Source of the DNA: Gemmatimonadota bacterium | Lineage (GTDB): Bacteria > Gemmatimonadota > Gemmatimonadetes > Longimicrobiales > Gaopeijiaceae | Direction: 5' to 3' | Length of the DNA: 64,000 bases | Assembly (NCBI GenBank): GCA_027623325.1 | Contig: JAQBXY010000004.1 | Location: forward strand, 1-64,000 | Shown: positions 1-64,000 of the stretch, piece by piece | How positions within the stretch are numbered: position 1 is the stretch's first letter | Layout: every line of letters starts with the position of its first letter | Translations under genes and position numbers: made by a program | The notes under the pieces: model-generated | The model's database searches: none | What the model was told of the DNA's origin: nothing | Seen by the model: the letters and a program-made list of their open reading frames with translations, nothing else

Positions 1-287
1 CGGCGAGTGCCCCACGGCACACGACCACCGGATCTGCACCCAGGTCGGCGCCAACCTCTCAGCGCCCAGCGAACGGCCCCAGCCCAAGTCTGCGGTCGAG
101 TTCGTGCTCAATAGGCCTCCCAGCGAGGCTGCGTCCGTCCAGTCAGCCGCATCAGACGACGGCCACCGTTCGAGAGCACCCCCCCTGGCCTGACCTGCTC
201 GACCCGTCGCCCACGGGCGACCGCGTAGCGGACGCAGCGTCTGCGCGCACTCGTCAGCCAGACCCTCTTGTACGGACCCACCATCAC
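1..287. other. upstream stretch before the metal-uptake genes, no assignable gene
   Basis: No gene is confidently assigned here. Frame 2 of the plus strand is open from the window edge to a TGA at 191-193 and could be the C-terminal tail of a truncated upstream gene. Its translation, which contains a Cys/His-rich start, matches no family I know. A 7-bp inverted repeat (206-212 with 215-221) follows the TGA but has no U tract. Confidence 0.3.
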
Positions 288-1667
288 ATGAACGCTCTAC
301 CTCGTCGCTCGCCGATGCTCGGCGGTCCTCTCCTGTGTGCCCTCGTTGGCGTGCTCGCCGGCCCCATGACCCTAGCGGGCCAGCAGCCCGTGGACTCGCT
401 CCGGACCGAACTCGCTCGTCTCACGGCCCTGGTCGACAGCCTCTCCCGAGAAGTGGCTCGCCTGCGGGCGTCGGGTGACTCGGAGGGGGCCGGCAATGCA
501 CTCGCGCGCCTGCGCGCGGCCGCGGCTACAGCCGCTGCCGCCGGCGGCGAAGCGGCCCGACCGAGCGAACAGGAGGAGTTCGTAGGGAGGGAGCGATCCC
601 TCCAGTCGCTGAACCCCGAGATCAGTCTGAACGCCGATGTCATGGCCCACCTCGATCCCGATGACGTGGGCTCCGATCCCTTTTTCTGGCGCGAGTTCGA
701 ACTCTCGCTCCTGTCGGCGCTCGATCCGTTCTCACGTGCCGCACTCTTCATTTCCCGACACGGTGACGGCCCGGAAGTGCTCCCTTTCGATGGAGGTGAC
801 GAGGAAGAAGGCGACGCACACGGCGGCGGCGGCTTCGACATAGAAGAGGGCTATGTCGAGTGGGTAAGCCTCCCGGGCGGTATCGGGCTCAAGTTCGGGA
901 AGTTCTTCCAACGCTTCGGCACGCTGAACCGTTGGCACGCCCACGCTCTCTCGTTTCAGAGTCGATCCCTGCCTCACGTAGCTCTACTCGGCGAAGAGGC
1001 ACTCGCGCAGTCCGGGGTGTCCGTTTCGTGGCTCGCTCCCTTCGGTGGCGGGTCCGCCGGTACCTATGAGGCGACCGTCGAGGTCACGCGAAGCGAGAAC
1101 GAGACACTCTTCGGCGAAGCTCGCAGGGCCACGGTGTTGGCCCACGTGAACGGATTCTGGCAGCTGGGCGGATCAACCGACCTCGAATTGGGCGCGAGTT
1201 GGCTCAACGGACGATTCCAGGACGAGGTCGAGTCGTTCGACCGCAACGCGTACAACGCGGAATTCGCTTTCAACTGGATTCCACCATCGCGTTCCCGCAG
1301 AACCGGACTGACGCTCCGCGGCGGCTACATGATGTTGGACGGCTTGGGCGCAGAGGCACAGCCCGGAGGCCTTCCCGTGGCCCCGGGACAGGATCGTGGG
1401 AGCGCAGGAGGCTTCTGGTCCATGGCCGACCTCCGACTCTCACCTAGCTGGCTGATGGGTGCCCGCTTCGACCGTGTTCAAGATCCCTCGAATCCAGACG
1501 TGACGCAGTGGCTTGCCTCTCCCACGATCACATGGTGGCAGAGCGAGTTCGTCCGCCTCCGGGCGGAGTACGATTTCCTGAGTGGCATCGAAGGGGGCGA
1601 CGGCACCGGCATGTTCATTGTGCAGGCGACGTTCGCGATGGGCCCGCACAAGCATTCGACGTACTAG
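288..1667 (+). CDS. predicted outer-membrane beta-barrel protein next to metal-uptake genes
   Basis: The 459-residue product starts with a signal peptide of about 31 residues ending in A-G-Q. Residues about 35-65 are heptad-like and alternate leucine with charged residues, suggesting a short coiled coil. The rest alternates hydrophobic and polar residues with many Gly, Phe, Trp and Tyr, as in porin-like barrels, and it ends in an aromatic residue (T-Y). It stands 11 bases before the metal-binding-protein gene and is probably cotranscribed with it. That context suggests an outer-membrane channel or receptor for metal, or an accessory to it. No TonB plug domain is visible, so a passive porin is more likely than a TonB receptor. 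The function is inferred from context only. Confidence 0.7.
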   Translation: MNALPRRSPMLGGPLLCALVGVLAGPMTLAGQQPVDSLRTELARLTALVDSLSREVARLRASGDSEGAGNALARLRAAAATAAAAGGEAARPSEQEEFVGRERSLQSLNPEISLNADVMAHLDPDDVGSDPFFWREFELSLLSALDPFSRAALFISRHGDGPEVLPFDGGDEEEGDAHGGGGFDIEEGYVEWVSLPGGIGLKFGKFFQRFGTLNRWHAHALSFQSRSLPHVALLGEEALAQSGVSVSWLAPFGGGSAGTYEATVEVTRSENETLFGEARRATVLAHVNGFWQLGGSTDLELGASWLNGRFQDEVESFDRNAYNAEFAFNWIPPSRSRRTGLTLRGGYMMLDGLGAEAQPGGLPVAPGQDRGSAGGFWSMADLRLSPSWLMGARFDRVQDPSNPDVTQWLASPTITWWQSEFVRLRAEYDFLSGIEGGDGTGMFIVQATFAMGPHKHSTY

Positions 1668-1678
1668 GAGTACCGACC

Positions 1679-2716
1679 ATGACAATGACGAATAGCTTGG
1701 CCCTGATCGCCTTGTTCGGCGGAACAGCCCTGTCGGCACAGGCCCCGCAAGTCACGCCCGTGCGGGTCGTTACGACCCTACCCGTGTACGGCTCGATCAC
1801 ATCCGCCATCGGCGGAAACCAGGTCGAAGTCGTCTCGATCGCGGACCCGCACGAGGACTCGCACTTCGTTCGCCCGAAGCCGAGCCATGCGCTCGAGCTC
1901 CGCCGAGCGGACCTTTTCGTAACCACCGGGCTCGACCTCGAGTTGTGGGTCCCTGCACTTCTCGACAAGGGGGGGAACGCGCGCGTGCTGGAAGGCCAAC
2001 CCGGGTACGTCACGGCCTACACCGGGATCACGTTGCTCGACATTCCCGCGGTCGCGGACCGCAGTCAGGGCGACGTGCACATATTCGGGAATCCCCATGT
2101 ACACACGGACCCACTCCGGGCGCTACAAGTAGCCCGCAACATCACGACGGGGCTGAAGCGCGTCGCCCCGGACCGAGCCGCCCACTTCGACGCGGGGCTG
2201 AACCGTTATCAAGAAGAGACCTGGAACCGACTGTTCGGAGCGCGATTGGTGGAGTTGCTTGGGGGAGCGACGCTCGAGCAGCTCGCGTTGAACGGCACGC
2301 TCTTCCCCTTCCTCGAATCCAACGACTTCGAGGGTACGCCGCTCGTCACCCAGCTCGGCGGCTGGCTCCAACGAGGTGCCTCTCTTCGAGGTCGGGACAT
2401 TCTTTGTTATCACGTGAACTGGTCGTACTTCGAGGACCGTTTTGGGGTGAATTGTCTCGAGTATGTCGAGACGAAGCCCGGCATTCCTCCCACACCCAGA
2501 CATGTCGCCCGGTTGATCAGCCTGATGCGCGAACGAGGCCTGTCCGTCGTGATCGCGGCCGACTACTTCGGGGAGGCGCGGGTGCGGAGCGTGGCTGACC
2601 GGGGAGGGGCCGTAGCGTTGATTCTGCCCATGCAGACGCACGCGCGTCCGGGCATCGACACCTACTTCGACCTCGTGGACGCTTGGGTGGACGGGCTTGC
2701 CGGTGCCCTCCGTTGA
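1679..2716 (+). CDS. metal ABC transporter substrate-binding protein, ZnuA/TroA type
   Basis: This is a periplasmic binding protein of the cluster A-I (ZnuA/MntC/TroA) family, which delivers Zn or Mn to an ABC-3 permease. The ATG at 1679 gives 345 residues with a signal peptide ending near L-S-A-Q. Family landmarks are visible: D-P-H-E-D-S-H-F near residue 58 supplies the first metal histidine, N-P-H-V-H-T-D-P near residue 140 the second, and the Y-H-V-N-W segment followed by K-P-G-I-P-P-T-P marks the second lobe. It lacks the long His-rich loop of many ZnuA proteins, so the metal cannot be fixed from sequence; zinc is my first guess. It lies between the barrel gene and the permease gene. Confidence 0.88.
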   Translation: MTMTNSLALIALFGGTALSAQAPQVTPVRVVTTLPVYGSITSAIGGNQVEVVSIADPHEDSHFVRPKPSHALELRRADLFVTTGLDLELWVPALLDKGGNARVLEGQPGYVTAYTGITLLDIPAVADRSQGDVHIFGNPHVHTDPLRALQVARNITTGLKRVAPDRAAHFDAGLNRYQEETWNRLFGARLVELLGGATLEQLALNGTLFPFLESNDFEGTPLVTQLGGWLQRGASLRGRDILCYHVNWSYFEDRFGVNCLEYVETKPGIPPTPRHVARLISLMRERGLSVVIAADYFGEARVRSVADRGGAVALILPMQTHARPGIDTYFDLVDAWVDGLAGALR

Positions 2717-2765
2717 CCGCCTGCGAACAGGGCATGCGACGCATCCACGCCAGTAGGGTCCTCAC

Positions 2766-3623
2766 GTGCTAGAACTTCTACTGCCTCCGTTCGCGGCGGC
2801 GATGATCATCCTGATCTCACACGCCTATCTCGGTCTGCATGTGATTCAGCGCGAAGTCATCTTCGTAGACCTGGCGCTTGCACAAATCGCCGCGCTCGGG
2901 GTTACGGTCGCAATGATGACAGGAGCAGAGCACGGATCCCTGGCGGCCTACGCGTTCTCGCTTGGCTTCACGCTCCTCGGCGCCGTGGTATTCGCGGTCA
3001 CGCGAATGGACCGGTCACCGGTACCGCAGGAGGCGCTCATCGGCATCACCTTCGTCGTCGCGTCGGCCGCCGTGATTCTACTTTCGAGTTTCTCGGCGGA
3101 AGGGACCGAACACCTGCAGGAGACGATGACCGGGGCGCTGATTTGGGTCACCTGGCCCACGGTAATGAAGTTGGCGATCGCGTACGGCCTCATCGGATTC
3201 GTCCACTTCCTTCTGCGCCGAACCCTCCTCGCGACTTCGTTCGCGCCCCACCTGGTCCGACGCTTGAAGACATGGGACTTCGTCTTCTACGCAACGTTCG
3301 GAATGTTCATCACGTGGTCCGTGCAGATCGCTGGCGTCCTCATGGTCTTCAGCGTTCTCGTCGTTCCGGCCGTGATCGCCTTCTTCTATACCCGGAGCTT
3401 CTCCCGTGCCTTGCTGATCGCATGGGCCTCAGGCACGGTCGCGATCGTCGCCGGCCTGGGGATCTCGTTCTCTTTCGACGTCACGACGGGCCCGGTCCTC
3501 GTCGTGTGCTTCGGGGCGATACTGGTGGTCGCGCTCCTCTTCCGGGGGCGGTACGGCGTCCACGTGACCGACGCGAACGATCGAGGATTGATCGTACAGA
3601 TGCTCTCCGAGCCTGGAAGCTAG
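2766..3623 (+). CDS. metal ABC transporter permease, ABC-3 (ZnuB) family
   Basis: The 285-residue integral membrane protein has about eight hydrophobic helices. The N-terminal stretch (I-F-V-D-L-A-L-A-Q-I-A-A) is the conserved cytoplasmic loop/helix pattern of ZnuB/MntB permeases. It starts with GTG at 2766, 49 bases after the binding-protein gene. It would form the membrane channel for the metal handed over by the preceding protein. No ATPase (ZnuC) lies between the two or directly after, so the energising subunit must be encoded outside the window or upstream. The stop codon TAG shares CTAG (3620-3623) with the stop of the convergent nfo gene. Confidence 0.9.
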   Translation: MLELLLPPFAAAMIILISHAYLGLHVIQREVIFVDLALAQIAALGVTVAMMTGAEHGSLAAYAFSLGFTLLGAVVFAVTRMDRSPVPQEALIGITFVVASAAVILLSSFSAEGTEHLQETMTGALIWVTWPTVMKLAIAYGLIGFVHFLLRRTLLATSFAPHLVRRLKTWDFVFYATFGMFITWSVQIAGVLMVFSVLVVPAVIAFFYTRSFSRALLIAWASGTVAIVAGLGISFSFDVTTGPVLVVCFGAILVVALLFRGRYGVHVTDANDRGLIVQMLSEPGS

Positions 3624-4513
3624 GGCGTCATCGAACCAGTGGGCGACTTCCCGCTCCGCAGGTCCCGAAGCGTTTCAAGATTGGCACGATCGGCCGCAGC
3701 TTCCTCATCCCCCTTGGGCGTCTCGATGACCTTCGGAACGGACCGGAGTCGGTCGTCGAGCATGATCCGCCGAAACGGCTCCAACCCCAGCGTGCCTTCC
3801 CCGATCGTCTCGTGACGATCCTTGTTCGACCCGAATGGATGCTTGGAGTCGTTCATGTGGATCAGGCCAAGCCGGTCGAGTCCGAGCACCCGGTCGAACG
3901 CCGACCATACTCCGTCGTAGTCGTCGACCAGGTCGTACCCCGCGCTGTAGGCGTGACACGTATCGAGGCACACTCCGATTCGAGAGCGTAGCTCGTAGGG
4001 AACCGCTTCGATGATGGTGCGCAGATTGTCGAAGGTCGCGCCGACGCTCGTCCCGCTTCCCGCCGTGAGTTCGAGGAGCACCCGCGTGGATCCCTCCACG
4101 GCCTGAAGCGACTCGGTAACCCCCACGGCATTTCGTTCCAGCCCGGCCTGGTAGTCCCCGTCGGTCGCGTTCCCGGGGTGGGTTACCAGAAAATCCAGAT
4201 CGAGTTGGGCACAGCGTCGTAGTTCAGCCTCGAACGAGCGCTGCGACATGCGCCACAAGCGACGATCGGGACTCGACAGGTTGATCAGGTAGGAATCATG
4301 AGCGCCGGCGACGCGAATCCCGAATTGCTCCACAGCCTCCCGGAAAGCATCCGCTGTCGAATCGTCGATCGTCGGCTCCGCCCACCGACTCGGCTGCTTC
4401 GTAAAGAGCTGAAGTACGACCGCATCGACGTCACCCGCCCGTGCCGGGGCGTGCTGCACACCACCCCGTACAGAAACGTGCGCACCGAGCTCATCAGGAT
4501 CAGTCCCAATCAT
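3620..4513 (-). CDS. nfo: deoxyribonuclease IV (endonuclease IV, AP endonuclease)
   Basis: This AP endonuclease of base-excision repair cleaves 5' of abasic sites with a three-zinc centre in a TIM barrel. Visible family motifs are L-G-A-H-V-S near the N terminus, the T-H-P-G-N segment, L-E-L-T-A-G-S-G carrying a metal glutamate, G-V-C-L-D-T-C-H-A-Y with Asp and His ligands, H-M-N-D-S-K, and D-R-H-E-T-I-G-E-G near the C terminus. The chosen start (ATG at 4513) gives 297 residues beginning M-I-G-T-D, which fits the family length of about 280-300. The open frame extends another 104 codons upstream, but that part shows no homology. It is convergent with the permease gene, their stops overlapping. 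Confidence 0.93.
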   Translation of the reverse strand: MIGTDPDELGAHVSVRGGVQHAPARAGDVDAVVLQLFTKQPSRWAEPTIDDSTADAFREAVEQFGIRVAGAHDSYLINLSSPDRRLWRMSQRSFEAELRRCAQLDLDFLVTHPGNATDGDYQAGLERNAVGVTESLQAVEGSTRVLLELTAGSGTSVGATFDNLRTIIEAVPYELRSRIGVCLDTCHAYSAGYDLVDDYDGVWSAFDRVLGLDRLGLIHMNDSKHPFGSNKDRHETIGEGTLGLEPFRRIMLDDRLRSVPKVIETPKGDEEAAADRANLETLRDLRSGKSPTGSMTP

Positions 4514-4750
4514 GGCCGAGAAGGTCGGCAAAGATTGCCCCCTGCGGAAGCATTGTCTCGGTCTGCGCCCTGGGTCGTTCGCGCACGCCTCCGGCATCTC
4601 ATCCCACAACTCGTTTACCATCAACGACTTACGTAGCATGCCCTCTGGGCGCCAGATGTTTCCGGCACGCGGCACGGGACTTGTCCTTTCACAGGTCAAC
4701 GAGCCACCCCCCAGGTGGCCATAAACGAACGAACGAAGTTGGAGGCCAGA

Positions 4751-5197
4751 ATGCGTGTATCGGCCGATGGATATCTCGACATCAGCAACAACCGCCGGAT
4801 TCGGACCCCGGGCTATTACGACCATGGCCTGGAGCCGGTCCCCGAAGGTGAGGCGATCGCGTTCCTGCTGTCACACGCGTTCCGAGGCCACCGGCGCATC
4901 GTCCGGCCACTCTCGCTCCAACAGCGCAAGCGCCTGCGCCTGGCCCTCTGGGCTGACTCCGTCTCGGAACGAATGACGCTGGTGGATCGTGTCTGGAGAG
5001 CGATCACCGAACAGGTGACCGCGATGCCTGATGCGAACGGACCCCAGCTTCTTCAGGTCATCCGCTTCGGAGACTGGGCGTATCCCCTGTACGCTGACGG
5101 GGAGGTCACCCGGGTCATTCCGCTGGGCGGCATGCCCCTTGCGGAAGTGTCCTCTGAGTTAGTTTTCGAACTTGACGTCGAAAGAAAGACTGCCTGA
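4751..5197 (+). CDS. conserved hypothetical protein, 148 residues
   Basis: I do not recognise a family. The ATG at 4751 is preceded by GGAGG at 4741-4745, a good ribosome-binding site with 5-base spacing, and I prefer it over the GTG at 4715 in the same frame. The product is soluble, with no signal peptide or membrane segment. It contains an Arg-rich segment (S-L-Q-Q-R-K-R-L-R-L) in the middle and ends E-R-K-T-A. It is divergent from nfo. A cluster of hairpins and a strong intrinsic terminator follow its stop codon. Confidence 0.6.
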   Translation: MRVSADGYLDISNNRRIRTPGYYDHGLEPVPEGEAIAFLLSHAFRGHRRIVRPLSLQQRKRLRLALWADSVSERMTLVDRVWRAITEQVTAMPDANGPQLLQVIRFGDWAYPLYADGEVTRVIPLGGMPLAEVSSELVFELDVERKTA

Positions 5198-5627
5198 TCT
5201 TCGTGCCGGTTCGGTTCGACCTCGGTCGTTCCAGCCGGCACAAAGTCCCACGCCGGTTCGGGTGGGCAACACGCCCTGGGGGGGCGTGCCAAGGGTGGCG
5301 GTAGGTGCCTAGCGCCTCCCGTCACCTGTTTTTTTACCCCTGAACCGGGCCGGGGCTGGCCGTGGAGCGGTGTCCCCGATCCACCTCGGAGCTGCCCCTT
5401 GACGAGGACGTCCCCCAAATGGCTTCGCCCCTGCCCACTCCGACCCAGAGCAGCCAACACAAGACCTAACTCTCTATTTGCCAACGGTATACGCGCTTAT
5501 ACGGGATACGGAGCGCGCCCTTGGGGAGTCGCGGCACGCGGCTTGCGAATTACTCCCTCACGTCACGCCCGTGGTCGCGGAACTTCCGGGCGGGAGATGA
5601 GGATCGGATCAGGAATGGGGGGGCAGC
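5198..5627 (+). other. 430-base intergenic region with consecutive hairpins, possible structured RNA or 3' UTR
   Basis: Two stem-loops precede the terminator: GTGCCGG (5203-5209) with CCGGCAC (5235-5241), and CACGCCC (5270-5276) with GGGCGTG (5282-5288). They may be a structured 3' UTR of the preceding gene, a small RNA, or a leader. I compared the stretch from memory with common riboswitch, SRP, RNase P, tmRNA and 6S signatures and found no match. Bases 5336-5627 after the terminator hold no gene; an A/T-richer patch near 5470-5505 may carry the promoter of the gene at 5628. Confidence 0.4.
5294..5335 (+). terminator. strong rho-independent terminator
   Basis: GGTGGCGG (5294-5301) pairs with CCGTCACC (5319-5326), and the stem continues inward as AGGTGC with GCGCCT around a CTA loop. 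Seven T residues follow at 5329-5335. It ends transcription from the gene at 4751-5197. Confidence 0.85.
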
Positions 5628-6401
5628 ATGCTCAACGTACGAAACACACTTGGTGTGGGTAGCTACCGCGATACGCGGGCCGTGGTATTCGGAATCACGC
5701 TGGCGGTCGCCGCCATCGTCGTACTGGCCACGAACGTGAGGGCGCAGGAAGCGGCTGACTTCGAACTGTTCGGCACGGTCGTCGATGCCGAGACCGGCCA
5801 ACTACTCCAGGGTGCGTGGGTGGGCCTGACCGGTACCGACTGGGGCTCCATCACCAATGACGACGGACGATTCCGCATCCCCGACGTCAGTGCAGGAGAC
5901 CTCGCGCTAACGATCGAGCAGCTGGGGTACGAAACGCTGGAATGGACAGGTGTCGTATCGGATGGAGACGATCAACTCCGAATCGCCTTGAGCTCACGGC
6001 CCATTCTTCTCGAAGGGCTGACCGTTGTCACCGATCGGTTCCGCTCTCGCCGCAACGCGGTCGCAACAAGCGTGCGCGCATACGACAGCGGGGATCTGGT
6101 GAGCGGGACCGCCCTCACCGCGCTCGACTTCGTCCGCGATCGGACCGGCGCCCTCCTCGTCGGATGCAACGGGCGTCGCGGCTCGAGCTGTCTCCACATC
6201 CGTGGTCGCGCCGTGGAACCCGTCGTCTACATCGACGAAGCACCCGTCCTAGGCGGCCTGGACCAACTGCAGAGCTTCGCCCCATGGGAGTTCTACATGA
6301 TCGAAGTCTTCGCGGGCGGTCGGCATATTCGGGCCTACACGCCGCGCTTCATGGAGCGAGCTGCGGAGAACCGACTCCTTCCTATCGCTCTACCGAACTG
6401 A
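5628..6401 (+). CDS. carboxypeptidase-regulatory-like / TonB-plug-like secreted protein
   Basis: The 257-residue product has a long N terminus ending in a hydrophobic signal segment (residues about 20-40, A-T-N-V-R-A-Q). Residues about 47-115 form a carboxypeptidase-regulatory (Ig-like) domain, with the pattern G-T-V-V-D-A-E-T-G followed by D-D-G-R-F-R-I-P-D-V. The C-terminal part (about 125-240) resembles an isolated TonB plug domain: L-E-G-L-T-V-V-T-D-R, then L-H-I-R-G-R and V-V-Y-I-D-E. No beta-barrel follows, so it is not a receptor. Two cysteines (C-N-G-R-R-G-S-S-C) could form a disulfide. A G-rich ribosome-binding site precedes the ATG. Its role is unknown. Confidence 0.75.
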   Translation: MLNVRNTLGVGSYRDTRAVVFGITLAVAAIVVLATNVRAQEAADFELFGTVVDAETGQLLQGAWVGLTGTDWGSITNDDGRFRIPDVSAGDLALTIEQLGYETLEWTGVVSDGDDQLRIALSSRPILLEGLTVVTDRFRSRRNAVATSVRAYDSGDLVSGTALTALDFVRDRTGALLVGCNGRRGSSCLHIRGRAVEPVVYIDEAPVLGGLDQLQSFAPWEFYMIEVFAGGRHIRAYTPRFMERAAENRLLPIALPN

Positions 6402-6408
6402 CGCCGCG

Positions 6409-7809
6409 CTACTCCGGCAGCCCCGGCTCGGTCATCGCACGTACATCGAGGGCTTGATCGATCTGGTCCTCAGGGAGCAGGCCCTTCTCCCGTACGATGT
6501 CCCGCACGCTCACGCCGCGTTTTGCGGATTCCTTGGCCACAACCGCTGCCGCGTCGTAGCCGATGTAGGGGTTGAGCGCGGTCGCGATGGACGGGTTCTT
6601 CTCGAGGAGTTCGCGTGCGCGTTCCTCGTTGGGTTCGATACCGACCAGGCAGCGATCGGTGAACGCACGTGCGACGTTCGCCAGGAGCGTAATCGACTCG
6701 AGGAGCGCCTGGGCGAGGACCGGCATCATGACGTTCAGCTCGAAATTCCCCCGACTGCCTGCCACCGTGACAGTCGTGTGATTCCCCATCACGCGCGCGC
6801 TTACCATCATCATCGCCTCCGACATGACCGGATTCACCTTCCCCGGCATGATCGACGACCCCGGCTGGATGGCCGGAAGTCGGATCTCGTGAAGGCCTGA
6901 GGTCGGCCCGGAACCCAGCCAGCGGATATCGTCGGCGATCTTCATGAAGCTCGTGGCGACAGTATTCAGGGCCCCGGCCACGTTGACGACCGCATCCTTG
7001 GCGCCCTGCGCTTCGAAGTGATCGCCCGCTTCAACAAAAGGAATGCCGGTCTCGGCCGCGATCCGCGCGATCGTGCGCGAAGCGAATTCCTCATGCGTAT
7101 TGATGCCGGTTCCCGTCGCCGTCCCGCCTAAGGCGAGCTCTTCCAGTTCCGCACCGGCCGTGCGCACGCGCTCGATGCCTTTGGCCACCTGAGTCGCGTA
7201 CCCGGCGAACTCTTGTCCCAGTCGAACCGGCGTGGCGTCCATGAGGTGTGTTCTACCGGACTTCATGATCCCGTCGAAGGCCTTCGCCTTCTCAGCCAGC
7301 GCGGCGTGCATGTGCGCCAGTGCCGGAATCAGCTCTTCGGCGATCGCCACCCGAGCTGCGACATGGATCGCGGTCGGGATCACGTCGTTCGACGACTGGC
7401 CGAAGTTGACGTGATCATTGGGGTGCACCGTCCCGGAGCTCTCGAGCAGGTGCGTCGCGCGGTGCGCCACGACTTCGTTCGCGTTCATGTTGGTCGAGGT
7501 CCCCGAGCCCGTCTGATAGACGTCGAGAACGAACTGGTCATCCCACTTGCCGTCGGCCACCTCGCCGGCAGCCGCCACGATCGCACGGGCGATCTCCCCG
7601 TCGACGTGCCCCAACTCGGCGTTGGTTTGGGCAGCCGACTTCTTGATCAACCCGAGCGCCTGTATGAAGCGTCGACCGAAGCGCTGCCCGCTGATCGGAA
7701 AATTCTCAACCGCCCGTTGGGTCTGCGCGCCGTAGAGCGCATCGCTCGGGACCTGCATTTCTCCGAGCGAGTCCTTCTCGGTCCTAAATCCGTCAGACAT
7801 GGGAGACAT
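6409..7809 (-). CDS. fumC: fumarate hydratase, class II
   Basis: Class II fumarase hydrates fumarate to L-malate in the TCA cycle as a cytoplasmic homotetramer. The 466-residue length is typical. The superfamily signature G-S-S-I-M-P-G-K-V-N-P lies at 317-327, with the catalytic serine loop. S-S-N-D at 139-142 and T-H-L-M-D-A at 187-192 supply substrate-binding residues and the catalytic histidine, and G-S-G-T-S-T-N-M-N at 101-109 is also conserved. The ATG at 7809 is preceded by AGGAA; an ATG three codons later is an alternative. The gene ends with TAG seven bases from the stop of the convergent upstream gene and appears to be monocistronic. Confidence 0.95.
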   Translation of the reverse strand: MSPMSDGFRTEKDSLGEMQVPSDALYGAQTQRAVENFPISGQRFGRRFIQALGLIKKSAAQTNAELGHVDGEIARAIVAAAGEVADGKWDDQFVLDVYQTGSGTSTNMNANEVVAHRATHLLESSGTVHPNDHVNFGQSSNDVIPTAIHVAARVAIAEELIPALAHMHAALAEKAKAFDGIMKSGRTHLMDATPVRLGQEFAGYATQVAKGIERVRTAGAELEELALGGTATGTGINTHEEFASRTIARIAAETGIPFVEAGDHFEAQGAKDAVVNVAGALNTVATSFMKIADDIRWLGSGPTSGLHEIRLPAIQPGSSIMPGKVNPVMSEAMMMVSARVMGNHTTVTVAGSRGNFELNVMMPVLAQALLESITLLANVARAFTDRCLVGIEPNEERARELLEKNPSIATALNPYIGYDAAAVVAKESAKRGVSVRDIVREKGLLPEDQIDQALDVRAMTEPGLPE

Positions 7810-7890
7810 GTTTCCTGGAGGTTCGTCGATTCACCTCCAAAAGTTACCCCGGCTCGGGTACGCGTGAAGGGGCTCGTCCACGCCGCTCGC

Positions 7891-8613
7891 TCAGCGGCGC
7901 ACCCCGTCCTTGTTCGGCTGCGCCGGCCGCATCTCGATTCGGCTCACGTGCGCCTCGGGCGGATAGTCCAAGATTTGCATGACCGCTAGAGCACAATCGT
8001 CGGCTTCCAACTTCCACGTACGTTCCTCGCTCGGCTCATGGTTGTTGAACGGGGTGTTGACGCTGCCCGGCATCACGATCGACACGCGCACGTCGTCGTA
8101 CCTCACGTCGAGCATCATCGCCTCACTCATACCGAGCAGCCCGAACTTGCTCGCGTTGTATCCCGTGCCCGCAGCGAACGTGTTCCGGCTCGCCAGAGAT
8201 CCGATGTTGATGATGAAGCCGTCACCCGAGGCGCTGAGATGCGGCAGAGCGGCCTTCGAACAGTAGAAGACGCCCCCGAGATTCACGTCGACTTGGAGCC
8301 TCCATTCCTCGACGGTCATCTCGGAGATCGGCTTGAAGATGCCGAGACCGGCGTTGTTCACGAGCACGTCGAGTCGGCCGAACCGCGCCATGGTCTCGTC
8401 GACGAGCCGCTGGCATGCGACGGGATCTGCTACGTCGCACACGACGCCGAACGCGTTCGATCCGAGCCTGTCGGTGACCGCGGCGATCTCCGACTCCGTG
8501 CGGGAACTCACGACCACCGAGGCCCCCTGGTTGATCATCCGTTCCGCGATGGCGAGACCGATTCCCTTGGTACTTCCGGTTACGATCGCGACCTTGCCCG
8601 TGAGATTCGGCAT
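7891..8613 (-). CDS. short-chain dehydrogenase/reductase (SDR family)
   Basis: This is a classical SDR of about 240 residues. The Rossmann motif T-G-S-T-K-G-I-G, N-N-A-G, the catalytic serine in I-N-I-G-S-L-A-S and Y-N-A-S-K (YxxxK) are all visible, followed by the P-G-S-V-N-T sequence. The substrate cannot be told from sequence; 3-oxoacyl-ACP reductase-like or other NAD(P)-dependent alcohol chemistry is possible. I chose the ATG at 8613 (M-P-N-L-T-G-K-V-A) because GGAAAG precedes it; a second ATG at 8628 would add five residues. It is divergent from another SDR gene that begins within 60 bases. Confidence 0.9.
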   Translation of the reverse strand: MPNLTGKVAIVTGSTKGIGLAIAERMINQGASVVVSSRTESEIAAVTDRLGSNAFGVVCDVADPVACQRLVDETMARFGRLDVLVNNAGLGIFKPISEMTVEEWRLQVDVNLGGVFYCSKAALPHLSASGDGFIINIGSLASRNTFAAGTGYNASKFGLLGMSEAMMLDVRYDDVRVSIVMPGSVNTPFNNHEPSEERTWKLEADDCALAVMQILDYPPEAHVSRIEMRPAQPNKDGVRR

Positions 8614-8672
8614 TCGATTTCTTTCCATTCGTGGGACGACGGGCGGACGAGCGCGCCCGCGGAGGTGTGAGT

Positions 8673-9467
8673 TTGGCCCTGACCGACCCTGGAAGGCAAC
8701 GCGTCGCCCTCGTTACGGGCGGAGCCGTTCGCCTCGGCCGAGCGATCAGCCTGGGTCTGGCCGACGCGGGATACGACGTGGTAGTCGGGTACCGATCGTC
8801 GTCGTCAGAGGCCCTCGAGGTGAAGGAGCGGGTGGAGGCGATGGGGAGACGCTGCGTGCTCGTTCAGGGCGACCTCGCGCATGCCGGCGCGCCGGAGGCG
8901 CTCGTCTCCGCTGCGGCTTCAGAGTTCGGCGCGCTGCACCTCCTGGTGAACTCCGCCGCCTCGTTCCGCACCATCCCGCTTGAAGAGGTAGACCCGGACG
9001 AGTGGGATGCCGTCATGAACCTAAACGTCCGAGCCCCACACCTGACCGTACGGGCCGCGGCCCACCTACTTCGGGAGGCCCGGGGCTCTGTCGTGAACAT
9101 CACGGACTTGTCTGCGTTCCAGGCCTGGGCGGAGTACCCACATCACGCAGTCTCCAAGGCCGCGCTGGCTCACCTCACCCGAATCCAGGCCCGAGCCCTC
9201 GCGCCCGAGATTCGCGTCAACGCGATCGCGCCGGGCGCCGTGCTACCGCCCGACGACTGGGCACCCGAACGATGGGACGCCCTCGCGAGGCGCGCCCCGT
9301 TGAAACGTGTGGGAAGTCCCGGCGACGTGGTCCGTGCCGTCCTCTACCTCGCGGAGGCGGAATTCGTAACCGGCCATGTTCTTCCCGTGGACGGCGGGCG
9401 CCTTCTCGGCCCGTCCGCCCCGCCTTCGGCCAGCGACGACGAGACCAACCGAGACGAAGGGACCTGA
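8673..9467 (+). CDS. SDR-family oxidoreductase, pteridine-reductase/FolM-like
   Basis: This second SDR has the glycine motif T-G-G-A-V-R-L-G-R, where the Arg-Leu-Gly pattern is typical of PTR1/FolM-like pteridine reductases. It also has N-S-A-A in place of NNAG, a catalytic region N-I-T-D-L-S-A, and Y-P-H-H-A-V-S-K-A (YxxxK variant with the serine shifted), then G-H-V-L-P-V-D-G-G-R. The YxxxK region reads H-H-A-V-S-K and Tyr lies in A-E-Y-P-H-H, as in PTR1-like enzymes. It may reduce dihydropteridines, but this is inference. The TTG at 8673 has GGAGG seven bases upstream; a GTG at 8631 in the same frame lacks a ribosome-binding site. The tail after residue 255 is polar and low in complexity. 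Confidence 0.82.
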   Translation: MALTDPGRQRVALVTGGAVRLGRAISLGLADAGYDVVVGYRSSSSEALEVKERVEAMGRRCVLVQGDLAHAGAPEALVSAAASEFGALHLLVNSAASFRTIPLEEVDPDEWDAVMNLNVRAPHLTVRAAAHLLREARGSVVNITDLSAFQAWAEYPHHAVSKAALAHLTRIQARALAPEIRVNAIAPGAVLPPDDWAPERWDALARRAPLKRVGSPGDVVRAVLYLAEAEFVTGHVLPVDGGRLLGPSAPPSASDDETNRDEGT

Positions 9468-9483
9468 GCCCGACGCCGCTCCC

Positions 9484-10500
9484 TCAGACGCTCGCGCCCA
9501 CTTCCTCCGCGTCTGCTCCAGCATGCGCGCCGCCATGGGCCAGCCACCGTTCGGCTTCCAACGCCGCCATACACCCGGTGCCGGCCGCCGTAACCGCCTG
9601 ACGGTAGTAGTCATCCATGACGTCACCTGCCGCAAAAATTCCGGGAACGGAGGTTTCCGTCCGCCAGGCGACGGGGGTGAGGATGTAGCCGTTGTCCTTC
9701 AGCTCCACGACGCCCTCGAGGAATCCCGTGTTGGGCGAGTGTCCGATCGCCACGAAGAGACCGCCGACCTCGATATCGCGTTCCTCGTTGGTAACCGTGT
9801 CCTGTAGCCGGAGACCGGTAATCACGTCATCCCCGTGCACGTCGATGACGACGCTATTCCAGGCAAAGGTGACCTTCTCGTTCGACAGGGCCCGCTCCGC
9901 CATGATCTTCGAAGCCCGCAGTTCATCGCGACGGTGCACGATAATCACCTCCTTGGCGAACTTCGTCAGGTAGAGAGCGTCCTCGACCGCGGTGTCCCCG
10001 CCACCGACGACCGCTACCACTTGGTTTCGGAAGTGCGGAAGGGCGCCATCGCACACGGCACAGGCACTTACGCCTCCGCCCGACTGGGCCAGACGTTGCT
10101 CGTTCGGCAGGTCGAGCCAGCGCGCGTTCGCACCGGTCGCAAGAATCACGGCGTCCGCCAGCACCACGGTCCCGCTGGTCGTGACCAGGCGGAACGGCCG
10201 CTGGTTCGGGTCGATTTCGAGCACATCCTCCGTGAGGATCCTCGTTCCGAACCGCTCGGCCTGGGCCTTCATCTCGAGCATGAGGGCCTGGCCATCGACC
10301 CCATCCTTGAAGCCCGGATAGTTCTCGACTTCCGTCGTGAACATGAGCTGACCGCCCGGGATCATGGTGCGACTGATCGATCCCTCGATGACGAAGGGAC
10401 GCATCTCGGCCCGCGCAGCATAGATCGCCGCGGTCCATCCAGCCGGCCCCGATCCGACGATCACCACGGTCTCATGTTGAGGGGTGCCATTCTCGGTCAT
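9484..10500 (-). CDS. trxB: thioredoxin-disulfide reductase
   Basis: This low-molecular-weight flavoenzyme passes electrons from NADPH through FAD and a redox disulfide to thioredoxin. The 338-residue protein shows G-S-G-P-A-G (16-21, FAD binding), the active-site C-A-V-C-D-G (147-152), G-G-G-D-T-A (166-171, NADPH binding) and the C-terminal F-A-A-G-D-V motif. The start ATG has AGGAG nine bases upstream. A C-terminal Ala/Gly/Glu-rich extension follows the conserved domain. It is adjacent to a structurally related reductase lacking the cysteine pair. Confidence 0.95.
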
Positions 10501-10580
10501 TCTTCACTTCTCCTCAAATGCTTCGAAAGGAGAGCCTGGCGCTCCCCATGATCTAATCCTCGGAGGTTCCCGGACGGCAC

Positions 10581-11588
10581 CTACTCGCCCTTGAACACCT
10601 TCATATTGGTCGAGTGTCCAGGGTTTACGCGGGCGGTTGGATCAACGAAATGGACCGCATTGTTCACGGCCACCGCTGCCTCCGCGAAACCCGTGGCGAT
10701 GAGGTCGAGCTTGCCCACGTAGTCGATGATGTCACCGGCGGCGAACACGCCCGGGACCGTGGTCGCCATGAGTGGATCGACCTTGATTCGGTTCTTCTCA
10801 ACCTCCAGCCCCCAATTCTTTATGGGGCCCAAGTCAGGTTTGAAGCCCAGGCACGAGATCAGCACGTCGCAGTCCAGGGCCAGCTCTTCATCCGTTCGGT
10901 TGTCGAAGACCGTCACCCGCTCCACGCGGTCCGTGCCATGAATCTCACGCACTTCGTAGAACGCCTTCACATCCACTTCGCCAGTCGCTGCGGCGGCTTC
11001 CAGCTGCGCGACGGTCGCGGCGTGCGCTCGCCACCCGTCGCGACGGTGAACCAGCGTAACCGAAGCCGCGATCCCCTTCAGCATCAGGACGAAATCCAGC
11101 GCGGAGTCACCGCCCCCCACGATGAGGACCCGCTTCCCACGAAACGCCTCCGGATCCCGGACGGCGTACTCGACACCGGAGTGCATGAACTCCTCGTACC
11201 CCGAACACTTCAGCGGCATCGGCTCGAAGGCGCCCTTCCCTCCCGCAATGACGATCGTGCGCGTGAAATACGTGCCACCAGCGCACCGGAGTTCGAAGTG
11301 ATCGCCCTTTCTCTCGAGATCGCGGACCTGTTCGTCCAGCACCACGTCCGGATCGAACTGAAGCGCCTGTTCGACGAGGTTGCGGACGAGGTCTTTGGCA
11401 AGCACCCGCGGGAAGCCGCCGACGTCGAAGATGTCTTTCTCGGGATACAGGGCCGTGAGCTGACCACCCAGCTCGGGTAACGAATCGATGATTCGGCACG
11501 ACGAGCCGCGCATCCCGGCGTAAAACGCCGCGAACAAGCCCGTCGGTCCGGCCCCGATGATCGTGATGTCCCGTATATCGTCAGCCAT
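10581..11588 (-). CDS. ferredoxin/flavodoxin-NADP+ reductase, thioredoxin-reductase-like type
   Basis: This 335-residue flavoprotein has the fold of thioredoxin reductase but no CxxC. G-A-G-P-T-G (12-17) binds FAD and G-G-G-D-S-A (158-163) NADPH; F-A-A-G-D-I is near the C terminus. The ending G-H-S-T-N-M-K-V-F-K is characteristic of the YumC/green-sulfur-bacterial FNR family, where the C-terminal extension covers the flavin. It would move electrons between NADPH and ferredoxin or flavodoxin. It lies 80 bases upstream of trxB on the same strand, so the two may be cotranscribed. Confidence 0.92.
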   Translation of the reverse strand: MADDIRDITIIGAGPTGLFAAFYAGMRGSSCRIIDSLPELGGQLTALYPEKDIFDVGGFPRVLAKDLVRNLVEQALQFDPDVVLDEQVRDLERKGDHFELRCAGGTYFTRTIVIAGGKGAFEPMPLKCSGYEEFMHSGVEYAVRDPEAFRGKRVLIVGGGDSALDFVLMLKGIAASVTLVHRRDGWRAHAATVAQLEAAAATGEVDVKAFYEVREIHGTDRVERVTVFDNRTDEELALDCDVLISCLGFKPDLGPIKNWGLEVEKNRIKVDPLMATTVPGVFAAGDIIDYVGKLDLIATGFAEAAVAVNNAVHFVDPTARVNPGHSTNMKVFKGE

Positions 11589-11624
11589 GTAGCTCCGAAA
11601 AAGTCGAACGAATCCACAAGTCTA

Positions 11625-11643
11625 ATCGGTCACGTAGACCGAT
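11625..11643 (-). promoter_or_regulatory. perfect 7-bp inverted repeat between transporter and FNR genes
   Basis: ATCGGTC (11625-11631) pairs with GACCGAT (11637-11643) around a 5-base loop. It lies after the stop of the AI-2E-type transporter gene and upstream of the FNR gene on the same strand. No T run follows, so it may be a processing or pausing hairpin or an operator rather than a terminator. Confidence 0.35.
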
Positions 11644-11690
11644 CAACGGGCGTTCAACCCCGCCGGCCCGCGCCCGAGTCGCCGCGACGC

Positions 11691-12947
11691 TCAGCCGGGC
11701 GCGCTCGATCCCCGATAGAAGTCGGATGACCGATAACGATCCAGCGCTCTGACGAGAAGCAACTTGGTGACCGCGGCGGCGGGCACTCCAATCATGAGTC
11801 CGACGAAGCCGAAGAAGAAGCCACCGAGGCTCAGGGCCAGCACGATCCAAACCGGGTGGATTCCCACGGAGTCACCGACGATGCGCGGCGTGATCAGCGT
11901 CCCGTCGAGGATCTGAGCCAACGTATAGACCACCGCGACCTTGAGGAGCGAGACACCGACGCTGCCGCTGACCAGCGCGATGAAGATCGCGGGCACCAGG
12001 CTGAGAATAAGACCAAGGTAGGGCACGATCGAGAACAGCCCGACCATGAGTCCCAGCGACGCCGCGTAAGGAAAGCTGACCAGTGCGAGGCCGACCCCCG
12101 TGATCAGGCCGATGGAAATAGCGACGGTCACCTGGCCCCTCAGGTAGCTCGAAACGAGGCCGTCGCACTCACGGGAGAACGCGACGAAGGCATCACGTCG
12201 GCGAGCAGGCATCAGGTCGGCGATCCGCGCCGTGATCGTGTCCCAGTCACGAATCAAGTAGAACGTCAACACCGGCGTCAGCACCACGTAACCGACGACG
12301 GTGATGATCGACCCGATGCCACGACCGAGTCCGAGAATCCCGCCCCACACGTAATTGGCCAGCGCGGCCTGACGCTCCTGAAGGAACTCGACGACGGCTC
12401 CCGAATCCACGGAGCGGATTTGAGCCACCACCTCCGCTCCGTCAAACAAGGGGATATCCACGGCGAGCAGGCGCTGCTGACCGGACTCGATCCACTGACC
12501 GAGGCGCTCGAAGAGGATCGGCGCCGCCTGAAGCACTTCACCCAACTGCCCGAACGCAGCCGGAATCAGAATCAAGGCTACAGCCGCCAGCGAAGCGACC
12601 GCCGGAACCATGAGGGCCATCACCGCTAGGGTCCGGGAAAGTCCCCGCGCCGCGAGCCGATCCACGAGCGGATCGAGGATATATGCGAGCACCAGAGAGA
12701 GGACGAACGGAGCCAGCAGTGTATCGGTTTCCGATAGAATCCAAAGCCCCGCGAGAATCGCTGCGACCGTTAGGAGGGCCGTATGTCCTTCCTTGCCCCG
12801 GAACGGCAGGAGCATCGCCCAGAGGACGATGAACAGCAGCACGGGATTAAGAATCGACAGCGTCTGGAGTAAGAAGAACGTGAGGACGACGATGACCGCT
12901 GTCGCCTGTACGACTCGCCAGAGCGTAATCGGTGCGCCTTCCGTCAT
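11691..12947 (-). CDS. AI-2E family transporter (PerM/YdiK-type membrane protein)
   Basis: The 418-residue protein has two hydrophobic N-terminal helices (about 12-45), a third at 55-75, a long amphipathic region (about 130-200), and a dense cluster of helices from about 205 to 390. The G-Y-V-V-L-T-P-V-L-T-F-Y-L segment followed by D-W-D and, later, the P-Y-L-G and L-I-T-P-R-I-V-G motifs are typical of AI-2E exporters/PerM. The family name comes from TqsA; the actual substrate is not predictable here. It is the last gene of the mla-Nudix run, 23 bases after the Nudix gene. Confidence 0.9.
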   Translation of the reverse strand: MTEGAPITLWRVVQATAVIVVLTFFLLQTLSILNPVLLFIVLWAMLLPFRGKEGHTALLTVAAILAGLWILSETDTLLAPFVLSLVLAYILDPLVDRLAARGLSRTLAVMALMVPAVASLAAVALILIPAAFGQLGEVLQAAPILFERLGQWIESGQQRLLAVDIPLFDGAEVVAQIRSVDSGAVVEFLQERQAALANYVWGGILGLGRGIGSIITVVGYVVLTPVLTFYLIRDWDTITARIADLMPARRRDAFVAFSRECDGLVSSYLRGQVTVAISIGLITGVGLALVSFPYAASLGLMVGLFSIVPYLGLILSLVPAIFIALVSGSVGVSLLKVAVVYTLAQILDGTLITPRIVGDSVGIHPVWIVLALSLGGFFFGFVGLMIGVPAAAVTKLLLVRALDRYRSSDFYRGSSAPG

Positions 12948-12970
12948 GACACCTTCCTCGTCTCGAGCAT

Positions 12971-13444
12971 CTAGTCTGCCGCCTCGGCCGATCCCGATCC
13001 GAGTAACACTCTCTGGGCGGCGCGTACGACTTCGCTCGCATTGTCGTACGAAATACGTTCATCCGCCTGATCCAAGGGCACCCACTCACAAGCCGTGATT
13101 CCCTCGGCGCGCGCGGGCGTGGGCTCGCCGGTCGTGGAGTACATCAAGAAGAATGTGGTGAACTTATGAATCCGGCGGGCGCCTGCCTTGAACAACCAGT
13201 CGATCGTCACAAGCTCGCTTCCGAGCTCTAGGTCGCGGAGCCCCGTTTCTTCCCTAACTTCTCGAAGGGCGGTCTGAGGGCGACTCTCGCCGTCCTCGGC
13301 GTGTCCCTTCGGTAGGCCCCATTTCTTGAACGGGTCGCGAATGACGAGTACGTGTCTGACCCCCGCGATCGTACGAACAACGACCCCGCCCGCACTCCTT
13401 TCGATCACCGGAGGTCTCCCGCGGGACGGCTTCTCAGGAGGCAT
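12971..13444 (-). CDS. Nudix hydrolase
   Basis: This is a 157-residue nucleoside-diphosphate-linked-moiety hydrolase. The Nudix box (G-x5-E-x7-R-E-U-x-E-E-x-G-U) is complete at residues 47-69, with E53 and R-E-V-R-E-E at 61-66 as metal-binding residues. The upstream part (S-A-G-G-V-V-V) is the usual first strand. The G-L-P-K-G-H-A segment resembles the diadenosine-polyphosphate/MutT-like branch often annotated as NUDIX hydrolases of unknown specificity. It begins three bases after the mlaD stop, so it is very probably translated from the same transcript. Confidence 0.93.
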   Translation of the reverse strand: MPPEKPSRGRPPVIERSAGGVVVRTIAGVRHVLVIRDPFKKWGLPKGHAEDGESRPQTALREVREETGLRDLELGSELVTIDWLFKAGARRIHKFTTFFLMYSTTGEPTPARAEGITACEWVPLDQADERISYDNASEVVRAAQRVLLGSGSAEAAD

Positions 13445-13446
13445 CG

Positions 13447-14448
13447 TCAGAAGATCGAAAGCCTGACGTACCGCCTCGGATTCTCGCGCACATCCAGGAG
13501 CAAGAGACTCAGCTGCTCGAGAACACTCTCCGCGCGCACCGCGAAGGCGCTGTCCGTCAACAACCGTCTGATCGACCCTTCACCGTTTTCGAGGCGCGCT
13601 GCGATTCGATCGATGCGAACGAACGCCGAGTCGGCACGATCCAACGTCGCCCCGAGGCCGTCTTCCGCAGCCAGCTCTTCCGTGACTGTCCGAAGGCCGG
13701 CTGAGGCAATCCGGATGTTCGTCAGGATCGAGTCCATCTGAGCATCACCCATGAAGTCCTCCATGCGCTCGAACGAACGCCTCGCCGCCTGCGCAGCCCC
13801 CTCGACCTCTGCGAGGGCCGTGTCAGCATTTGCGGTGATGGCTCCGGCAAGTTCGGACTGTTGCTGCACCAGGGTCCGGACCTCCTGGGTGATCGCCTCG
13901 ATGTTGGCGATCGCGCGGGACAGATTATCCGTGGTCTCTTGGTTGAAGGCCAACTCCAGCCGTGCTGTGAGCTCGGCAAGATTGAGCGAAATCTGCTCCG
14001 CGGAGGCCGTCAGCCGAGATAGTTCGGGCAGTGCGTAGCCACCGACGACGCGAGGAGTCGTGGGCTCATTCGGGGGCACTTCGTAGAACGGAAACCGTGG
14101 GAAGCGCGCGCGACTCACGACCTCCGCTTGCCAGTCACCGAAGAGCGACTCGGGGCCGAGCACGAGTCCCGCGTCGGCCGGCAGCGAAACCTCTCCGTCC
14201 AGCAGGAGTGTTACCCGGACTCCGCCGTCACCCGCTTCCACTTCGATCGCAGAAACGTGACCGATCCTAACGCCACGGAAGGTGACGGGATTCCCCTCCG
14301 AGAGCTGCCCGACCGACTCCAGCAACGCCTCCACAGTCGTCGAGGGCCTCCCGAAGTTGGTACCCTGTAACCAAAGGGTACCGACGACCGCCACCAACAC
14401 CGCAGCGATGATTACGAGGCCGACGAGGATCTCCTTTCCTTGATTCAC
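13447..14448 (-). CDS. mlaD: MlaD-type MCE protein of a lipid ABC transporter
   Basis: The protein has 333 residues. An N-terminal membrane anchor (residues about 7-28) is followed by an MCE domain (about 38-115), with V-T-F-R-G-V-R-I-G-H-V as the core motif. A long alpha-helical region (about 145-310), predicted to be coiled coil, may form a tunnel as in other MCE proteins. MlaD binds phospholipid in the periplasm and is docked on MlaFE. The gene overlaps mlaF by four bases (14445-14448), so translation is likely coupled. No mlaC or mlaB-type gene is seen next to it. Confidence 0.88.
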   Translation of the reverse strand: MNQGKEILVGLVIIAAVLVAVVGTLWLQGTNFGRPSTTVEALLESVGQLSEGNPVTFRGVRIGHVSAIEVEAGDGGVRVTLLLDGEVSLPADAGLVLGPESLFGDWQAEVVSRARFPRFPFYEVPPNEPTTPRVVGGYALPELSRLTASAEQISLNLAELTARLELAFNQETTDNLSRAIANIEAITQEVRTLVQQQSELAGAITANADTALAEVEGAAQAARRSFERMEDFMGDAQMDSILTNIRIASAGLRTVTEELAAEDGLGATLDRADSAFVRIDRIAARLENGEGSIRRLLTDSAFAVRAESVLEQLSLLLLDVRENPRRYVRLSIF

Positions 14449-15194
14449 AACACGGACTCCATCAATTCGGGCCTCCCCTCGATGAAGCCTCTCACGATCG
14501 GATCTTCGGACGCGCGGATTTCGTCTGGCGTACCTTCAAAGCGAACCCTGCCATCGTAGAGCATCGCCACGCGATCGGAAACTCGAAAGGCACTGTTCAT
14601 GTCGTGCGTGACCACGACGCCGGTGACCCCGAGTTCATCGGCCATCCGCATGATGAGCTCGTCGATCACCGCTGTTGTGACTGGATCGAGTCCAGTCGTC
14701 GGTTCGTCGTAGAGGATGTACTTGGGCTCGGTCGCGATCGCGCGGGCGAGGCCCGCTCTCTTGCGTTGCCCCCCTGAGAGCTCTGCCGGCAACCGTGATT
14801 CGAACCCGCTCAAGTTGACCCGATCCAGGCACTCCCGGACGCGGTCAGCGATCTTCGCGCTGGTGTACCCTTCCATCCGTTTCAGACCGAGGCCCACGTT
14901 CTCCGCAATCGTCATAGAGTCGAACAAGGCAGCGAATTGGAACACGTATCCGACTTTGCGTCGCACGCGATAGACCGACTCTTGATCCAAGCGGGCGACA
15001 TTCTCTCCATCGACCCACACATCTCCGACGTCGGGACGGAGAAGGCCGACGATGTGCTTGAGCATCACTGACTTGCCGGAGCCGGATCCTCCGATGACGG
15101 ACGTCGTTTGTCCTTCCGGAATCGTGAGGCTGAAGCCCCGGAGGATATCGTCGCCTCCGAACCCTTTGTGAAGATCCACCAACTCGATGCTCAT
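14445..15194 (-). CDS. mlaF: ABC transporter ATP-binding protein, MlaF type
   Basis: The ATP-binding subunit has 249 residues starting M-S-I-E-L. It shows Walker A G-G-S-G-S-G-K-S, a Q-loop (V-F-Q-F-A-A-L-F-D-S), the signature L-S-G-G-Q-R-K-R, Walker B I-L-Y-D-E-P-T-T-G-L-D, and the H-loop V-V-T-H-D-M. The L-S-G-G-Q-R-K-R-A-G-L-A-R-A signature and the D-S-M-T-I-A-E-N-V sequence are typical of MlaF/Ttg2A. It powers transport of phospholipids between outer and inner membranes. The reading frame is open far upstream of this start, but that part is the shadow of mlaE. It overlaps mlaE by four bases. Confidence 0.93.
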   Translation of the reverse strand: MSIELVDLHKGFGGDDILRGFSLTIPEGQTTSVIGGSGSGKSVMLKHIVGLLRPDVGDVWVDGENVARLDQESVYRVRRKVGYVFQFAALFDSMTIAENVGLGLKRMEGYTSAKIADRVRECLDRVNLSGFESRLPAELSGGQRKRAGLARAIATEPKYILYDEPTTGLDPVTTAVIDELIMRMADELGVTGVVVTHDMNSAFRVSDRVAMLYDGRVRFEGTPDEIRASEDPIVRGFIEGRPELMESVL

Positions 15195-15970
15195 AGGAGC
15201 ACCGCCGCCCAGAAGGCATCGAGGACCAGGATGATCATGCTGGACACCACTACCGTACGCGTAGTCGCCTTGCCAACCCCGTAGGCCCCGCCTCGGGTAT
15301 GGAAGCCAAAGAAGCAGCCGACCGCGGTGACCGTAATGCCGAACGTCACCGACTTGATGATGGAAAACTGAACGTCCCATGGATCGAAGTAGAGGCGAAG
15401 GCCCCGGAGAAACTCGGGCGAGGACATGTCGAGCAGCGACAGGGCCGTCCCCCACCCCGCCAGAACGCCGACGGCATTCGCCAGGATGATCACCATCGGA
15501 AACATGACCGCACCCGCGAGGATCCGCGGAACCACCAGGTATGCAACGGGATCGTAGGCCAGCGTCTCGAGCGCGTCGATCTGTTCGGTGACGCGCATCG
15601 TACCCAACTCCGCGGCGATGTTGGCCCCGACTCGACCCGACAGGGCTAGCCCCGTGAGCACGGGGCCCAGTTCCATGATCATCGTCTTGCCTACCAGGGT
15701 CCCGACGAAGTACAGCGGAACGGCACCCGTGAAGGTGTACGACGCCTGAAGTGCCAGAACGATGCCCGTGAACGTGGCGATGAATAGTGCGATCGGCACC
15801 GACTCGACGCCGATACGCCTCATCTGGCCCAGCAGGTGGGGGGCCCAGAAGCCAACCTTGCGGAGGGCCCTGGCCGCTTCCATTCCCATGTACCCGGCGC
15901 GGCCCACCGCGGCCACCGACCGCAACGCGCCCCGTCCAACAGCCTGCACCGGTGCTAGGGAGAGAAGCAT
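15191..15970 (-). CDS. mlaE: ABC transporter permease, MlaE type
   Basis: The 259-residue inner-membrane permease has five or six helices. The E-L-G-P-V-L-T-G-L and A-A-E-L-G-T-M-R-V-T-E-Q-I-D-A-L-E segments are hallmarks of MlaE/TrigalactosylDG-1 permeases. With MlaF and MlaD it forms the core of a retrograde or anterograde phospholipid transporter that maintains outer-membrane asymmetry. The ATG at 15970 has GAGG directly before it and a perfect TATAAT six bases upstream, which may mean a leaderless transcript. The gene opens a run of five genes on the minus strand. Confidence 0.92.
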   Translation of the reverse strand: MLLSLAPVQAVGRGALRSVAAVGRAGYMGMEAARALRKVGFWAPHLLGQMRRIGVESVPIALFIATFTGIVLALQASYTFTGAVPLYFVGTLVGKTMIMELGPVLTGLALSGRVGANIAAELGTMRVTEQIDALETLAYDPVAYLVVPRILAGAVMFPMVIILANAVGVLAGWGTALSLLDMSSPEFLRGLRLYFDPWDVQFSIIKSVTFGITVTAVGCFFGFHTRGGAYGVGKATTRTVVVSSMIILVLDAFWAAVLL

Positions 15971-15975
15971 CCTCG

Positions 15976-15981
15976 ATTATA
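15976..15981 (-). promoter_or_regulatory. consensus -10 box TATAAT just before mlaE
   Basis: On the minus strand TATAAT lies five bases before the mlaE ATG, so a transcript from it would begin at or next to the start codon. No clear -35 box is visible 17 bases further up. A chance match is possible in this GC-rich region but unlikely. Confidence 0.45.
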
Positions 15982-16018
15982 CACAGGAGGAGGCACCTCT
16001 GAGAAATCTCGGTCAGCC

Positions 16019-16372
16019 TCAGCCGTCCGGCAGATCCTCGCTCTCCAGTGTAAACTCGATCTCTTCCCAACGACCGTTCTCACCCGGTACCTCATATGCG
16101 ACCCGGACCCGCTTGACCGCACATCGGGGGTCCGTGAGCGCCACTTCGAAGTCCAGGGATTGATCGGCCGAGACGATTCTCGTGCGAATGCGTTCGCCCG
16201 GCTCGGTCTCTGGGCCGACGGCGGGATTCCGGAACAGGGTCTTCGTGGACTGCCGGCCGGTCTCGAGCTGGCGCGTGACCTTGACGAGCTTGAGCCAATC
16301 GGGCTGATAGCTCACACCGTACTCGAAACCACGTTGGTCCGCCCCAGACCCCTCTCGGTTGTGTCGTGCCAC
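16019..16372 (-). CDS. conserved hypothetical protein, 117 residues
   Basis: I do not know a named family. The soluble product contains the motif Y-Q-P-D-W-L-K-L-V-K-V-T-R followed by G-R-Q-S-T-K-T-L-F-R-N-P, and an acidic C-terminal half with beta-strand character. It has no signal peptide. The GTG at 16372 is preceded by AGGAG at 8-base spacing; a GTG at 16381 would add three residues but has the AGGA directly touching it. A -35/-10 pair lies about 45-75 bases upstream. It stands 48 bases before mlaE on the same strand, so it might lead the mla operon. Confidence 0.65.
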   Translation of the reverse strand: MARHNREGSGADQRGFEYGVSYQPDWLKLVKVTRQLETGRQSTKTLFRNPAVGPETEPGERIRTRIVSADQSLDFEVALTDPRCAVKRVRVAYEVPGENGRWEEIEFTLESEDLPDG

Positions 16373-16418
16373 CCGGCGCACTCCTCGACAACTAGTTTCT
16401 CAAAAATCGAGTAAACGA

Positions 16419-16447
16419 ATGTTTCTCTCGAGAAGGTGAATTGTCAA
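16419..16447 (-). promoter_or_regulatory. sigma70-type promoter for the 117-residue protein gene
   Basis: On the minus strand TTGACA (16442-16447) is separated by 17 bases from AAACAT (16419-16424). The surrounding 16390-16520 region is unusually A/T-rich for this window. The predicted start point is near 16412, about 40 bases before the GTG. Confidence 0.5.
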
Positions 16448-16526
16448 GATTCTTGAACGGCCAACATGACAAAAGCCTTGGAAGATAACGGATTTCAGGA
16501 GATTAGGACCGATCGAGTTTTACAAA

Positions 16527-17687
16527 CTACAGGTCCAGCGGGATGGGCACAAAAGTCACGAAAAAGATCGCAATTAGGATCCAGCCCAGAGTCGTTCGCG
16601 CCACACCGATCTTCGTCTCAGGCTGCAGGACCGGGGGGTGCTCGACGCGGCCCCGATGGATGATCAGGACCATGGCCGCCCACCCCCACCATCCCCACCA
16701 GAAGAATCCGAGGGGGAGTAGGGCCAGGACGAAGGCTCGTGCCGCCCACACATGCCTGCGCGGAGCCAGCGCGTACAAGACGTGGCCTCCGTCGAGTTGA
16801 CCGAGGGGGAGCAGATTCAAGGCCGTTACGAAGAGGCCGAGCCACCCGGCCAGCGCAAACGGGTGCAGAACGATCAGCTGCTCTCCGACCGGTCCGGGGC
16901 CGAACCACGCGGCCAGAACGTGGGTCGCCAGGCCATTCCCCAACATGACCGGTTGATCCATGAAGTGGATCACGAACGGCATGGAGACGCTGGCCGGACC
17001 GACCGTCGTTTCTGAGTACAGAAGGCCCGCGATGAGCAAGGGAATCGAGACGACAAAAGAGGCCAGGGGCCCGGCTGCACCGATGTCGAAGAGGATGGAT
17101 CTCAGCAGTGTGGGGCCGCGAAGACGGATGAATGCGCCGAGCGTTCCGATCACCGAAAAGTAGGGGGGGAACGGAATGAAATAGGGGAGACTCGCCCTGA
17201 CCCGATGCCTGCGGGCGGCCAGGTAGTGCCCCATTTCATGCGTGAGCAAGACTGTGAGGAAGGGTAGAGCGAAGGGCGCGCCCTGCCAGAGCACTCCGAA
17301 GTCGAGGCCAGAAGGATAAGGAAGCGCTCGCCCAGCGAGCCTCAACATCCGAGTCGAAAACGGATCGACCCCAACCAAAAGGGCACCCGAGCCCAAGGTC
17401 GTCACAACCGTGGCCAAGAGAAGGAGGACGTGAGCGACCGGCCAGCGGTGTGGTTCCTCCCGAATCGGATAGGCGAGCACGAGCTCCGTGGCTCCACCGT
17501 CCGCCCGCAGGTACGCTGAGCCGCCCCACCGAGCCATCGCGTCGACGACCTCGGGAGATGCCGCGTCGAGTCCGGGATGCAGAGTTCCCTTCAAGACGGC
17601 ATCGAGAGACGAGGACGTGAGTCGATAGTCCGCGAGGAGGGGGAGCCAAAGGCTCGGGTCAGCCTTGACCACCTCATGACCCGCCAT
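16527..17687 (-). CDS. site-2 protease family protein (intramembrane zinc metalloprotease)
   Basis: This 386-residue membrane protein belongs to the M50 family. H-E-M-G-H at 150-154 is the zinc-binding HExxH, and N-L-L-P-L-G-Q-L-D-G-G-H near residue 290 supplies the NPxG/LDG-type motif with the third metal ligand. About seven hydrophobic helices are visible from residue 85 to the end. The first 80 residues are soluble and may be a substrate-recognition domain. The closest relatives I can recall are EGY1/MJ0392-like proteases without PDZ domains. Its substrate is unknown. It is divergent from rho. Confidence 0.9.
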   Translation of the reverse strand: MAGHEVVKADPSLWLPLLADYRLTSSSLDAVLKGTLHPGLDAASPEVVDAMARWGGSAYLRADGGATELVLAYPIREEPHRWPVAHVLLLLATVVTTLGSGALLVGVDPFSTRMLRLAGRALPYPSGLDFGVLWQGAPFALPFLTVLLTHEMGHYLAARRHRVRASLPYFIPFPPYFSVIGTLGAFIRLRGPTLLRSILFDIGAAGPLASFVVSIPLLIAGLLYSETTVGPASVSMPFVIHFMDQPVMLGNGLATHVLAAWFGPGPVGEQLIVLHPFALAGWLGLFVTALNLLPLGQLDGGHVLYALAPRRHVWAARAFVLALLPLGFFWWGWWGWAAMVLIIHRGRVEHPPVLQPETKIGVARTTLGWILIAIFFVTFVPIPLDL

Positions 17688-17754
17688 TACTATCGCCCGG
17701 ATTGCAGGAATTGATTCCGCAGCACTTTGAGCCGGCCCGTTCCGTCACTAGGGA

Positions 17755-19134
17755 ATGTGTCTTCAGCCGGCACCAGCTCCGCATCCGACGACCATCGGGT
17801 CGTTCATCGTTCTACTTCCCAAGACGCGTGGCCGAACCGGCTCGACCGAGCCGCTCTCCCTCACCGGTCCTTCTGTCGACATCGCCGAGCTCAAAAACAA
17901 GAACGTCGGAGAGCTGCACGATTTGTCTGAATCGCTGAACATCAGCCCGTACATTGGCCTCCGCAAGCCAGAGCTCATCCTGCGGATCGAGCAGAGTCTC
18001 CTCGAGGCGACCGAGACGCTTACCGCAGATGGCGTGCTCGAGATTCTGCCCGAAGGCTACGGATTCCTGCGGTCACAAGACTGGAACTACCTCTACGGCC
18101 CTGACGACATCTACGTAAGCCCGTCACAGATCAAACGGTTCAACCTGAGAACCGGCGATTCGGTGACGGGAGAGGTAAGGCCCCCCAAGGAGGGTGAACG
18201 CTACTTGGCACTATTGAAAGTCGACTCGGTGAACGAGCTCGATCCCGAAGAGGCAAAGCACCGCGGGGAGTTCGAGGATCTCAAACCGAAGTACCCCGAG
18301 ACTCGACTCAATCTGGAAGTCGAAGGCGAGGGGGGCACCCTCGCCATGCGAGTGGTCGATCTCATCGCCCCCATCGGCATGGGGCAACGCGGCCTGATCG
18401 TCTCTCCACCCAAGGCCGGGAAGACGACCATCCTGCAACAGATGGCGAATTCGATCGCGATCAACTCACCGGATGTCCACCTGATCGTCCTTCTCATCGA
18501 CGAGCGACCCGAAGAAGTGACGGACATGAGGGCCAAGGTTAAGGCCGAGGTGATCGCGTCGACGTTCGACGAGTCGACTGCACGCCACATACAGGTGGCG
18601 GAAATGGTCATGGAGAAGGCCAAGCGTCTGGTCGAACATGGGAAGGACGTCGTCATCCTCCTCGATTCCATCACGCGCCTGGCTCGGGCCTACAACTCGA
18701 ACATGCGACACTCGGGCAGAATCATGTCCGGCGGCGTGGATGCAAACGCTCTTCAGAAACCCAAACGCTTCTTCGGCGCCGCGAGAAATATCCAGGACGG
18801 CGGTTCGTTGACGATCGTCGCGACCGCGCTCATAGAAACCGGTAGTCGAATGGACGAAGTCATCTTCGAGGAGTTCAAAGGCACCGGAAACATGGAGTTG
18901 GTCCTCGATCGACAGATTGCGGAACGGCGCATCTTCCCGGCGATCGACCTCAACAAGTCCAGCACCAGGAAGGAGGAGCTTCTCCTGACAGACACCGAAC
19001 TCAATCGGGTCTTCCTCCTGCGCAATTTCCTGGCCGACATGCCCACGACGGAGGCGATCGAATTCCTGCTCGCTCGAATGGCCAAGACAGCCACGAACGC
19101 CGAGTTCCTCGACGCCATGACTCGAGGCGTCTGA
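17755..19134 (+). CDS. rho: transcription termination factor Rho
   Basis: Rho is the hexameric RNA-dependent ATPase that terminates transcription. The conserved N-terminal helix bundle begins [10 protein letters not shown] (residue 41), then the cold-shock RNA-binding domain (G-Y-G-F-L-R at 101-106) and the ATPase core with the P-loop S-P-P-K-A-G-K-T-T (217-225), Walker B ([10 protein letters not shown]) and the Q/R-loop region near G-G-V-D-A-N-A-L. The ATG at 17755 gives about 40 extra N-terminal residues compared with E. coli Rho; no better canonical start was found closer to the domain. Confidence 0.95.
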
Positions 19135-19139
19135 ACTCG

Positions 19140-19682
19140 CTACTCGTCGAGCACGTCCCTGTAGCGCGGATTCACCACGAGTTCATCTCCATCGAAGACC
19201 TTCCGATCCCAAGGGAAGATCACGTTGGCATCCATGGTGAGAGCGGAGTAGTCGGGTCGATATCCACTCGACCGCGCGAAGCTGGTGGCCGTGCGCACCT
19301 CGGCCGGATGCACGTCTCTGACTGCGGCAAGGGCCAGGCGAAGCGTATCGCCCGACGTCGTGATCTCATCGACGATCAGAACACGCTTCCCCCGAACCTC
19401 CAGCGGCGCCTCCGAGAGAACCGCAGGCCGCTCACGAACGGTCGTGTCCCCCTGCCTGCGCGAGATGCGCATGGAATAGAAGTCGAGCCGAAGAATGGTC
19501 GCCACGACCGCAGCGGGGATGACCCCGGCGCGCGCGATCCCGACGATCACCTCAGGGTTGTAGTCGCGCGCCACCTTGAGGGCCAACGCCCGGCACAGTT
19601 CGCCGAACATCGCCCAATCGACTTCCAGATACTCCTGGTTCGTCGGGGCGTGGGAGTCGGTGAAAGAGAATGGCTCAGACAT
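19140..19682 (-). CDS. phosphoribosyltransferase family protein
   Basis: This type I PRTase has 180 residues. V-L-I-V-D-E-I-T-T-S-G-D-T-L (101-114) is the PRPP-binding signature and I-V-G-I-A-R-A-G (47-54) is the pyrophosphate loop. The overall pattern resembles xanthine/hypoxanthine-guanine PRTases of the Gpt/HPT-like type found in archaea and many bacteria, so purine salvage is plausible. The C-terminal motif F-P-W-D fits purine-type enzymes. Exact base specificity cannot be called. It is convergent with rho, leaving a five-base gap. Confidence 0.85.
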   Translation of the reverse strand: MSEPFSFTDSHAPTNQEYLEVDWAMFGELCRALALKVARDYNPEVIVGIARAGVIPAAVVATILRLDFYSMRISRRQGDTTVRERPAVLSEAPLEVRGKRVLIVDEITTSGDTLRLALAAVRDVHPAEVRTATSFARSSGYRPDYSALTMDANVIFPWDRKVFDGDELVVNPRYRDVLDE

Positions 19683-19782
19683 ACCCTGAACTTAGGGCAG
19701 GGCATCGCGTGACGACACCTCGGCGTGATGTGGCCCACCCTACGCCGTTGACGCACCCAGAGGCCGGCGCGACCCTAAATCC

Positions 19783-20244
19783 ATGACCGACTCCGTGTCC
19801 ACCCAGGCCGATCTCAAGCTCGAAGAGGCTTTAGCTGCCTCGGGCGCTCGAGACCCTCGCGAGTTCTACCGGGAGCGCCTGCGCGAGCTCAAGGACACCA
19901 ACCCTGCCGGGTACGGCGAGGCGGTCGCCTACTATCGGGAAACCCTGTTGCCGGCGGTCGCGGGTGGATCCCGAAAACCCCTCGCCGCGTGGACCGAGTA
20001 TGGTCGTGTGCTCGCGCAATCGCTCGCGCCGGGGAGAACCGTCTCGATCGACGAATCCGGACGTGCACATCCGTACGAGGGGAACAGCGCGGAGGGGCTC
20101 GTCCTGCATCTGCCGGACGACCAAGGAAGACGGGCGCTTCTCGTCGGTCTCCCACCGGGGCTCACCGACGCACAGCGAGCTACCTACGACGTTCTGGTTT
20201 CAGGAAAACAGCGCACGCGGGATGGAGCCGGACTCGGCTCGTAG
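19783..20244 (+). CDS. hypothetical protein, 153 residues
   Basis: No known domain is recognised. The first 60 residues are helical and charged, with the repeating pattern F-Y-R-E-R-L-R-E-L-K followed by A-Y-Y-R-E-T-L-L-P. The second half is beta-rich (V-S-I-D-E-S-G-R, G-L-V-L-H-L-P). There is no signal peptide. Its codon pattern looks like that of the neighbours, and it is divergent from the phosphoribosyltransferase gene 100 bases away. The ATG at 19783 lacks an obvious Shine-Dalgarno sequence. Confidence 0.6.
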   Translation: MTDSVSTQADLKLEEALAASGARDPREFYRERLRELKDTNPAGYGEAVAYYRETLLPAVAGGSRKPLAAWTEYGRVLAQSLAPGRTVSIDESGRAHPYEGNSAEGLVLHLPDDQGRRALLVGLPPGLTDAQRATYDVLVSGKQRTRDGAGLGS

Positions 20245-20263
20245 CGGCTGTTAGCACGGGCTG

Positions 20264-22036
20264 CTAGTCCTCTACCAGATAGGCCACGCCCCACGCCCCG
20301 ATTCCGAGATGGGTCGAAATAACCGGGGTCGCGGGTGCCGACAGAATCTCGACCTTGTCCCCATACGCGGACCTCAGCTGGGCCGAAATCGGCTCTACGA
20401 TCTCGGGCAGCCCAACGTGGACGACACCAAACCGCACCTTTCGAGTGCCGGCGGGGACCTGTCGTCGCAGAATCCGGAGGAGCGCCGCGCGGGCTCGTTT
20501 CTCCCCGAACGCCTTGCCGAAAGCCGCCACGCGGCCCTCGGTCGTCAGCCCGAGCACGGGCTTGAGTCCGAGCACACTCCCAACCAGCGCCTTGCCTTTT
20601 CCCACTCGACCGGAGGCGATCAGCCGATCGAAGGTCCGAACTGTGAACAGAATGCCGGAACGTGCTCGCACCCGGGCAAGCTCCTCGACGATGGCGTCGG
20701 GCTTCCAGCCGAGTTCCCCGAGTTCGGAAGCCTTGAGCACGAGCAGGCCCTGAAGCAGCGACGCCCCGAGCGAGTCAGCGAGGCGGATCGGGACCTTTTC
20801 GAAACGACCTGCTGCAACTTCCGCGGCGCCGAACGTGCCCGATAGAGTCGATGCGGTGAAGACACCTACGATCCCCTCACCCTCGTCGCCAGCGCGGTCG
20901 TAGGCCTCCAGAAAGGCACCCGGCGTCGGCTGGCTCGTGGTAGGGAGCGCATGGGCTGAGGCAAGCATCTCGTGGAACTGTTGGGCCGTGAGGTCGATGC
21001 CGTCCCGGTACGTCCGATCCCCGTCCACCAGGGCCATCGGCAGCACGTGGATCCCGTGGGCTCGAACGATTTCTTCGGAAAGATCGCACGCCGAATCCGT
21101 GACGACGGCGACGGGTCGCCTCGCCAGCTGAATGTGGGTCCCTCCCGATCGGCCGATCGTCTCGTGCTGCACCCTCATGTCCTCGGCCTTGTGCGTAACG
21201 AGATTCCCGAGTGATCGGAGGTAGTCGAACGCCCGTTCGGGTTCATCGGTATGCACGTGGATCTTGAGCACGTCGTCCGCCCGAATGACGATCAAGGAGT
21301 CTCCCAGCTCCCGCAGGACTTCCTGAACCTCCTTTTGCGTCGGCAGCGAATCTCCTCGCACGAGCGCCTCCGTGCAGAAGCGATACTGCTCCTCCTCGCT
21401 CGGATACTCGACGTTCGAAAGCACGGCTCCGCCCGACCCTTCTCCATCGGCAACGACTGCGATCGACATCCCTTCGACGAAGAGCAAGACGCCCTCGAGC
21501 ATGCTGACGAAGCCCTTGGCCCCCGCGTCGACGACCCCGGCGCTCTTGAGGACCGCGAGCAGCTCGGGCGTCCGGGCGAGCGAATCACGGGCCTGCTCGA
21601 CAACATGGGCCACGAGGGGGACGAAGTCGGTGGCGTCGGACCCCTTGGCCGCGCTGGCCGCGTCGCGCATGACGGTGAGGATGGTACCCTCGACCGGCTT
21701 TTCCAGCGACGAGTAGAGGCGTTCGACGCCGGCGCTGAGGGCAACACCGAATTCGGCCGTCGATATCCGCTCGCGCTCGGCCACGCTGTCGGAGAAGCCC
21801 AGCAGGAAGTGCGACAGCATCATGCCACAGTTCCCGCGAGCCCCGAGGACCGCCCCCTGGGCCGCGTGATGGGCAACGGCCGCTATCGACCGGTCATTGT
21901 TCGACCTGAGGTGGTCCGAAATCGCCCGTACCGTCAACGCTAGATTGGTCCCGGTATCTCCATCAGGTACCGGGAACACGTTGATCCGGTTGAGTTCCGC
22001 TCGTTGGAGCTGGGCATGATCGCAAGCGGCAATCAA
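20264..22036 (-). CDS. DAK2-DegV fusion (FakA-FakB-like fatty acid kinase)
   Basis: This 590-residue two-part protein joins a DAK2 kinase half to a DegV half. P-V-P-D-G-D-T-G (22-29) is the ATP/Mg-binding aspartate motif of DhaL/FakA, and G-A-R-G-N-C-G (65-71) the next conserved loop, with Cys where FakA usually has Ser. Residues about 200-300 match the FakA C-terminal domain. DegV begins near 308 (A-V-V-T-D-S-A-C-D-L) with P-T-T-S-Q-P-T-P at 365-372. FakA phosphorylates fatty acids held by FakB; here both would be on one chain. The TTG at 22036 is the first canonical start, but conserved-looking residues (Y-L-D-G-P-R-L-R-R) continue in frame upstream. Confidence 0.88.
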   Translation of the reverse strand: MIAACDHAQLQRAELNRINVFPVPDGDTGTNLALTVRAISDHLRSNNDRSIAAVAHHAAQGAVLGARGNCGMMLSHFLLGFSDSVAERERISTAEFGVALSAGVERLYSSLEKPVEGTILTVMRDAASAAKGSDATDFVPLVAHVVEQARDSLARTPELLAVLKSAGVVDAGAKGFVSMLEGVLLFVEGMSIAVVADGEGSGGAVLSNVEYPSEEEQYRFCTEALVRGDSLPTQKEVQEVLRELGDSLIVIRADDVLKIHVHTDEPERAFDYLRSLGNLVTHKAEDMRVQHETIGRSGGTHIQLARRPVAVVTDSACDLSEEIVRAHGIHVLPMALVDGDRTYRDGIDLTAQQFHEMLASAHALPTTSQPTPGAFLEAYDRAGDEGEGIVGVFTASTLSGTFGAAEVAAGRFEKVPIRLADSLGASLLQGLLVLKASELGELGWKPDAIVEELARVRARSGILFTVRTFDRLIASGRVGKGKALVGSVLGLKPVLGLTTEGRVAAFGKAFGEKRARAALLRILRRQVPAGTRKVRFGVVHVGLPEIVEPISAQLRSAYGDKVEILSAPATPVISTHLGIGAWGVAYLVED

Positions 22037-22275
22037 CGAGCGCCTGAGCCGAGGGCCATCCAGGTAGCCAATCTGCGTGGCGATGAGGGTACGTCTCCGC
22101 TGGTGGAAAGTTGGCCAGACGCTGCGCCCGCGCCTCGGTGAACGGACGGGAATCTACCCTCGCTCGTTGGCCAAGGCACGTGATACGAGGGTGTTGTACT
22201 CGGCCCGGACGCGTATCTTGTGGCCAACCTACGCCCGCTGAGGGTGTTGGCGAATAGCCTTCGAAACTCCATCCG

Positions 22276-23148
22276 GTGTGTAGCGTGCCCACAAAGCCAT
22301 TCTCGGGAAACTGGATGGTCGCGATCGCCGAAGCCGCAGAGGTGGCGGGTGCCCCCGACGTGGACGCGGCGACGGTGGTCCAAATGACGAAGGCCTGGGG
22401 CCTCGTCCGTGTCGCCGCCGGGCTGTCCATCGAGGATTTGACGCAGGGCATCGCGGAGCAAGCACACATTCCGATCGCGGACATCTCGGCCGCCGACCCG
22501 CATGCGGCCCTCTTGGTTCCCCCGGACGTCGCTCGGCGGCGAAACGTATTGGCGCTCCGATGCACCGATCGGACGATCACAGTCGCCACAGCGAACCCGC
22601 TCAGCCAGGACGCCAAACGCGAGATCGCCAACCTATCCAGTCGGCAGGTGGTGTTCGAGGTCGCCCCTCCGAACGACATCGCGACCGCGGTTCTGAGCAC
22701 CTATGGGCCCCCGACCGAGGCCGAGCAATCGGCCCGCGGAGGAAAGCGGCCTGAGACGGCTCAACCTGCCGGACCCCACGTCTTGGTCGTCGACGACGAG
22801 GCGGGACAACGCGCCCTGTTCCGGTCGGTGCTCGAGGAGGCCGGATTTCGCGTGTCGCTCGCCAAGGATGGCGGAGAAGCGATGGAACGACTGGCCGCTC
22901 AGCCACCCGTCGACCTCGTTACGCTTGACTATTGGATGGACAAGATGAACGGGCTTCGCGTGTTGCAGCAGATTCGTGCGCACAGCGGGCTGTCGACGCT
23001 TCCGGTCATCATGGTCACCGGCGCGGACGATCGACGTATTGAAATGAGTCTCTTCGAAGCAGGCGCAGACGATTTCATCGTGAAACCCGTCGACGCCCCA
23101 CTCTTCATCCTTCGCATCCAGGCCGTTCTGCGCCGGCGTCGGGTCTAA
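22276..23148 (+). CDS. response regulator with N-terminal MshEN/GspE-N-type domain
   Basis: The 290-residue product joins a GspE N-terminal (MshEN-like) domain at about 15-145 to a CheY-type receiver at 167-288. Receiver residues are complete: D173-D174-E175, phospho-acceptor D218 in T-L-D-Y-W-M, T248 and K270 in V-K-P. There is no output domain after the receiver. MshEN domains in type II secretion and pilus ATPases can bind c-di-GMP, so the fusion may link phosphorylation and nucleotide signalling. No histidine kinase is adjacent. The GTG at 22276 was kept; GTG 22285 and ATG 22315 in the same frame are alternatives. Confidence 0.85.
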   Translation: MCSVPTKPFSGNWMVAIAEAAEVAGAPDVDAATVVQMTKAWGLVRVAAGLSIEDLTQGIAEQAHIPIADISAADPHAALLVPPDVARRRNVLALRCTDRTITVATANPLSQDAKREIANLSSRQVVFEVAPPNDIATAVLSTYGPPTEAEQSARGGKRPETAQPAGPHVLVVDDEAGQRALFRSVLEEAGFRVSLAKDGGEAMERLAAQPPVDLVTLDYWMDKMNGLRVLQQIRAHSGLSTLPVIMVTGADDRRIEMSLFEAGADDFIVKPVDAPLFILRIQAVLRRRRV

Positions 23149-23183
23149 CGACAGAAGTCGGCCGTTCCGGCCTCCCACAAGCC

Positions 23184-25352
23184 GTGTCCTCCGTCATGCC
23201 CATGCGTTCGCTGCTCTCCCGAATCGTGCCCGCGGTCGCCATGCTGTGGACGCCCACCATCTGCCTGGCGCAGAGCGCTCAAGCCGTCGCCCACCCCATC
23301 GAGGTGGCGCCGGTCATCGACGGGGTGATGGACGAAGCGTTCTGGGCGACGATTGATCCCATCTCGGACTTCCTGCAGCGTGAGCCGGTCGACGGCGCGA
23401 CACCGACCGAACGCACCGAGGTGAGGATCGCCTTCACCGCGGATGCCCTGTACTTCGGCATGACCATGTTCGATGCCGAGCCTGAACTGATTCTTGGCAA
23501 CATCCTCCAGCGGGGCGGCTGGATCGACAAAGACGACAACGTCCGGATCGCGCTCGACACCTACAACGACGGCCGCAACGGATACCTGTTCGAGATCGGC
23601 GCCTTGGGGACGCAGGACGATGCCCTGATATCAGATGAGGCCAACCTGGACTGGAATTGGGACGGTCTCTACACCACCGAGACTCGGATCACCGACGATG
23701 GATGGGTGCTCGAGGTCGAGATCCCCTTTACGACCCTACGATTCGATGACCCGACGGCGCCGGAGATGGGCATCGCGATCTTCCGTTCGATTCGCCGGAA
23801 GAACGAGCAGCTGTTTTGGCCCCACATCGGACAGGAATACCGACGGGACATCCTACACGTATCTCGCTATGCCCTCCTGACCGGGCTCCGTGACCTGCGG
23901 CAGGGGCGCCACATCGAGGTCAAGCCGCACGTGATCGCCGGCACCCGGAATACGCCGACCGATGGCACCGATTCCGAGATCGACGCGGGGATCGGAATCA
24001 AGGCCGCGATCTCCTCCAACGTCACAGTCGATCTCACATACAACACCGACTTTGCGCAGGTCGAAGCCGACAACGTCCAGATCAACCTGACGAGGTTCAG
24101 CCTTTTCTTTCCCGAGAAGCGTGAGTTCTTTCTCGAACGCGCAGGCCTCTTTCAGTTCGGTGCGGTGCGAGAGACCGAGGTCTTCTTCTCTCGGCGAGTC
24201 GGACTGGACGCCGACATCGTAGGTGGCAGTCGTGTCACCGGGCAGGTCGGTCCGATCTCGGTCGGGGCCATGAGTCTTCGGACAGGGGAGGGAGGCCCAG
24301 GCACGTCGCCCGTTCCAGCGGCCTGGAACTCGGTCGCGCGGTTCCGAGGGGCGATCATGCCGCGTACGTCGCTCGGCGGGATCGCGACGAGCAAGGAGAC
24401 GATCGATGGCCACAACCGGGTCGCGGGGGCCGATTTCGAAACGCGATTCTGGAGCAGCAGTTCCGTTCTCTTGTGGGCGGCGAAGGTCTTTGACTCCGAG
24501 TACGCCGACACGGATGGAAGCAACGTAGCCGGCCAGGCGGAGCTACTCCTGCAGAACAATTTCTATCTCGTCGAACTCACGAGGACTCAGATCGGGGAAG
24601 CATTCGATCCGGCGCTCGGTTTCGTCCCTCGGCCCGACCAACAACGGTGGGGTGGGCAGTTTGGCGTGCGGCCGCGCTTCGAGCAGAACCCGTGGGTGCG
24701 CCAACTCGCGTTGACTTTGGGTGCAAACCGAATCGAGGGGATGGACGACGAGAAGCAGTCTCATTTCCGTCGCCTGAGCACTCGGCTGGATCTCCAGTCC
24801 GGAGACAACACCACGGCCGACATCTCCGAACGCTTCGAGCGACTCGAGACAGCCGCATTCATCAACGGTCGAGCGATCGCCCCGGGGGACTACAAGTTCC
24901 GGACGGTATCGGTGGCCTTCGCGCCCAATCGGGCGCGGGCGCTGGGGGTGAACGTGAGCGCCTCCACCGGAGACTTCTGGTCGGGGTCACGGACTCAGCT
25001 CGCTGGCGGTTTCGTGTGGATCGCGAACAAGAACCTGACGGTCGACGTTGACCTCAATTGGAACGATGTGTCGCTTCCGGTGCCCGATGGCGACTTCTCT
25101 ACCACGCTGGTCAGCACCCGGCTGGAGGCTGCCGTGAGTCGGCAACTCTTCGCGTACGCACTGCTGCAGTGGGACGACGTCTCGAGTACTTTGCAGTCGA
25201 ATATCCGCGTCGACTGGATCCATACGCCGGGCAGCGACCTGTTCGTCGTGCTCGATACGGGATACCTGACCGGGGCCCTGTCCGACCCGCGAGACCCCCG
25301 ATGGCTGCGACGAACGGGAGTCGTCAAGCTCACGTACCTCAAGGCGTTCTAA
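23184..25352 (+). CDS. DUF5916 outer-membrane protein with CBM9-like N-terminal domain
   Basis: The 722-residue protein starts with a signal peptide ending C-L-A-Q. Residues about 40-220 form a CBM9-like carbohydrate-binding fold, with the pattern I-D-G-V-M-D-E-A-F-W and later W-V-L-E-V-E-I-P-F. From about 245 to the end is the DUF5916 region, rich in alternating strands and containing F-F-P-E-K-R-E-F-F-L-E, a strong family signature. It is predicted to be an outer-membrane barrel. The C terminus ends in Phe, as many barrel proteins do. Function and ligand are unknown; glycan binding is a guess from the CBM9 part. Confidence 0.88.
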   Translation: MSSVMPMRSLLSRIVPAVAMLWTPTICLAQSAQAVAHPIEVAPVIDGVMDEAFWATIDPISDFLQREPVDGATPTERTEVRIAFTADALYFGMTMFDAEPELILGNILQRGGWIDKDDNVRIALDTYNDGRNGYLFEIGALGTQDDALISDEANLDWNWDGLYTTETRITDDGWVLEVEIPFTTLRFDDPTAPEMGIAIFRSIRRKNEQLFWPHIGQEYRRDILHVSRYALLTGLRDLRQGRHIEVKPHVIAGTRNTPTDGTDSEIDAGIGIKAAISSNVTVDLTYNTDFAQVEADNVQINLTRFSLFFPEKREFFLERAGLFQFGAVRETEVFFSRRVGLDADIVGGSRVTGQVGPISVGAMSLRTGEGGPGTSPVPAAWNSVARFRGAIMPRTSLGGIATSKETIDGHNRVAGADFETRFWSSSSVLLWAAKVFDSEYADTDGSNVAGQAELLLQNNFYLVELTRTQIGEAFDPALGFVPRPDQQRWGGQFGVRPRFEQNPWVRQLALTLGANRIEGMDDEKQSHFRRLSTRLDLQSGDNTTADISERFERLETAAFINGRAIAPGDYKFRTVSVAFAPNRARALGVNVSASTGDFWSGSRTQLAGGFVWIANKNLTVDVDLNWNDVSLPVPDGDFSTTLVSTRLEAAVSRQLFAYALLQWDDVSSTLQSNIRVDWIHTPGSDLFVVLDTGYLTGALSDPRDPRWLRRTGVVKLTYLKAF

Positions 25353-25421
25353 CGGGGGACGAACCCGTGGCCCGGGGTCGGGTAGTTAACATCCGTTCTG
25401 CAGCTACACTCAACCGTACAC

Positions 25422-27341
25422 ATGCCTCAGTCAGACCACCCCTCAGGATTCAGCGCGTTCCTCGCCGAGATGCGGCGACGCCACGTCGTTCGATTCGCGT
25501 TCGGCTACGCGGCGGCCGCTTTCGTGGTCCTACAGCTGGCCGAGATCGTACTTCCCGCTTTCGGGATCGGCGACGGAGGACTGCGAACGCTCGTGGTCCT
25601 GACCGCCCTGGGCTTTCCGCCGGCTATGGTGCTGGCTTGGGTCTAGGACCTCACGACGGAGGGGATCAAACGGACCGACGAGGGCAATGACGCCGGCCCG
25701 ATCCTTGGCCGGGTTGCGTTGCTCGCCCTCTTGGTCGCGACGACCGGGGTAACCGGAGCGCTGGGTGTGTACCTCGCCGAGCAGGGGGTCTTCGATGCCG
25801 TGGAGGCAGACCCGGATCGACGCGCGACCCCCGTCCGCGCAATAGCGTACGTGCCGGGCCAAGCGATTCGTTCGGTCGCCGTTCTCCCGTTGGACGACTT
25901 TTCGCCGGACGGCAACCAGGCCTATTTCGCCGCGGGCATGCATGAGGAGTTGATCGCCAAACTCAGCATTCTCGACGGAATCCGAGTCGTCTCTCGCCGC
26001 AGCGTCATGCAGTACGCCCAGACCACCCTGAGCATGCCGGACATCGGACGAGAGCTCGATGTCGACGTGGTGGTGGAGGGGTCGGTTACCCGAACCGGCG
26101 ACCGCACCCGGGTCACGCTCCGCGTCGTTCACGCTCCCAGTGAATCCGATATCCAGACGCTCCAGTGGGACCGCGCAGAGGTCAGCGACGTGTTGGCCTT
26201 CCAGACGGAGGTCGCGCACGCGCTTGTTCACGAGATCGACGGCGCGCACGAAGAGACCGTGTTCACCCGCACCGCGGCGAACGTCATGCCGGCGGCTCAG
26301 GACGCATACTTCAAGGGCAAGTACGAATACGAACGAGGGACACCCGACGGTTATCGAAGCGCCTTCGACTACTTCGAAGAGGCCCTCGTCGAGGACCCGG
26401 ACTTCGCCCCGGCCATGGCAGGGATGGCGGGCGCTCGCTTCCTGATTGGGCTGGAAGATCCCGAGGATTCGGGACATGAGTTCTCGCAGGCACACGAGGA
26501 AGCCGTCGCCGCCCTCGATCTCGATTCGACCTCCGTCGAGGCGATGGAGGTCCTGGCGTTCATTGAACGAAGTATGCCTCACGTCATGGGTACGGAACCC
26601 GAGATCCCTGGACCCTTGGGGGCTCCGAAGACGATGAGAGTGGTCTCGATTCCTGGCGGTTCGGACTCCATCATGATCGACGTCGCGGCCTTTGACACGA
26701 CATGGGTATCAGCGGTGACCGCACTCGGTGAACGCATTGAAGAGCAGGTTCGCCGACGGAGGATTTCCCCAGAGCGAGACGGGGACCCGAGGGGAGCGCT
26801 GGAGGTTCGTCAGCTCATGAGCACGGGCCGATACGCGGAGGCCGCGACTGTACTGGACGAGATCGTTAGCGGCTCTCCGGGAACGTCTGCTGCGTGGGAG
26901 ATGCTCGTTCGCGCAAACGTATCGGCAGGGGACGAAAGGGAGGCGGTGGCGGCGGTCAGGCGTTGGCACGAGTCAGCGGCTCCGGGTGCTCCCAATGAGG
27001 TCGAACTGTCACAACTGACCAGCGCTGTCGCGCGTGACGGAGCGGAGGGCTATTGGGCCTGGACGCTCGACCGTCTGACCGCGGCCGATGCGGCGGGCCG
27101 CGCGGTACCCCGAGCGGATTTGGCGGCCGCGCACGCGGCGCTCGGCCACCGTGACGAAGCGTTCGGATACCTCTTTCAGGCCCTGGAGGCGGGAGAGCCC
27201 GGCGTGCTGAGCATTCGGTCGGACCCGGTGTGGGACGACCTGCGCAACGACGACCGATTCCGGGAAGCCGGACGTCAGGCCCAGATGATGCGCTTCTCGC
27301 CCATCAGACGTGCCCCCGGTGCCCGGCCCCCGCGCGGCTAG
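25422..27341 (+). pseudogene. FlgO/TolB-N-type TPR membrane protein interrupted by one in-frame amber codon
   Basis: A single reading frame runs from the ATG at 25422 to 27341 except for TAG at 25644-25646. The first part (74 residues) has two membrane helices of the type placed before FlgO-like domains in adenylate-cyclase-related proteins. After the stop the frame continues D-L-T-T-E-G-I-K-R-T, which normally follows A-W-(F/Y) in this family. Then come a third helix, a FlgO-like domain (S-V-A-V-L-P-L-D-D-F, later V-D-V-V-V-E-G-S-V) and a TPR-like C-terminal region. A TTG at 25719 could restart translation without the N-terminal helices. The cause may be mutation, sequencing error or read-through. 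Confidence 0.75.
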
Positions 27342-27362
27342 GGTGGTGCAGCGGTACCCCGC

Positions 27363-27911
27363 CTAGAGCGCCTCGAAGACCCCGGTCTCGCGGTTCTTTC
27401 GGACGTTGTCCCACGAGAAGACCCGCCCGTTCATCGTGATGTAGACTCCCGGCGGTAGGACCTGCACCACCGTCAACGCGCCGCCAAGGTTGAAGAGCCC
27501 GTCCGAACTTCCGAAAGCGATGGGGATCATCGCACCGGTGAGGACAATCGTCTTGTCGGCCACCTTTTCGGCCAGCACACGCGCCGTATCGACCATCGTG
27601 TCCGTGCCGTGGGTGATCACGATATGCGGCTCGACGGCATCTCGGCAGCTCGCTGCGATGACATCCCGATCCGCGTCGGTCATCTCGAGTGAGTCGACCA
27701 ACATGAGGGTCTGGACCTGCACGTCGAGGCGCGACCGACCCATCGCGAGCATATCCGGCAGGTGCGTGTCGCGGAAGTCGAGCGTCGCGTGAATCTCGTC
27801 GTACTCTTTGTCGAACGTGCCGCCGGTCACGAAGAGTCGAATCGTCGGCTTCAGAACCTTCCGACCGCTCTTTCCTTCCCGGGAAGGATCTCCAGACACG
27901 TGGTCCACCAT
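27363..27911 (-). CDS. small single-domain asparaginase-like protein
   Basis: This 182-residue protein has only the N-terminal domain of type I/II asparaginases. T-G-G-T-F-D-K (29-35) carries the nucleophilic threonine, T-H-G-T-D-T-M (100-106) the second Thr/Asp pair, and K120 the catalytic lysine, so hydrolysis of asparagine or another amide is plausible. The C-terminal domain of full-length asparaginases is absent. The chosen ATG makes the gene overlap the end of the metallophosphoesterase gene by 61 bases; the conserved domain begins near residue 22, so a later non-ATG start is possible. It is the last gene of the thyX-led run. Confidence 0.8.
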   Translation of the reverse strand: MVDHVSGDPSREGKSGRKVLKPTIRLFVTGGTFDKEYDEIHATLDFRDTHLPDMLAMGRSRLDVQVQTLMLVDSLEMTDADRDVIAASCRDAVEPHIVITHGTDTMVDTARVLAEKVADKTIVLTGAMIPIAFGSSDGLFNLGGALTVVQVLPPGVYITMNGRVFSWDNVRKNRETGVFEAL

Positions 27912-28642
27912 CCTGTGAGGATCGTCTCGACGAACTGTTCGGGAAGCTCTTCATCCCTCATCTCATTCGCCAGAGCCTCATGATCATAGTGGACGGGAAT
28001 GAAGTCGACAGCGAGTCGCCGTCCCTCGGCCTCGATCAACGCATACCAGACGTTCGTGCGCCCGTCGTTGGCCGGCCTCCCGAGCACTCCCACGTTCACG
28101 AAGCTTTTTGCATCGCCCCACTGGCGCCACCAATGCAGGCCGGTATGGGTGCCTAGAACGACGTCGGCCTCGACATCCGTGGCGAGCTTGTCGAGGAAGT
28201 GAGTCGGCGTCGATGACTCCCAGAGGAACTCGTTCATGCGACGGGGGCTGCCGTGACAAGCGAGCGCTTCGAGATCCCCGAGTCGGAAACGAAGTGCCTC
28301 GGGCAGGTCGCCCATCCACGTCCGATTCTCGAGAGCGGTGCGGGACAACGTGTACTGGTACGAGAGACGCGCGAAGTGATTGTCGCGCGGGTCCGTATAC
28401 CCGCATTGACAGTCATCCAGGGCTTTCGCCACGGAGTCGTCGTAGTTGCCCTTCACCACGCTCACATCGTTGGCCCGCAACAGAGGAAAGACCTTGTCGG
28501 GGTTGGGTCCGAACGCACCGAGATCGCCGAGGCACATGATCCCGTCCACGCCTCGACTTCGCGCATCTTCGATTGCGGCGGCGAGAGCCAGGTGATTCGA
28601 GTAGATGCCCCCGAAGACAGCGATGCGGTTGTAGTGCGGCAT
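27851..28642 (-). CDS. metallophosphoesterase-like protein with altered metal-site motifs
   Basis: This 263-residue protein resembles the YfcE/calcineurin-like fold. G-D-L-G-A-F-G-P (39-46), G-N-Y-D (65-68), C-H-G-S-P (129-133) and the G-T-H-T region (164-167) correspond to motifs II-V. Motif I, usually D-x-H-G-N, reads G-I-Y-S-N (12-16), so the first Asp and His ligands are replaced, and GNHD has Tyr for His. A central C-Q-C-G-Y-T-D-P-R-D segment (78-87) is not part of the ordinary fold. The start at 28642 follows the radical SAM stop by eight bases. It may have different metal chemistry or only bind its ligand. Confidence 0.8.
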   Translation of the reverse strand: MPHYNRIAVFGGIYSNHLALAAAIEDARSRGVDGIMCLGDLGAFGPNPDKVFPLLRANDVSVVKGNYDDSVAKALDDCQCGYTDPRDNHFARLSYQYTLSRTALENRTWMGDLPEALRFRLGDLEALACHGSPRRMNEFLWESSTPTHFLDKLATDVEADVVLGTHTGLHWWRQWGDAKSFVNVGVLGRPANDGRTNVWYALIEAEGRRLAVDFIPVHYDHEALANEMRDEELPEQFVETILTGWWTTCLEILPGKERAVGRF

Positions 28643-28650
28643 GGACGAGG

Positions 28651-29562
28651 TCACGACCACTCCGCACCGAAGCCGGGCATGTTCGAGCAAATCGCGCCAT
28701 TGACCCAACAGGTGTGACAGGCCTGTTCGGAGAGTCTCGCTGGCGCAGCCACGGCCTCATCCAGGGTGTCACCGAGGCGGCCGGACGGGTAGTCGAGCAG
28801 GATCGGACACACCCATACACCCGCGTTCGTGACGAGCCTGGCGCTCGAGCAGAGCAGTAGGTCAGCGGGATACTCGAGCATCATCTCCGACGTAACACGC
28901 TCAGTCGCGTTATATCCGCGGCTTCGCTCGGCCTCGGCTCCGATCCTGAGCGGTGGGAGAATCTTCAGCCGTGCACGCTCGTATCCTACCGTCCTGAGCA
29001 GCGCCCTGAAGTCGTCGAGTATTGGATCCGTTTCATGGTCCTTCCAGGACTGCATAGCCGTGATGATCGGGAGGAAGCCGGCCGCGGCGAGTCTCCCAAT
29101 CGCGCCGAGCGCCCGGTCGAACGTGCCTTCACCACGAATCGAGTCGTTCATCTGCGCGTTCACGCCGTCGACGCTCACTCGAAGTTCGAGTGTGTACGGA
29201 GACCCTGCAGCCAACTCTGCCAACGCCGACACCGTCCGCTCCGGCAGTAGCGTCGCGTTCGTCAGAACGGTTGCGGGCCCGATCGCCAGCGTGTCCTCCA
29301 AGATGTCGATCATGTCTCGGTTCATGAACGGCTCGCCACCGGTGAAGTAATACTCTTTCACACCGAGGCGAATGGAATCTTCCAACGCCGTCGCGACCTC
29401 GTCGCGCGTCAGAAACCAGAACGAGTGATTCACGGGGGAGCACGAGATGAAGCAGTGCCTGCAGCGGAGATTGCACACTGTGCCGGAGACCTGAAACCAG
29501 AGTTGATCGAGCGCGCGGAGTGGGACCTCCGGAGGGGCACCGACGTGAGCTATCTGGCTCAT
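28651..29562 (-). CDS. radical SAM protein with SPASM-like C-terminal cysteines
   Basis: The 303-residue protein has C-N-L-R-C-R-H-C at 30-37, the Cx3Cx2C cluster ligand set of radical SAM enzymes. T-G-G-E-P near residue 75 is the SAM-binding glycine motif. Five more cysteines (238, 252, 282, 285, 292) form a SPASM/twitch-like pattern that would hold an auxiliary iron-sulfur cluster. This subfamily often modifies peptides or proteins, but no precursor peptide is visible nearby. It lies 18 bases downstream of thyX and 8 bases upstream of the metallophosphoesterase-like gene, so it is probably cotranscribed with them. Confidence 0.9.
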   Translation of the reverse strand: MSQIAHVGAPPEVPLRALDQLWFQVSGTVCNLRCRHCFISCSPVNHSFWFLTRDEVATALEDSIRLGVKEYYFTGGEPFMNRDMIDILEDTLAIGPATVLTNATLLPERTVSALAELAAGSPYTLELRVSVDGVNAQMNDSIRGEGTFDRALGAIGRLAAAGFLPIITAMQSWKDHETDPILDDFRALLRTVGYERARLKILPPLRIGAEAERSRGYNATERVTSEMMLEYPADLLLCSSARLVTNAGVWVCPILLDYPSGRLGDTLDEAVAAPARLSEQACHTCWVNGAICSNMPGFGAEWS

Positions 29563-29580
29563 CGGCGTTCGGACTTCACG

Positions 29581-30567
29581 TCACTCGAAGCTACTGGGCA
29601 CCGCCTCGAACATCTTCGCGGCCATGTCGTCCGCCGAGCACATCGTCGACAGATCGAGGTCGAAATCGGAGTGTTCAGGAGGCCCCAGCTTTTCGACGAA
29701 TTCCTGAACCTCTCGAGCCGAAAGTCCCGCGGCCTTCATCTGATCGACAGACAGGGTGACTCCGTCCCGGGCAGCGACACCCTCCCCTGCGGCGACGACG
29801 AGCTTCGAGAGTACCTCGCGCTCGACCCTCGTGAACTTCTGCGCCTCCAGGCCATAGTCGATCCACGCTTCGTAGGACAGCGGAGCGACACGCCGGACCA
29901 TGGCCGCGATGACTCGTGCGAACTGCTGAATCTCCCACTGCGCTCGTGAGTCGACACGAAGTGTCAGGAAGTGAAGAAGGTTGTGGAGGTCGATCTTCCA
30001 GTACCACTGCGTGTAGGTCGACACCGGTAGGTCGATCCGCGCGATCTCGCGAGCGACATCCTCCCCGAGCATCCACCCATACGCGTCGCCGGCGTCCGCG
30101 CGCAGCCGCTCCCACCGCTCCACCGCCTCTGCATAGACCGAGTCGGAAGCATCCCCTTCCCGACCCTGGTTGTTCGACCGACTCTGAAGCGCGAATTGGC
30201 CCTTCTCCGGCGTGTAGAACAGGAGAGGCATCAACGAATAACGAGCAGACAGTTCATTGACCGACGCTGTCCGGTGACGGATCCACTGCCGCGCCACGAA
30301 CATGGGCATGGCGCAATGGAACTTGAACTCGACCATTTCCGACGGGGTGGTGTGCTGGTGCCGACGAAGGTACCGGACGAGGCCGCGGGTCTGAGAGACC
30401 TTCCGCGTACCAAAGCCATAACTGACCCGGGCGGCACGCTCGACATCCTCATCCGACCCCATGTAGTCGACGAGCGAGACGAAACCGTGATCCAGGACCG
30501 GGAAATACCCGCCCAGAATCTCTTCGGCGGCAGGAACGGTTGGTCGCTTCGTTTCCATGATATCCAT
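29581..30567 (-). CDS. thyX: FAD-dependent thymidylate synthase
   Basis: ThyX makes dTMP from dUMP with methylenetetrahydrofolate, FAD and NADPH. The signature R-H-R-T-A-S-V-N-E-L-S (97-107) is intact. The 328-residue length exceeds many ThyX proteins (about 220-260) because of a C-terminal extension after residue 250 that is rich in charged residues. Downstream His, Arg and Gln residues of the active site lie in the helical second half (for example L-R-V-D-S-R-A-Q-W-E-I-Q). It appears to be the first gene of the thyX-radical SAM-phosphoesterase-asparaginase run. Two in-frame ATGs (30567 and 30558) could serve as the start. Confidence 0.95.
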   Translation of the reverse strand: MDIMETKRPTVPAAEEILGGYFPVLDHGFVSLVDYMGSDEDVERAARVSYGFGTRKVSQTRGLVRYLRRHQHTTPSEMVEFKFHCAMPMFVARQWIRHRTASVNELSARYSLMPLLFYTPEKGQFALQSRSNNQGREGDASDSVYAEAVERWERLRADAGDAYGWMLGEDVAREIARIDLPVSTYTQWYWKIDLHNLLHFLTLRVDSRAQWEIQQFARVIAAMVRRVAPLSYEAWIDYGLEAQKFTRVEREVLSKLVVAAGEGVAARDGVTLSVDQMKAAGLSAREVQEFVEKLGPPEHSDFDLDLSTMCSADDMAAKMFEAVPSSFE

Positions 30568-30593
30568 TGCAGAGAGCGGCGTCTTCTCGCCGA

Positions 30594-30599
30594 AATATA
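30594..30599 (-). promoter_or_regulatory. possible -10 box TATATT upstream of thyX
   Basis: On the minus strand TATATT lies 26 bases before the thyX ATG, within the 39-base gap after the AhpD-like gene. No convincing -35 box is present at the expected distance, so it is tentative. If real, thyX has its own promoter independent of the upstream gene. Confidence 0.3.
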
Positions 30600-30606
30600 C
30601 ACTCGG

Positions 30607-31203
30607 CTAGACGGGGTCGAGCCCCCAGGGCCGAATGAAGTCCTCAGCCTCTACTCCGAGCGCGTGCGCGACCCGTGTTATGTAGTTGAAGTACCCGATC
30701 ACCTGGGTGGCGTCGTGGATCGCCTCGTCATTGAAACCGTGAGAGCGAAGTTCATCGAGGTCCTCAGGCCCCATCGATTCCCTCAGGTGCGAGAGCTTCT
30801 CCGCGTAACGGCACAATGCCTGATCTGCCTCAGTCAGTTCCGCACTTCGCCAATCTCGCGCGATCGCGTGAACGAATGCGTCGGCCCTCGCTTCGCTATC
30901 GAACATCTCCTCGACCTCGGCCCGGAGGTCATGCGCGTGCGCCTGCGTTCAGTAGAAGCAGTCGTTCGCCTTCGCGGTGACGACGGCGAGCATCTCGCGC
31001 TGCCAACGAGCGAGCGGGGACGAAGCGACCATGAGGGCTCCATAGAACTTCATGGATGCGTCCATCGCCCTCGGGTTCAGGCTCATGATGTGGACGATGT
31101 GCCAGACTCGTCCCGCACGCTCAAGGGCCTGGTCGAACTGTTTCTTCAGGAAGCCGGTCGCTTTCGCGATCTCGATCTGTTCGATGTAGGGCATGAGCGG
31201 CAA
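30607..31203 (-). CDS. candidate AhpD-like selenoprotein (UGA read as selenocysteine)
   Basis: Two half-reading frames join through TGA at 30949-30951 into one 198-residue AhpD/carboxymuconolactone-decarboxylase-like protein of the peroxidase-related family. The active-site spacing E70-x11-C82-x2-U85-x3-H89 equals E-x11-C-x2-C-x3-H of AhpD, and the UGA sits exactly at the second cysteine. The frame continues T-Q-A-H-A-H-D-L after it, as in Cys homologues. A hairpin with SECIS-like geometry follows. AhpD-like proteins with Sec were reported from marine metagenomes. The TTG at 31203 has GGAG seven bases upstream; ATG 31194 is the alternative. A Cys-to-stop mutation (TGC to TGA) or sequencing error is the rival reading. 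Confidence 0.75.
30913..30930 (-). promoter_or_regulatory. candidate bacterial SECIS hairpin
   Basis: In the mRNA, GACCUC and GAGGUC form a perfect 6-bp stem around a 6-base loop CGGGCC with G at its second position. The stem begins 18 bases and the loop 24 bases after the UGA, within the 16-37 base window usually given for bacterial SECIS loops. The element lies within the coding frame, as it must for SelB-dependent decoding. Confidence 0.65.
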
Positions 31204-31227
31204 CGTGGTTCTCCGCCCTCGAGCGCG

Positions 31228-31640
31228 CTACCCCGTAGGCCGCTGGAATGTGATAGCGAACGAGACCCAAACGGGGACGGGCGCGTCACCGTTCGAGTCT
31301 CCTCGACCTTACCCGCCGCATTGATGAAGAAGTAGACACGAACGGTCCCGCCGATTCCCGCCTCGCGCAGAAGGGGCGGATACTCGGCCATCATGGCATC
31401 GATCACCTCTTGCCGATTGGTTATGGACGGGGCCGCCGTGAAGGGCGTGAACGTCGGCCCATCTTCTACTGCGATCGGCCTCTGCGGAGCCGAAGGGCTC
31501 TCAGCCGGGGGGCTCGGAGCCGGGATGTCGATCTCCGGAAGCTCCGGGACGGGCGCGGCGGTCGCCGTCGGCGCGTTCGGTGCGACGGGGGCCACGGGGC
31601 TCTCCAGGCCGCACGCCTGCACGCCGACAACGCCAGCCAT
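31228..31640 (-). pseudogene. TonB C-terminal-type protein with internal deletion and frameshift
   Basis: The frame from 31640 has a Pro/Ala-rich spacer typical of TonB-like proteins and the start of a TonB C-terminal domain (Y-P-P-L-L-R-E-A-G-I-G-G-T-V-R-V), reaching G-K-V-E-E-T. The next expected 25 or so residues, including the S-S-G-x-x-A-L-D core, are absent. The domain ending (A-P-V-P-V-W-V-S-F-A-I-T-F) then appears in another frame, stopping with TAG at 31228-31230. A deletion not divisible by three explains this. The original frame instead runs on past 31203 into the AhpD-like gene. No membrane anchor is visible at the N terminus, so the gene may also lack its beginning. Confidence 0.65.
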
Positions 31641-31812
31641 GGTTCCATCATTCTCGCCCCGGCGGAGTCCTCCTTCGGTTGGGCTACCGTCGACGTGACA
31701 CTGGGCCTCGGGGGGCGGCGCGCAACCGATGAATCGAATCGGCCGTCCAACCGTAGGGTAGGAGTCGGCAACCGATGTCGGAAACAGCGCGCCTACGACC
31801 GAGGAGGTGCAT

Positions 31813-32019
31813 GTGGCTCAGTGCCAGGGAAAGACGAAGAAGGGCGAGCGCTGCAAGCGCGATGTCGGCGACGACGCCTCGTTCTGTACCATCCATCTCG
31901 ATCAGGCGATTCGGGCGCGTCCCGAGCGCACGGGTGAGTGGGACCAGGACGCCATCATGAAGGCCGCGATCGGCTTTGCCGTTCTCGGCGCGATCATCCT
32001 GTTCCGGTTTCGGCGGTAA
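31813..32019 (+). CDS. small zinc-finger-like protein with C-terminal membrane helix
   Basis: The 68-residue product has C-Q-G-K-T-K-K-G-E-R-C-K-R near the N terminus and F-C-T-I-H about 12 residues later, giving a C-x8-C...C-x2-H zinc-binding pattern like that of DUF5763-type small proteins. A hydrophobic helix (A-I-G-F-A-V-L-G-A-I-I-L) lies near the C terminus and ends in F-R-F-R-R, suggesting a cytoplasmic finger tethered to the membrane. The GTG at 31813 has GAGGAG six bases upstream. Its role is unknown. The 170-base stretch between it and the TonB remnant carries no gene. Confidence 0.65.
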   Translation: MAQCQGKTKKGERCKRDVGDDASFCTIHLDQAIRARPERTGEWDQDAIMKAAIGFAVLGAIILFRFRR

Positions 32020-32059
32020 GGCGAACGCGCTGACCGCAGCGGAACGCGACACAACGCGA

Positions 32060-33838
32060 CTAGAAGTGCTCCGCTCCCAGGCCAAAGCGGCGACTCCGGA
32101 AGACGTCGGGTGTGAGGAAGCCCGACCGTAGCCGATTGAGTTCGAACGAAAAGCGGAAAATCGGGCTTCCTCCCGTGGGTCCAACCGGGAATGCCATATC
32201 CGCTCGCCACACGTTGCGGGTTCCAGTCGGAAGGCCAAGGCGCAGCCCGAACCCCACCGCAGCTTGCCACCCCGAATCCAGCGCATAAGGGACGTCACCG
32301 GGCCAGACCCGACCCATATCGGCGAACGCAGTCATGCCCAGGTCGGCGCTCCGACCGGGCCACGGAAAGGCGATGCGATCCTCGACCACGAACCGAGCCA
32401 TCCGGCCTCCGGGGAACCGATCTTCGACCAGAGAGCGGACGCCCTGCCGACCGCCCAGACTGAGCTGAAACGGAAGAGAAGCCTTCCATCCGCCGGCCAC
32501 CGATCCCCGAACAAACAGGGTGTGGCTCTGGAGCCCGTCATTACGCAGGTATGCCACCAGATCGGCGTCTGCGAGAACGTCGCGAAATGCGCCTGATTCG
32601 CGACGCGATTCCACAGTCATGGCTCCGTGAAAGAGCGATGAACCGAGGGGCGCCCCGAAGTTTACGTGTGCGCGACCGAAATAGTCCTCGACGCCAGGCA
32701 CACCGTCCGGCGCGAGCAGGTCGAAGCCACGCCCGATGGTAACTCCGGCGAAGAGGCCGAGGTTGACGAGAAGTCGCTCGGTGATCCCGTCGAGACCGAA
32801 GTACTCCACGTAGCGATAGCGCCGCGTCCCCAGGTGGAGCGCGACCCGCGTTGATGCCGACGGCCGAAGTTGATCGGCGAGCGAAGCAGGCAGGGTACTC
32901 GGAAACGGCTGCAGCTCGTCGAAATTGTCCGCCACCGCCACTTGGGGCACCCCCGGAAACCGGGTCACATCCCGGGTGAGCGTAACTCCCGCGATGATCG
33001 AGTTGCCCGGATCTCGGAACCTGCGCGCGGCCGACACCTCCGCCACCTCGCGGAACTGGCGGACCAGAACCTGACTGAACGCCTCGGTTCCGTCGGTCGA
33101 ATACGCGAAGTAGTCCGTCCCGCGACCGTACCCCTGGCGAAGGGAGAAACTCCCGGTTTCGCCGATGAACGGATAGCGCACGAACTCGTTGAAAAAATCC
33201 CCCGCCCGCCCCTGGCCCAACGCGATGCTCGCGTCGGCGCGGCCGAAGAATCGAGGCGTAGCCAGGCCGAACGTGCGCGTCTTGATCTCACGCCGTTCGA
33301 AGCGGGTGAACTCTGCGAAGATCCCGCGGCCGAGAAAATTCTGCTCCGTGACTTCGAGTCGCTCGAAGTTCAGCCCATCGTCATAGGTGACGCCAAGATC
33401 GACCTGAGTCGACCATTGATCGATGGTCTGCACCACCAGCTGATGTCCACCCGTCTCGTCTTCTTCCGAGGAGATGATCGCACGCGCCAGGAAACGGTAG
33501 TCGTCGAGGAGTCGTTCCGACTCCGACACGAGGAACGGATCGAAGCAGTCGCCCACCTCGAAGAGGAGTTCGCCACGAATGAACGACGCGGCGGTGGTCA
33601 CATGCAGCAGATTCAGAAAACGAAACGTCCACGCGAGGGCGCCGATGCGGGTCGATTCCGGATCGAAGACGGGTCGACGATCGAGCTCTACGGCGGACAC
33701 GACCCCCTGGGTGCACGCAGTGCCGTCCACGCCGGGCGTCGCAACCTGAGCCGCAACCTGAGCCCCTGGGGCACTGGCGGTCAGGGCGATCCCCACGCAC
33801 ATCGTCAGCGCCCGCCACGGACTCTGCGGCCTACTCAT
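32060..33838 (-). CDS. outer-membrane surface-antigen (BamA/TamA-like) barrel protein
   Basis: The product has about 592 residues with a signal peptide ending near A-A-Q-V-A. Residues about 85-155 look like a POTRA-type domain (G-E-L-L-F-E-V-G-D-C-F-D, then E-S-E-R-L-L-D-D-Y-R-F-L). The remainder is a predicted beta-barrel of the bacterial surface antigen superfamily, ending in E-H-F with a C-terminal Phe. With one POTRA-like domain it is shorter than BamA (five) and TamA (three), so it is probably a specialised Omp85-like protein rather than the essential assembly factor. ATG 33838 was chosen; a GTG at 33847 would add three residues. Confidence 0.75.
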   Translation of the reverse strand: MSRPQSPWRALTMCVGIALTASAPGAQVAAQVATPGVDGTACTQGVVSAVELDRRPVFDPESTRIGALAWTFRFLNLLHVTTAASFIRGELLFEVGDCFDPFLVSESERLLDDYRFLARAIISSEEDETGGHQLVVQTIDQWSTQVDLGVTYDDGLNFERLEVTEQNFLGRGIFAEFTRFERREIKTRTFGLATPRFFGRADASIALGQGRAGDFFNEFVRYPFIGETGSFSLRQGYGRGTDYFAYSTDGTEAFSQVLVRQFREVAEVSAARRFRDPGNSIIAGVTLTRDVTRFPGVPQVAVADNFDELQPFPSTLPASLADQLRPSASTRVALHLGTRRYRYVEYFGLDGITERLLVNLGLFAGVTIGRGFDLLAPDGVPGVEDYFGRAHVNFGAPLGSSLFHGAMTVESRRESGAFRDVLADADLVAYLRNDGLQSHTLFVRGSVAGGWKASLPFQLSLGGRQGVRSLVEDRFPGGRMARFVVEDRIAFPWPGRSADLGMTAFADMGRVWPGDVPYALDSGWQAAVGFGLRLGLPTGTRNVWRADMAFPVGPTGGSPIFRFSFELNRLRSGFLTPDVFRSRRFGLGAEHF

Positions 33839-33948
33839 AGGCCTCACGGGCCGGTCGAACTCGATGCTTCCTCCAGCTCCTCACGAAAGCCGTGTGGAGA
33901 CGTGTCGAGGTGGTTAGTTCAGTCCCTCGACAGTGCATACCGCGCCAC

Positions 33949-33981
33949 GGCCCCGGTGTTGCGCTCGCCAGGACCGGGGCC
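33949..33981 (-). other. 9-bp perfect inverted repeat downstream of the 244-residue protein gene
   Basis: GGCCCCGGT (33949-33957) pairs with ACCGGGGCC (33973-33981) around a 15-base loop. It lies just after the stop of the minus-strand gene at 34003 and upstream of the surface-antigen gene. No T run follows in either direction, so it is not a classical intrinsic terminator. Confidence 0.4.
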
Positions 33982-34002
33982 CGCAATCACATCCGGTATC
34001 CG

Positions 34003-34737
34003 CTATCCGACGGGGATCAATCCCTCGCGTGAAGCGGTGCCCGAGAGGAAGGGGACCCAGTTGCGGACCGCGAGGCGCGCACCATCGTCCGTGACGTCGA
34101 CCTGAAGGCTGATGAATCGGTGCGCCACGAAGAGGGTGGGCATACGAATCACGCCCTGCGGCAGTAGCTGTTCCGGAGCGCGCACCGCGAGGAACCGAGC
34201 ACCCGTGCTTCCGAGGGGCGCCTCGACCTGGTGCGACTCGCCGCGAAGCACGTGCCCATCAACCGTGCGGAAGTAGTGACTCTTGAGGGGCGCAGCGGCC
34301 TCTTTCAGGTCACGAACCGCGGACGGGTTGTCGGCCCGGAAGTCGAACGCCACCTCGACCCGCAAACGGTCGATGCTCACTGGCGAAAACTCGCGGCCCG
34401 CGCGGAGTCCTTGAAGGAACTGCGACACTTCTTGGTCCTTATGGGGAAGCAACGCGGTGAGCCTCCCGGAGTCGCCCGCTTCCGGGTCGGGGGCGGCCGA
34501 CAGATAGGTCGCCAGCGACTGCCGTGAGTCCGACACCCCCATTCGGTCCATCCGTCGGAACTTGAGCGCAGCCAGCACGACCACCGGGCAGCCCTGAAGA
34601 CGAAGACCTACCAACTCCCAGAAGTGGTCTTCCTCCTGTAGCCCGAGGTAGATGGCATCTGGGTCCGGAATGAAGGAGTATCCATCTCTTACGCGCTCGA
34701 GATGCTCTTTGACGTGAACGAAATGCGGTTGTTTCAT
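34003..34737 (-). CDS. hypothetical protein, 244 residues
   Basis: The family is not recognised. It starts M-K-Q-P-H-F-V-H-V-K-E-H-L-E at ATG 34737, giving a soluble protein without signal peptide. The central part (L-Q-G-C-P-V-V-V-L-A-A-L-K-F-R-R) is a buried strand/helix pair. A beta-rich C-terminal half contains R-M-P-T-L-F-V-A-H-R-F and ends in P-V-G. The frame is open far upstream, but that part is the antisense of the synthetase gene. It is divergent from the acyl-CoA synthetase gene with a 72-base gap, so the two may share a control region. Confidence 0.6.
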   Translation of the reverse strand: MKQPHFVHVKEHLERVRDGYSFIPDPDAIYLGLQEEDHFWELVGLRLQGCPVVVLAALKFRRMDRMGVSDSRQSLATYLSAAPDPEAGDSGRLTALLPHKDQEVSQFLQGLRAGREFSPVSIDRLRVEVAFDFRADNPSAVRDLKEAAAPLKSHYFRTVDGHVLRGESHQVEAPLGSTGARFLAVRAPEQLLPQGVIRMPTLFVAHRFISLQVDVTDDGARLAVRNWVPFLSGTASREGLIPVG

Positions 34738-34809
34738 GGCGACCCTTGCACGATCGTGGGACATGGACCCTACTGCCCGACCCACTCCTTCGACAAGTCT
34801 CTTCGAATC

Positions 34810-36312
34810 GTGACTCTGGAACTCATCCAACGCGCCGAACGAAATCGGAGCAGTCAGGCACTCCTCGCCCCCGAGGGAGTCTTCTCCTACGCCGATTTGC
34901 TCGACGTCTCGGCGCTGGCTGCCACTCGGTTGCTCGCCGGACGAGACGACCTCGAAGGCGCCCGAATCTGTGTTCTGACGCCGCCAGGATGGGAGTACAC
35001 GGCGGTCCAGTGGGGCGTGTGGCGGGCGGGCGGGATCGCAGTCCCATTGGCGACGTCTCACCCAACGGCCGAACTTGCTTATGTGCTGGCCGACGCCGAA
35101 CCCGAAGCCATCGTCGCCCATCCGTCCCTCGCGGGACGCCTCGGGAACGTGGCCGCCGAGCGAGGGCTCACCGTACTGCAAACGCCGGCCCTGTTGAGAG
35201 AGGGACCGACCGGCGGCCCTCCCGCGGTGGACGAGGAACGAGCAGCGCTCATGCTCTACACCTCCGGCACCACGGGGCGGCCCAAGGGGGCGGTACTCAC
35301 CCACGCCAACATCCGGGCTCAGGTTGAGTCGCTGACCGAGGCTTGGGGGTGGACCCCTCAGGATCACATCCTGCTGCACCTCCCGCTTCATCATGTACAC
35401 GGCATCGTGAATGTCCTCACGAGCGCTCTTTGGAACGGAGCCACCTGCGAAATCTTGCCTCGCTTCAGCCCCGTCGACGTCTGGGAGCGCTTGGCGCGCG
35501 GAGACGTCACGCTCTACATGGCCGTCCCGACCGTCTTCCGGCGGCTCATCGAGAGTTGGGAATCGGCCGACGCGGCCACTCGCAGCGCCTGGACTGAAGG
35601 TGCGCGGAGCTGTCGACTCATGGTCTCGGGATCGGCGGCGCTCCCCGTCCCGACGCTCGAACGTTGGGAGCAGGTCACAGGGCAGCGGCTCCTAGAACGA
35701 TACGGGATGACCGAGATTGGCATGGGACTCTCGAACCCCCTCGATGGTCATCGGAGGCCAGGCTACGTCGGCACTCCTCTTCCGGGCGTGGCCGTCAGAC
35801 TCCTCGACGACGAGGGCAGCGCGGCGCAACCCGGTGCCGGCGGCGAAATCCAGGTACGGGGTCCCACAGTCTTTCGCGAGTACTGGAAACGGCCCACAGA
35901 GACCGCCGCCGCGTTCACCGACGACGGCTGGTTCCGGACGGGCGATCAGGCGGTGGTCGAGGGTGGGTCCTATCGCATACTCGGGCGATCGAGCGTGGAT
36001 ATCCTCAAGACGGGCGGAGAGAAGATATCCGCGTTGGAAATCGAAGACGTATTGCGGGCACACGAAGGGGTCGAGGACTGCGCGGTCGTGGGCGTCCCCG
36101 ACCCGGATTGGGGCGAGCGCGTGTGCGCCGCCGTAGTCGCGCGACCATCGGCTCGTGTGACACGAGAGTCGCTGCGCTCGTTTGCTAAAGCGCGTCTCGC
36201 ACCGTACAAAGTTCCTAAGGATATCCTCCTGGTCGACGGTCTCCCACGCAACGCGATGGGCAAGGTCACCAAGGCTGAAGTCCGCGCCCTCTTCTCAATG
36301 GACGAAGACTAA
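34810..36312 (+). CDS. malonyl-CoA/acyl-CoA synthetase (AMP-binding, ACSF3/MatB-like)
   Basis: This adenylate-forming enzyme activates a carboxylic acid with ATP and joins it to CoA. Y-T-S-G-T-T-G-R-P-K-G (150-160) is the P-loop motif. R-Y-G-M-T-E-I-G-M-G-L-S-N-P-L closely follows the malonyl-CoA synthetase pattern of ACSF3 and MatB, then P-G-Y-V-G-T-P-L-P-G-V and the C-terminal G-R-S-S-V-D-I-L-K-T-G-G-E-K hinge. The catalytic lysine lies in N-A-M-G-K-V near the end. GTG 34810 gives about 500 residues, close to the family length; an ATG at 34702 lies inside the divergent gene. It overlaps the symporter start by one base (TAATG). Confidence 0.85.
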   Translation: MTLELIQRAERNRSSQALLAPEGVFSYADLLDVSALAATRLLAGRDDLEGARICVLTPPGWEYTAVQWGVWRAGGIAVPLATSHPTAELAYVLADAEPEAIVAHPSLAGRLGNVAAERGLTVLQTPALLREGPTGGPPAVDEERAALMLYTSGTTGRPKGAVLTHANIRAQVESLTEAWGWTPQDHILLHLPLHHVHGIVNVLTSALWNGATCEILPRFSPVDVWERLARGDVTLYMAVPTVFRRLIESWESADAATRSAWTEGARSCRLMVSGSAALPVPTLERWEQVTGQRLLERYGMTEIGMGLSNPLDGHRRPGYVGTPLPGVAVRLLDDEGSAAQPGAGGEIQVRGPTVFREYWKRPTETAAAFTDDGWFRTGDQAVVEGGSYRILGRSSVDILKTGGEKISALEIEDVLRAHEGVEDCAVVGVPDPDWGERVCAAVVARPSARVTRESLRSFAKARLAPYKVPKDILLVDGLPRNAMGKVTKAEVRALFSMDED

Positions 36313-37787
36313 TGATCGCCGCCGTTCTGCCGAACCTGCGTGAGTACTGGCTCGTCCACACGCTACTCGTCGTCTATACGATCGTGTTGGCCCATCACGC
36401 CTGGACGGGGAATCGCAAGACCAAGGGGCTGGCCGACTACTACGTGGGTGGCCGACAGATGGGAGGGTGGGTCATAGGCCTCTCGTTCTTCGCGACGTAT
36501 GCGAGCACCAATTCGTTCGTGGGCTTCAGCGGGATGACCTACGAATGGGGGCTGCCGTGGATGCTCTTCGTTCCCACCGCGGTTGGATTCTCACTCTTCG
36601 CATGGATCGTTGTGGCCCCGCGTCTGCGTCGATTCACTGCGGAGATGGGCTCGCTCACGCTCCCCGATTTCATCGGCTTTCGCTTCGGGAGTACCGCGGC
36701 CCGAGTCTGCGCTGCGCTCATCGTCATCGTCGCGTCACTCTTCTACATGACTGCCGTCTTCAAGGGCATCGGGAATCTGCTGGAGACCTTTCTCGAGATC
36801 CGGTACGCAGTCTCGATCATGATCGTCTTCTTCATCGTGATGCTGTACACGATGATCGGAGGCTTCATCAGCGTGGTGAAGACGGACGCCGTACAAGGCG
36901 TCGTCATGATCGTCGCCGCCTTCTTGCTGTTCGGAGGGACGGTTCAGGCGGCGGGGGGGCTCGGCGCAATCCTCGAGGTACGAGATCAGCCGGGGGGTGA
37001 GGCTCTCTTCACCTGGGGTGGAGGGGTCGCGATTCCACTCCTCCTAGGCACGATGGTCTCGAGCCTCGTCAAGTTCGTGGTCGAGCCCAGGCAGCTTTCC
37101 CGCTTCTTCGCGCTCGAAGGAGATCGGGCGATCCGAACCGGGATGATCGTGTCTTCCGTAACGTTCGCCGCCGTGTTCTCGGTGCTGATTCCGATCGGGA
37201 TGTACGCCCGGCGGGTCCTGGGGGACGGCATCACCGACACGGATCTCGTCGTTCCGACTCTGCTCACCGAAGTCTTCGGATCGGGCACGGGAGCGTTCTT
37301 GGTCGTCGCCATGGTAGCCGCGGCGATGTCGTCCCTCGACTCGGTTCTCCTGGTCATGGCTTCGACGATGGAACGTGACGTGGTCAGCGTGCTCCGACCG
37401 GGTCGCGCGGAGAAGGCCGAGATGGCGTGGACAAAGCTGTGGGTGGCCCTCTTTGCGTTGATCACGGCCGTGATCGCACTCAATCCTCCGGGCGGGATCG
37501 TCGAATTGACGGCGTTCTCCGGAGCCGTCTACGGAGCCTGCTTCTTCCCCACGATCGTCTTGGGGCTGCACTGGAGTAGAGGAAGCGGCGCCTCGGTGCT
37601 TACGTCGTTCGCCGTCGGTATCTTCGTACTCGTCGCGTGGCCATACGTGCCCGGGTCGGAGATCCTGCACGAGGTATTCCCGGCCATGATCCTCTCGACC
37701 CTCGCGTATGTCGGAATGTCGTTCGTGACCGCAGACGGCGCCGACGAAGGGGTTCGCACGCTCATGGCCGAGGCTTCTCGTCGGTAA
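36312..37787 (+). CDS. sodium:solute symporter (SSS family)
   Basis: The 491-residue protein has about 13 hydrophobic helices and belongs to the SSS family, which uses the sodium gradient to import substrates such as carboxylates, sugars, proline, pantothenate or acetate. D-Y-Y-V-G-G-R-Q-M-G-G-W followed by F-A-T-Y-A-S-T-N-S-F-V-G-F-S-G is the conserved start of helices TM1-TM2. The A-A-A-M-S-S-L-D-S segment is the family signature around the second sodium site. Its start codon overlaps the stop of the malonyl/acyl-CoA synthetase gene, so import and CoA activation of one carboxylate, possibly malonate, is a reasonable guess. The substrate cannot be read from sequence. Confidence 0.92.
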   Translation: MIAAVLPNLREYWLVHTLLVVYTIVLAHHAWTGNRKTKGLADYYVGGRQMGGWVIGLSFFATYASTNSFVGFSGMTYEWGLPWMLFVPTAVGFSLFAWIVVAPRLRRFTAEMGSLTLPDFIGFRFGSTAARVCAALIVIVASLFYMTAVFKGIGNLLETFLEIRYAVSIMIVFFIVMLYTMIGGFISVVKTDAVQGVVMIVAAFLLFGGTVQAAGGLGAILEVRDQPGGEALFTWGGGVAIPLLLGTMVSSLVKFVVEPRQLSRFFALEGDRAIRTGMIVSSVTFAAVFSVLIPIGMYARRVLGDGITDTDLVVPTLLTEVFGSGTGAFLVVAMVAAAMSSLDSVLLVMASTMERDVVSVLRPGRAEKAEMAWTKLWVALFALITAVIALNPPGGIVELTAFSGAVYGACFFPTIVLGLHWSRGSGASVLTSFAVGIFVLVAWPYVPGSEILHEVFPAMILSTLAYVGMSFVTADGADEGVRTLMAEASRR

Positions 37788-37880
37788 CGCGATGATGGAT
37801 CACGAGGCTCACGCCGTAGTAGCAACGGGTCACTCGACAGCCGTCGACCGGCCGTACTTCAACGGGAAGTCCAACAGACC

Positions 37881-39458
37881 GTGAGCACTCTGGTCCTCGC
37901 TGAACAACACACGGAAATCCTGGCCTCGCTCCGGAAGCTCAAGGGTCGAGCCACCGTCGGTGACGTGGTTTCGGCGTCCGGTCTTCCGAGCGACGCCGTA
38001 CGGGCGGGCCTGAAACGCCTGCTGGAGACGCACCGCGGGCATCTCGCGGTCTCCGAGTCCGCTGAGCTCGTGTACGACTTCGACGCCCGCTTCATCGAAC
38101 GCGGGACAGAGCCGTTTCTCGCCCGCGCGTACCGAAGGATCACGGGGCTCGTCACGCACGGATTCAAAGCGTGGATCGTGATCATGCTAGTCGTCTACTT
38201 CATCGTCTTCGTCGTTCTCCTCATTGCCGCGCTCTTTGCGAATCAGCGGGGCGGCGATTCGAAGGGGGGGTGGGGTGGAGGAAGGGGTCGGCATGGTGGT
38301 GGTGGCTTCCACTTCGATCCGTTCATCTGGTACTGGATCTGGGGACCACGCTGGCGCATCGGCCGCCCGTACTATGGTCAGCGGTGGGAACGAACGTTGG
38401 AGAAAGGGGACAAGGTCCCCTTCTACAAGAAGGTTTTCGCGTTCGTGTTCGGGCCCGATCGACCCAAAGCGACCCGTCAGCAACTCGATCGGGGCACACT
38501 GCGGCTCATCCGCGCCCGAAAGGGGGTGATCACGACGTCAGAGCTTGTCGGTCACACAGGTGCAACGTTCCCGGAAGCGGAAAGCGAGATGGGTCGCCTG
38601 CTCGGTGCGTACGATGGAGAGGCAGCCGTGTCTCCGAACGGAGAGTTGGTCTACGCCTTTCCAGGGGTCATGACATCGGCCACCGAGAGTAGGGTCCCCA
38701 AGGAGCCGGACCCTTCCTGGATGAGGCTCGAGCATCCGCAGGAGCTCACGGGAAACACGGTGGGCGCAAATGCGATCGTTGTCGGGATGAACGCCTTCAC
38801 GCTCGTCACCTCGGCCACCGCCCCACTCTTCATCTTCCCGAGGCTGGGGCTCGGCGGGGCGGCCGCATTCGTCGGGCTGGTCGCGGTGCCGGTGGTGTTC
38901 AGTCTGCTCTTCTTCACGGGGCCCCTCCTACGCATGGTCGGAGTCCGCCGGGAAAACAAGCGGCGCGCCGCTCGTAACGTCCGCCGCGTACTCCTCGGCC
39001 TCGTCTACAACCGTTCACTCGGCCGCGGGGAGTCGATTAGCGTGGACGAGGCCTACGCATTCGTGGACGCTAGGCTCAAGAATCGTTCCGTGCTGCGGAC
39101 GGAGGTGGAGTCGGTGTTGCATGAACTCGCGGCGGAGCTCGACGCAGACATGGAGCCGGGAGACGATGGCAGACTTCTCTTTCGCTTCGACGCCATTCGT
39201 GGGCAGTTCGAAGCGAGCGAGGCCGTCCGCAAGAAGCTGAAACTCGAGAATCGACACATCGGCGACATCGTCTTTTCGACCTCGGACTCGACCGAAGAGT
39301 CCTCCAACCGCGACCTGGCACTCTTCGATGAGCAGCTCGCTGGGGAACGCATCGATCTTGATCGAATGCTCCCCGCGATCGATCGAATCGGTTTCGAGGA
39401 TGACTACGAGTTGGTCGAGTTCGACCGACAGCTCAAGGAGTCGACGTCACGACGCTGA
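37881..39458 (+). CDS. membrane protein with three winged-helix-like repeats, unknown function
   Basis: The 525-residue protein has membrane helices at about 97-121, 297-318 and 325-350. Three segments resemble one another: residues 9-67 (ending E-L-V-Y-D-F), 202-262 (ending E-L-V-Y-A-F) and 364-438 (ending L-L-F-R-F). Each has two or three helices, then a hairpin-like ending, as in winged-helix domains. Residues 124-143 are almost all Gly, Arg and Lys; W-Y-W-I-W-G-P-R-W-R-I follows. No named family comes to mind. It may sense or scaffold at the cytoplasmic face. It starts with GTG, 93 bases after the symporter. Confidence 0.7.
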   Translation: MSTLVLAEQHTEILASLRKLKGRATVGDVVSASGLPSDAVRAGLKRLLETHRGHLAVSESAELVYDFDARFIERGTEPFLARAYRRITGLVTHGFKAWIVIMLVVYFIVFVVLLIAALFANQRGGDSKGGWGGGRGRHGGGGFHFDPFIWYWIWGPRWRIGRPYYGQRWERTLEKGDKVPFYKKVFAFVFGPDRPKATRQQLDRGTLRLIRARKGVITTSELVGHTGATFPEAESEMGRLLGAYDGEAAVSPNGELVYAFPGVMTSATESRVPKEPDPSWMRLEHPQELTGNTVGANAIVVGMNAFTLVTSATAPLFIFPRLGLGGAAAFVGLVAVPVVFSLLFFTGPLLRMVGVRRENKRRAARNVRRVLLGLVYNRSLGRGESISVDEAYAFVDARLKNRSVLRTEVESVLHELAAELDADMEPGDDGRLLFRFDAIRGQFEASEAVRKKLKLENRHIGDIVFSTSDSTEESSNRDLALFDEQLAGERIDLDRMLPAIDRIGFEDDYELVEFDRQLKESTSRR

Positions 39459-39508
39459 AGGCCCGGCTCCTAAGGGAAGCGTTGGCTCCGTGCCGGTAGA
39501 GGAACTCC

Positions 39509-40423
39509 CTAGCGTTGCGCTTCGCTGGCGAGTTCGCGGGCCGCACGAATCGTCCGGATTGACTCGCCGAACTTCTCTCGGATTCTGCCGGAGAGCGCTT
39601 CGATCGTCGGACCAAGTTCTGCCCCGTCGGACGCCCTGCCCCGGTAGCGCGCGACCGACGTTCCGTCCGCCAACACAATTCCCACCGAGACCCGATATCC
39701 TGCCCCGGCCCGGGCGACCTCTCCCTCGACCACGGCCTTGACTCCGATCTGAGACGCGAGCGCCAGCGCCGCTTCGCGGGTCAGCGACCCTTGCGAGCGC
39801 ATGCCCATGGGATCGAGTGGGTTATTGGCGGGTGTCGGGGCGAACAGAGTGATCACCCCCGACTGCGCGAGATCGAGTTCGAGCGTTTCGGTCGCCGCCC
39901 TACCGAGAGAGGCGTCATCGGTGCGGTTGTCGAAGACCGCAAGAATGATTCGGTCTCGAGGTTCGATAATACCCTGCGCTATCAGGGATCCGACGGGTCC
40001 AATTCCGAAAGCCCACATGGCAAGATAGGCGACCACGGAAGTGACCAGGAGAGCCGCGGCCATCACGCCGCCAAGGATCGCATTGCGCCACGTGAACAAT
40101 CCCACACCGTGCATGGGGTGAGCTTCGGGTATGACGAGGACCTGGTCCGGAGTCAGGCCGACGAGATCGTTCGGATCCTCGGCATCGACGATGCGAAGCC
40201 ATGGGATCCCGCCCTGTACAACGGTCGTGGCGACGGTAATCGGCAGGCCGATGAGCAGCAGCACGACGGCCATCCCCGAGGTCCACCAGGGCAAGCCAAT
40301 CGCGTTTGAGAGTACCTGCACCACCTCGAGCACACACCAGGACACCACCACGTAACTGGCGAGGACCTGCCACACGGAACGGCGATGGACCTCGCGTGCC
40401 AGTTTGCGAACGGTGTGCATCAT
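39509..40423 (-). CDS. FlgO-like membrane protein related to the amber-interrupted gene
   Basis: The 304-residue product begins with two membrane helices (R-R-S-V-W-Q-V-L-A-S-Y-V-V-V-S-W type) similar in layout to those at 25422, then a third at about 116-140. Residues about 155-290 form a FlgO/TolB-N-like domain (I-I-L-A-V-F-D-N-R-T-D-D, then V-K-A-V-V-E-G-E-V). No TPR region follows, in contrast to the relative at 25.4-27.3 kb, so it may be a truncated or minimal version. Two adjacent ATGs offer starts. It is convergent with the winged-helix-like gene. Confidence 0.7.
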   Translation of the reverse strand: MMHTVRKLAREVHRRSVWQVLASYVVVSWCVLEVVQVLSNAIGLPWWTSGMAVVLLLIGLPITVATTVVQGGIPWLRIVDAEDPNDLVGLTPDQVLVIPEAHPMHGVGLFTWRNAILGGVMAAALLVTSVVAYLAMWAFGIGPVGSLIAQGIIEPRDRIILAVFDNRTDDASLGRAATETLELDLAQSGVITLFAPTPANNPLDPMGMRSQGSLTREAALALASQIGVKAVVEGEVARAGAGYRVSVGIVLADGTSVARYRGRASDGAELGPTIEALSGRIREKFGESIRTIRAARELASEAQR

Positions 40424-40623
40424 GCGAAGCGCCGTCTGGCCGTCACGGACGTCGACCCGTGCCCGCGCCCCACGTCCGAGTCCGACGTTTGGATTGACTC
40501 TTTCATGACGCTCTGCTCACGTCGGGCGGGGATCCATGGTCCCAGAAATGGGGGTATCTGACGACTTCAACAAGCGCCGTATGGGGCCCGCCTGGTCCCA
40601 TCGCCTTCCGCGTCCCAAGGCCG

Positions 40624-40629
40624 TATGAT
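40624..40629 (+). promoter_or_regulatory. possible -10 box TATGAT directly before the lipoprotein gene
   Basis: TATGAT lies six bases before the GTG at 40636, giving the spacing of a leaderless transcript. There is no good -35 box. The spacing is similar to that at mlaE. The 206-base gap upstream shows no gene. Confidence 0.3.
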
Positions 40630-40635
40630 GTGTTC

Positions 40636-41070
40636 GTGAGCAACGACCTCGATTCTCAGACGCGGTTTCGACGCCCCCGTGGACGTAGATGGGCCATGGG
40701 TCTCATGTTCTTCATGGTGGGGTGCGGCACCACGAGCGGGGGCCCGAATCCGTTCGACGGCACCCCCGCCGGCTCGAACTCCACGGAAGACCCCATCCGC
40801 ATCGATGTTCAGAATCTGAGCTTCAACGACGTGAGTGTCTGGGCGATTCGGCAGGGGCAACGCGTGCGGCTCCTCGGACGTGTGACCGGCAAGACCGACG
40901 CGACCTTCACGATCAACTGGAACGTCGCACTGCCGATAAGCTTCTCGATCGACGTGGTAGGGGGTCGTTCGTGCACCACGGTTCAAGTCGGGGTTGATCG
41001 TGACGCGCGCGTTTGGATCTCGATCCCGTCGAACGTCGGTGCCCAACCGTGCCAAGCCGGCAGAAGGTGA
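40636..41070 (+). CDS. predicted lipoprotein, first of a tandem pair
   Basis: The product has 144 residues. An Arg-rich N terminus is followed by a hydrophobic stretch and the lipobox M-V-G-C (Cys30), so it is probably lipid-anchored. The mature part is beta-rich with the sequence P-I-R-I-D-V-Q-N-L-S-F-N-D and contains two later cysteines. Much of it resembles the product of the next gene, so the two arose by duplication. GTG 40630 in the same frame is an alternative start. The family is unknown to me. Confidence 0.7.
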   Translation: MSNDLDSQTRFRRPRGRRWAMGLMFFMVGCGTTSGGPNPFDGTPAGSNSTEDPIRIDVQNLSFNDVSVWAIRQGQRVRLLGRVTGKTDATFTINWNVALPISFSIDVVGGRSCTTVQVGVDRDARVWISIPSNVGAQPCQAGRR

Positions 41071-41447
41071 ACCGACCTCGGTCAACGTTCTTGCTCCTCG
41101 CGGCCGTCGCTCTGATGGGATGTGGAGCTGGTCGCCCGGAGCCCGTCCGTGAGCCCTTCACGGCCTCGGGGCGACCAGAGACGATTCGAATCATCGTCCA
41201 GAATCTCAACTTCGCGGATGCCCGCCTCTTCGCGTACCGGCGGGGTGCCCGCTCATCCCTCGGGTCCGTCGGGGGCAAGCAGGACGGTGAATTTTCCCTC
41301 CCCTGGAGGTTTCCCGAGCCCCTGAGAATCGAGATCAACCTGCTCGCGGGCCCAACGTGTTCGACCGAGGAGATCCTCGTAGATCCGGGTGACATTCTCG
41401 AACTGCAGATCTCGTCGGTCTTCTCTTCATCCTCGTTCTGCCGGTAG
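41067..41447 (+). CDS. predicted lipoprotein, second of a tandem pair
   Basis: The product has 126 residues, with the signal peptide ending in the lipobox A-L-M-G-C (Cys19). The mature part has T-I-R-I-I-V-Q-N-L-N-F-A-D, matching the P-I-R-I-D-V-Q-N-L-S-F-N-D segment of its neighbour, and similar spacing of two later cysteines (P-T-C-S and F-C-R). The GTG overlaps the upstream TGA (GTGA, 41067-41070), implying translational coupling. The frame is open farther upstream, but that would remove the proper signal-peptide start. No function can be assigned. Confidence 0.7.
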   Translation: MNRPRSTFLLLAAVALMGCGAGRPEPVREPFTASGRPETIRIIVQNLNFADARLFAYRRGARSSLGSVGGKQDGEFSLPWRFPEPLRIEINLLAGPTCSTEEILVDPGDILELQISSVFSSSSFCR

Positions 41448-41468
41448 AACACGGCGCCAGCGCGGAGA

Positions 41469-42647
41469 TTACTCGTAGAGGAGAAACGGCCGCGCCACCT
41501 CTGCGAACGCTGCCAGTTCGGTGCCGACGCCCTCGAAGATCTCCTCAACCGACGCCCCCCCGTCGATTCCCACTCGAAGACCGTCGTGTCCCCACAAGAT
41601 GTCGATCGGCGCCAGGGTCTCCTCGTACTCATAGGGGGGTGCCCTCCACGTGAAATCCTCCGGAGCCAGATCACGGCACGCTTTCAGGATGCACACTGCG
41701 GCGCGGACAGAGCGGAAGACATCGGGCTTCGTAACGTGAAGCTGCGCACCACCGCACAGCGTCCGGGCGTGTTTTTGGAACGTGGGCTCGAAGTGGCACG
41801 GTCGCAGCGCCACACCCGGACCGCATGAGGTACCGAGACGTTCGATGAGCTCCGAGGGATTCAGATAGGGCGCCCCGAACATCTCGAAGGGCCGCGTCGT
41901 CCCCCGCCCTTCCGACAGTTCGGTTCCCTCGAGGAGAACCATCCCCGGATATACGTCGCACGAGTCGGGTGTCGGGAGGTTGGGACTCGGCATGACCCAG
42001 GGCAGCCCGGTGTCGCGCCAGGACATCCAGCGACGCCAGCCCTCACAGGAGACGACCTCCAGGTCGCAACCGATGCCACGCTCTTCATTGAGCCACCTCG
42101 CCAACTCTCCGCTAGTCAGCCCATGTCGGAGCGGGATGGGGTGAAGGCCCACGAACGACTCGAACCCCGCCCTGAGTACCGGTCCCTCCCGATGCGCCCC
42201 GCCAATGGGGTTGGGGCGGTCGAGCACGATGAAACGGACACCGGCCTCTGCGCACGCCTCCATCGCAAGCGCCATGGTCCACACGAATGTGTAGACTCGA
42301 ACTCCCACATCCTGGAGGTCGAAGACGACGGCGTCGAGTCTTTCGAGCATGTCCGGAGTCGGCTTTCGGACGTCGCCATACAGCGAGTGCACAGGGATTC
42401 CTGCGACCGGGTCCACATAAAAGCCAGACTCGATCATGTTGTCCTGCTTCTCGCCGCGCGCGCCGTGCTGGGGCCCGAAGAGCGCCACGATGGGGAAGCC
42501 GGCAGCGATCAGCGCATCCGCTGAGAAGCGCAGGTCGGAGGTCACCGACGCCGGATGCACGACGAGGCCCAGTCGCTGAGTCTTGAGATGATCGACCTGC
42601 CCCGACAGCATCCGGTCGATTCCTGTGAGAACACGTCTGCGCGGCAT
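41469..42647 (-). CDS. namZ: exo-beta-N-acetylmuramidase NamZ (DUF1343 family)
   Basis: This 392-residue member of DUF1343 belongs to the family of Bacillus NamZ (GH171), which removes terminal N-acetylmuramic acid from peptidoglycan fragments. Family motifs include L-F-G-P-Q-H-G (near 63), S-L-Y-G (near 94), V-F-D-L-Q-D-V-G-V-R-V-Y (near 112), D-R-P-N-P-I-G-G (near 150) and S-P-N-L-P-T, then E-G-T-E-L-S-E-G-R-G-T-T-R-P-F. No signal peptide is visible at ATG 42647, so a cytoplasmic muropeptide-recycling role is possible; an upstream open region shows no homology. It is last in an operon with a cyclophilin and a VPS10-like protein. Confidence 0.88.
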   Translation of the reverse strand: MPRRRVLTGIDRMLSGQVDHLKTQRLGLVVHPASVTSDLRFSADALIAAGFPIVALFGPQHGARGEKQDNMIESGFYVDPVAGIPVHSLYGDVRKPTPDMLERLDAVVFDLQDVGVRVYTFVWTMALAMEACAEAGVRFIVLDRPNPIGGAHREGPVLRAGFESFVGLHPIPLRHGLTSGELARWLNEERGIGCDLEVVSCEGWRRWMSWRDTGLPWVMPSPNLPTPDSCDVYPGMVLLEGTELSEGRGTTRPFEMFGAPYLNPSELIERLGTSCGPGVALRPCHFEPTFQKHARTLCGGAQLHVTKPDVFRSVRAAVCILKACRDLAPEDFTWRAPPYEYEETLAPIDILWGHDGLRVGIDGGASVEEIFEGVGTELAAFAEVARPFLLYE

Positions 42648-42654
42648 GGAGCGC

Positions 42655-43278
42655 CTAACCCACGGGCCGTCGCGGCGTCCGCGCGATGTGTTCGATGCGG
42701 ATCGGCGCGACGAGCCGCTGAGCCTCGACGGTTCCGGACTGGATGGTTCGCACCACCTCCATGCCCCGGACCACACGCCCGAACACCGCGAAGTCCTGTC
42801 CATCGAGATTACGGTTCCCGCCGAAGTCCAGCGAAGGCTGATCGCCTATGCAGACGAAGAACTGAGCGGTCCCCGTGTCAGGCCCGGAGCGGGCCATGGA
42901 AAGTGCGCCGTCGACATGACGCAGGCCCGTGTCGCGGGTGCGCTCCAGCGCGATGGCCGGCCGTAGGCGCTCACGGACGGCCGGACCGTCGGGACCACCT
43001 TGGATGACCTCGATACGAACCGAGTCGTTCGGTTGGTTGTCCGGTCGCACACTTCGAAAAAAGGAACCTCCATCGAACAGAGCATCGTCTACATAAGCCA
43101 GGAAGTTTCCAGCGGTGATCGGCGCCTGCTCAGGGTAGATCTCGGCGAGAATCAACCCGGCCGAAGTCTCGATCTCCACCAGGACGACCGACGCGTCACC
43201 AGACTGGGCTACGAGCGCCGTGGGCACCGCCAAGGCACACAGGCCAACGCCAAGGCACCACCGTGACAGAGCCCCCAT
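42655..43278 (-). CDS. secreted cyclophilin-type peptidyl-prolyl isomerase
   Basis: This 207-residue cyclophilin catalyses cis-trans isomerisation of prolyl bonds, assisting folding in the periplasm. The signal peptide (about residues 1-25, ending T-A-L-V-A-Q) precedes the domain, in which A-P-I-T-A-G-N-F-L, F-F-R-S-V, G-T-A-Q-F-F-V and F-A-V-F-G-R-V-V-R-G-M are the usual landmarks. The canonical F-H-R-V-I is F-F-R-S-V, so one active-site residue differs (His to Phe). ATG 43278 has AAGGAG in the end of the preceding gene. It lies between the VPS10-like and NamZ genes. Confidence 0.9.
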   Translation of the reverse strand: MGALSRWCLGVGLCALAVPTALVAQSGDASVVLVEIETSAGLILAEIYPEQAPITAGNFLAYVDDALFDGGSFFRSVRPDNQPNDSVRIEVIQGGPDGPAVRERLRPAIALERTRDTGLRHVDGALSMARSGPDTGTAQFFVCIGDQPSLDFGGNRNLDGQDFAVFGRVVRGMEVVRTIQSGTVEAQRLVAPIRIEHIARTPRRPVG

Positions 43279-43279
43279 G

Positions 43280-45982
43280 CTATCTCCTTTCAACGGTGAA
43301 CCGTGTCGAATGCTCGGTGCCGTTCGCACGGAGCACGGCCTCGTACTCTCCGGGCGGAACGAAATTCCGTCTCGGAAAGAAACCTCCCCCCCGGGGCGCA
43401 CCGCCGCCCATCCGTTCGAGCGTCCACTCGATCGAGCTCAGTCCGGCGGCGCCGCTCGCTGAAAGAACCTGGACCCTCTCACCCTCGTCGTTCCGGACCT
43501 CGAGACTGACTGCGGCGTCCTGCGCCAGCCAATAGTGCACATAGGCGCTCTGTTGCGTCCCGCCCCCAAACCCACCTCTCCCACCCGCAGGCAGGAAGCC
43601 CGCTTCGGCGTCGAACAGGTGGACCGCTTGGGCAACGGTCGCGGGTGTGAGCTGTTGCAATTGACGCACGTCGAAGGCAAACATGCCTTGGCCATGCGTG
43701 GCGGCTACGAGGATGTCTTCGGTCGGGTGGATAACCAGGTCATGCACGAACGTAGAGGGCATGCCATCCCCCAGAGAGTGCCAAGAACCGCCTCGGTCCG
43801 CCGAGACGTACACGCCCACATCCGTCCCCACGTAAAGAACGTTTTCGTTCTTCGGATCTTCCCGCAAAATATTGACCGGACCGAAAGGAATGCCTCCGGC
43901 GATACTCTCCCAGGTCGCTCCGTAGTCCATCGAGCGCCACACATAGGCCGCGAAATCGTCGTTGCGGCGCCCGTTTTGAGCCACATAGACGGTCCGCTCG
44001 TCGTACGCGGATGCAACCACCTCCGCCGTGAAACGGTCTCTGTGCAGCCCGGCGGTGATGTCGACCCACCTGCTCACCGGGCTTCTCATGACATGAACTC
44101 GACCGTCGTCTGTGCCAGCGTAGAGGAGGCCTTCCACCAGGGGCGACTCGGCGAGGGCTGTGATCGTCTGGAACTGGACGTCTCCGAGGCGCCTGGGGTC
44201 GTTATGGCTCAGGTCGGGCGATATCCGGTCCCAGGTATCCCCCTGGTTCCTCGACCGGAAGACGAAGTTCATGCCGTGGTACACGGTGTTCGGGTCGTGC
44301 GGCGACAAAATGAAGTGCGCCAGCCACTGACCGCGCAGTGGGGGCTCGCCGGGTTCGGGAAGCGGCACGATCGACCGAGTCTCGTTCGTCGTCAGATTCG
44401 TTCGGTTGAGTGATCCATAGAATCCGGCGGAGTAGACGAGTGTCGGGTCGGTGGGGTCGACCGCGTGGTGACTCCCCTCGCCCCCCGGGGCGCTCTGCCA
44501 CTCCACGGCCGGGATCGCGTGGCGGCCGTTGCTGAGGTCGACGATCGCGGAGTACGAACCATGATCCTGCACCGAACCATAGACGCGGAACGGGTCCCCA
44601 AGGTCGTGGTTCACGTTGAAGAACGTGACGACCGGGAGCTCGACAAAGAAGCGCCAGTTCTCGCCTCCGTCATAGGAGACGTAGGCGCCCCCGTCGTTGT
44701 TGTTGACGAGGTACTTCGAGTTGTTGGGGTCGATGTAGAGCCCGTGGTGATCCACATGAGTGCCCGAAAGACGGCGGAAGGTTCGGCCACCGTCCTCGGA
44801 GACGTGGAGCTGAACCCCGAGGACATAGATCCTGTCCGGCTCGTTGGGGTCGACCCTGATCTGGCCAAAGACCCAGCCGTACGTACCACCGAGACTCTCC
44901 ATGTATTCATCATCTTCGCTCGTCTGACTCCAGGCGCCTCCGCCGTCGTCGGAACGGAAAACCGTGGCACCCCGGATGATCCCCCCGCGGGGGCGGCCAT
45001 AGGAATCAACTGCTCCCTGCGGAGCCTCACGCGCGATCTCGTAGTTGTCCAAGAATGCGTAGATCGTTTCCGGCTGCGACCGCGCGATGTCGAGTCCTAT
45101 CCGACCCCTATAACGGGCGGAGGGCAGCCCGCCATTGATGGGAGTCCAACTGTCACCGCCGTCGGTACTCTTCCAAATGCCCGATCCGGTAGAGTATTCC
45201 GTCGACCCCGAGAAGGCGGGTTCATTGCGCGGATCGTTGAACGGAGCCCTCCGGCGTTGCCACGTAGCGGCATAAAGCGTGTTCGGGTCTGTGGGATGCA
45301 CGACGATGTCGACGGCTCCCGTTCGGTCATCCACGAACAGCACGTTCGTCCAACTCCGTCCGCCGTCGGTCGTCTTGTAGACACCGCGTTCGGGGTTATC
45401 CCTATACTCGTGCCCCCCTGCCGCGACCCACACGACGTCGGGGTTCGTAGGATGGACCACGACACGCGCGATCGTCTGCGTCTCGATGAGGCCCATGTTG
45501 GTCCAGGTCGCCCCCGCATCCGTGGACTTGTAGATGCCAGCGCCGGCATGCGAGCTGCGCAAGATATTCGCTTCACCCGTGCCCACCCATACTTGGTCCG
45601 AGTCGGAGGGAGCGATCGCGATGTCGCCGATCGACGCGGTGACCTCCTCGGTGAAGACGGGCTCCCAAGTGACCCCCTCATTCACGGTCTTCCAGACGCC
45701 GCCCCCAGCGGCTCCGACGTACATCGTGTAGGTCTCGCCGCGTGGTTCGGCGACGGCGACGTCGGTAATGCGGCCGCTAATATTGGTCGGCCCCAGATGC
45801 TGCCAGGGAAGAGTACCGAACAGTGAGCCACCCGTTGTCGCCGGCCCGGAGCCGAAGGCCGCGACGCGCTCCGTCGCGGTCATCCGACCGACCTGGCCGT
45901 GAACAGGCGCGGCGATCGCTGCCGTTACAGCGAAGGCAATAGCAAGCGGTAGGGCGGTGCGAGGAAGGTGAGGGGCATACAT
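43280..45982 (-). CDS. secreted VPS10/sortilin-like Asp-box beta-propeller protein
   Basis: The product has about 900 residues with a signal peptide ending P-V-H-G-Q. Ten Asp-box-like repeats can be seen, for example S-T-D-A-G-A-T-W, T-T-D-G-G-R-S-W, S-T-D-G-G-D-S-W and S-Y-D-G-G-E-N-W, as in BNR/VPS10 propellers often annotated as glycosyl hydrolases. After residue about 790 come a Gly-rich linker and a C-terminal beta-sandwich resembling FlgD-like Ig or secretion-associated domains. Sialidase-type catalytic residues were not identified, so enzymatic activity is unproven. ATG 45982 is preferred to 46018 because it begins just before the signal peptide. It heads the operon with cyclophilin and NamZ. 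Confidence 0.85.
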   Translation of the reverse strand: MYAPHLPRTALPLAIAFAVTAAIAAPVHGQVGRMTATERVAAFGSGPATTGGSLFGTLPWQHLGPTNISGRITDVAVAEPRGETYTMYVGAAGGGVWKTVNEGVTWEPVFTEEVTASIGDIAIAPSDSDQVWVGTGEANILRSSHAGAGIYKSTDAGATWTNMGLIETQTIARVVVHPTNPDVVWVAAGGHEYRDNPERGVYKTTDGGRSWTNVLFVDDRTGAVDIVVHPTDPNTLYAATWQRRRAPFNDPRNEPAFSGSTEYSTGSGIWKSTDGGDSWTPINGGLPSARYRGRIGLDIARSQPETIYAFLDNYEIAREAPQGAVDSYGRPRGGIIRGATVFRSDDGGGAWSQTSEDDEYMESLGGTYGWVFGQIRVDPNEPDRIYVLGVQLHVSEDGGRTFRRLSGTHVDHHGLYIDPNNSKYLVNNNDGGAYVSYDGGENWRFFVELPVVTFFNVNHDLGDPFRVYGSVQDHGSYSAIVDLSNGRHAIPAVEWQSAPGGEGSHHAVDPTDPTLVYSAGFYGSLNRTNLTTNETRSIVPLPEPGEPPLRGQWLAHFILSPHDPNTVYHGMNFVFRSRNQGDTWDRISPDLSHNDPRRLGDVQFQTITALAESPLVEGLLYAGTDDGRVHVMRSPVSRWVDITAGLHRDRFTAEVVASAYDERTVYVAQNGRRNDDFAAYVWRSMDYGATWESIAGGIPFGPVNILREDPKNENVLYVGTDVGVYVSADRGGSWHSLGDGMPSTFVHDLVIHPTEDILVAATHGQGMFAFDVRQLQQLTPATVAQAVHLFDAEAGFLPAGGRGGFGGGTQQSAYVHYWLAQDAAVSLEVRNDEGERVQVLSASGAAGLSSIEWTLERMGGGAPRGGGFFPRRNFVPPGEYEAVLRANGTEHSTRFTVERR

Positions 45983-46092
45983 GGCAGGCAGGGTTGTGGC
46001 TACAGATCGACTCACCACCGCTCAGTGGCGGAAAGCCAACCTAGCGTGGTGCAGCGGAAGTTCGCGAGCCGTCGAGAACGCCGATACCGGCC

Positions 46093-47784
46093 TCAGTACT
46101 GACCCGCCGGGAGTCTGAGCACGGCGACTTGGGCACCTTCTTCGATGGAAATCCAAAGCTCGACCGGCTCGGATTCCAGCGTTCCCAGAGAGGCGGTCAC
46201 CTCGAGGGTCCGGTCGTCGGGGACCCCGCAGAATCTGTAGAAGCCCTTCGCATCGGTCGTGGTCTCGGTACCCAGCGGGCGTTGCTGGATGCCCAGCCCT
46301 CGATGGACGTCAAAGGTGGTCCATCGGACTCGAACGGTCGCGTTTGGAGTAACGAGTCCTCCGGCATCTCGAACGAGTCCCGCCAACATCACCAGACCCT
46401 GGCGGTCCGTGACGCCGCGGCACGCCTCAAACAGGACATCACCCAAAGAAGGCATCCGGAAGTCGACCTGCGTCAACTCACCGCGTGTAACGTTCCCGGT
46501 GACGGGCTCGGAAACGTACCCGAGGTCAGCCAACCTCGGGGCGACGACCCTCACCTGATGCAGGCCTTCCCCCAGGCCGGTGATGCTGAAGTGGCCCTCG
46601 GCATCGGAGAAGACCTCCTGGTTCGAGCCGACGATCCCCACCCGTGCCCCGCGCAAAGGCAGCCCGAGGCTGTCCGTGACGACACCCTCGACGCCGCCCG
46701 TGGTGACCCCGCCCCCCAACCGGCGCCCAGACGACTCCCGCGCCTCCATTACTCGCCCACCCTTCTGATGATATCGAACGATGAACTGACTCCGACTTCC
46801 CTGGAAGTCCGTCCGAACGGATACGACCGGCATCCGGATCCACCACTCGGGGACGATCCACGTGCCATTGGGCATCCGCTGGAATTCGACGCGCCCTCCT
46901 ACGTCGGCAGTGGAGATGTCGGGATCCAGGTATCGATACCGGAACTCCAACCAACGTAGCTCCGCACTTCGGCGGTCGAGCCACAGCGCGCCCGAGATGT
47001 CCACGACCCTACGGTTCTCCCCGGTTGGCTCGAATCCCAACCCGATCAGTTCCTCGGGTCCCCGCCCGCCATCGACCAGGCGAAAACAGTGGGTGTCGAG
47101 AAAGGCATCAGAGAGCAGGACGTTCGCATCGGGTGCGAAGTACAGTCGTTCGGCCCCGTCCGCCTGAACGAAGCCGTTCTCGATGAGGTCCTCGGCCGGC
47201 CGGCTCTCGAACGGGGTCCGCATGTACCCGGTGCGTTCGTCTTGCTCCTCACTGAGGATGACCTTCGTGTCGCGGTCGAGCGAACGCTCGTAGGTCATCG
47301 TCTCGTATCGGTAGGTCCCGACGCGGTCGGTAAACGCCGCGGCGCTCAACGCCTTACGAGCTTCGTTCCACACCTCGGCGACCAGGAGTCCCTCACCACC
47401 GGGCCTCACTTCACACCGACCATCCAGTTCAACCTCGATCCCTTCCAACTGGATCGCGCTGGCCTCGAAACGGATCTCGTACGTTCGCGTCACGCCCTCC
47501 GAGATGTCGAAAGCCTCCGTGTCGGAGGTCGCCATTCCGATCATCTCAGCACTGGCGTGGTACCGGCCGGCCGGGATTCCGACGAACAAGACCCGGCCAC
47601 GATCGTCGCTCAAGGCGCTCTTCTCGTTTTGCCCACCATCGCCCACCAGATGGACCAAGGCGCCGACGACCGGACGAGAGGTCGCGGAATCGGTCAGGCG
47701 CACTAGCACCGTCTGGGCGCAAAGGGCCGAGGGCGACAGAAGAACCGCAGTAGCGATGCCGAGTAGAGCGCGATGTCCGATCAT
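46093..47784 (-). CDS. secreted protein with three carboxypeptidase-regulatory-like domains
   Basis: The 563-residue product has a signal peptide ending A-L-C-A-Q. Three CarboxypepD_reg (Ig-like) domains are visible: about 25-110, about 375-450 (V-T-D-S-L-G-L-P-L-R-G-A-R-V, then F-S-D-A-E-G-H-F) and about 470-560 (L-V-R-D-A-G-G-L-V-T-P-N-A). Between them lies a 250-residue beta-rich region with conserved W and Y residues, seen in similar Gemmatimonadota or Bacteroidota proteins without known role. There is no TonB plug or barrel. It lies upstream of the VPS10-like gene on the same strand with a 110-base gap. Confidence 0.78.
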   Translation of the reverse strand: MIGHRALLGIATAVLLSPSALCAQTVLVRLTDSATSRPVVGALVHLVGDGGQNEKSALSDDRGRVLFVGIPAGRYHASAEMIGMATSDTEAFDISEGVTRTYEIRFEASAIQLEGIEVELDGRCEVRPGGEGLLVAEVWNEARKALSAAAFTDRVGTYRYETMTYERSLDRDTKVILSEEQDERTGYMRTPFESRPAEDLIENGFVQADGAERLYFAPDANVLLSDAFLDTHCFRLVDGGRGPEELIGLGFEPTGENRRVVDISGALWLDRRSAELRWLEFRYRYLDPDISTADVGGRVEFQRMPNGTWIVPEWWIRMPVVSVRTDFQGSRSQFIVRYHQKGGRVMEARESSGRRLGGGVTTGGVEGVVTDSLGLPLRGARVGIVGSNQEVFSDAEGHFSITGLGEGLHQVRVVAPRLADLGYVSEPVTGNVTRGELTQVDFRMPSLGDVLFEACRGVTDRQGLVMLAGLVRDAGGLVTPNATVRVRWTTFDVHRGLGIQQRPLGTETTTDAKGFYRFCGVPDDRTLEVTASLGTLESEPVELWISIEEGAQVAVLRLPAGQY

Positions 47785-47917
47785 GTATGAATGCGGCTCG
47801 TGGAGGGCGCAGCTACCTCAGGGTACGGTGCAATACTCGATCGGTTTCCCGGTCATGCGCAACGCCCCCCCATGATCGACGCTCCGGGTGGCATGCAACT
47901 ATTCCTTTCCCTAGACT

Positions 47918-47945
47918 GTCTACAAGGACAGCCCCTCCTGTAGAC
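47918..47945 (+). promoter_or_regulatory. inverted-repeat operator upstream of padR
   Basis: GTCTACA (47918-47924) and TGTAGAC (47939-47945) form a perfect 7-bp inverted repeat, with centres 21 bases (two helical turns) apart, as expected for a dimeric winged-helix repressor. It ends 13 bases before the padR start codon and is probably the PadR binding site for autoregulation of the padR-permease pair. Confidence 0.7.
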
Positions 47946-47958
47946 TACCGAGGAGACG

Positions 47959-48294
47959 ATGACGAGTACGCGCACGGACCTGCTTCAGGGAACGCTGGAC
48001 CTGCTGATCTTGAAGACGTTGCACGTCGGAGAGCCGATGCACGGCTGGGGCGTCGCGGTTCGAATCCAGCAGCTCTCGGACGACGCTCTGCAGCTGAACC
48101 AGGGTTCGCTCTATCCGGCGCTGCACCGCCTGGAGCACAAGGGTTGGATTCGCTCCGAGTGGGGCACGTCTGAGAACAATCGCCGCGCGAAATTCTATCG
48201 CCTCACCACCCTGGGCCGCCGTCAGTTCGCGGATCAGCAGGAGCAATGGGACCTGTTCAGTACCGCGGTCGATCGGATTCTGGCGGCGGGATAA
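47959..48294 (+). CDS. PadR family transcriptional regulator
   Basis: This 111-residue PadR protein has a winged-helix domain: L-L-Q-G-T-L-D-L-L-I-L-K-T-L starts helix 1, H-G-W-G-V-A-V-R-I is the characteristic second element, Q-G-S-L-Y-P-A-L-H-R-L-E is the recognition helix, and R-R-A-K-F-Y-R-L-T is the wing. The C-terminal dimer helix is short, as in the small PadR subfamily (PadR-s2) tied to ADOP permeases. It is followed after 16 bases by the permease gene and preceded by the inverted repeat described separately. It probably represses both genes until a ligand binds. Confidence 0.95.
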   Translation: MTSTRTDLLQGTLDLLILKTLHVGEPMHGWGVAVRIQQLSDDALQLNQGSLYPALHRLEHKGWIRSEWGTSENNRRAKFYRLTTLGRRQFADQQEQWDLFSTAVDRILAAG

Positions 48295-48310
48295 CGGCGA
48301 GAAAAGCGAC

Positions 48311-50992
48311 ATGATCGACGCCTTGATCGACCGACTACGCGCGTTGCGGCTCCGCGTGATGACGACGTTGCGGCCGGAACGAGCCTGGAGCGATCTGGAC
48401 GAGGAGATGCGGTTTCACATTCAGATGGAGGCCGACCGGCTCAAGCGGGAAGGGTTCTCACCAAAGGACGCGCGTCGTCGGGCGATGATCCGGTTCGGGG
48501 GAGTACATCGGTACCAGGTACAGACCCGTGAAGTGCGGGGAACACAACTCGGAGAAGACACGATGCAGGACATCAAGTACGCGTTCCGAATGATTCTCAA
48601 GAATCCTGGATTCAGCGCCGTGGCGATTCTCACGCTGGCGCTAGGGATCGGAGCCAACGCCTCCATCTACACGGTGGTCGAAGCGGTCCTGTTGGAGCCT
48701 CTCCCTTTCCACGAACCGGACGCACTCACGCTGCTCTGGACGAAGAACGACGAGCAGAATCAAGAAAAATACATGGTGTCACCCATGGACTTCGATGACT
48801 GGCGCCAGATGAACGCCACCTTCGAGTCGATGGCGGGGTTCTGGCCGACGACAGGCACCGTCACCGAAGTGGAGGGCAATCCCACTCGCGTTCGCGTGGT
48901 GTACACGACCGAGAACTTCTTCTCGCTGTTGGGGGCAGCCCAAGTCCTCGGAAGGACCTTCGCCTCCGATGACGGTCCGGGGTCAGCGATCGTGGCGGTC
49001 CTGAGTCACGGTTTCTGGCAGCGGCGCTTTGGCGGTGATCCTGCGATCGTCGGCCAGACGTTGACACTCGACGGGAATCCGATCGAGATCATCGGCGTGC
49101 TGCGTGCCGAACACGCACTACCGGACGGCACCGACGTTTGGTTGAACATGACGTGGACGATGCAGATCCAGAGCCGTTACGCGCGCTGGATGAGCGCCAT
49201 CGGGCGACTCAAGCCCGACCAAGAACTTTCGGCGGCGCGCGCCGACATGATCGGTGTCGCCGCTCGGGTGGAGCAGGAGAACCCCGATTCCAATCGGGGA
49301 TGGACCGTGACGGTGCAGAGTCTCCATGCCGAAATGGTCGGGGATACCCGAACTGCCCTGCTCGTACTGCTCGGCGCGACGGGTCTCATTCTCCTGATCG
49401 CCTGTGCCAACGTCGCCAACCTGCTCCTGTCCAGATCGGAGGTGCGCGCAAAAGAAATGGCGGTCCGGGTCGCGTTTGGTGCGGGTCGGGGACGACTCGT
49501 ACGTCAGCTGGTCACCGAGAGCCTACTTCTAGCGGGCTTTGGAGCCGCACTCGGCCTCGGCATTGCTCACCTGGGTGTGCGGGCGCTACTCGGACTCGCT
49601 CCAACCACTCTCCCGGCAGCAACCGACATCACGCTCGATGGCACCGTGCTGGGGGTCGTCGCGAGCGTCAGTTTACTGACCGGGATCTTGTTCGGGCTGG
49701 CGCCGATCGCCCGCTTGCTACGGTCCGAGGTCCACTCGACGATTCGTGACGGCGCCCGATCGACGGTCGGAGCGAAGGGTCATCGCGTTCAGAACGCCTT
49801 CGTCGTGGCACAGTTCGCCATGGCGTTGATGCTCGTGGTCGGAGCAGGGCTACTCGTCCAGAGTTTCGAGAACCTGCGCAAGATCGACGCCGGCTTCACG
49901 TCGGCGGGCGTGGTTACGGTCGAACTAGACCTCTCCCAGGCGGTCGCGCCGAGTGACATGGAAGTCATCGACTTCTATGAGCAGTTCGAGCGCCGGATCG
50001 CGGAGCTACCAGGCGTGCTCGCCGTGGGAGACGCATCGACGTTGCCGCTCGGCACCGAACTCGACTACGAGCAGACGATTCATTTCGTCGACCGGGAGAT
50101 CGACCGCGAGTTGGACCCGCGCGCGTACCTCCGACCGATCAGCCCTGGATTCTTCGCCGCCATGCGCACCCCGATCGTAGCCGGCCGCGACTTCACCTCC
50201 GCCGATCGTGTAGACGCCCCCGGCGTCGTCCTCATCAACGAGGCATTCGCGAATCAGTTCTTCACGAACGAGGATCCTGTTGGAGAAAAGATCGGAGACA
50301 TGCGGATGCGGTTCGGACCACTCGGAGCGATTCACGTGACCGGCGCGATCTCCGAATCTGAAATCGTCGGAGTCGTCAGCGACATCAAATACGCGGGCCT
50401 CCGGTCCGATGCCCGGCCTGCACTTTATTTCAGTGGACTCCAGTCATCCGTCCGGCGCCGCACGATCGCGATCCGGAGTGCGAGCGCATCCGGCCCGCTG
50501 GTGTCCGCAGTGCGTCAGGAGCTCGCAGCGATGAACCCGACCGTGGCACTGACCGATATCCAGACGCTCGACGAGGTCATGGCCGGCGCTCAATCACGAG
50601 ACCGCTTCAGTACGCTCCTGCTCTCGCTTTTCGGGATCGTCGCGCTTCTGCTCGCTTCAGTGGGCGTCTACGGTGTCCTTTCTTATGCAGTCGCACAGCG
50701 CCGCGGTGAGGTCGGCATCCGCATGGCGCTAGGCGCGGACGCGGGGGCCGTCCGTGCCATGGTGCTAGGCGACGGCGCCCGGCTCGTGTTCACCGGAATC
50801 GGTGTCGGCCTCGTTGCGGCGGCCGCCCTTTCGGGGCTGTTATCCAGCCAGCTCTTCGGTGTGAACCCTCGTGAGCCGATGATCTACGCGGGAGTCACGA
50901 TCACACTGATCGTGGTCGGACTCGTCGCTAGCTACGTGCCCGCGTGGCGGGCGACGCGGGTTAGCCCGGTGACGGCGATGAGGGCTGAGTAG
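48311..50992 (+). CDS. ADOP-type ABC permease (double FtsX/MacB-like)
   Basis: This 893-residue permease belongs to the acidobacterial duplicated orphan permease (ADOP) family. The cytoplasmic N terminus of about 80 residues (D-L-D-E-E-M-R-F-H-I typical) is followed by a first MacB-like periplasmic domain, an FtsX domain (about 350-470), a second periplasmic domain and a second FtsX domain (about 780-890). G-A-N-A-S-I-Y-T-V-V-E-A-V-L is the hallmark of the first helix region. Such permeases usually lack their own ATPase gene, and none is adjacent here. They resemble MacB exporters of lipopeptides, antibiotics or lipoproteins, but substrates are unknown. Probable PadR control. Confidence 0.93.
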   Translation: MIDALIDRLRALRLRVMTTLRPERAWSDLDEEMRFHIQMEADRLKREGFSPKDARRRAMIRFGGVHRYQVQTREVRGTQLGEDTMQDIKYAFRMILKNPGFSAVAILTLALGIGANASIYTVVEAVLLEPLPFHEPDALTLLWTKNDEQNQEKYMVSPMDFDDWRQMNATFESMAGFWPTTGTVTEVEGNPTRVRVVYTTENFFSLLGAAQVLGRTFASDDGPGSAIVAVLSHGFWQRRFGGDPAIVGQTLTLDGNPIEIIGVLRAEHALPDGTDVWLNMTWTMQIQSRYARWMSAIGRLKPDQELSAARADMIGVAARVEQENPDSNRGWTVTVQSLHAEMVGDTRTALLVLLGATGLILLIACANVANLLLSRSEVRAKEMAVRVAFGAGRGRLVRQLVTESLLLAGFGAALGLGIAHLGVRALLGLAPTTLPAATDITLDGTVLGVVASVSLLTGILFGLAPIARLLRSEVHSTIRDGARSTVGAKGHRVQNAFVVAQFAMALMLVVGAGLLVQSFENLRKIDAGFTSAGVVTVELDLSQAVAPSDMEVIDFYEQFERRIAELPGVLAVGDASTLPLGTELDYEQTIHFVDREIDRELDPRAYLRPISPGFFAAMRTPIVAGRDFTSADRVDAPGVVLINEAFANQFFTNEDPVGEKIGDMRMRFGPLGAIHVTGAISESEIVGVVSDIKYAGLRSDARPALYFSGLQSSVRRRTIAIRSASASGPLVSAVRQELAAMNPTVALTDIQTLDEVMAGAQSRDRFSTLLLSLFGIVALLLASVGVYGVLSYAVAQRRGEVGIRMALGADAGAVRAMVLGDGARLVFTGIGVGLVAAAALSGLLSSQLFGVNPREPMIYAGVTITLIVVGLVASYVPAWRATRVSPVTAMRAE

Positions 50993-52112
50993 AGCGTTGC
51001 GCCTTGAGCTCGTCGAGGAATGCGATGAGCACGACGCCCGAGGCCGCGATACCGAGGGTCACGATCGGCTGCACGTCGGCCACGACGTAGGCAGCCGTGG
51101 CGGTCACCCCGGCGATCAAGATCCGTCGAAGCGGGCTACCGCACGTCGTGCGCCACATCGAGAACGCCGTTCCGCCGAGAAAGAGCATCAGTCCCAGGCC
51201 GACCGACAGACGCGCTGAGTCGGGGAGCGCAGTGGTCGGATGGGCGAGCGCTTCCTCGAGCGCCACGGCATACGCGACCACCCCGCACAACATGGGAAAG
51301 TGGCCGAGCGTGTACGCGTCGCGAGCCATCCGGGTTCGTTTGAGTCCCGTCTGTCCGGCGACGGCCTCCTCCATCTCGGGCTTGGCGATGGGGAAGTAGG
51401 TCCACCAAAGACCGCACGAAATGAGCACTGCAAGAACGGCGACCCCCAAAGACTCGGCTCCGAAGTCGGACCCCACGAGCGCCCCCGCGGCCACGATGAG
51501 GGACTCGCCCAACGCGATGATCACAATGAGGCCGTGACGCTCTGCGAAATGCTCGGCGTGCAAATCCCATCCGTCCGCCTCGGTCCCTCCCAGCGCCGCG
51601 ACCACGTCGAGGACGATGGTCATTCCCCATAGCAAAGGACGGGCCTCGCCACCCAAATAGCCGCCCAACAAAGCACAAACGAGGCCGCCCACCGACAGGA
51701 GGGAGAAGGTCCGGACGGCAGAGTGCAGTCCGGGCCGCGACAGTCCTACGATCGCATACAACGTCAAGCCGACTACGCGTACGAGGACATACGTCCCGGC
51801 AAACCAAAGACTCGATGCACCGAACGCCCCCGGCACGGCGACCGCCATGAAGAAGGCGATCGCGGTCGCAAGAAGAGTGGCGAGCTCGACGAAGGGGTGG
51901 GTGGTGTCCGCCGCGTTCAGAGCCCACGTGAACTGAGTCCACGCCCACCATACCATCCAGAACACCAGGGTCGCCTGACCCGCACCGGTCCAACTCAGAT
52001 CGTGGTGCAGAAGACCCACGATCTGAGTCAGGCCGAACACGAATACGAGGTCGAAGAATAGTTCTACGAAGGTCGCGCTCTGACCGTCCGGTGATACGAT
52101 GGCCCGTCCCAT
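50961..52112 (-). CDS. low temperature requirement protein A (LtrA)-like membrane protein
   Basis: The 383-residue protein has about ten or eleven hydrophobic helices. The N-terminal F-V-E-L-F-F-D-L-V-F-V-F motif followed by F-W-M-V-W-W-A-W is diagnostic of LtrA, and E-R-H-G-L-I-V-I-I-A-L-G-E-S near the middle is the second conserved block. The family was named from Listeria cold growth; its function remains unclear. The 3' end overlaps the 3' end of the convergent permease gene by 32 bases. Confidence 0.9.
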   Translation of the reverse strand: MGRAIVSPDGQSATFVELFFDLVFVFGLTQIVGLLHHDLSWTGAGQATLVFWMVWWAWTQFTWALNAADTTHPFVELATLLATAIAFFMAVAVPGAFGASSLWFAGTYVLVRVVGLTLYAIVGLSRPGLHSAVRTFSLLSVGGLVCALLGGYLGGEARPLLWGMTIVLDVVAALGGTEADGWDLHAEHFAERHGLIVIIALGESLIVAAGALVGSDFGAESLGVAVLAVLISCGLWWTYFPIAKPEMEEAVAGQTGLKRTRMARDAYTLGHFPMLCGVVAYAVALEEALAHPTTALPDSARLSVGLGLMLFLGGTAFSMWRTTCGSPLRRILIAGVTATAAYVVADVQPIVTLGIAASGVVLIAFLDELKAQRSTQPSSPSPG

Positions 52113-52134
52113 CGGCTGAAACTGAACCTGTCGA

Positions 52135-52746
52135 CTAGAAGATGTCGAAGCCTAGGTGGCTCTGAAGCGAGAACGCGCGGTTCTTCAAATCGTCAGACGT
52201 CTCGCTGACCGATGTGAAGCCAAGGGCATACTTCAAGTCTGCCCCTGCGTACGCGAGACTGCCGAAGCGGAAGCTGAGCCCGAGCCCTGCCGCTCCTGAC
52301 CAATCCAGCTTCTTGACGTCGAAACCGTCGACGAAGTCTGCGCATGCCTGCGCCGCAGCCTGATCGACCTTGATGTCACACCCCGTGTTGATGCCGATCG
52401 TCGGTCCGAGCACCAGGTTGAGTCGGATAGGACCCGCACCCACCAGTGGAAGGCGGAAGTGCAGAGGTAGCTCGATATACGAGAGATCAATCACCGAGGT
52501 CGCGTTCGCGATGGTCTCTTCGACCCCTTTCTACGACCAATCGGCTCCGAGGTTGAGACCCAATGGGCCGATCGGTATCACGAAGTCGATGCCAAACGTC
52601 ATGCCGACGTTCCGGGCAGCATTCTCGATCGCGGCGCCACTGAGTTCTGAGAAGTTGACCCCACCGGAAAACTCGAGCCCCTGTGCCTGAACGGGCGCGG
52701 TGGCGAAGGCCATCATCGTCGCAAGCACGAACACGTTTCTATTCAT
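52135..52746 (-). pseudogene. PorT-like outer-membrane barrel gene interrupted by one in-frame amber codon
   Basis: One frame runs from ATG 52746 (GGAGAGG ribosome-binding site) to 52135, broken only by TAG at 52531-52533. The first part has a signal peptide (A-T-A-P-V-Q-A-Q) and the first strands. After the stop the frame continues K-G-V-E-E-T, then D-L-S-Y-I-E-L-P-L-H-F-R-L, the core of PorT/OMP_b-brl_2 barrels, and ends in F-D-I-F. The TAG sits where these proteins often have Gln in a S-Q-K-G motif, one base change (CAG to TAG) away. Read-through would give 203 residues. Mutation or sequencing error is likely. Confidence 0.75.
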
Positions 52747-52826
52747 CTCACCTCTCCTGTTCAAGCGTGGTTGAGAGCCCGGGAGGGCGTCACATCTATG
52801 TATTCAGAAGGTACAACGTCGCGCAG

Positions 52827-53387
52827 CTACGGCACCCACTTCGTGAAGTCGGAAGCCTCGTGGCGATGCTTTGGCGCTGGGATGTCCGCCGGTTCGCCCA
52901 GACTGATCGTGGCGACGATACGTTCGTTCTCTCCGACGCCCACGGCGGCTCGTGCGCTCGGATCGTCCATCACGGCACCGCTCTTTACATGAGTACCCAG
53001 GCCCATGGCGCACGCGGCGAGACAGAGATTCTGAATGGCCATAAAGGTGGACGCGTAGTCCTCTTCTCGAATCTCGGGGTTCTCGTCGACGGTCATGCTC
53101 ACCGCCAACATGGCGGGAAGGTCGCGATGTGTTTCGGCTACTTTCTGGAGAACCGCATCCGCCGCCGCAGGATCCTCGATCTTCTTGGCCTTTCTCGCCC
53201 CGAGCGCCGCTCCGTAGTGCCCACGCCCTTCGGGGCCGAGCACGTAAAATCGCCACGGTTCCGTCAGTCGGTGGTTGGGCGCTTGCACGGCGATCTGGAG
53301 AAGCTGCTGGATGGCCTCGTTCGAGATCGAGCGGTCGGTGAAGTTCTTGATCGACCGGCGTGACGTGATGACGTCGAAGATGTCCAT
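52827..53387 (-). CDS. nitroreductase family protein
   Basis: This FMN-dependent oxidoreductase has 186 residues starting M-D-I-F-D-V-I-T-S-R-R-S-I. S-R-R-S-I-K is the FMN phosphate-binding motif, A-P-N-H-R-L-T-E-P-W-R-F follows it, and G-L-G-T-H-V-K-S is the later FMN/substrate loop. The family reduces nitro compounds, quinones or flavins with NAD(P)H; the physiological substrate is unknown. The ATG at 53387 fits the family start; the open frame upstream has no homology. It is divergent from the permease-aminotransferase operon. Confidence 0.92.
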   Translation of the reverse strand: MDIFDVITSRRSIKNFTDRSISNEAIQQLLQIAVQAPNHRLTEPWRFYVLGPEGRGHYGAALGARKAKKIEDPAAADAVLQKVAETHRDLPAMLAVSMTVDENPEIREEDYASTFMAIQNLCLAACAMGLGTHVKSGAVMDDPSARAAVGVGENERIVATISLGEPADIPAPKHRHEASDFTKWVP

Positions 53388-53525
53388 GGCGTAGCATCCG
53401 AGGGAGGGGCGGGTCGGCAAATCTGTACGTGGCCCCGCGTCTGGCCAAGTCGCACCAGAACTTCTACCGTCGCGGGGCAACCCATCGCCCCCGATGCGTC
53501 GGGTCAGCCCTCACCAGGAGGCCGC

Positions 53526-54884
53526 GTGTCGTTCCGAAGGGAGTTGGGCCGTTTCGATACGGCGATGGTCGTGGTCGGTGGCATCATCGGTGCGGGCATC
53601 TTCATCAATCCGTACATCGTCGCTCAACGGCTCGACTCGCCAGCGTTGGTCATGGGAGCCTGGCTCGCCGGCGGGGTGATCGCCCTGGCCGGCGCCGTCA
53701 CGTTCGCCGAATTGGGGAGCCTCTTTCCGAAAGCCGGCGGGCACTATCAGTACCTGCGCGATGCGTATCACCCGCTTGCGGGGTTCCTATACGGCTGGGG
53801 ACTCCTGCTGCTCATCGAAGGAGGCGCGATCGCGGCGGTCGGCATCACATTCTCCGAATACACGCTACGCTTGGTCGGCCGAACCGAAGTCAACGGCCAG
53901 GCACTGACCATCCTCGCGATCGTGACCGTGGCCGCCGTCAACTACGTCGGCGTAAAACCGGGCAGTCGCGTCTTGAACGGACTCGTCATTCTCAAGCTGA
54001 TCCCACTCGCGCTCCTGATTGGGGCAGGAATGTTGCTCCCCCTCCCCGAGGCGGCCACTGGCGCGGCGGCTTTCGTTCAGCCGGGGCCCGTCGGAGACTT
54101 CATCCCGGCCGATGACCGGGCACCCACTCTGCTCTTCGCATTTGGCGCTGCGTTGATCCCCGTCATGTTCTCTTACGGGGGATGGCAGAACGCCAACTAT
54201 GTGGCCGAAGAGATGAAGAATCCCGTTCGGGATCTTCCCATCGGTCTCCTCGCCGGAACCGGGCTCGTCGTGCTCGTTTACGGGCTGGTGAATTTCGTCT
54301 ACCTGCGCACACTGGGGCATGCGGGCTTGGCTGCCACGTTGACGCCGGCCTCCGACGCCGCCGGGATGTTGTTCGGGGACACGGGCGACTTTCTCATCAC
54401 GCTCGGAATCGCGATTTCGACGTTCGGGTTCTTGCACCTGACGATGCTGGCACCCACACGTGTGTACTACGCGATGGCGAGAGACGGCCTCTTTCCCCAG
54501 AGTGTCGCTCGCCTGCACCCTCGTTTCGCGACCCCGTCCGTGGCGATCGTGATCCAAACTGTCTGGGCGATCGTTCTGGTTCTAACCGGTACCTATGCAC
54601 AACTCGTCGATTACGTCGTATCCGCGGACTGGATCTTCTTCGGTTTGGCCGGGGCCAGCCTCTTCGTGTTCCGGAAGAGGATCCCGCTCGCGGAACGTCC
54701 GGAGGGGGTGTTCGTGACCCCAGGGTATCCCTTCGTTCCGCTGCTCTTCGTCGGTGTTTCCATACTCATCGTGGGTAGCGTGCTCTGGACCAACCCCGTG
54801 CGTTCGGGGATCGGGCTACTGCTCCTCGCGGCCGGTGTGCCCGCGTACATCTTCTGGAGCCGCGGACTACGGAGCTCGACATGA
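53526..54884 (+). CDS. APC-family amino acid permease
   Basis: The 452-residue protein has about 12 helices. The opening G-G-I-I-G-A-G-I-F-I-N-P is the conserved TM1 break motif of amino acid/polyamine/organocation transporters, and F-A-E-L-G-S-L-F-P-K-A-G-G is the TM2-loop signature. F-S-Y-G-G-W-Q-N-A-N-Y-V-A-E-E in TM6 is also typical. Its substrate is not predictable. GTG 53526 is preceded by AGGAGG at a suitable spacing. It overlaps the aminotransferase gene by four bases (ATGA), so the imported amino acid may be the one the aminotransferase uses. Confidence 0.9.
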   Translation: MSFRRELGRFDTAMVVVGGIIGAGIFINPYIVAQRLDSPALVMGAWLAGGVIALAGAVTFAELGSLFPKAGGHYQYLRDAYHPLAGFLYGWGLLLLIEGGAIAAVGITFSEYTLRLVGRTEVNGQALTILAIVTVAAVNYVGVKPGSRVLNGLVILKLIPLALLIGAGMLLPLPEAATGAAAFVQPGPVGDFIPADDRAPTLLFAFGAALIPVMFSYGGWQNANYVAEEMKNPVRDLPIGLLAGTGLVVLVYGLVNFVYLRTLGHAGLAATLTPASDAAGMLFGDTGDFLITLGIAISTFGFLHLTMLAPTRVYYAMARDGLFPQSVARLHPRFATPSVAIVIQTVWAIVLVLTGTYAQLVDYVVSADWIFFGLAGASLFVFRKRIPLAERPEGVFVTPGYPFVPLLFVGVSILIVGSVLWTNPVRSGIGLLLLAAGVPAYIFWSRGLRSST

Positions 54885-55978
54885 GCCAGACGGACTGGCC
54901 GGCGACGTGGGCGCCCTACATGACGTGGGCGAAACATCACGACAGGTGTCGTTACGATCTGACAGGCTCGAACCTCCTCCCGTGCTCTATCGACGAGCTT
55001 CCTGGTTCGCGCGATGCGATGGGCCTCTACGGTCGAAACGACGACGGATGGCCCCCGCTGGTCCGCACGATCGCGGCGCGCTATGGCGTCGACGTCGACT
55101 GTGTGGCCACAGCATCCGGTGCGTCCGGCGCGAACTTCATGGCGTTGGCTTCGGTACTCCGACCCGGCGACACCGTGCTCGTGGAGTGGCCCGGATACGA
55201 CCCACACGCCGGAGTCGCGCACTTCCTTGGCGCCAAGGTCAACACCTTTGCCCGTGGGTGGGACCAACGATTCGAGCTCGACCCCGAGTGCGTTGAGGCG
55301 GCGCTCACGCCTGACACTCGCGCGATCGTTCTCACCAACCTCCACAATCCCTCCGGAGCGTACGCGCAGGCCTCGGCACTGGCCACCGTTGGGGATCTCG
55401 CGCGATCCGTGGGAGCAAAGGTCATCGTCGACGAGGTGTATCTCGACGTCCTCGAGGGCGTCGAGCGATCACCCGCCGCGACTCGCGATGCCGTGTTCAT
55501 CTCGACGAATAGCCTGACAAAATCGTACGGGCTCGCAGGTCTCCGAGTAGGTTGGATGCTGGCGGACCCGGAGACGGTGGAGCGCGCGCTGCGAGTGCGT
55601 GACGTCATCGACGCCGTCGGATCGATCCCGTCCGAGACGCTCGGCGTTCTCGCATTCGAGCACCTCGATGAGCTTCTCTCGCGCGCCCGTCGTGTGCTGG
55701 AGCCGGGGAGCGCACTGTTCCGTGACTTCGTGACGTCCCGAGCCGAGCTGGATTGGGTGGAGCCAATAGGCGGCGCCGTCGGCTTTCCGCGCCTATTGGG
55801 TGTCGAAGACGCCGAACCTTTCGTAGAACTCGCGGCCGCGGACTTCGATGTCGGAGTGACCCCGGGACGCTACTTCGGCGAACCTGCTCACTTCCGAGTC
55901 GCGGTCGCCGGGGAATTTGATGTACTCGAAGCAGGCCTGGAGGCCCTGGGCCGAGCCCTGGATCTGGGCGTCGGATGA
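54881..55978 (+). CDS. PLP-dependent aminotransferase, class I/II
   Basis: This 365-residue fold type I aminotransferase has S-G-A-S-G-A-N near residue 80 (cofactor phosphate region), N-L-H-N-P-S-G near 148, D-E-V-Y near 187 and the PLP lysine in N-S-L-T-K-S-Y-G-L-A-G-L-R-V-G-W near 215. All main cofactor residues are visible. The substrate cannot be read from sequence. The four-base overlap with the permease gene implies coupled translation and joint function in amino acid use. Confidence 0.92.
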   Translation: MSQTDWPATWAPYMTWAKHHDRCRYDLTGSNLLPCSIDELPGSRDAMGLYGRNDDGWPPLVRTIAARYGVDVDCVATASGASGANFMALASVLRPGDTVLVEWPGYDPHAGVAHFLGAKVNTFARGWDQRFELDPECVEAALTPDTRAIVLTNLHNPSGAYAQASALATVGDLARSVGAKVIVDEVYLDVLEGVERSPAATRDAVFISTNSLTKSYGLAGLRVGWMLADPETVERALRVRDVIDAVGSIPSETLGVLAFEHLDELLSRARRVLEPGSALFRDFVTSRAELDWVEPIGGAVGFPRLLGVEDAEPFVELAAADFDVGVTPGRYFGEPAHFRVAVAGEFDVLEAGLEALGRALDLGVG

Positions 55979-56024
55979 TGGTGGTGGCATCAGGCTCACC
56001 TTCGATCACTTTCTGGAGATCGTC

Positions 56025-57566
56025 ATGAACGGGATTCATGGGACTCGTTTCTTTCGCTCATCTGCCACATGGACGTTGTCGCTTGGGCTCGCGCTGGGGG
56101 CGTGCTCGACCGAACGTGCGCCAGAGCCCGTCCGCTTTGCAGCCTTTCAGCCCGCCCTGTTCTCCGATGGGGGCGCCCTCACCGACGCCTGGGCCGACTT
56201 CGACGGTGACGGTGATCCCGACCGTTTCGTCGGCTTCAATGGCACACCGAGCCGTCTCTATCGGAACGATCGAGTCGACGGCTTCGTCGACGTCGCCCAG
56301 GAGGTATCCCTGGTCGTCGAACGCGCCGTGCGCACGTCCGCCTGGGGCGACTTCGACGACGACGGTGACCCCGATCTGCTCCTCGGTTTCGCGGGGGACA
56401 CGCCTGTGACCGCGTTGTACAGGAATGACGGGGGAGCTCGATTCACCGACGTCGCACTCGATGTGGGCCTCCAACTTTCGGTCGGCGCGACCCGACAGGC
56501 CTCGTGGATCGACTACGACGAGGACGGGGATCTCGATCTATTCCTCGCGATGCGTGACCGTGCGAACTATCTCTTCGAGAATCGCGGCCCCGTTGGCTTC
56601 GTTGATGTCGCCGCGGACGTCGGGCTAGCCGACGAGCGCCGCACCGTCGGCGCCGTCTGGTTCGATTGGGACCAAGGGGGGCTCGATCTGGTCGTCGCGA
56701 ACATGAACGGTGATGCGAACGAGTTGTACCTCCAGGCCGACGGGCGCTTCACCCCGGCCGCTGACCTGAGCGTATTGCACCAGGGCGGCCGGGCGATGGG
56801 TGACGACGCGCAGGGTTCGGTTCGGCCCTGTGTCGTCGACTTCGACTCCGACGGCGACTTCGATGTCTTTTTCGCCAACTACGGGCCCAATGGACTCCTG
56901 GAGCGCACGGCTCCGCACGTTCTGGTGAACATCGCCGAAGCGGTCGGGGTCGCGAACGACTCTCGGTATGACACCTGTACGTGGGGCGACTTCGACCACG
57001 ACGGCAACGTCGATCTCTTCGTGAACGGCACCGTTGGCGGTGGCGTCCACTATCGTGACTGGCTCATGCGCAGAGAGGGCGGTGCCGTCTTCGTCGACGT
57101 CACCCCAGAGGAGCTACTCCAGCTCAACGCCAGCCACGGAGCCACTTGGGTGGACTTCGATCTCGACGGTGACCTCGACCTCGCGCTGGCCGGATCGGCG
57201 GACGATGGCATGCATCATCTGATGCAGAATCTGCTGCGGCCGGAGTACTCCTGGCACTCATTGCAGGTACGTGTGCTCGACGCAGAGGGACACGCGACGC
57301 GCCCCGGTGCCGAAGCGCGTCTCTATGCCGCAGGGTCGGAGACACTTCTCGGGACTCGCCTGGTCGACACCGGCTCAGCGTACGACGCGCAGTCCGACCT
57401 TCCGGTGCACTTCGGGGTGCGAGGCGGACAAACGGTCGACGTGCACATCACGATCTTGGCCGGGGGCGAGCGTCGGGTCGCCGTGCTCCAGGGAATCAAG
57501 CCCAGCGACTACCAGGGGCGGTTCCTCGAAGTGCGCCTCGACGACTCGGGCCGACCCCTGCGATAG
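56025..57566 (+). CDS. CRTAC1-family lipoprotein with FG-GAP/VCBS-type calcium repeats
   Basis: The 513-residue product has a lipobox L-G-A-C (Cys27). Seven D-x-D-x-D-G-type repeats appear (D-F-D-G-D-G-D-P-D, D-F-D-D-D-G-D-P-D, D-Y-D-E-D-G-D-L-D, D-W-D-Q-G-G-L-D, D-F-D-S-D-G-D-F-D, D-F-D-H-D-G-N-V-D, D-F-D-L-D-G-D-L-D), implying a seven-bladed calcium-binding propeller; the fourth copy lacks one residue. The C terminus (about 415-510) is an ASPIC/UnbV-like domain. Cell-surface binding or adhesion is plausible. ATG 56025 follows GGAG; the open frame starts earlier, in the aminotransferase gene end. Confidence 0.88.
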   Translation: MNGIHGTRFFRSSATWTLSLGLALGACSTERAPEPVRFAAFQPALFSDGGALTDAWADFDGDGDPDRFVGFNGTPSRLYRNDRVDGFVDVAQEVSLVVERAVRTSAWGDFDDDGDPDLLLGFAGDTPVTALYRNDGGARFTDVALDVGLQLSVGATRQASWIDYDEDGDLDLFLAMRDRANYLFENRGPVGFVDVAADVGLADERRTVGAVWFDWDQGGLDLVVANMNGDANELYLQADGRFTPAADLSVLHQGGRAMGDDAQGSVRPCVVDFDSDGDFDVFFANYGPNGLLERTAPHVLVNIAEAVGVANDSRYDTCTWGDFDHDGNVDLFVNGTVGGGVHYRDWLMRREGGAVFVDVTPEELLQLNASHGATWVDFDLDGDLDLALAGSADDGMHHLMQNLLRPEYSWHSLQVRVLDAEGHATRPGAEARLYAAGSETLLGTRLVDTGSAYDAQSDLPVHFGVRGGQTVDVHITILAGGERRVAVLQGIKPSDYQGRFLEVRLDDSGRPLR

Positions 57567-57618
57567 CTTGCGTCGTCTCTCCTGACCCTCGACCGCATCG
57601 GTCGAGAGGCCTGCCACG

Positions 57619-59589
57619 TCAGAAGTCGTTCGCACCCATGTGGCTGACCAAGTCCCTACAGGAATGCTCCTCATCGCTCATGTAGAGCCCCGCCAGACGT
57701 GTGAACCATGGCGGGCTCGCGTGCTCGGCGGCCCCCGTCCAGCCGTGCTGAGCGATCTCGAACACGGCCTCCTCGGACGGCCATTGCACGAGACTCGCGC
57801 GCGCCTCCTCCACGAAGGTCTCATACTCGTCATCGGCCCCGAAGACCATGCGATGCATGTTCAAGCAGGGGGCGACGGTCGCGAACGTGATGAAGTACTC
57901 CCACCGAAGTCCGCGGACCGTCGAGTCGTCGAGAACCATCGCGGGCAGCGATCGCACCCAGGCTTCAGTGCCCTTCGGTAGATCGGATCGCATGAGGGCG
58001 ACGGATCGCTCGGCGACGGCGGTCAGCCTCGACAGCTCTGCGGACGCCCCGGACCGGCCGGTCGCCCGAAACAGGTCCTCGAGCGCGGCGCCCCCGGACG
58101 TGATGAGCCCGACTCCGACGAGATTGTCGATCAGGGTGGGCCCGTCATCCGCGAGTAGAAAGCCGACGGAAACCACCTCGGCCAGCAACCGCTCCGCCGC
58201 GTCCGCGTTCCCCTGCGCCAACTGATTCGCCGCGGCAGCGATGTGGGCGTTGCCTGCAGAACGAACCAGCCCGAGTCGCGGCAGCGGTAGCGTCGCCATC
58301 GTCATGGTCGTGGGAAGAGGGTTCTCCCATCGCGCGCTTCCGGCGTCCAGTCGTGACGCGCGAGCAAGACGGGAAAAGTCAGGTGAGGCCGGGTGTGAGG
58401 CGACTTCGGCGAGATACGCCCGCTGCTCGGCATTCAACTCGGAGACACGCTCCAGAAGCGAATCGCCCCACGCATAAGGATCGAGGTCGAGAGGGTTGTT
58501 CCCCTCCCCATCCACCGGAATCCACGGCTGAGAAAACGCGCGCGACGGCGAGCGCTCTCCCGCTGTGAGCTCGATGTCGGACCCTACGTGCACGAGGTCG
58601 TGGAGGATTTGACCCGCTTGGGCCGGCGTGATAGAGAGATCCGCGCCGGCTACGTAGCTCCGAAACGCCTCGCTTCGAGCAGCTCGCGGTCGATAGCTGT
58701 CGAACGTCGGCATGGAAATGGCGGTGAGGATGGGCGCCACCGCGGCGGCGGGCACCAAAGTCATCACCGGAAGCGCCACGACCACACCAAGGGCCCCCAC
58801 GATAAAGGCCGCGCGCCCCAATCCCTGCGCCACTCCGACGTCGTCTAAAGCCCGAAGCGTCCCCTCGCGGAAGGGATAGGCTGCCGTCCACCGATGCACC
58901 TCGTCGCCGGCCAAGTCCTGGGACCACGGTTGTTTATGCCAGACCTTTCGAGCACGCCGTACCCTTCCCTGCATCACTATGGAAGCCACCGCGCCACAGG
59001 CGTACGCCACGAAGGCCGGTAGCAGAGTGAAGGCCTGGAGGCCACGCGGCGAGATCAGACCGCGGGCAGCAAAGAACAGGCCGATACAGACCGCTGTTGA
59101 AAGCCACAGTCCCGCCAGAGCAATCAGTGACAATGCCGCGACCCGGATCGCTGCGATTCCTAGTCGCTCGTCATCTTTGATCACCGAGAAGTGACGGGCA
59201 CCCTGAAGAAGGAAGCCCATATCCCGCCCCGAGTCAGCGAGGACCCGACCGACGGTCACCGCATCGTACCCGCCTTTCAGGGCACGTGAAGCGCGTCGCA
59301 TGGTCCGTGCCGACAGCACCAGCGCGTCGATCGAGAACGCGAGTCCCACTAGCGCCAGAGTCAGCGGAACCCACCATGCGTCAGCGAAGGGACCGAGCGT
59401 CGCCAACCCGGGCTCTCCCGCTACGACCAGGAGCAAGGGCAGAACGAGCAAGCCTCCGCCAAGGGCTGCCCGGCTTGCGATGACAGCCAGGTCACCCTGC
59501 ATCCGCTCCAGACCCGGCGGGGGCCAACGGAAGGCAATACCGACCTCACCTCCCGCCGTGGGCTCTGACGCTTTCGTCACGATATCCAC
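57619..59589 (-). CDS. large membrane protein of unknown function, 656 residues
   Basis: The N-terminal third has two hydrophobic helices at about 42-62 and 70-95, then two more at about 145-175 and 180-205, and another pair at about 255-290. From about 300 to the end the sequence is soluble and mainly helical. It has an odd mix of repeat-like segments (L-A-Q-G-N-A-D-A-A-E-R-L-L-A-E near 450) resembling a TPR unit. No named family is recognised. GTG 59589 has GGAGG four bases upstream. It follows the AddA-like gene by 20 bases and is probably cotranscribed with it. Confidence 0.65.
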   Translation of the reverse strand: MDIVTKASEPTAGGEVGIAFRWPPPGLERMQGDLAVIASRAALGGGLLVLPLLLVVAGEPGLATLGPFADAWWVPLTLALVGLAFSIDALVLSARTMRRASRALKGGYDAVTVGRVLADSGRDMGFLLQGARHFSVIKDDERLGIAAIRVAALSLIALAGLWLSTAVCIGLFFAARGLISPRGLQAFTLLPAFVAYACGAVASIVMQGRVRRARKVWHKQPWSQDLAGDEVHRWTAAYPFREGTLRALDDVGVAQGLGRAAFIVGALGVVVALPVMTLVPAAAVAPILTAISMPTFDSYRPRAARSEAFRSYVAGADLSITPAQAGQILHDLVHVGSDIELTAGERSPSRAFSQPWIPVDGEGNNPLDLDPYAWGDSLLERVSELNAEQRAYLAEVASHPASPDFSRLARASRLDAGSARWENPLPTTMTMATLPLPRLGLVRSAGNAHIAAAANQLAQGNADAAERLLAEVVSVGFLLADDGPTLIDNLVGVGLITSGGAALEDLFRATGRSGASAELSRLTAVAERSVALMRSDLPKGTEAWVRSLPAMVLDDSTVRGLRWEYFITFATVAPCLNMHRMVFGADDEYETFVEEARASLVQWPSEEAVFEIAQHGWTGAAEHASPPWFTRLAGLYMSDEEHSCRDLVSHMGANDF

Positions 59590-59609
59590 CGTTCCTCCGT
59601 CGCGAGTGT

Positions 59610-62600
59610 TTACCAGCTTTCGACTCGGTCTTGGGCCGTAAAGAAGAGTACACGTTCCTTTACGGGCTCGCCGGTCAGGCGCGCCCAGGCGTCGGCGTAA
59701 AGATCGACCTGCCTCCGGTAGCCTTCCTCCCGAGCCGCGAAGTCCGGGTCGGTGCCTACATCGGTCTTATAGTCTGCAATCACCCACCCGTCGACCTCGC
59801 GGAAGGCCAGATCGACCACACCCTCCAGGATGCTGCGAGTCGGACCAGCCACTTCCGACGTCTCGTCACTGAGAGTGGCCGAATCGCTCGAGCCCCCGGC
59901 GGGAGCGTCTCCCTCGTCAGAAGCTCGAGGTGCGAAGAGATCGAGTTGTCGCTTGACCTTGCTGGGGCGATTCGTGCTTCTTAGCACCGGAGTCGTCCGC
60001 GGGGCCTGAGCGACGACACGGGAGGCGGCGAACGGAATCTCGCTGAGAAGCTGCTCCGCAGCTTGCGCGCGCACCCACAAGTCGGAGCGGGCCACGGATC
60101 GGACGAGCCCGAGCAACTCGTACAACTCCGTTGGTTCTCCGTGATCGTCGAGCGGTCGCTCGTACTCCACCAACAGGTCTCGACAGGCCGACCGTAAGTG
60201 CTCGTCACTGGGGTCGGCCACCGCTACTGCAAGAGCGCCGTGCACCGCGCTGCCCCAAGAGAAACCACGGAGTGCCTCAGCTCCACCGCCGGACCGCACG
60301 GCCGCACGAGGAGGCCGCGGCCCCTTCGACTCGGTCTTGGTCAACGCGGTGACCGACGTGTGTTCGTAGCTGCGCGTACGCATGGAGGTGAGAGTCGCCG
60401 CGGCCATCCCGACCGCATCGGCCGCCTCCTCGGGCGTCATCGTAATCTCAGCGCGTTCGGGCGGCTCTCGCCTCTCCATGACCTCAAGGGTCGCGTGTTC
60501 CGTGAGCCACGGATCGAGAGCGGCCCAAGCCGAGCTGCCCCGGCCGCCAGGCCACTGCGCCACGACCAACTCCTCCCGGGCTCTCGTCACCGCGACGTAG
60601 AGCAGGCGGACCTCCTCCGCACGCTCGAACCGGCGTTCAGCGGCCTCGTACTCCTCCCACTGCATAGGTCGCGCGAGATCCTGCGGAGATCTTCGACCGG
60701 TGCTCGCTGCTGTGACGCGCAAGTAGCCTTCTGCGACGCCGTCCTCGGACCGTGTCAGGTGCAGTTCAGGCCGCCACTCTCGATGCTCGGTCGGATCGGC
60801 GAGGATGACCACTGTGCTCTCGAGGCCTTTCGCCTGATGGAGATTCATGAGCCGGACCGCATCGGGTCGCCCCGGCTCGAAGGGCGCCTCCGCCTCCTTG
60901 AGGTCGAGCGAGGCGCTAAGGGCCGCGAGGGCACCAGGTAGGGATGCGGCCCCCGCGAGCGTGGCAGCGCGCACGGCCTCGAGCGAATAGAGGAGCGCCC
61001 CGGCCCGCAACGTCCCCAGATCGCCGGCGGCGGAATACGGGAGCACGCCCAACTCGCTGACCAGACGGGCGATGAACACGTCGGCCGGGTCGGAAACCGA
61101 AGCGCGCCACCAACCGTTCAACACCCTCAGCGCAGCAAGAACATCCGGATGTCCGCGGTCTCCCGGCGACATGACATCGAGACCTCCGCCGTCGAGCCGA
61201 TGTGCTACGAGTCGCTCGTAGTCGAGGCCGAAGAAGAGACCCACCAGCGCGGACACCACCTTCACCGCGTTGCTGGGATCGATCATGCATTCGACGAGGA
61301 CCTCGACCTCGCGGATTTCCTCTTCCACCCCCACCCCGGCCCCTGTCACCTGAAGCGGCAGACTCCGCGCTTCCAGTGCGCGGGCGTAGGCAGACAGCTG
61401 CCCTCGGCCTCGCGTAAGAATCAGGAAATCACCGGCGACTCGCTCGCCGGAGTCGACGCGATCCCGAATCCAAGTGGCGATCCGCGCCGCATCATCTTCC
61501 GACGCCGAGTCCTTGTTCGCCCCGTCCGGCGCGAGTTGGTAGGTGTACACGCCCTCCTTCGAAACAGGTGCAGAGGGCGGAGGGACTGCCAGCCGCTCGA
61601 ATGCGGCCTGCTCAGGGGTGGCCAGAGGAGGTAGGAATCCCGGCTTGGAAAACAGCTCGTTGACCAAATCTCCGATCGCCGGACGGGAGCGAAAGTTGGT
61701 CGAAAGAGTGAGCACCTCCCCGAAGTCGGAGAATCGGCCCTTCACGAAGCCGTACAACTGGATGTCCGCACGACGGAAACGATAGATGCTCTGCTTCGGA
61801 TCCCCCACCACGAAGAGCGCTCCCGGCCTCGGGACCGCGGTGCGCCAGTCAGGAGCATCCCTCGCGGGTTTCTCATCCTCTGCTACCTCCGGCTCTCCTC
61901 CACTTTCGGGTGGAGGAGACGAAAGGAGGAGCATGATCTCTGCTTGCAGCGGATCCGTGTCCTGAAACTCGTCGACCAGCAGGCGTCGATATCGCTCGCC
62001 GAGGTTCTTCCGCACGCCGCGATCGGACTTCAGAAGGCGCGCCGCAAGTACGAGCAGATCCTGAAAGTCGAGCTTCCCAATGCGAAGCCGGTGCGCGGCA
62101 AACTCCTCGACCGCGTGCAGACCCAGGCGAATCGCGAGAGCGTATCGGTGGGCATACCAACGATTCACCAGTCCCTGAGCCGGTGTGTCGCCGACCCCAA
62201 AGGTGTCCACTCTTGCCCGAAAGAGCTTCGCGAGGTCGGCCTGGCGCCAACGCTTCAAGACCGGATCGTGCCCCCGCGGGCCGGGCTTGCAGAGCAGAGC
62301 GATGGCCTCGAAGAGATCGGCGTCCTCCGTCCACCCCGTCACGTCCTTTTGGAAGTGAAGTTGCCGAATCTTCTTCTGAAGAGAGTCCCATTCGTTCCCG
62401 CTCGACGGTACATCGTCCATCAGTTCCCACCCGTGCTCCACGATCTGCTCGAGCTCCGAACGAACACTGGCCACGTCTTCTGCGGACGGGGGATCGATGG
62501 CATCGGCCGGGAAATCCACATCGGGATTCTCGACGAGATAACAAAAGAGCCCGAACAGAGTCGAAGGCCGGAGACCCGCCCGGGCCAGGTCCTCGAGAAT

Positions 62601-63101
62601 GGGGTCGCTCTCACGCGCCAGCCGCTCCAGATAGGACTCCCAGGCCCGCTTCCGCAGGAGCGCGCGTTCCTCGACAGGTAGCTCCTGAAAGTCAGGATCG
62701 AGACCGATTTCGAGGGGGCGTTCCCGCAGCAACCGACCACAGAACGAGTGAATCGTGCCAATGAACGCACGATCGATTTCGTCGAGCGCCGATGTGAGTC
62801 GATCGAGTACGAGTACGTCCGGCTCCGCGGCTCCGCGCTCGAGGCGGATGTGTTCCTCGACACCGGCCTGGAAGCGCTCGCGTAGCTCGCTCGCCGCCTT
62901 CCGAGTGAACGTCACGGCGGCAATCTGATCGACCGTGGCTGACCCGGTGGTAACGAGCGCCACCATGCGCGCCACCAGCGCGGTGGTCTTGCCCGACCCC
63001 GCACCAGCCTCCACGAGGAGATTGACGTCGAGATCCGACTCGATGCGTCGGCGAGCGGTCGCGTCAGGAAAGGGTAGGGCATGCACGTTGGGATCAGTCA
63101 C
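59610..63101 (-). CDS. AddA-like UvrD-family helicase-nuclease
   Basis: The product has about 1163 residues. Walker A E-A-G-A-G-S-G-K-T-T lies near 31-40, motif II reads V-D-E-F-Q-D-T-D-P, V-G-D-P-K-Q-S-I-Y-R-F-R is motif III, and L-M-N-L-H-Q-A-K-G-L-E and Y-V-A-V-T-R-A-R-E are motifs V and VI. The C-terminal V-D-L-A-F-R and I-A-D-Y-K-T-D form a PD-(D/E)xK nuclease site. This fits AddA, the RecBCD-like end-processing enzyme for recombination. Its partner AddB normally sits next to it, but is not seen in the flanks here. GTG 63101 was chosen; an upstream GTG (63185) adds 28 residues without homology. Confidence 0.9.
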   Translation of the reverse strand: MTDPNVHALPFPDATARRRIESDLDVNLLVEAGAGSGKTTALVARMVALVTTGSATVDQIAAVTFTRKAASELRERFQAGVEEHIRLERGAAEPDVLVLDRLTSALDEIDRAFIGTIHSFCGRLLRERPLEIGLDPDFQELPVEERALLRKRAWESYLERLARESDPILEDLARAGLRPSTLFGLFCYLVENPDVDFPADAIDPPSAEDVASVRSELEQIVEHGWELMDDVPSSGNEWDSLQKKIRQLHFQKDVTGWTEDADLFEAIALLCKPGPRGHDPVLKRWRQADLAKLFRARVDTFGVGDTPAQGLVNRWYAHRYALAIRLGLHAVEEFAAHRLRIGKLDFQDLLVLAARLLKSDRGVRKNLGERYRRLLVDEFQDTDPLQAEIMLLLSSPPPESGGEPEVAEDEKPARDAPDWRTAVPRPGALFVVGDPKQSIYRFRRADIQLYGFVKGRFSDFGEVLTLSTNFRSRPAIGDLVNELFSKPGFLPPLATPEQAAFERLAVPPPSAPVSKEGVYTYQLAPDGANKDSASEDDAARIATWIRDRVDSGERVAGDFLILTRGRGQLSAYARALEARSLPLQVTGAGVGVEEEIREVEVLVECMIDPSNAVKVVSALVGLFFGLDYERLVAHRLDGGGLDVMSPGDRGHPDVLAALRVLNGWWRASVSDPADVFIARLVSELGVLPYSAAGDLGTLRAGALLYSLEAVRAATLAGAASLPGALAALSASLDLKEAEAPFEPGRPDAVRLMNLHQAKGLESTVVILADPTEHREWRPELHLTRSEDGVAEGYLRVTAASTGRRSPQDLARPMQWEEYEAAERRFERAEEVRLLYVAVTRAREELVVAQWPGGRGSSAWAALDPWLTEHATLEVMERREPPERAEITMTPEEAADAVGMAAATLTSMRTRSYEHTSVTALTKTESKGPRPPRAAVRSGGGAEALRGFSWGSAVHGALAVAVADPSDEHLRSACRDLLVEYERPLDDHGEPTELYELLGLVRSVARSDLWVRAQAAEQLLSEIPFAASRVVAQAPRTTPVLRSTNRPSKVKRQLDLFAPRASDEGDAPAGGSSDSATLSDETSEVAGPTRSILEGVVDLAFREVDGWVIADYKTDVGTDPDFAAREEGYRRQVDLYADAWARLTGEPVKERVLFFTAQDRVESW

Positions 63102-63370
63102 CCGGCCAATCTGTCTCTCGGGTGGGAGCGGGGGAAGGCGTCCCACCGACGCACCGGAGCGTCCCGTAACCGGACGGCGGCCCACTCGGGCGGCGCCCCG
63201 GCAAGATCGGCCCTAACACCATGAGGTACAGCGATTTACATCAGCGATCCCGAGTTGGCACGACCCCTGCCTCTGTTGGCTCCGGGACGGAGACCGACGG
63301 CGGTGGCCCCGGTGGGACGACGACGACGTGGGGAACGGCCACCGCCTCGGGCCGCGGACAGGGAGTGTGG

Positions 63371-63562
63371 ATGACCAAGACCATGGGAAGCGGCGAGTTC
63401 CACGGAGCGCGGCGAGAGACTCTTCGTCTCGCGAACGACGCGGTGCCGATTTCTGCGATCGCGCTCAGCACCGGCTTCAGCGACCAAGCACACTTCACCC
63501 GGCGATTCAAGGAAGCCACGGGCTTCTCACCCGGGGCGTACCGAAGAGTCACGCGCGGTTGA
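63371..63562 (+). pseudogene. C-terminal remnant of an AraC-family regulator
   Basis: Only the second helix-turn-helix of AraC/XylS regulators is present: T-L-R-L-A-N-D-A-V-P-I-S-A-I-A-L, then G-F-S-D-Q-A-H-F-T-R-R-F-K. The first HTH and any ligand domain are missing; the open frame upstream to 63221 is a low-complexity Gly/Thr-rich stretch without similarity. It may be a degenerate gene or a fragment left by deletion. The 185 bases before it, after the AddA-like gene, contain nothing else recognisable. Confidence 0.55.
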
Positions 63563-64000
63563 GGTCGTACTTCATGATCCGTCCGTGTGGGCCGTCGCGG
63601 TCACGTTCGAGTTCGAAGACGTCCCCCTCCGGACCGCACGCTGCATCGAGGTGAGCACGAATACGCGCGTGCTCTGAGGCCGAGAGCGTGCACGAGAACG
63701 CCCTCGCGTTCTCGTTCATCTGCCCTATACGGGTCGCCCCGACGATCACACTCGCTACCCGAGGCTGATCCAGTACGAACCGAAGCGCCATCGTCGAGAG
63801 CGCGACCTCCTGCGACGCAGCGATGTCGGACAACTCCTGCAGGAGCGCCTGGTACGGCTCCCACCCCCCAAACTCGTCGATCATGAGTCGGTACTTCACC
63901 AACGACCGGTTGGAGTGGTGGTTTGGCTCGGCCGCACCGAGCCATCGTTCCGACAGAAACCCTCCCGCGATGGCACCGAAGGCCAGAAGCCAGGTGTCGT
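63549..64000 (-). CDS. aldo/keto reductase, partial (N terminus beyond the window)
   Basis: The frame is open to the window edge. It contains L-A-F-G-A-I-A-G-G-F-L-S-E-R-W-L-G, then F-G-G-W, a long helix, and V-A-S-V-I-V-G-A-T-R, which is the NADP-binding region of aldo/keto reductases. The catalytic Tyr and Lys would be farther upstream, outside the window. The family reduces aldehydes and ketones with NADPH. The C terminus overlaps the end of the AraC remnant by 14 bases (63549-63562). Confidence 0.9.
   Translation of the reverse strand, partial: DTWLLAFGAIAGGFLSERWLGAAEPNHHSNRSLVKYRLMIDEFGGWEPYQALLQELSDIAASQEVALSTMALRFVLDQPRVASVIVGATRIGQMNENARAFSCTLSASEHARIRAHLDAACGPEGDVFELERDRDGPHGRIMKYDLNRA

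Follow-up and report, generated by a model that had tools for sequence, protein, structure and literature searches.

An AhpD-like gene on the minus strand of a Gemmatimonadota contig (positions 30607-31203 of the window, by which we mean the whole stretch of 64,000 nucleotides that was analysed) very probably encodes a selenoprotein in which an in-frame UGA is read as selenocysteine (Sec). Judging from the sequence, we put the probability of this reading at about 0.95. Computational analysis revealed a conserved UGA, a covarying SECIS hairpin, a complete Sec machinery in the genome, and the active-site motif and fold of the AhpD-like family.

Gene structure and family assignment

The gene runs from a TTG start codon at 31203 to a TAG terminator (30609-30607, minus strand) and codes for 198 amino acids; use of an alternative ATG start (31194-31192) would give a product of 195 amino acids. 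A possible Shine-Dalgarno element, GGAG (31211-31214, minus strand), lies 7 bases 5' of the TTG codon. Read from 31203, the minus-strand frame gives LPLMPYIEQ...REMLAVVTAKANDCFY-U-TQAHAHDLRAEV..., where U stands for the TGA at 30949-30951. This codon is residue 85 when counted from TTG, the numbering used here, and residue 82 when counted from ATG. Re-reading the sequence returned the same frame, coordinates and hairpin for this gene as in the initial annotation. Translation with table 11 splits the gene into two ORFs of 84 and 99 amino acids, and it would thus be lost or labelled as broken by standard annotation.

The protein passed the curated cut-off of TIGR01926 (peroxidase-related, AhpD-like) with 124.6 bits versus 81.8, and also matched PF02627. 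It remained below the cut-off of AhpD sensu stricto (TIGR00777, 14.4 bits versus 191.95) and below that of NF041238 AhpD_rel_CFYUT (61.6 versus 175). The latter family, the 'hypothetical protein 1' of the Sargasso Sea, has the C-F-Y-U-T string and an AhpD-type domain in common with the window protein, but its model comprises 357 positions and the window protein matches only the second half.

Active site, predicted fold and possible reactions

The active-site motif E70-x11-C82-x2-U85-x3-H89 is encoded at 30937-30996 (minus strand). The TGA takes precisely the place of the second Cys in E-x11-C-x2-C-x3-H, as originally proposed, and Sec is the second redox residue of the C-F-Y-U motif. E70, C82, Y84, U/C85 and H89 are invariant across 34 aligned homologues (E67, C79, U/C82 and H86 are the motif residues in the ATG numbering).

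The fold was predicted with Cys modelled in place of Sec and reached a pLDDT of 96.1. Foldseek matched it to 6k40, 2prr, 2pfx, 2oyo and 3c1l, which are all peroxidase-related AhpD-like structures. The nearest solved structure, 6k40 (DR_1765), displays the same fold (TM 0.83-0.86, 34% identity in Foldseek) and the same catalytic motif, but has Cys where the window protein has Sec. The AhpD of M. tuberculosis (TIGR00777; 1gu9) carries the Glu, Cys, Cys and His of the proton relay at the same spacing as the window protein; however, it differs by another chain topology, a low similarity and TM values of 0.44-0.49. In the AhpD family, these four residues form the proton relay together with a water molecule (PMC3141380).

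Peroxide reduction is the probable main reaction of the AhpD-like selenoprotein. The product would be an all-helical thiol/selenol oxidoreductase of the AhpD fold, belonging to the TIGR01926 group. We take the second Cys of the motif (Cys133 in M. tuberculosis AhpD) to be the attacking residue; Sec85 occupies that position, which would fit a gain in nucleophile reactivity. In the scheme that we infer for the peroxidase activity, its substrate and its reductant, Glu70 and His89 with a water molecule would deprotonate the active site, Sec85 would attack a peroxide, Cys82 would resolve the selenenic acid as an Se-S bond, and a cellular thiol system would regenerate the enzyme.

A less probable alternative is that the gene encodes a true selenoprotein whose Sec site mainly serves a role other than peroxide reduction, be it dehalogenation, disulfide or adaptor chemistry, or a function tied to the neighbouring thyX. 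Since the debrominase Bmp8 (6ohi), which has the same fold, was also among the Foldseek matches, another reaction on this fold is conceivable. However, its identity with the window protein is just 16%, and the closest relatives in both sequence and fold form the peroxidase-related group. An adaptor role has a precedent in M. tuberculosis, where AhpD acts as adaptor for AhpC; the AhpD-like protein PA0269, when tested, was weakly active as a peroxidase (PMC3141380). Against a non-peroxide role, deletion of DR_1765 in D. radiodurans, the nearest homologue with functional studies, leads to higher H2O2 sensitivity; mutants of its CxxC cysteines complement poorly (reviewed in PMC8945050).

The link to thyX was also considered. 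This gene (FAD-dependent thymidylate synthase; 29581-30567, minus strand; TIGR02170, 168.4 bits) is the next one downstream and begins 39 bases past the TAG of the AhpD-like gene, on the same strand. The two genes are adjacent in 13/13 genomes of the genus having the orthologue, which speaks for a shared role, and also in G032 and G036, from two other genera of the same family. In more distant relatives, comparison of the neighbourhoods did not show thyX beside the AhpD-like gene. Thus, the adjacency pointed out in the initial annotation is kept within the genus and two other genera but lost beyond them. Being limited to a few genera, it is weak evidence on function, and it is better read as local synteny than as a sign of functional pairing.

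Conservation of the in-frame TGA

The reading of the TGA as Sec was assessed in homologous loci by tblastn. TGA was present at the motif codon in all 109 fetched loci with a readable site; some genomes were entered twice, so that these represent approximately 99 distinct sequences. TGA-bearing loci were found in the same genus, at 67-77% identity, and also in Planctomycetota, Verrucomicrobiota, Chloroflexota, Actinomycetota, Acidobacteriota, Myxococcota and Fidelibacterota. In addition, 395 genomes of the phylum were searched; among the matches listed, and with fragments missing the Sec site set aside, all those of at least 41% identity that span the site have TGA. Among the homologues compared, versions without the stop (Cys) were seen only up to about 39% identity. 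The family sequence goes on in frame past the TGA, as had been claimed, and both sides are conserved among relatives. Degradation of the downstream half in relatives was looked for and was not found, identity being 66.8% downstream of the TGA versus 63.0% upstream.

The initial annotation had also allowed for a mutation or error (TGC to TGA). An error of sequencing or assembly, or a recent change of TGC or TGT into a nonsense codon, would leave a TGA in an ordinary Cys-containing AhpD-like gene. Such breaks or errors do occur in this assembly, as indicated by a TAG at 25644-25646 (plus strand) that interrupts a TPR protein gene, for which at least five orthologues in the genus have no stop at that place. 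This TAG, presumably an isolated break or error, behaves in the opposite way to the TGA: it is shared by no relative in the genus, whereas the TGA lies at the same codon in every readable homologous locus. Because the same TGA recurs in independent assemblies from many phyla, a local error can be considered as practically excluded. Conservation of the downstream half and the constraint on the SECIS hairpin described below argue in the same direction. Another TAG in the window (52533-52531, minus strand) interrupts a probable outer-membrane barrel gene, for which the search found no close orthologue in the genus.

Several loci deserve a separate comment. In the homologue from G030, a second TGA was reported besides the Sec TGA. 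tblastn over residues 4-194 shows the Sec TGA alone, which places the extra TGA right where the match ends; it is probably the terminator of the gene. The genus orthologue in G003 (L149, G003:C5:37863-38439) is frameshifted just past the UGA, likely by an assembly error. The genome that contains the window, G000, also holds a second, divergent TIGR01926-like homologue of about 41% identity (L131, G000:C53:75590-76126), whose motif has TGA in the same place (C-F-Y-U-I-N-H-H). Finally, MAG contigs labelled as Gammaproteobacteria (L054, L058, L059 and L061) carry near-identical selenoprotein genes that are nested among those of Gemmatimonadota; these labels probably result from mislabelling or misbinning.

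SECIS hairpin

The UGA is followed by a bacterial SECIS hairpin, GACCUC [CGGGCC] GAGGUC, at 30913-30930 (minus strand). The perfect 6-bp stem, 7 bp with the flanking U-G, pairs 30930-30925 with 30918-30913 and closes the loop CGGGCC (30924-30919). The hairpin starts 18 bases past the UGA, and the loop comes after 24 intervening bases with a G in second position, in agreement with the original description. According to a 2026 review (PMC13188914), the bacterial SECIS model has a loop of 3-9 nt, a stem of 4-16 bp, a G among the first two bases of the loop and a spacing of 16-37 nt from the UGA; the window hairpin (loop 6, stem 6-7, G second, spacing 24) lies within these limits.

When folded alone, the hairpin has an energy of -8.1 kcal/mol, and the 43-base stretch starting at the UGA does fold into it. 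In the single-sequence fold of a 66-base stretch (z 0.65), the hairpin is absent from the minimum-energy structure; therefore, a hairpin seen in this one sequence is not above chance. An Rfam scan of the window returned nothing at gathering thresholds.

Comparison between genes was more informative and raised the hairpin well above chance level. All six pairs are kept in 52 of the 53 distinct genes of the clade displaying DLRxE[VI], while 8.9 are expected from shuffling synonymous codons inside each gene. Stem and G[G/U] loop are kept together in the same proportion (52/53), with a shuffle expectation of 4.6. Codon usage in the hairpin reflects this constraint. For Leu, 52 genes use CTC and one uses CTT, though CTG is the most frequent Leu codon in the rest of their sequence, and for Arg the 53 genes use no codon other than CGG or CGT. 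Where Asp is encoded by GAC, the partner codon is GTN; where it is encoded by GAT, the partner is ATC (15) or, in one case, GTT. A compensatory C-G/U-A exchange in the stem hence couples the synonymous choice of Asp codon to the choice between Val and Ile. Double changes in the stem amount to 8 versus 1.7 in shuffles (0/500 shuffles), but since the sequences are related, these covariation counts are not independent events and are inflated. With the partner strand slid by one to three columns, pairing fell from 99.6% to at most 50%, and RNAalifold independently recovered the same stem, extended by one outer pair. Among 35 genes of the Planctomycetota-type group (DFG), 24 keep the stem in a register displaced by one base, compared with 7.4 expected; the G[G/U] loop signal was not enriched in this group.

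The hairpin is thus a clean example of a SECIS located in a coding region, where pairing constrains both synonymous codons and the Val/Ile choice.

Selenocysteine machinery

The genome (G000; 3.35 Mb, estimated 100% complete) was searched for selA, selB, selC and selD, as suggested in the initial annotation, and all four were found. tRNA-Sec scored 70.8 bits (gathering threshold 47), with a TCA anticodon and a length of 93 bases, and the profile scores were 533.8 for selA, 323.7 for selB and 381.8 for selD. The four genes are spread over four contigs. SelD (L128, G000:C8:257912-258832) is itself a probable selenoprotein, with an in-frame TGA in SHGAG-U-ACK.

Co-occurrence was examined in a survey of 98 relatives. 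selA is present in 44 of the 48 genomes with TGA homologues, the four selA-less genomes being 63-89% complete, versus 2 of the 10 genomes with Cys homologues only (Fisher p ~1e-5).

A general reassignment or suppression of UGA, for instance to Trp, is most improbable, since in the window TGA is the ordinary stop of 16 out of 36 long open frames, homologues without the TGA carry Cys at the corresponding position, and both the Sec machinery and the SECIS hairpin are present.

For the recoding of UGA to Sec, we infer the following course of incorporation. Translation would arrive at the UGA, where SelB with Sec-tRNA(Sec) would recognize the downstream hairpin; Sec would then be inserted as residue 85, and translation would run on to the TAG.

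Relation to known selenoproteins and significance

AhpD-like CxxU selenoproteins of COG2128 were described from the Sargasso Sea in 2005 (PMC1088965), and an 'AhpD-like 1' selenoprotein was reported in GOS data in 2008 (PMC2398784). TIGR01926 CxxU proteins appear as a selenoprotein family in the 2026 review (PMC13188914). Since such proteins are already published, as the initial annotation stated, the window gene is a new member of a known protein kind. When compared by description, it shares with them the family, the CxxU motif, Sec in second position and a downstream SECIS, and it differs in being a new instance, from a Gemmatimonadota genome, a placement to which the names of the closest named loci also point. 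A literature search on Gemmatimonadota selenoproteins, mostly at the level of titles and abstracts, listed no paper treating this AhpD-like family.

Less expected was that, within the sampling, no Cys orthologue stood close to the window gene. In the tree, whose sampling of Cys homologues did not extend to other phyla, 10/10 Cys rows fell in one clade. The Sec clade might represent an obligate-Sec AhpD-like branch, spread over at least eight phyla with no reversion to Cys, in which Sec is needed where Cys fails. We consider this interpretation doubtful. If it were true, Sec would be required for a reaction beyond the reach of Cys, possibly not simple peroxide reduction.

In Gemmatimonadota and other phyla that have received little study, the analysis places on record a complete Sec system and what looks like an AhpD-like clade with obligate Sec; the lack of Cys versions makes the need for selenium at position 85 a testable question.
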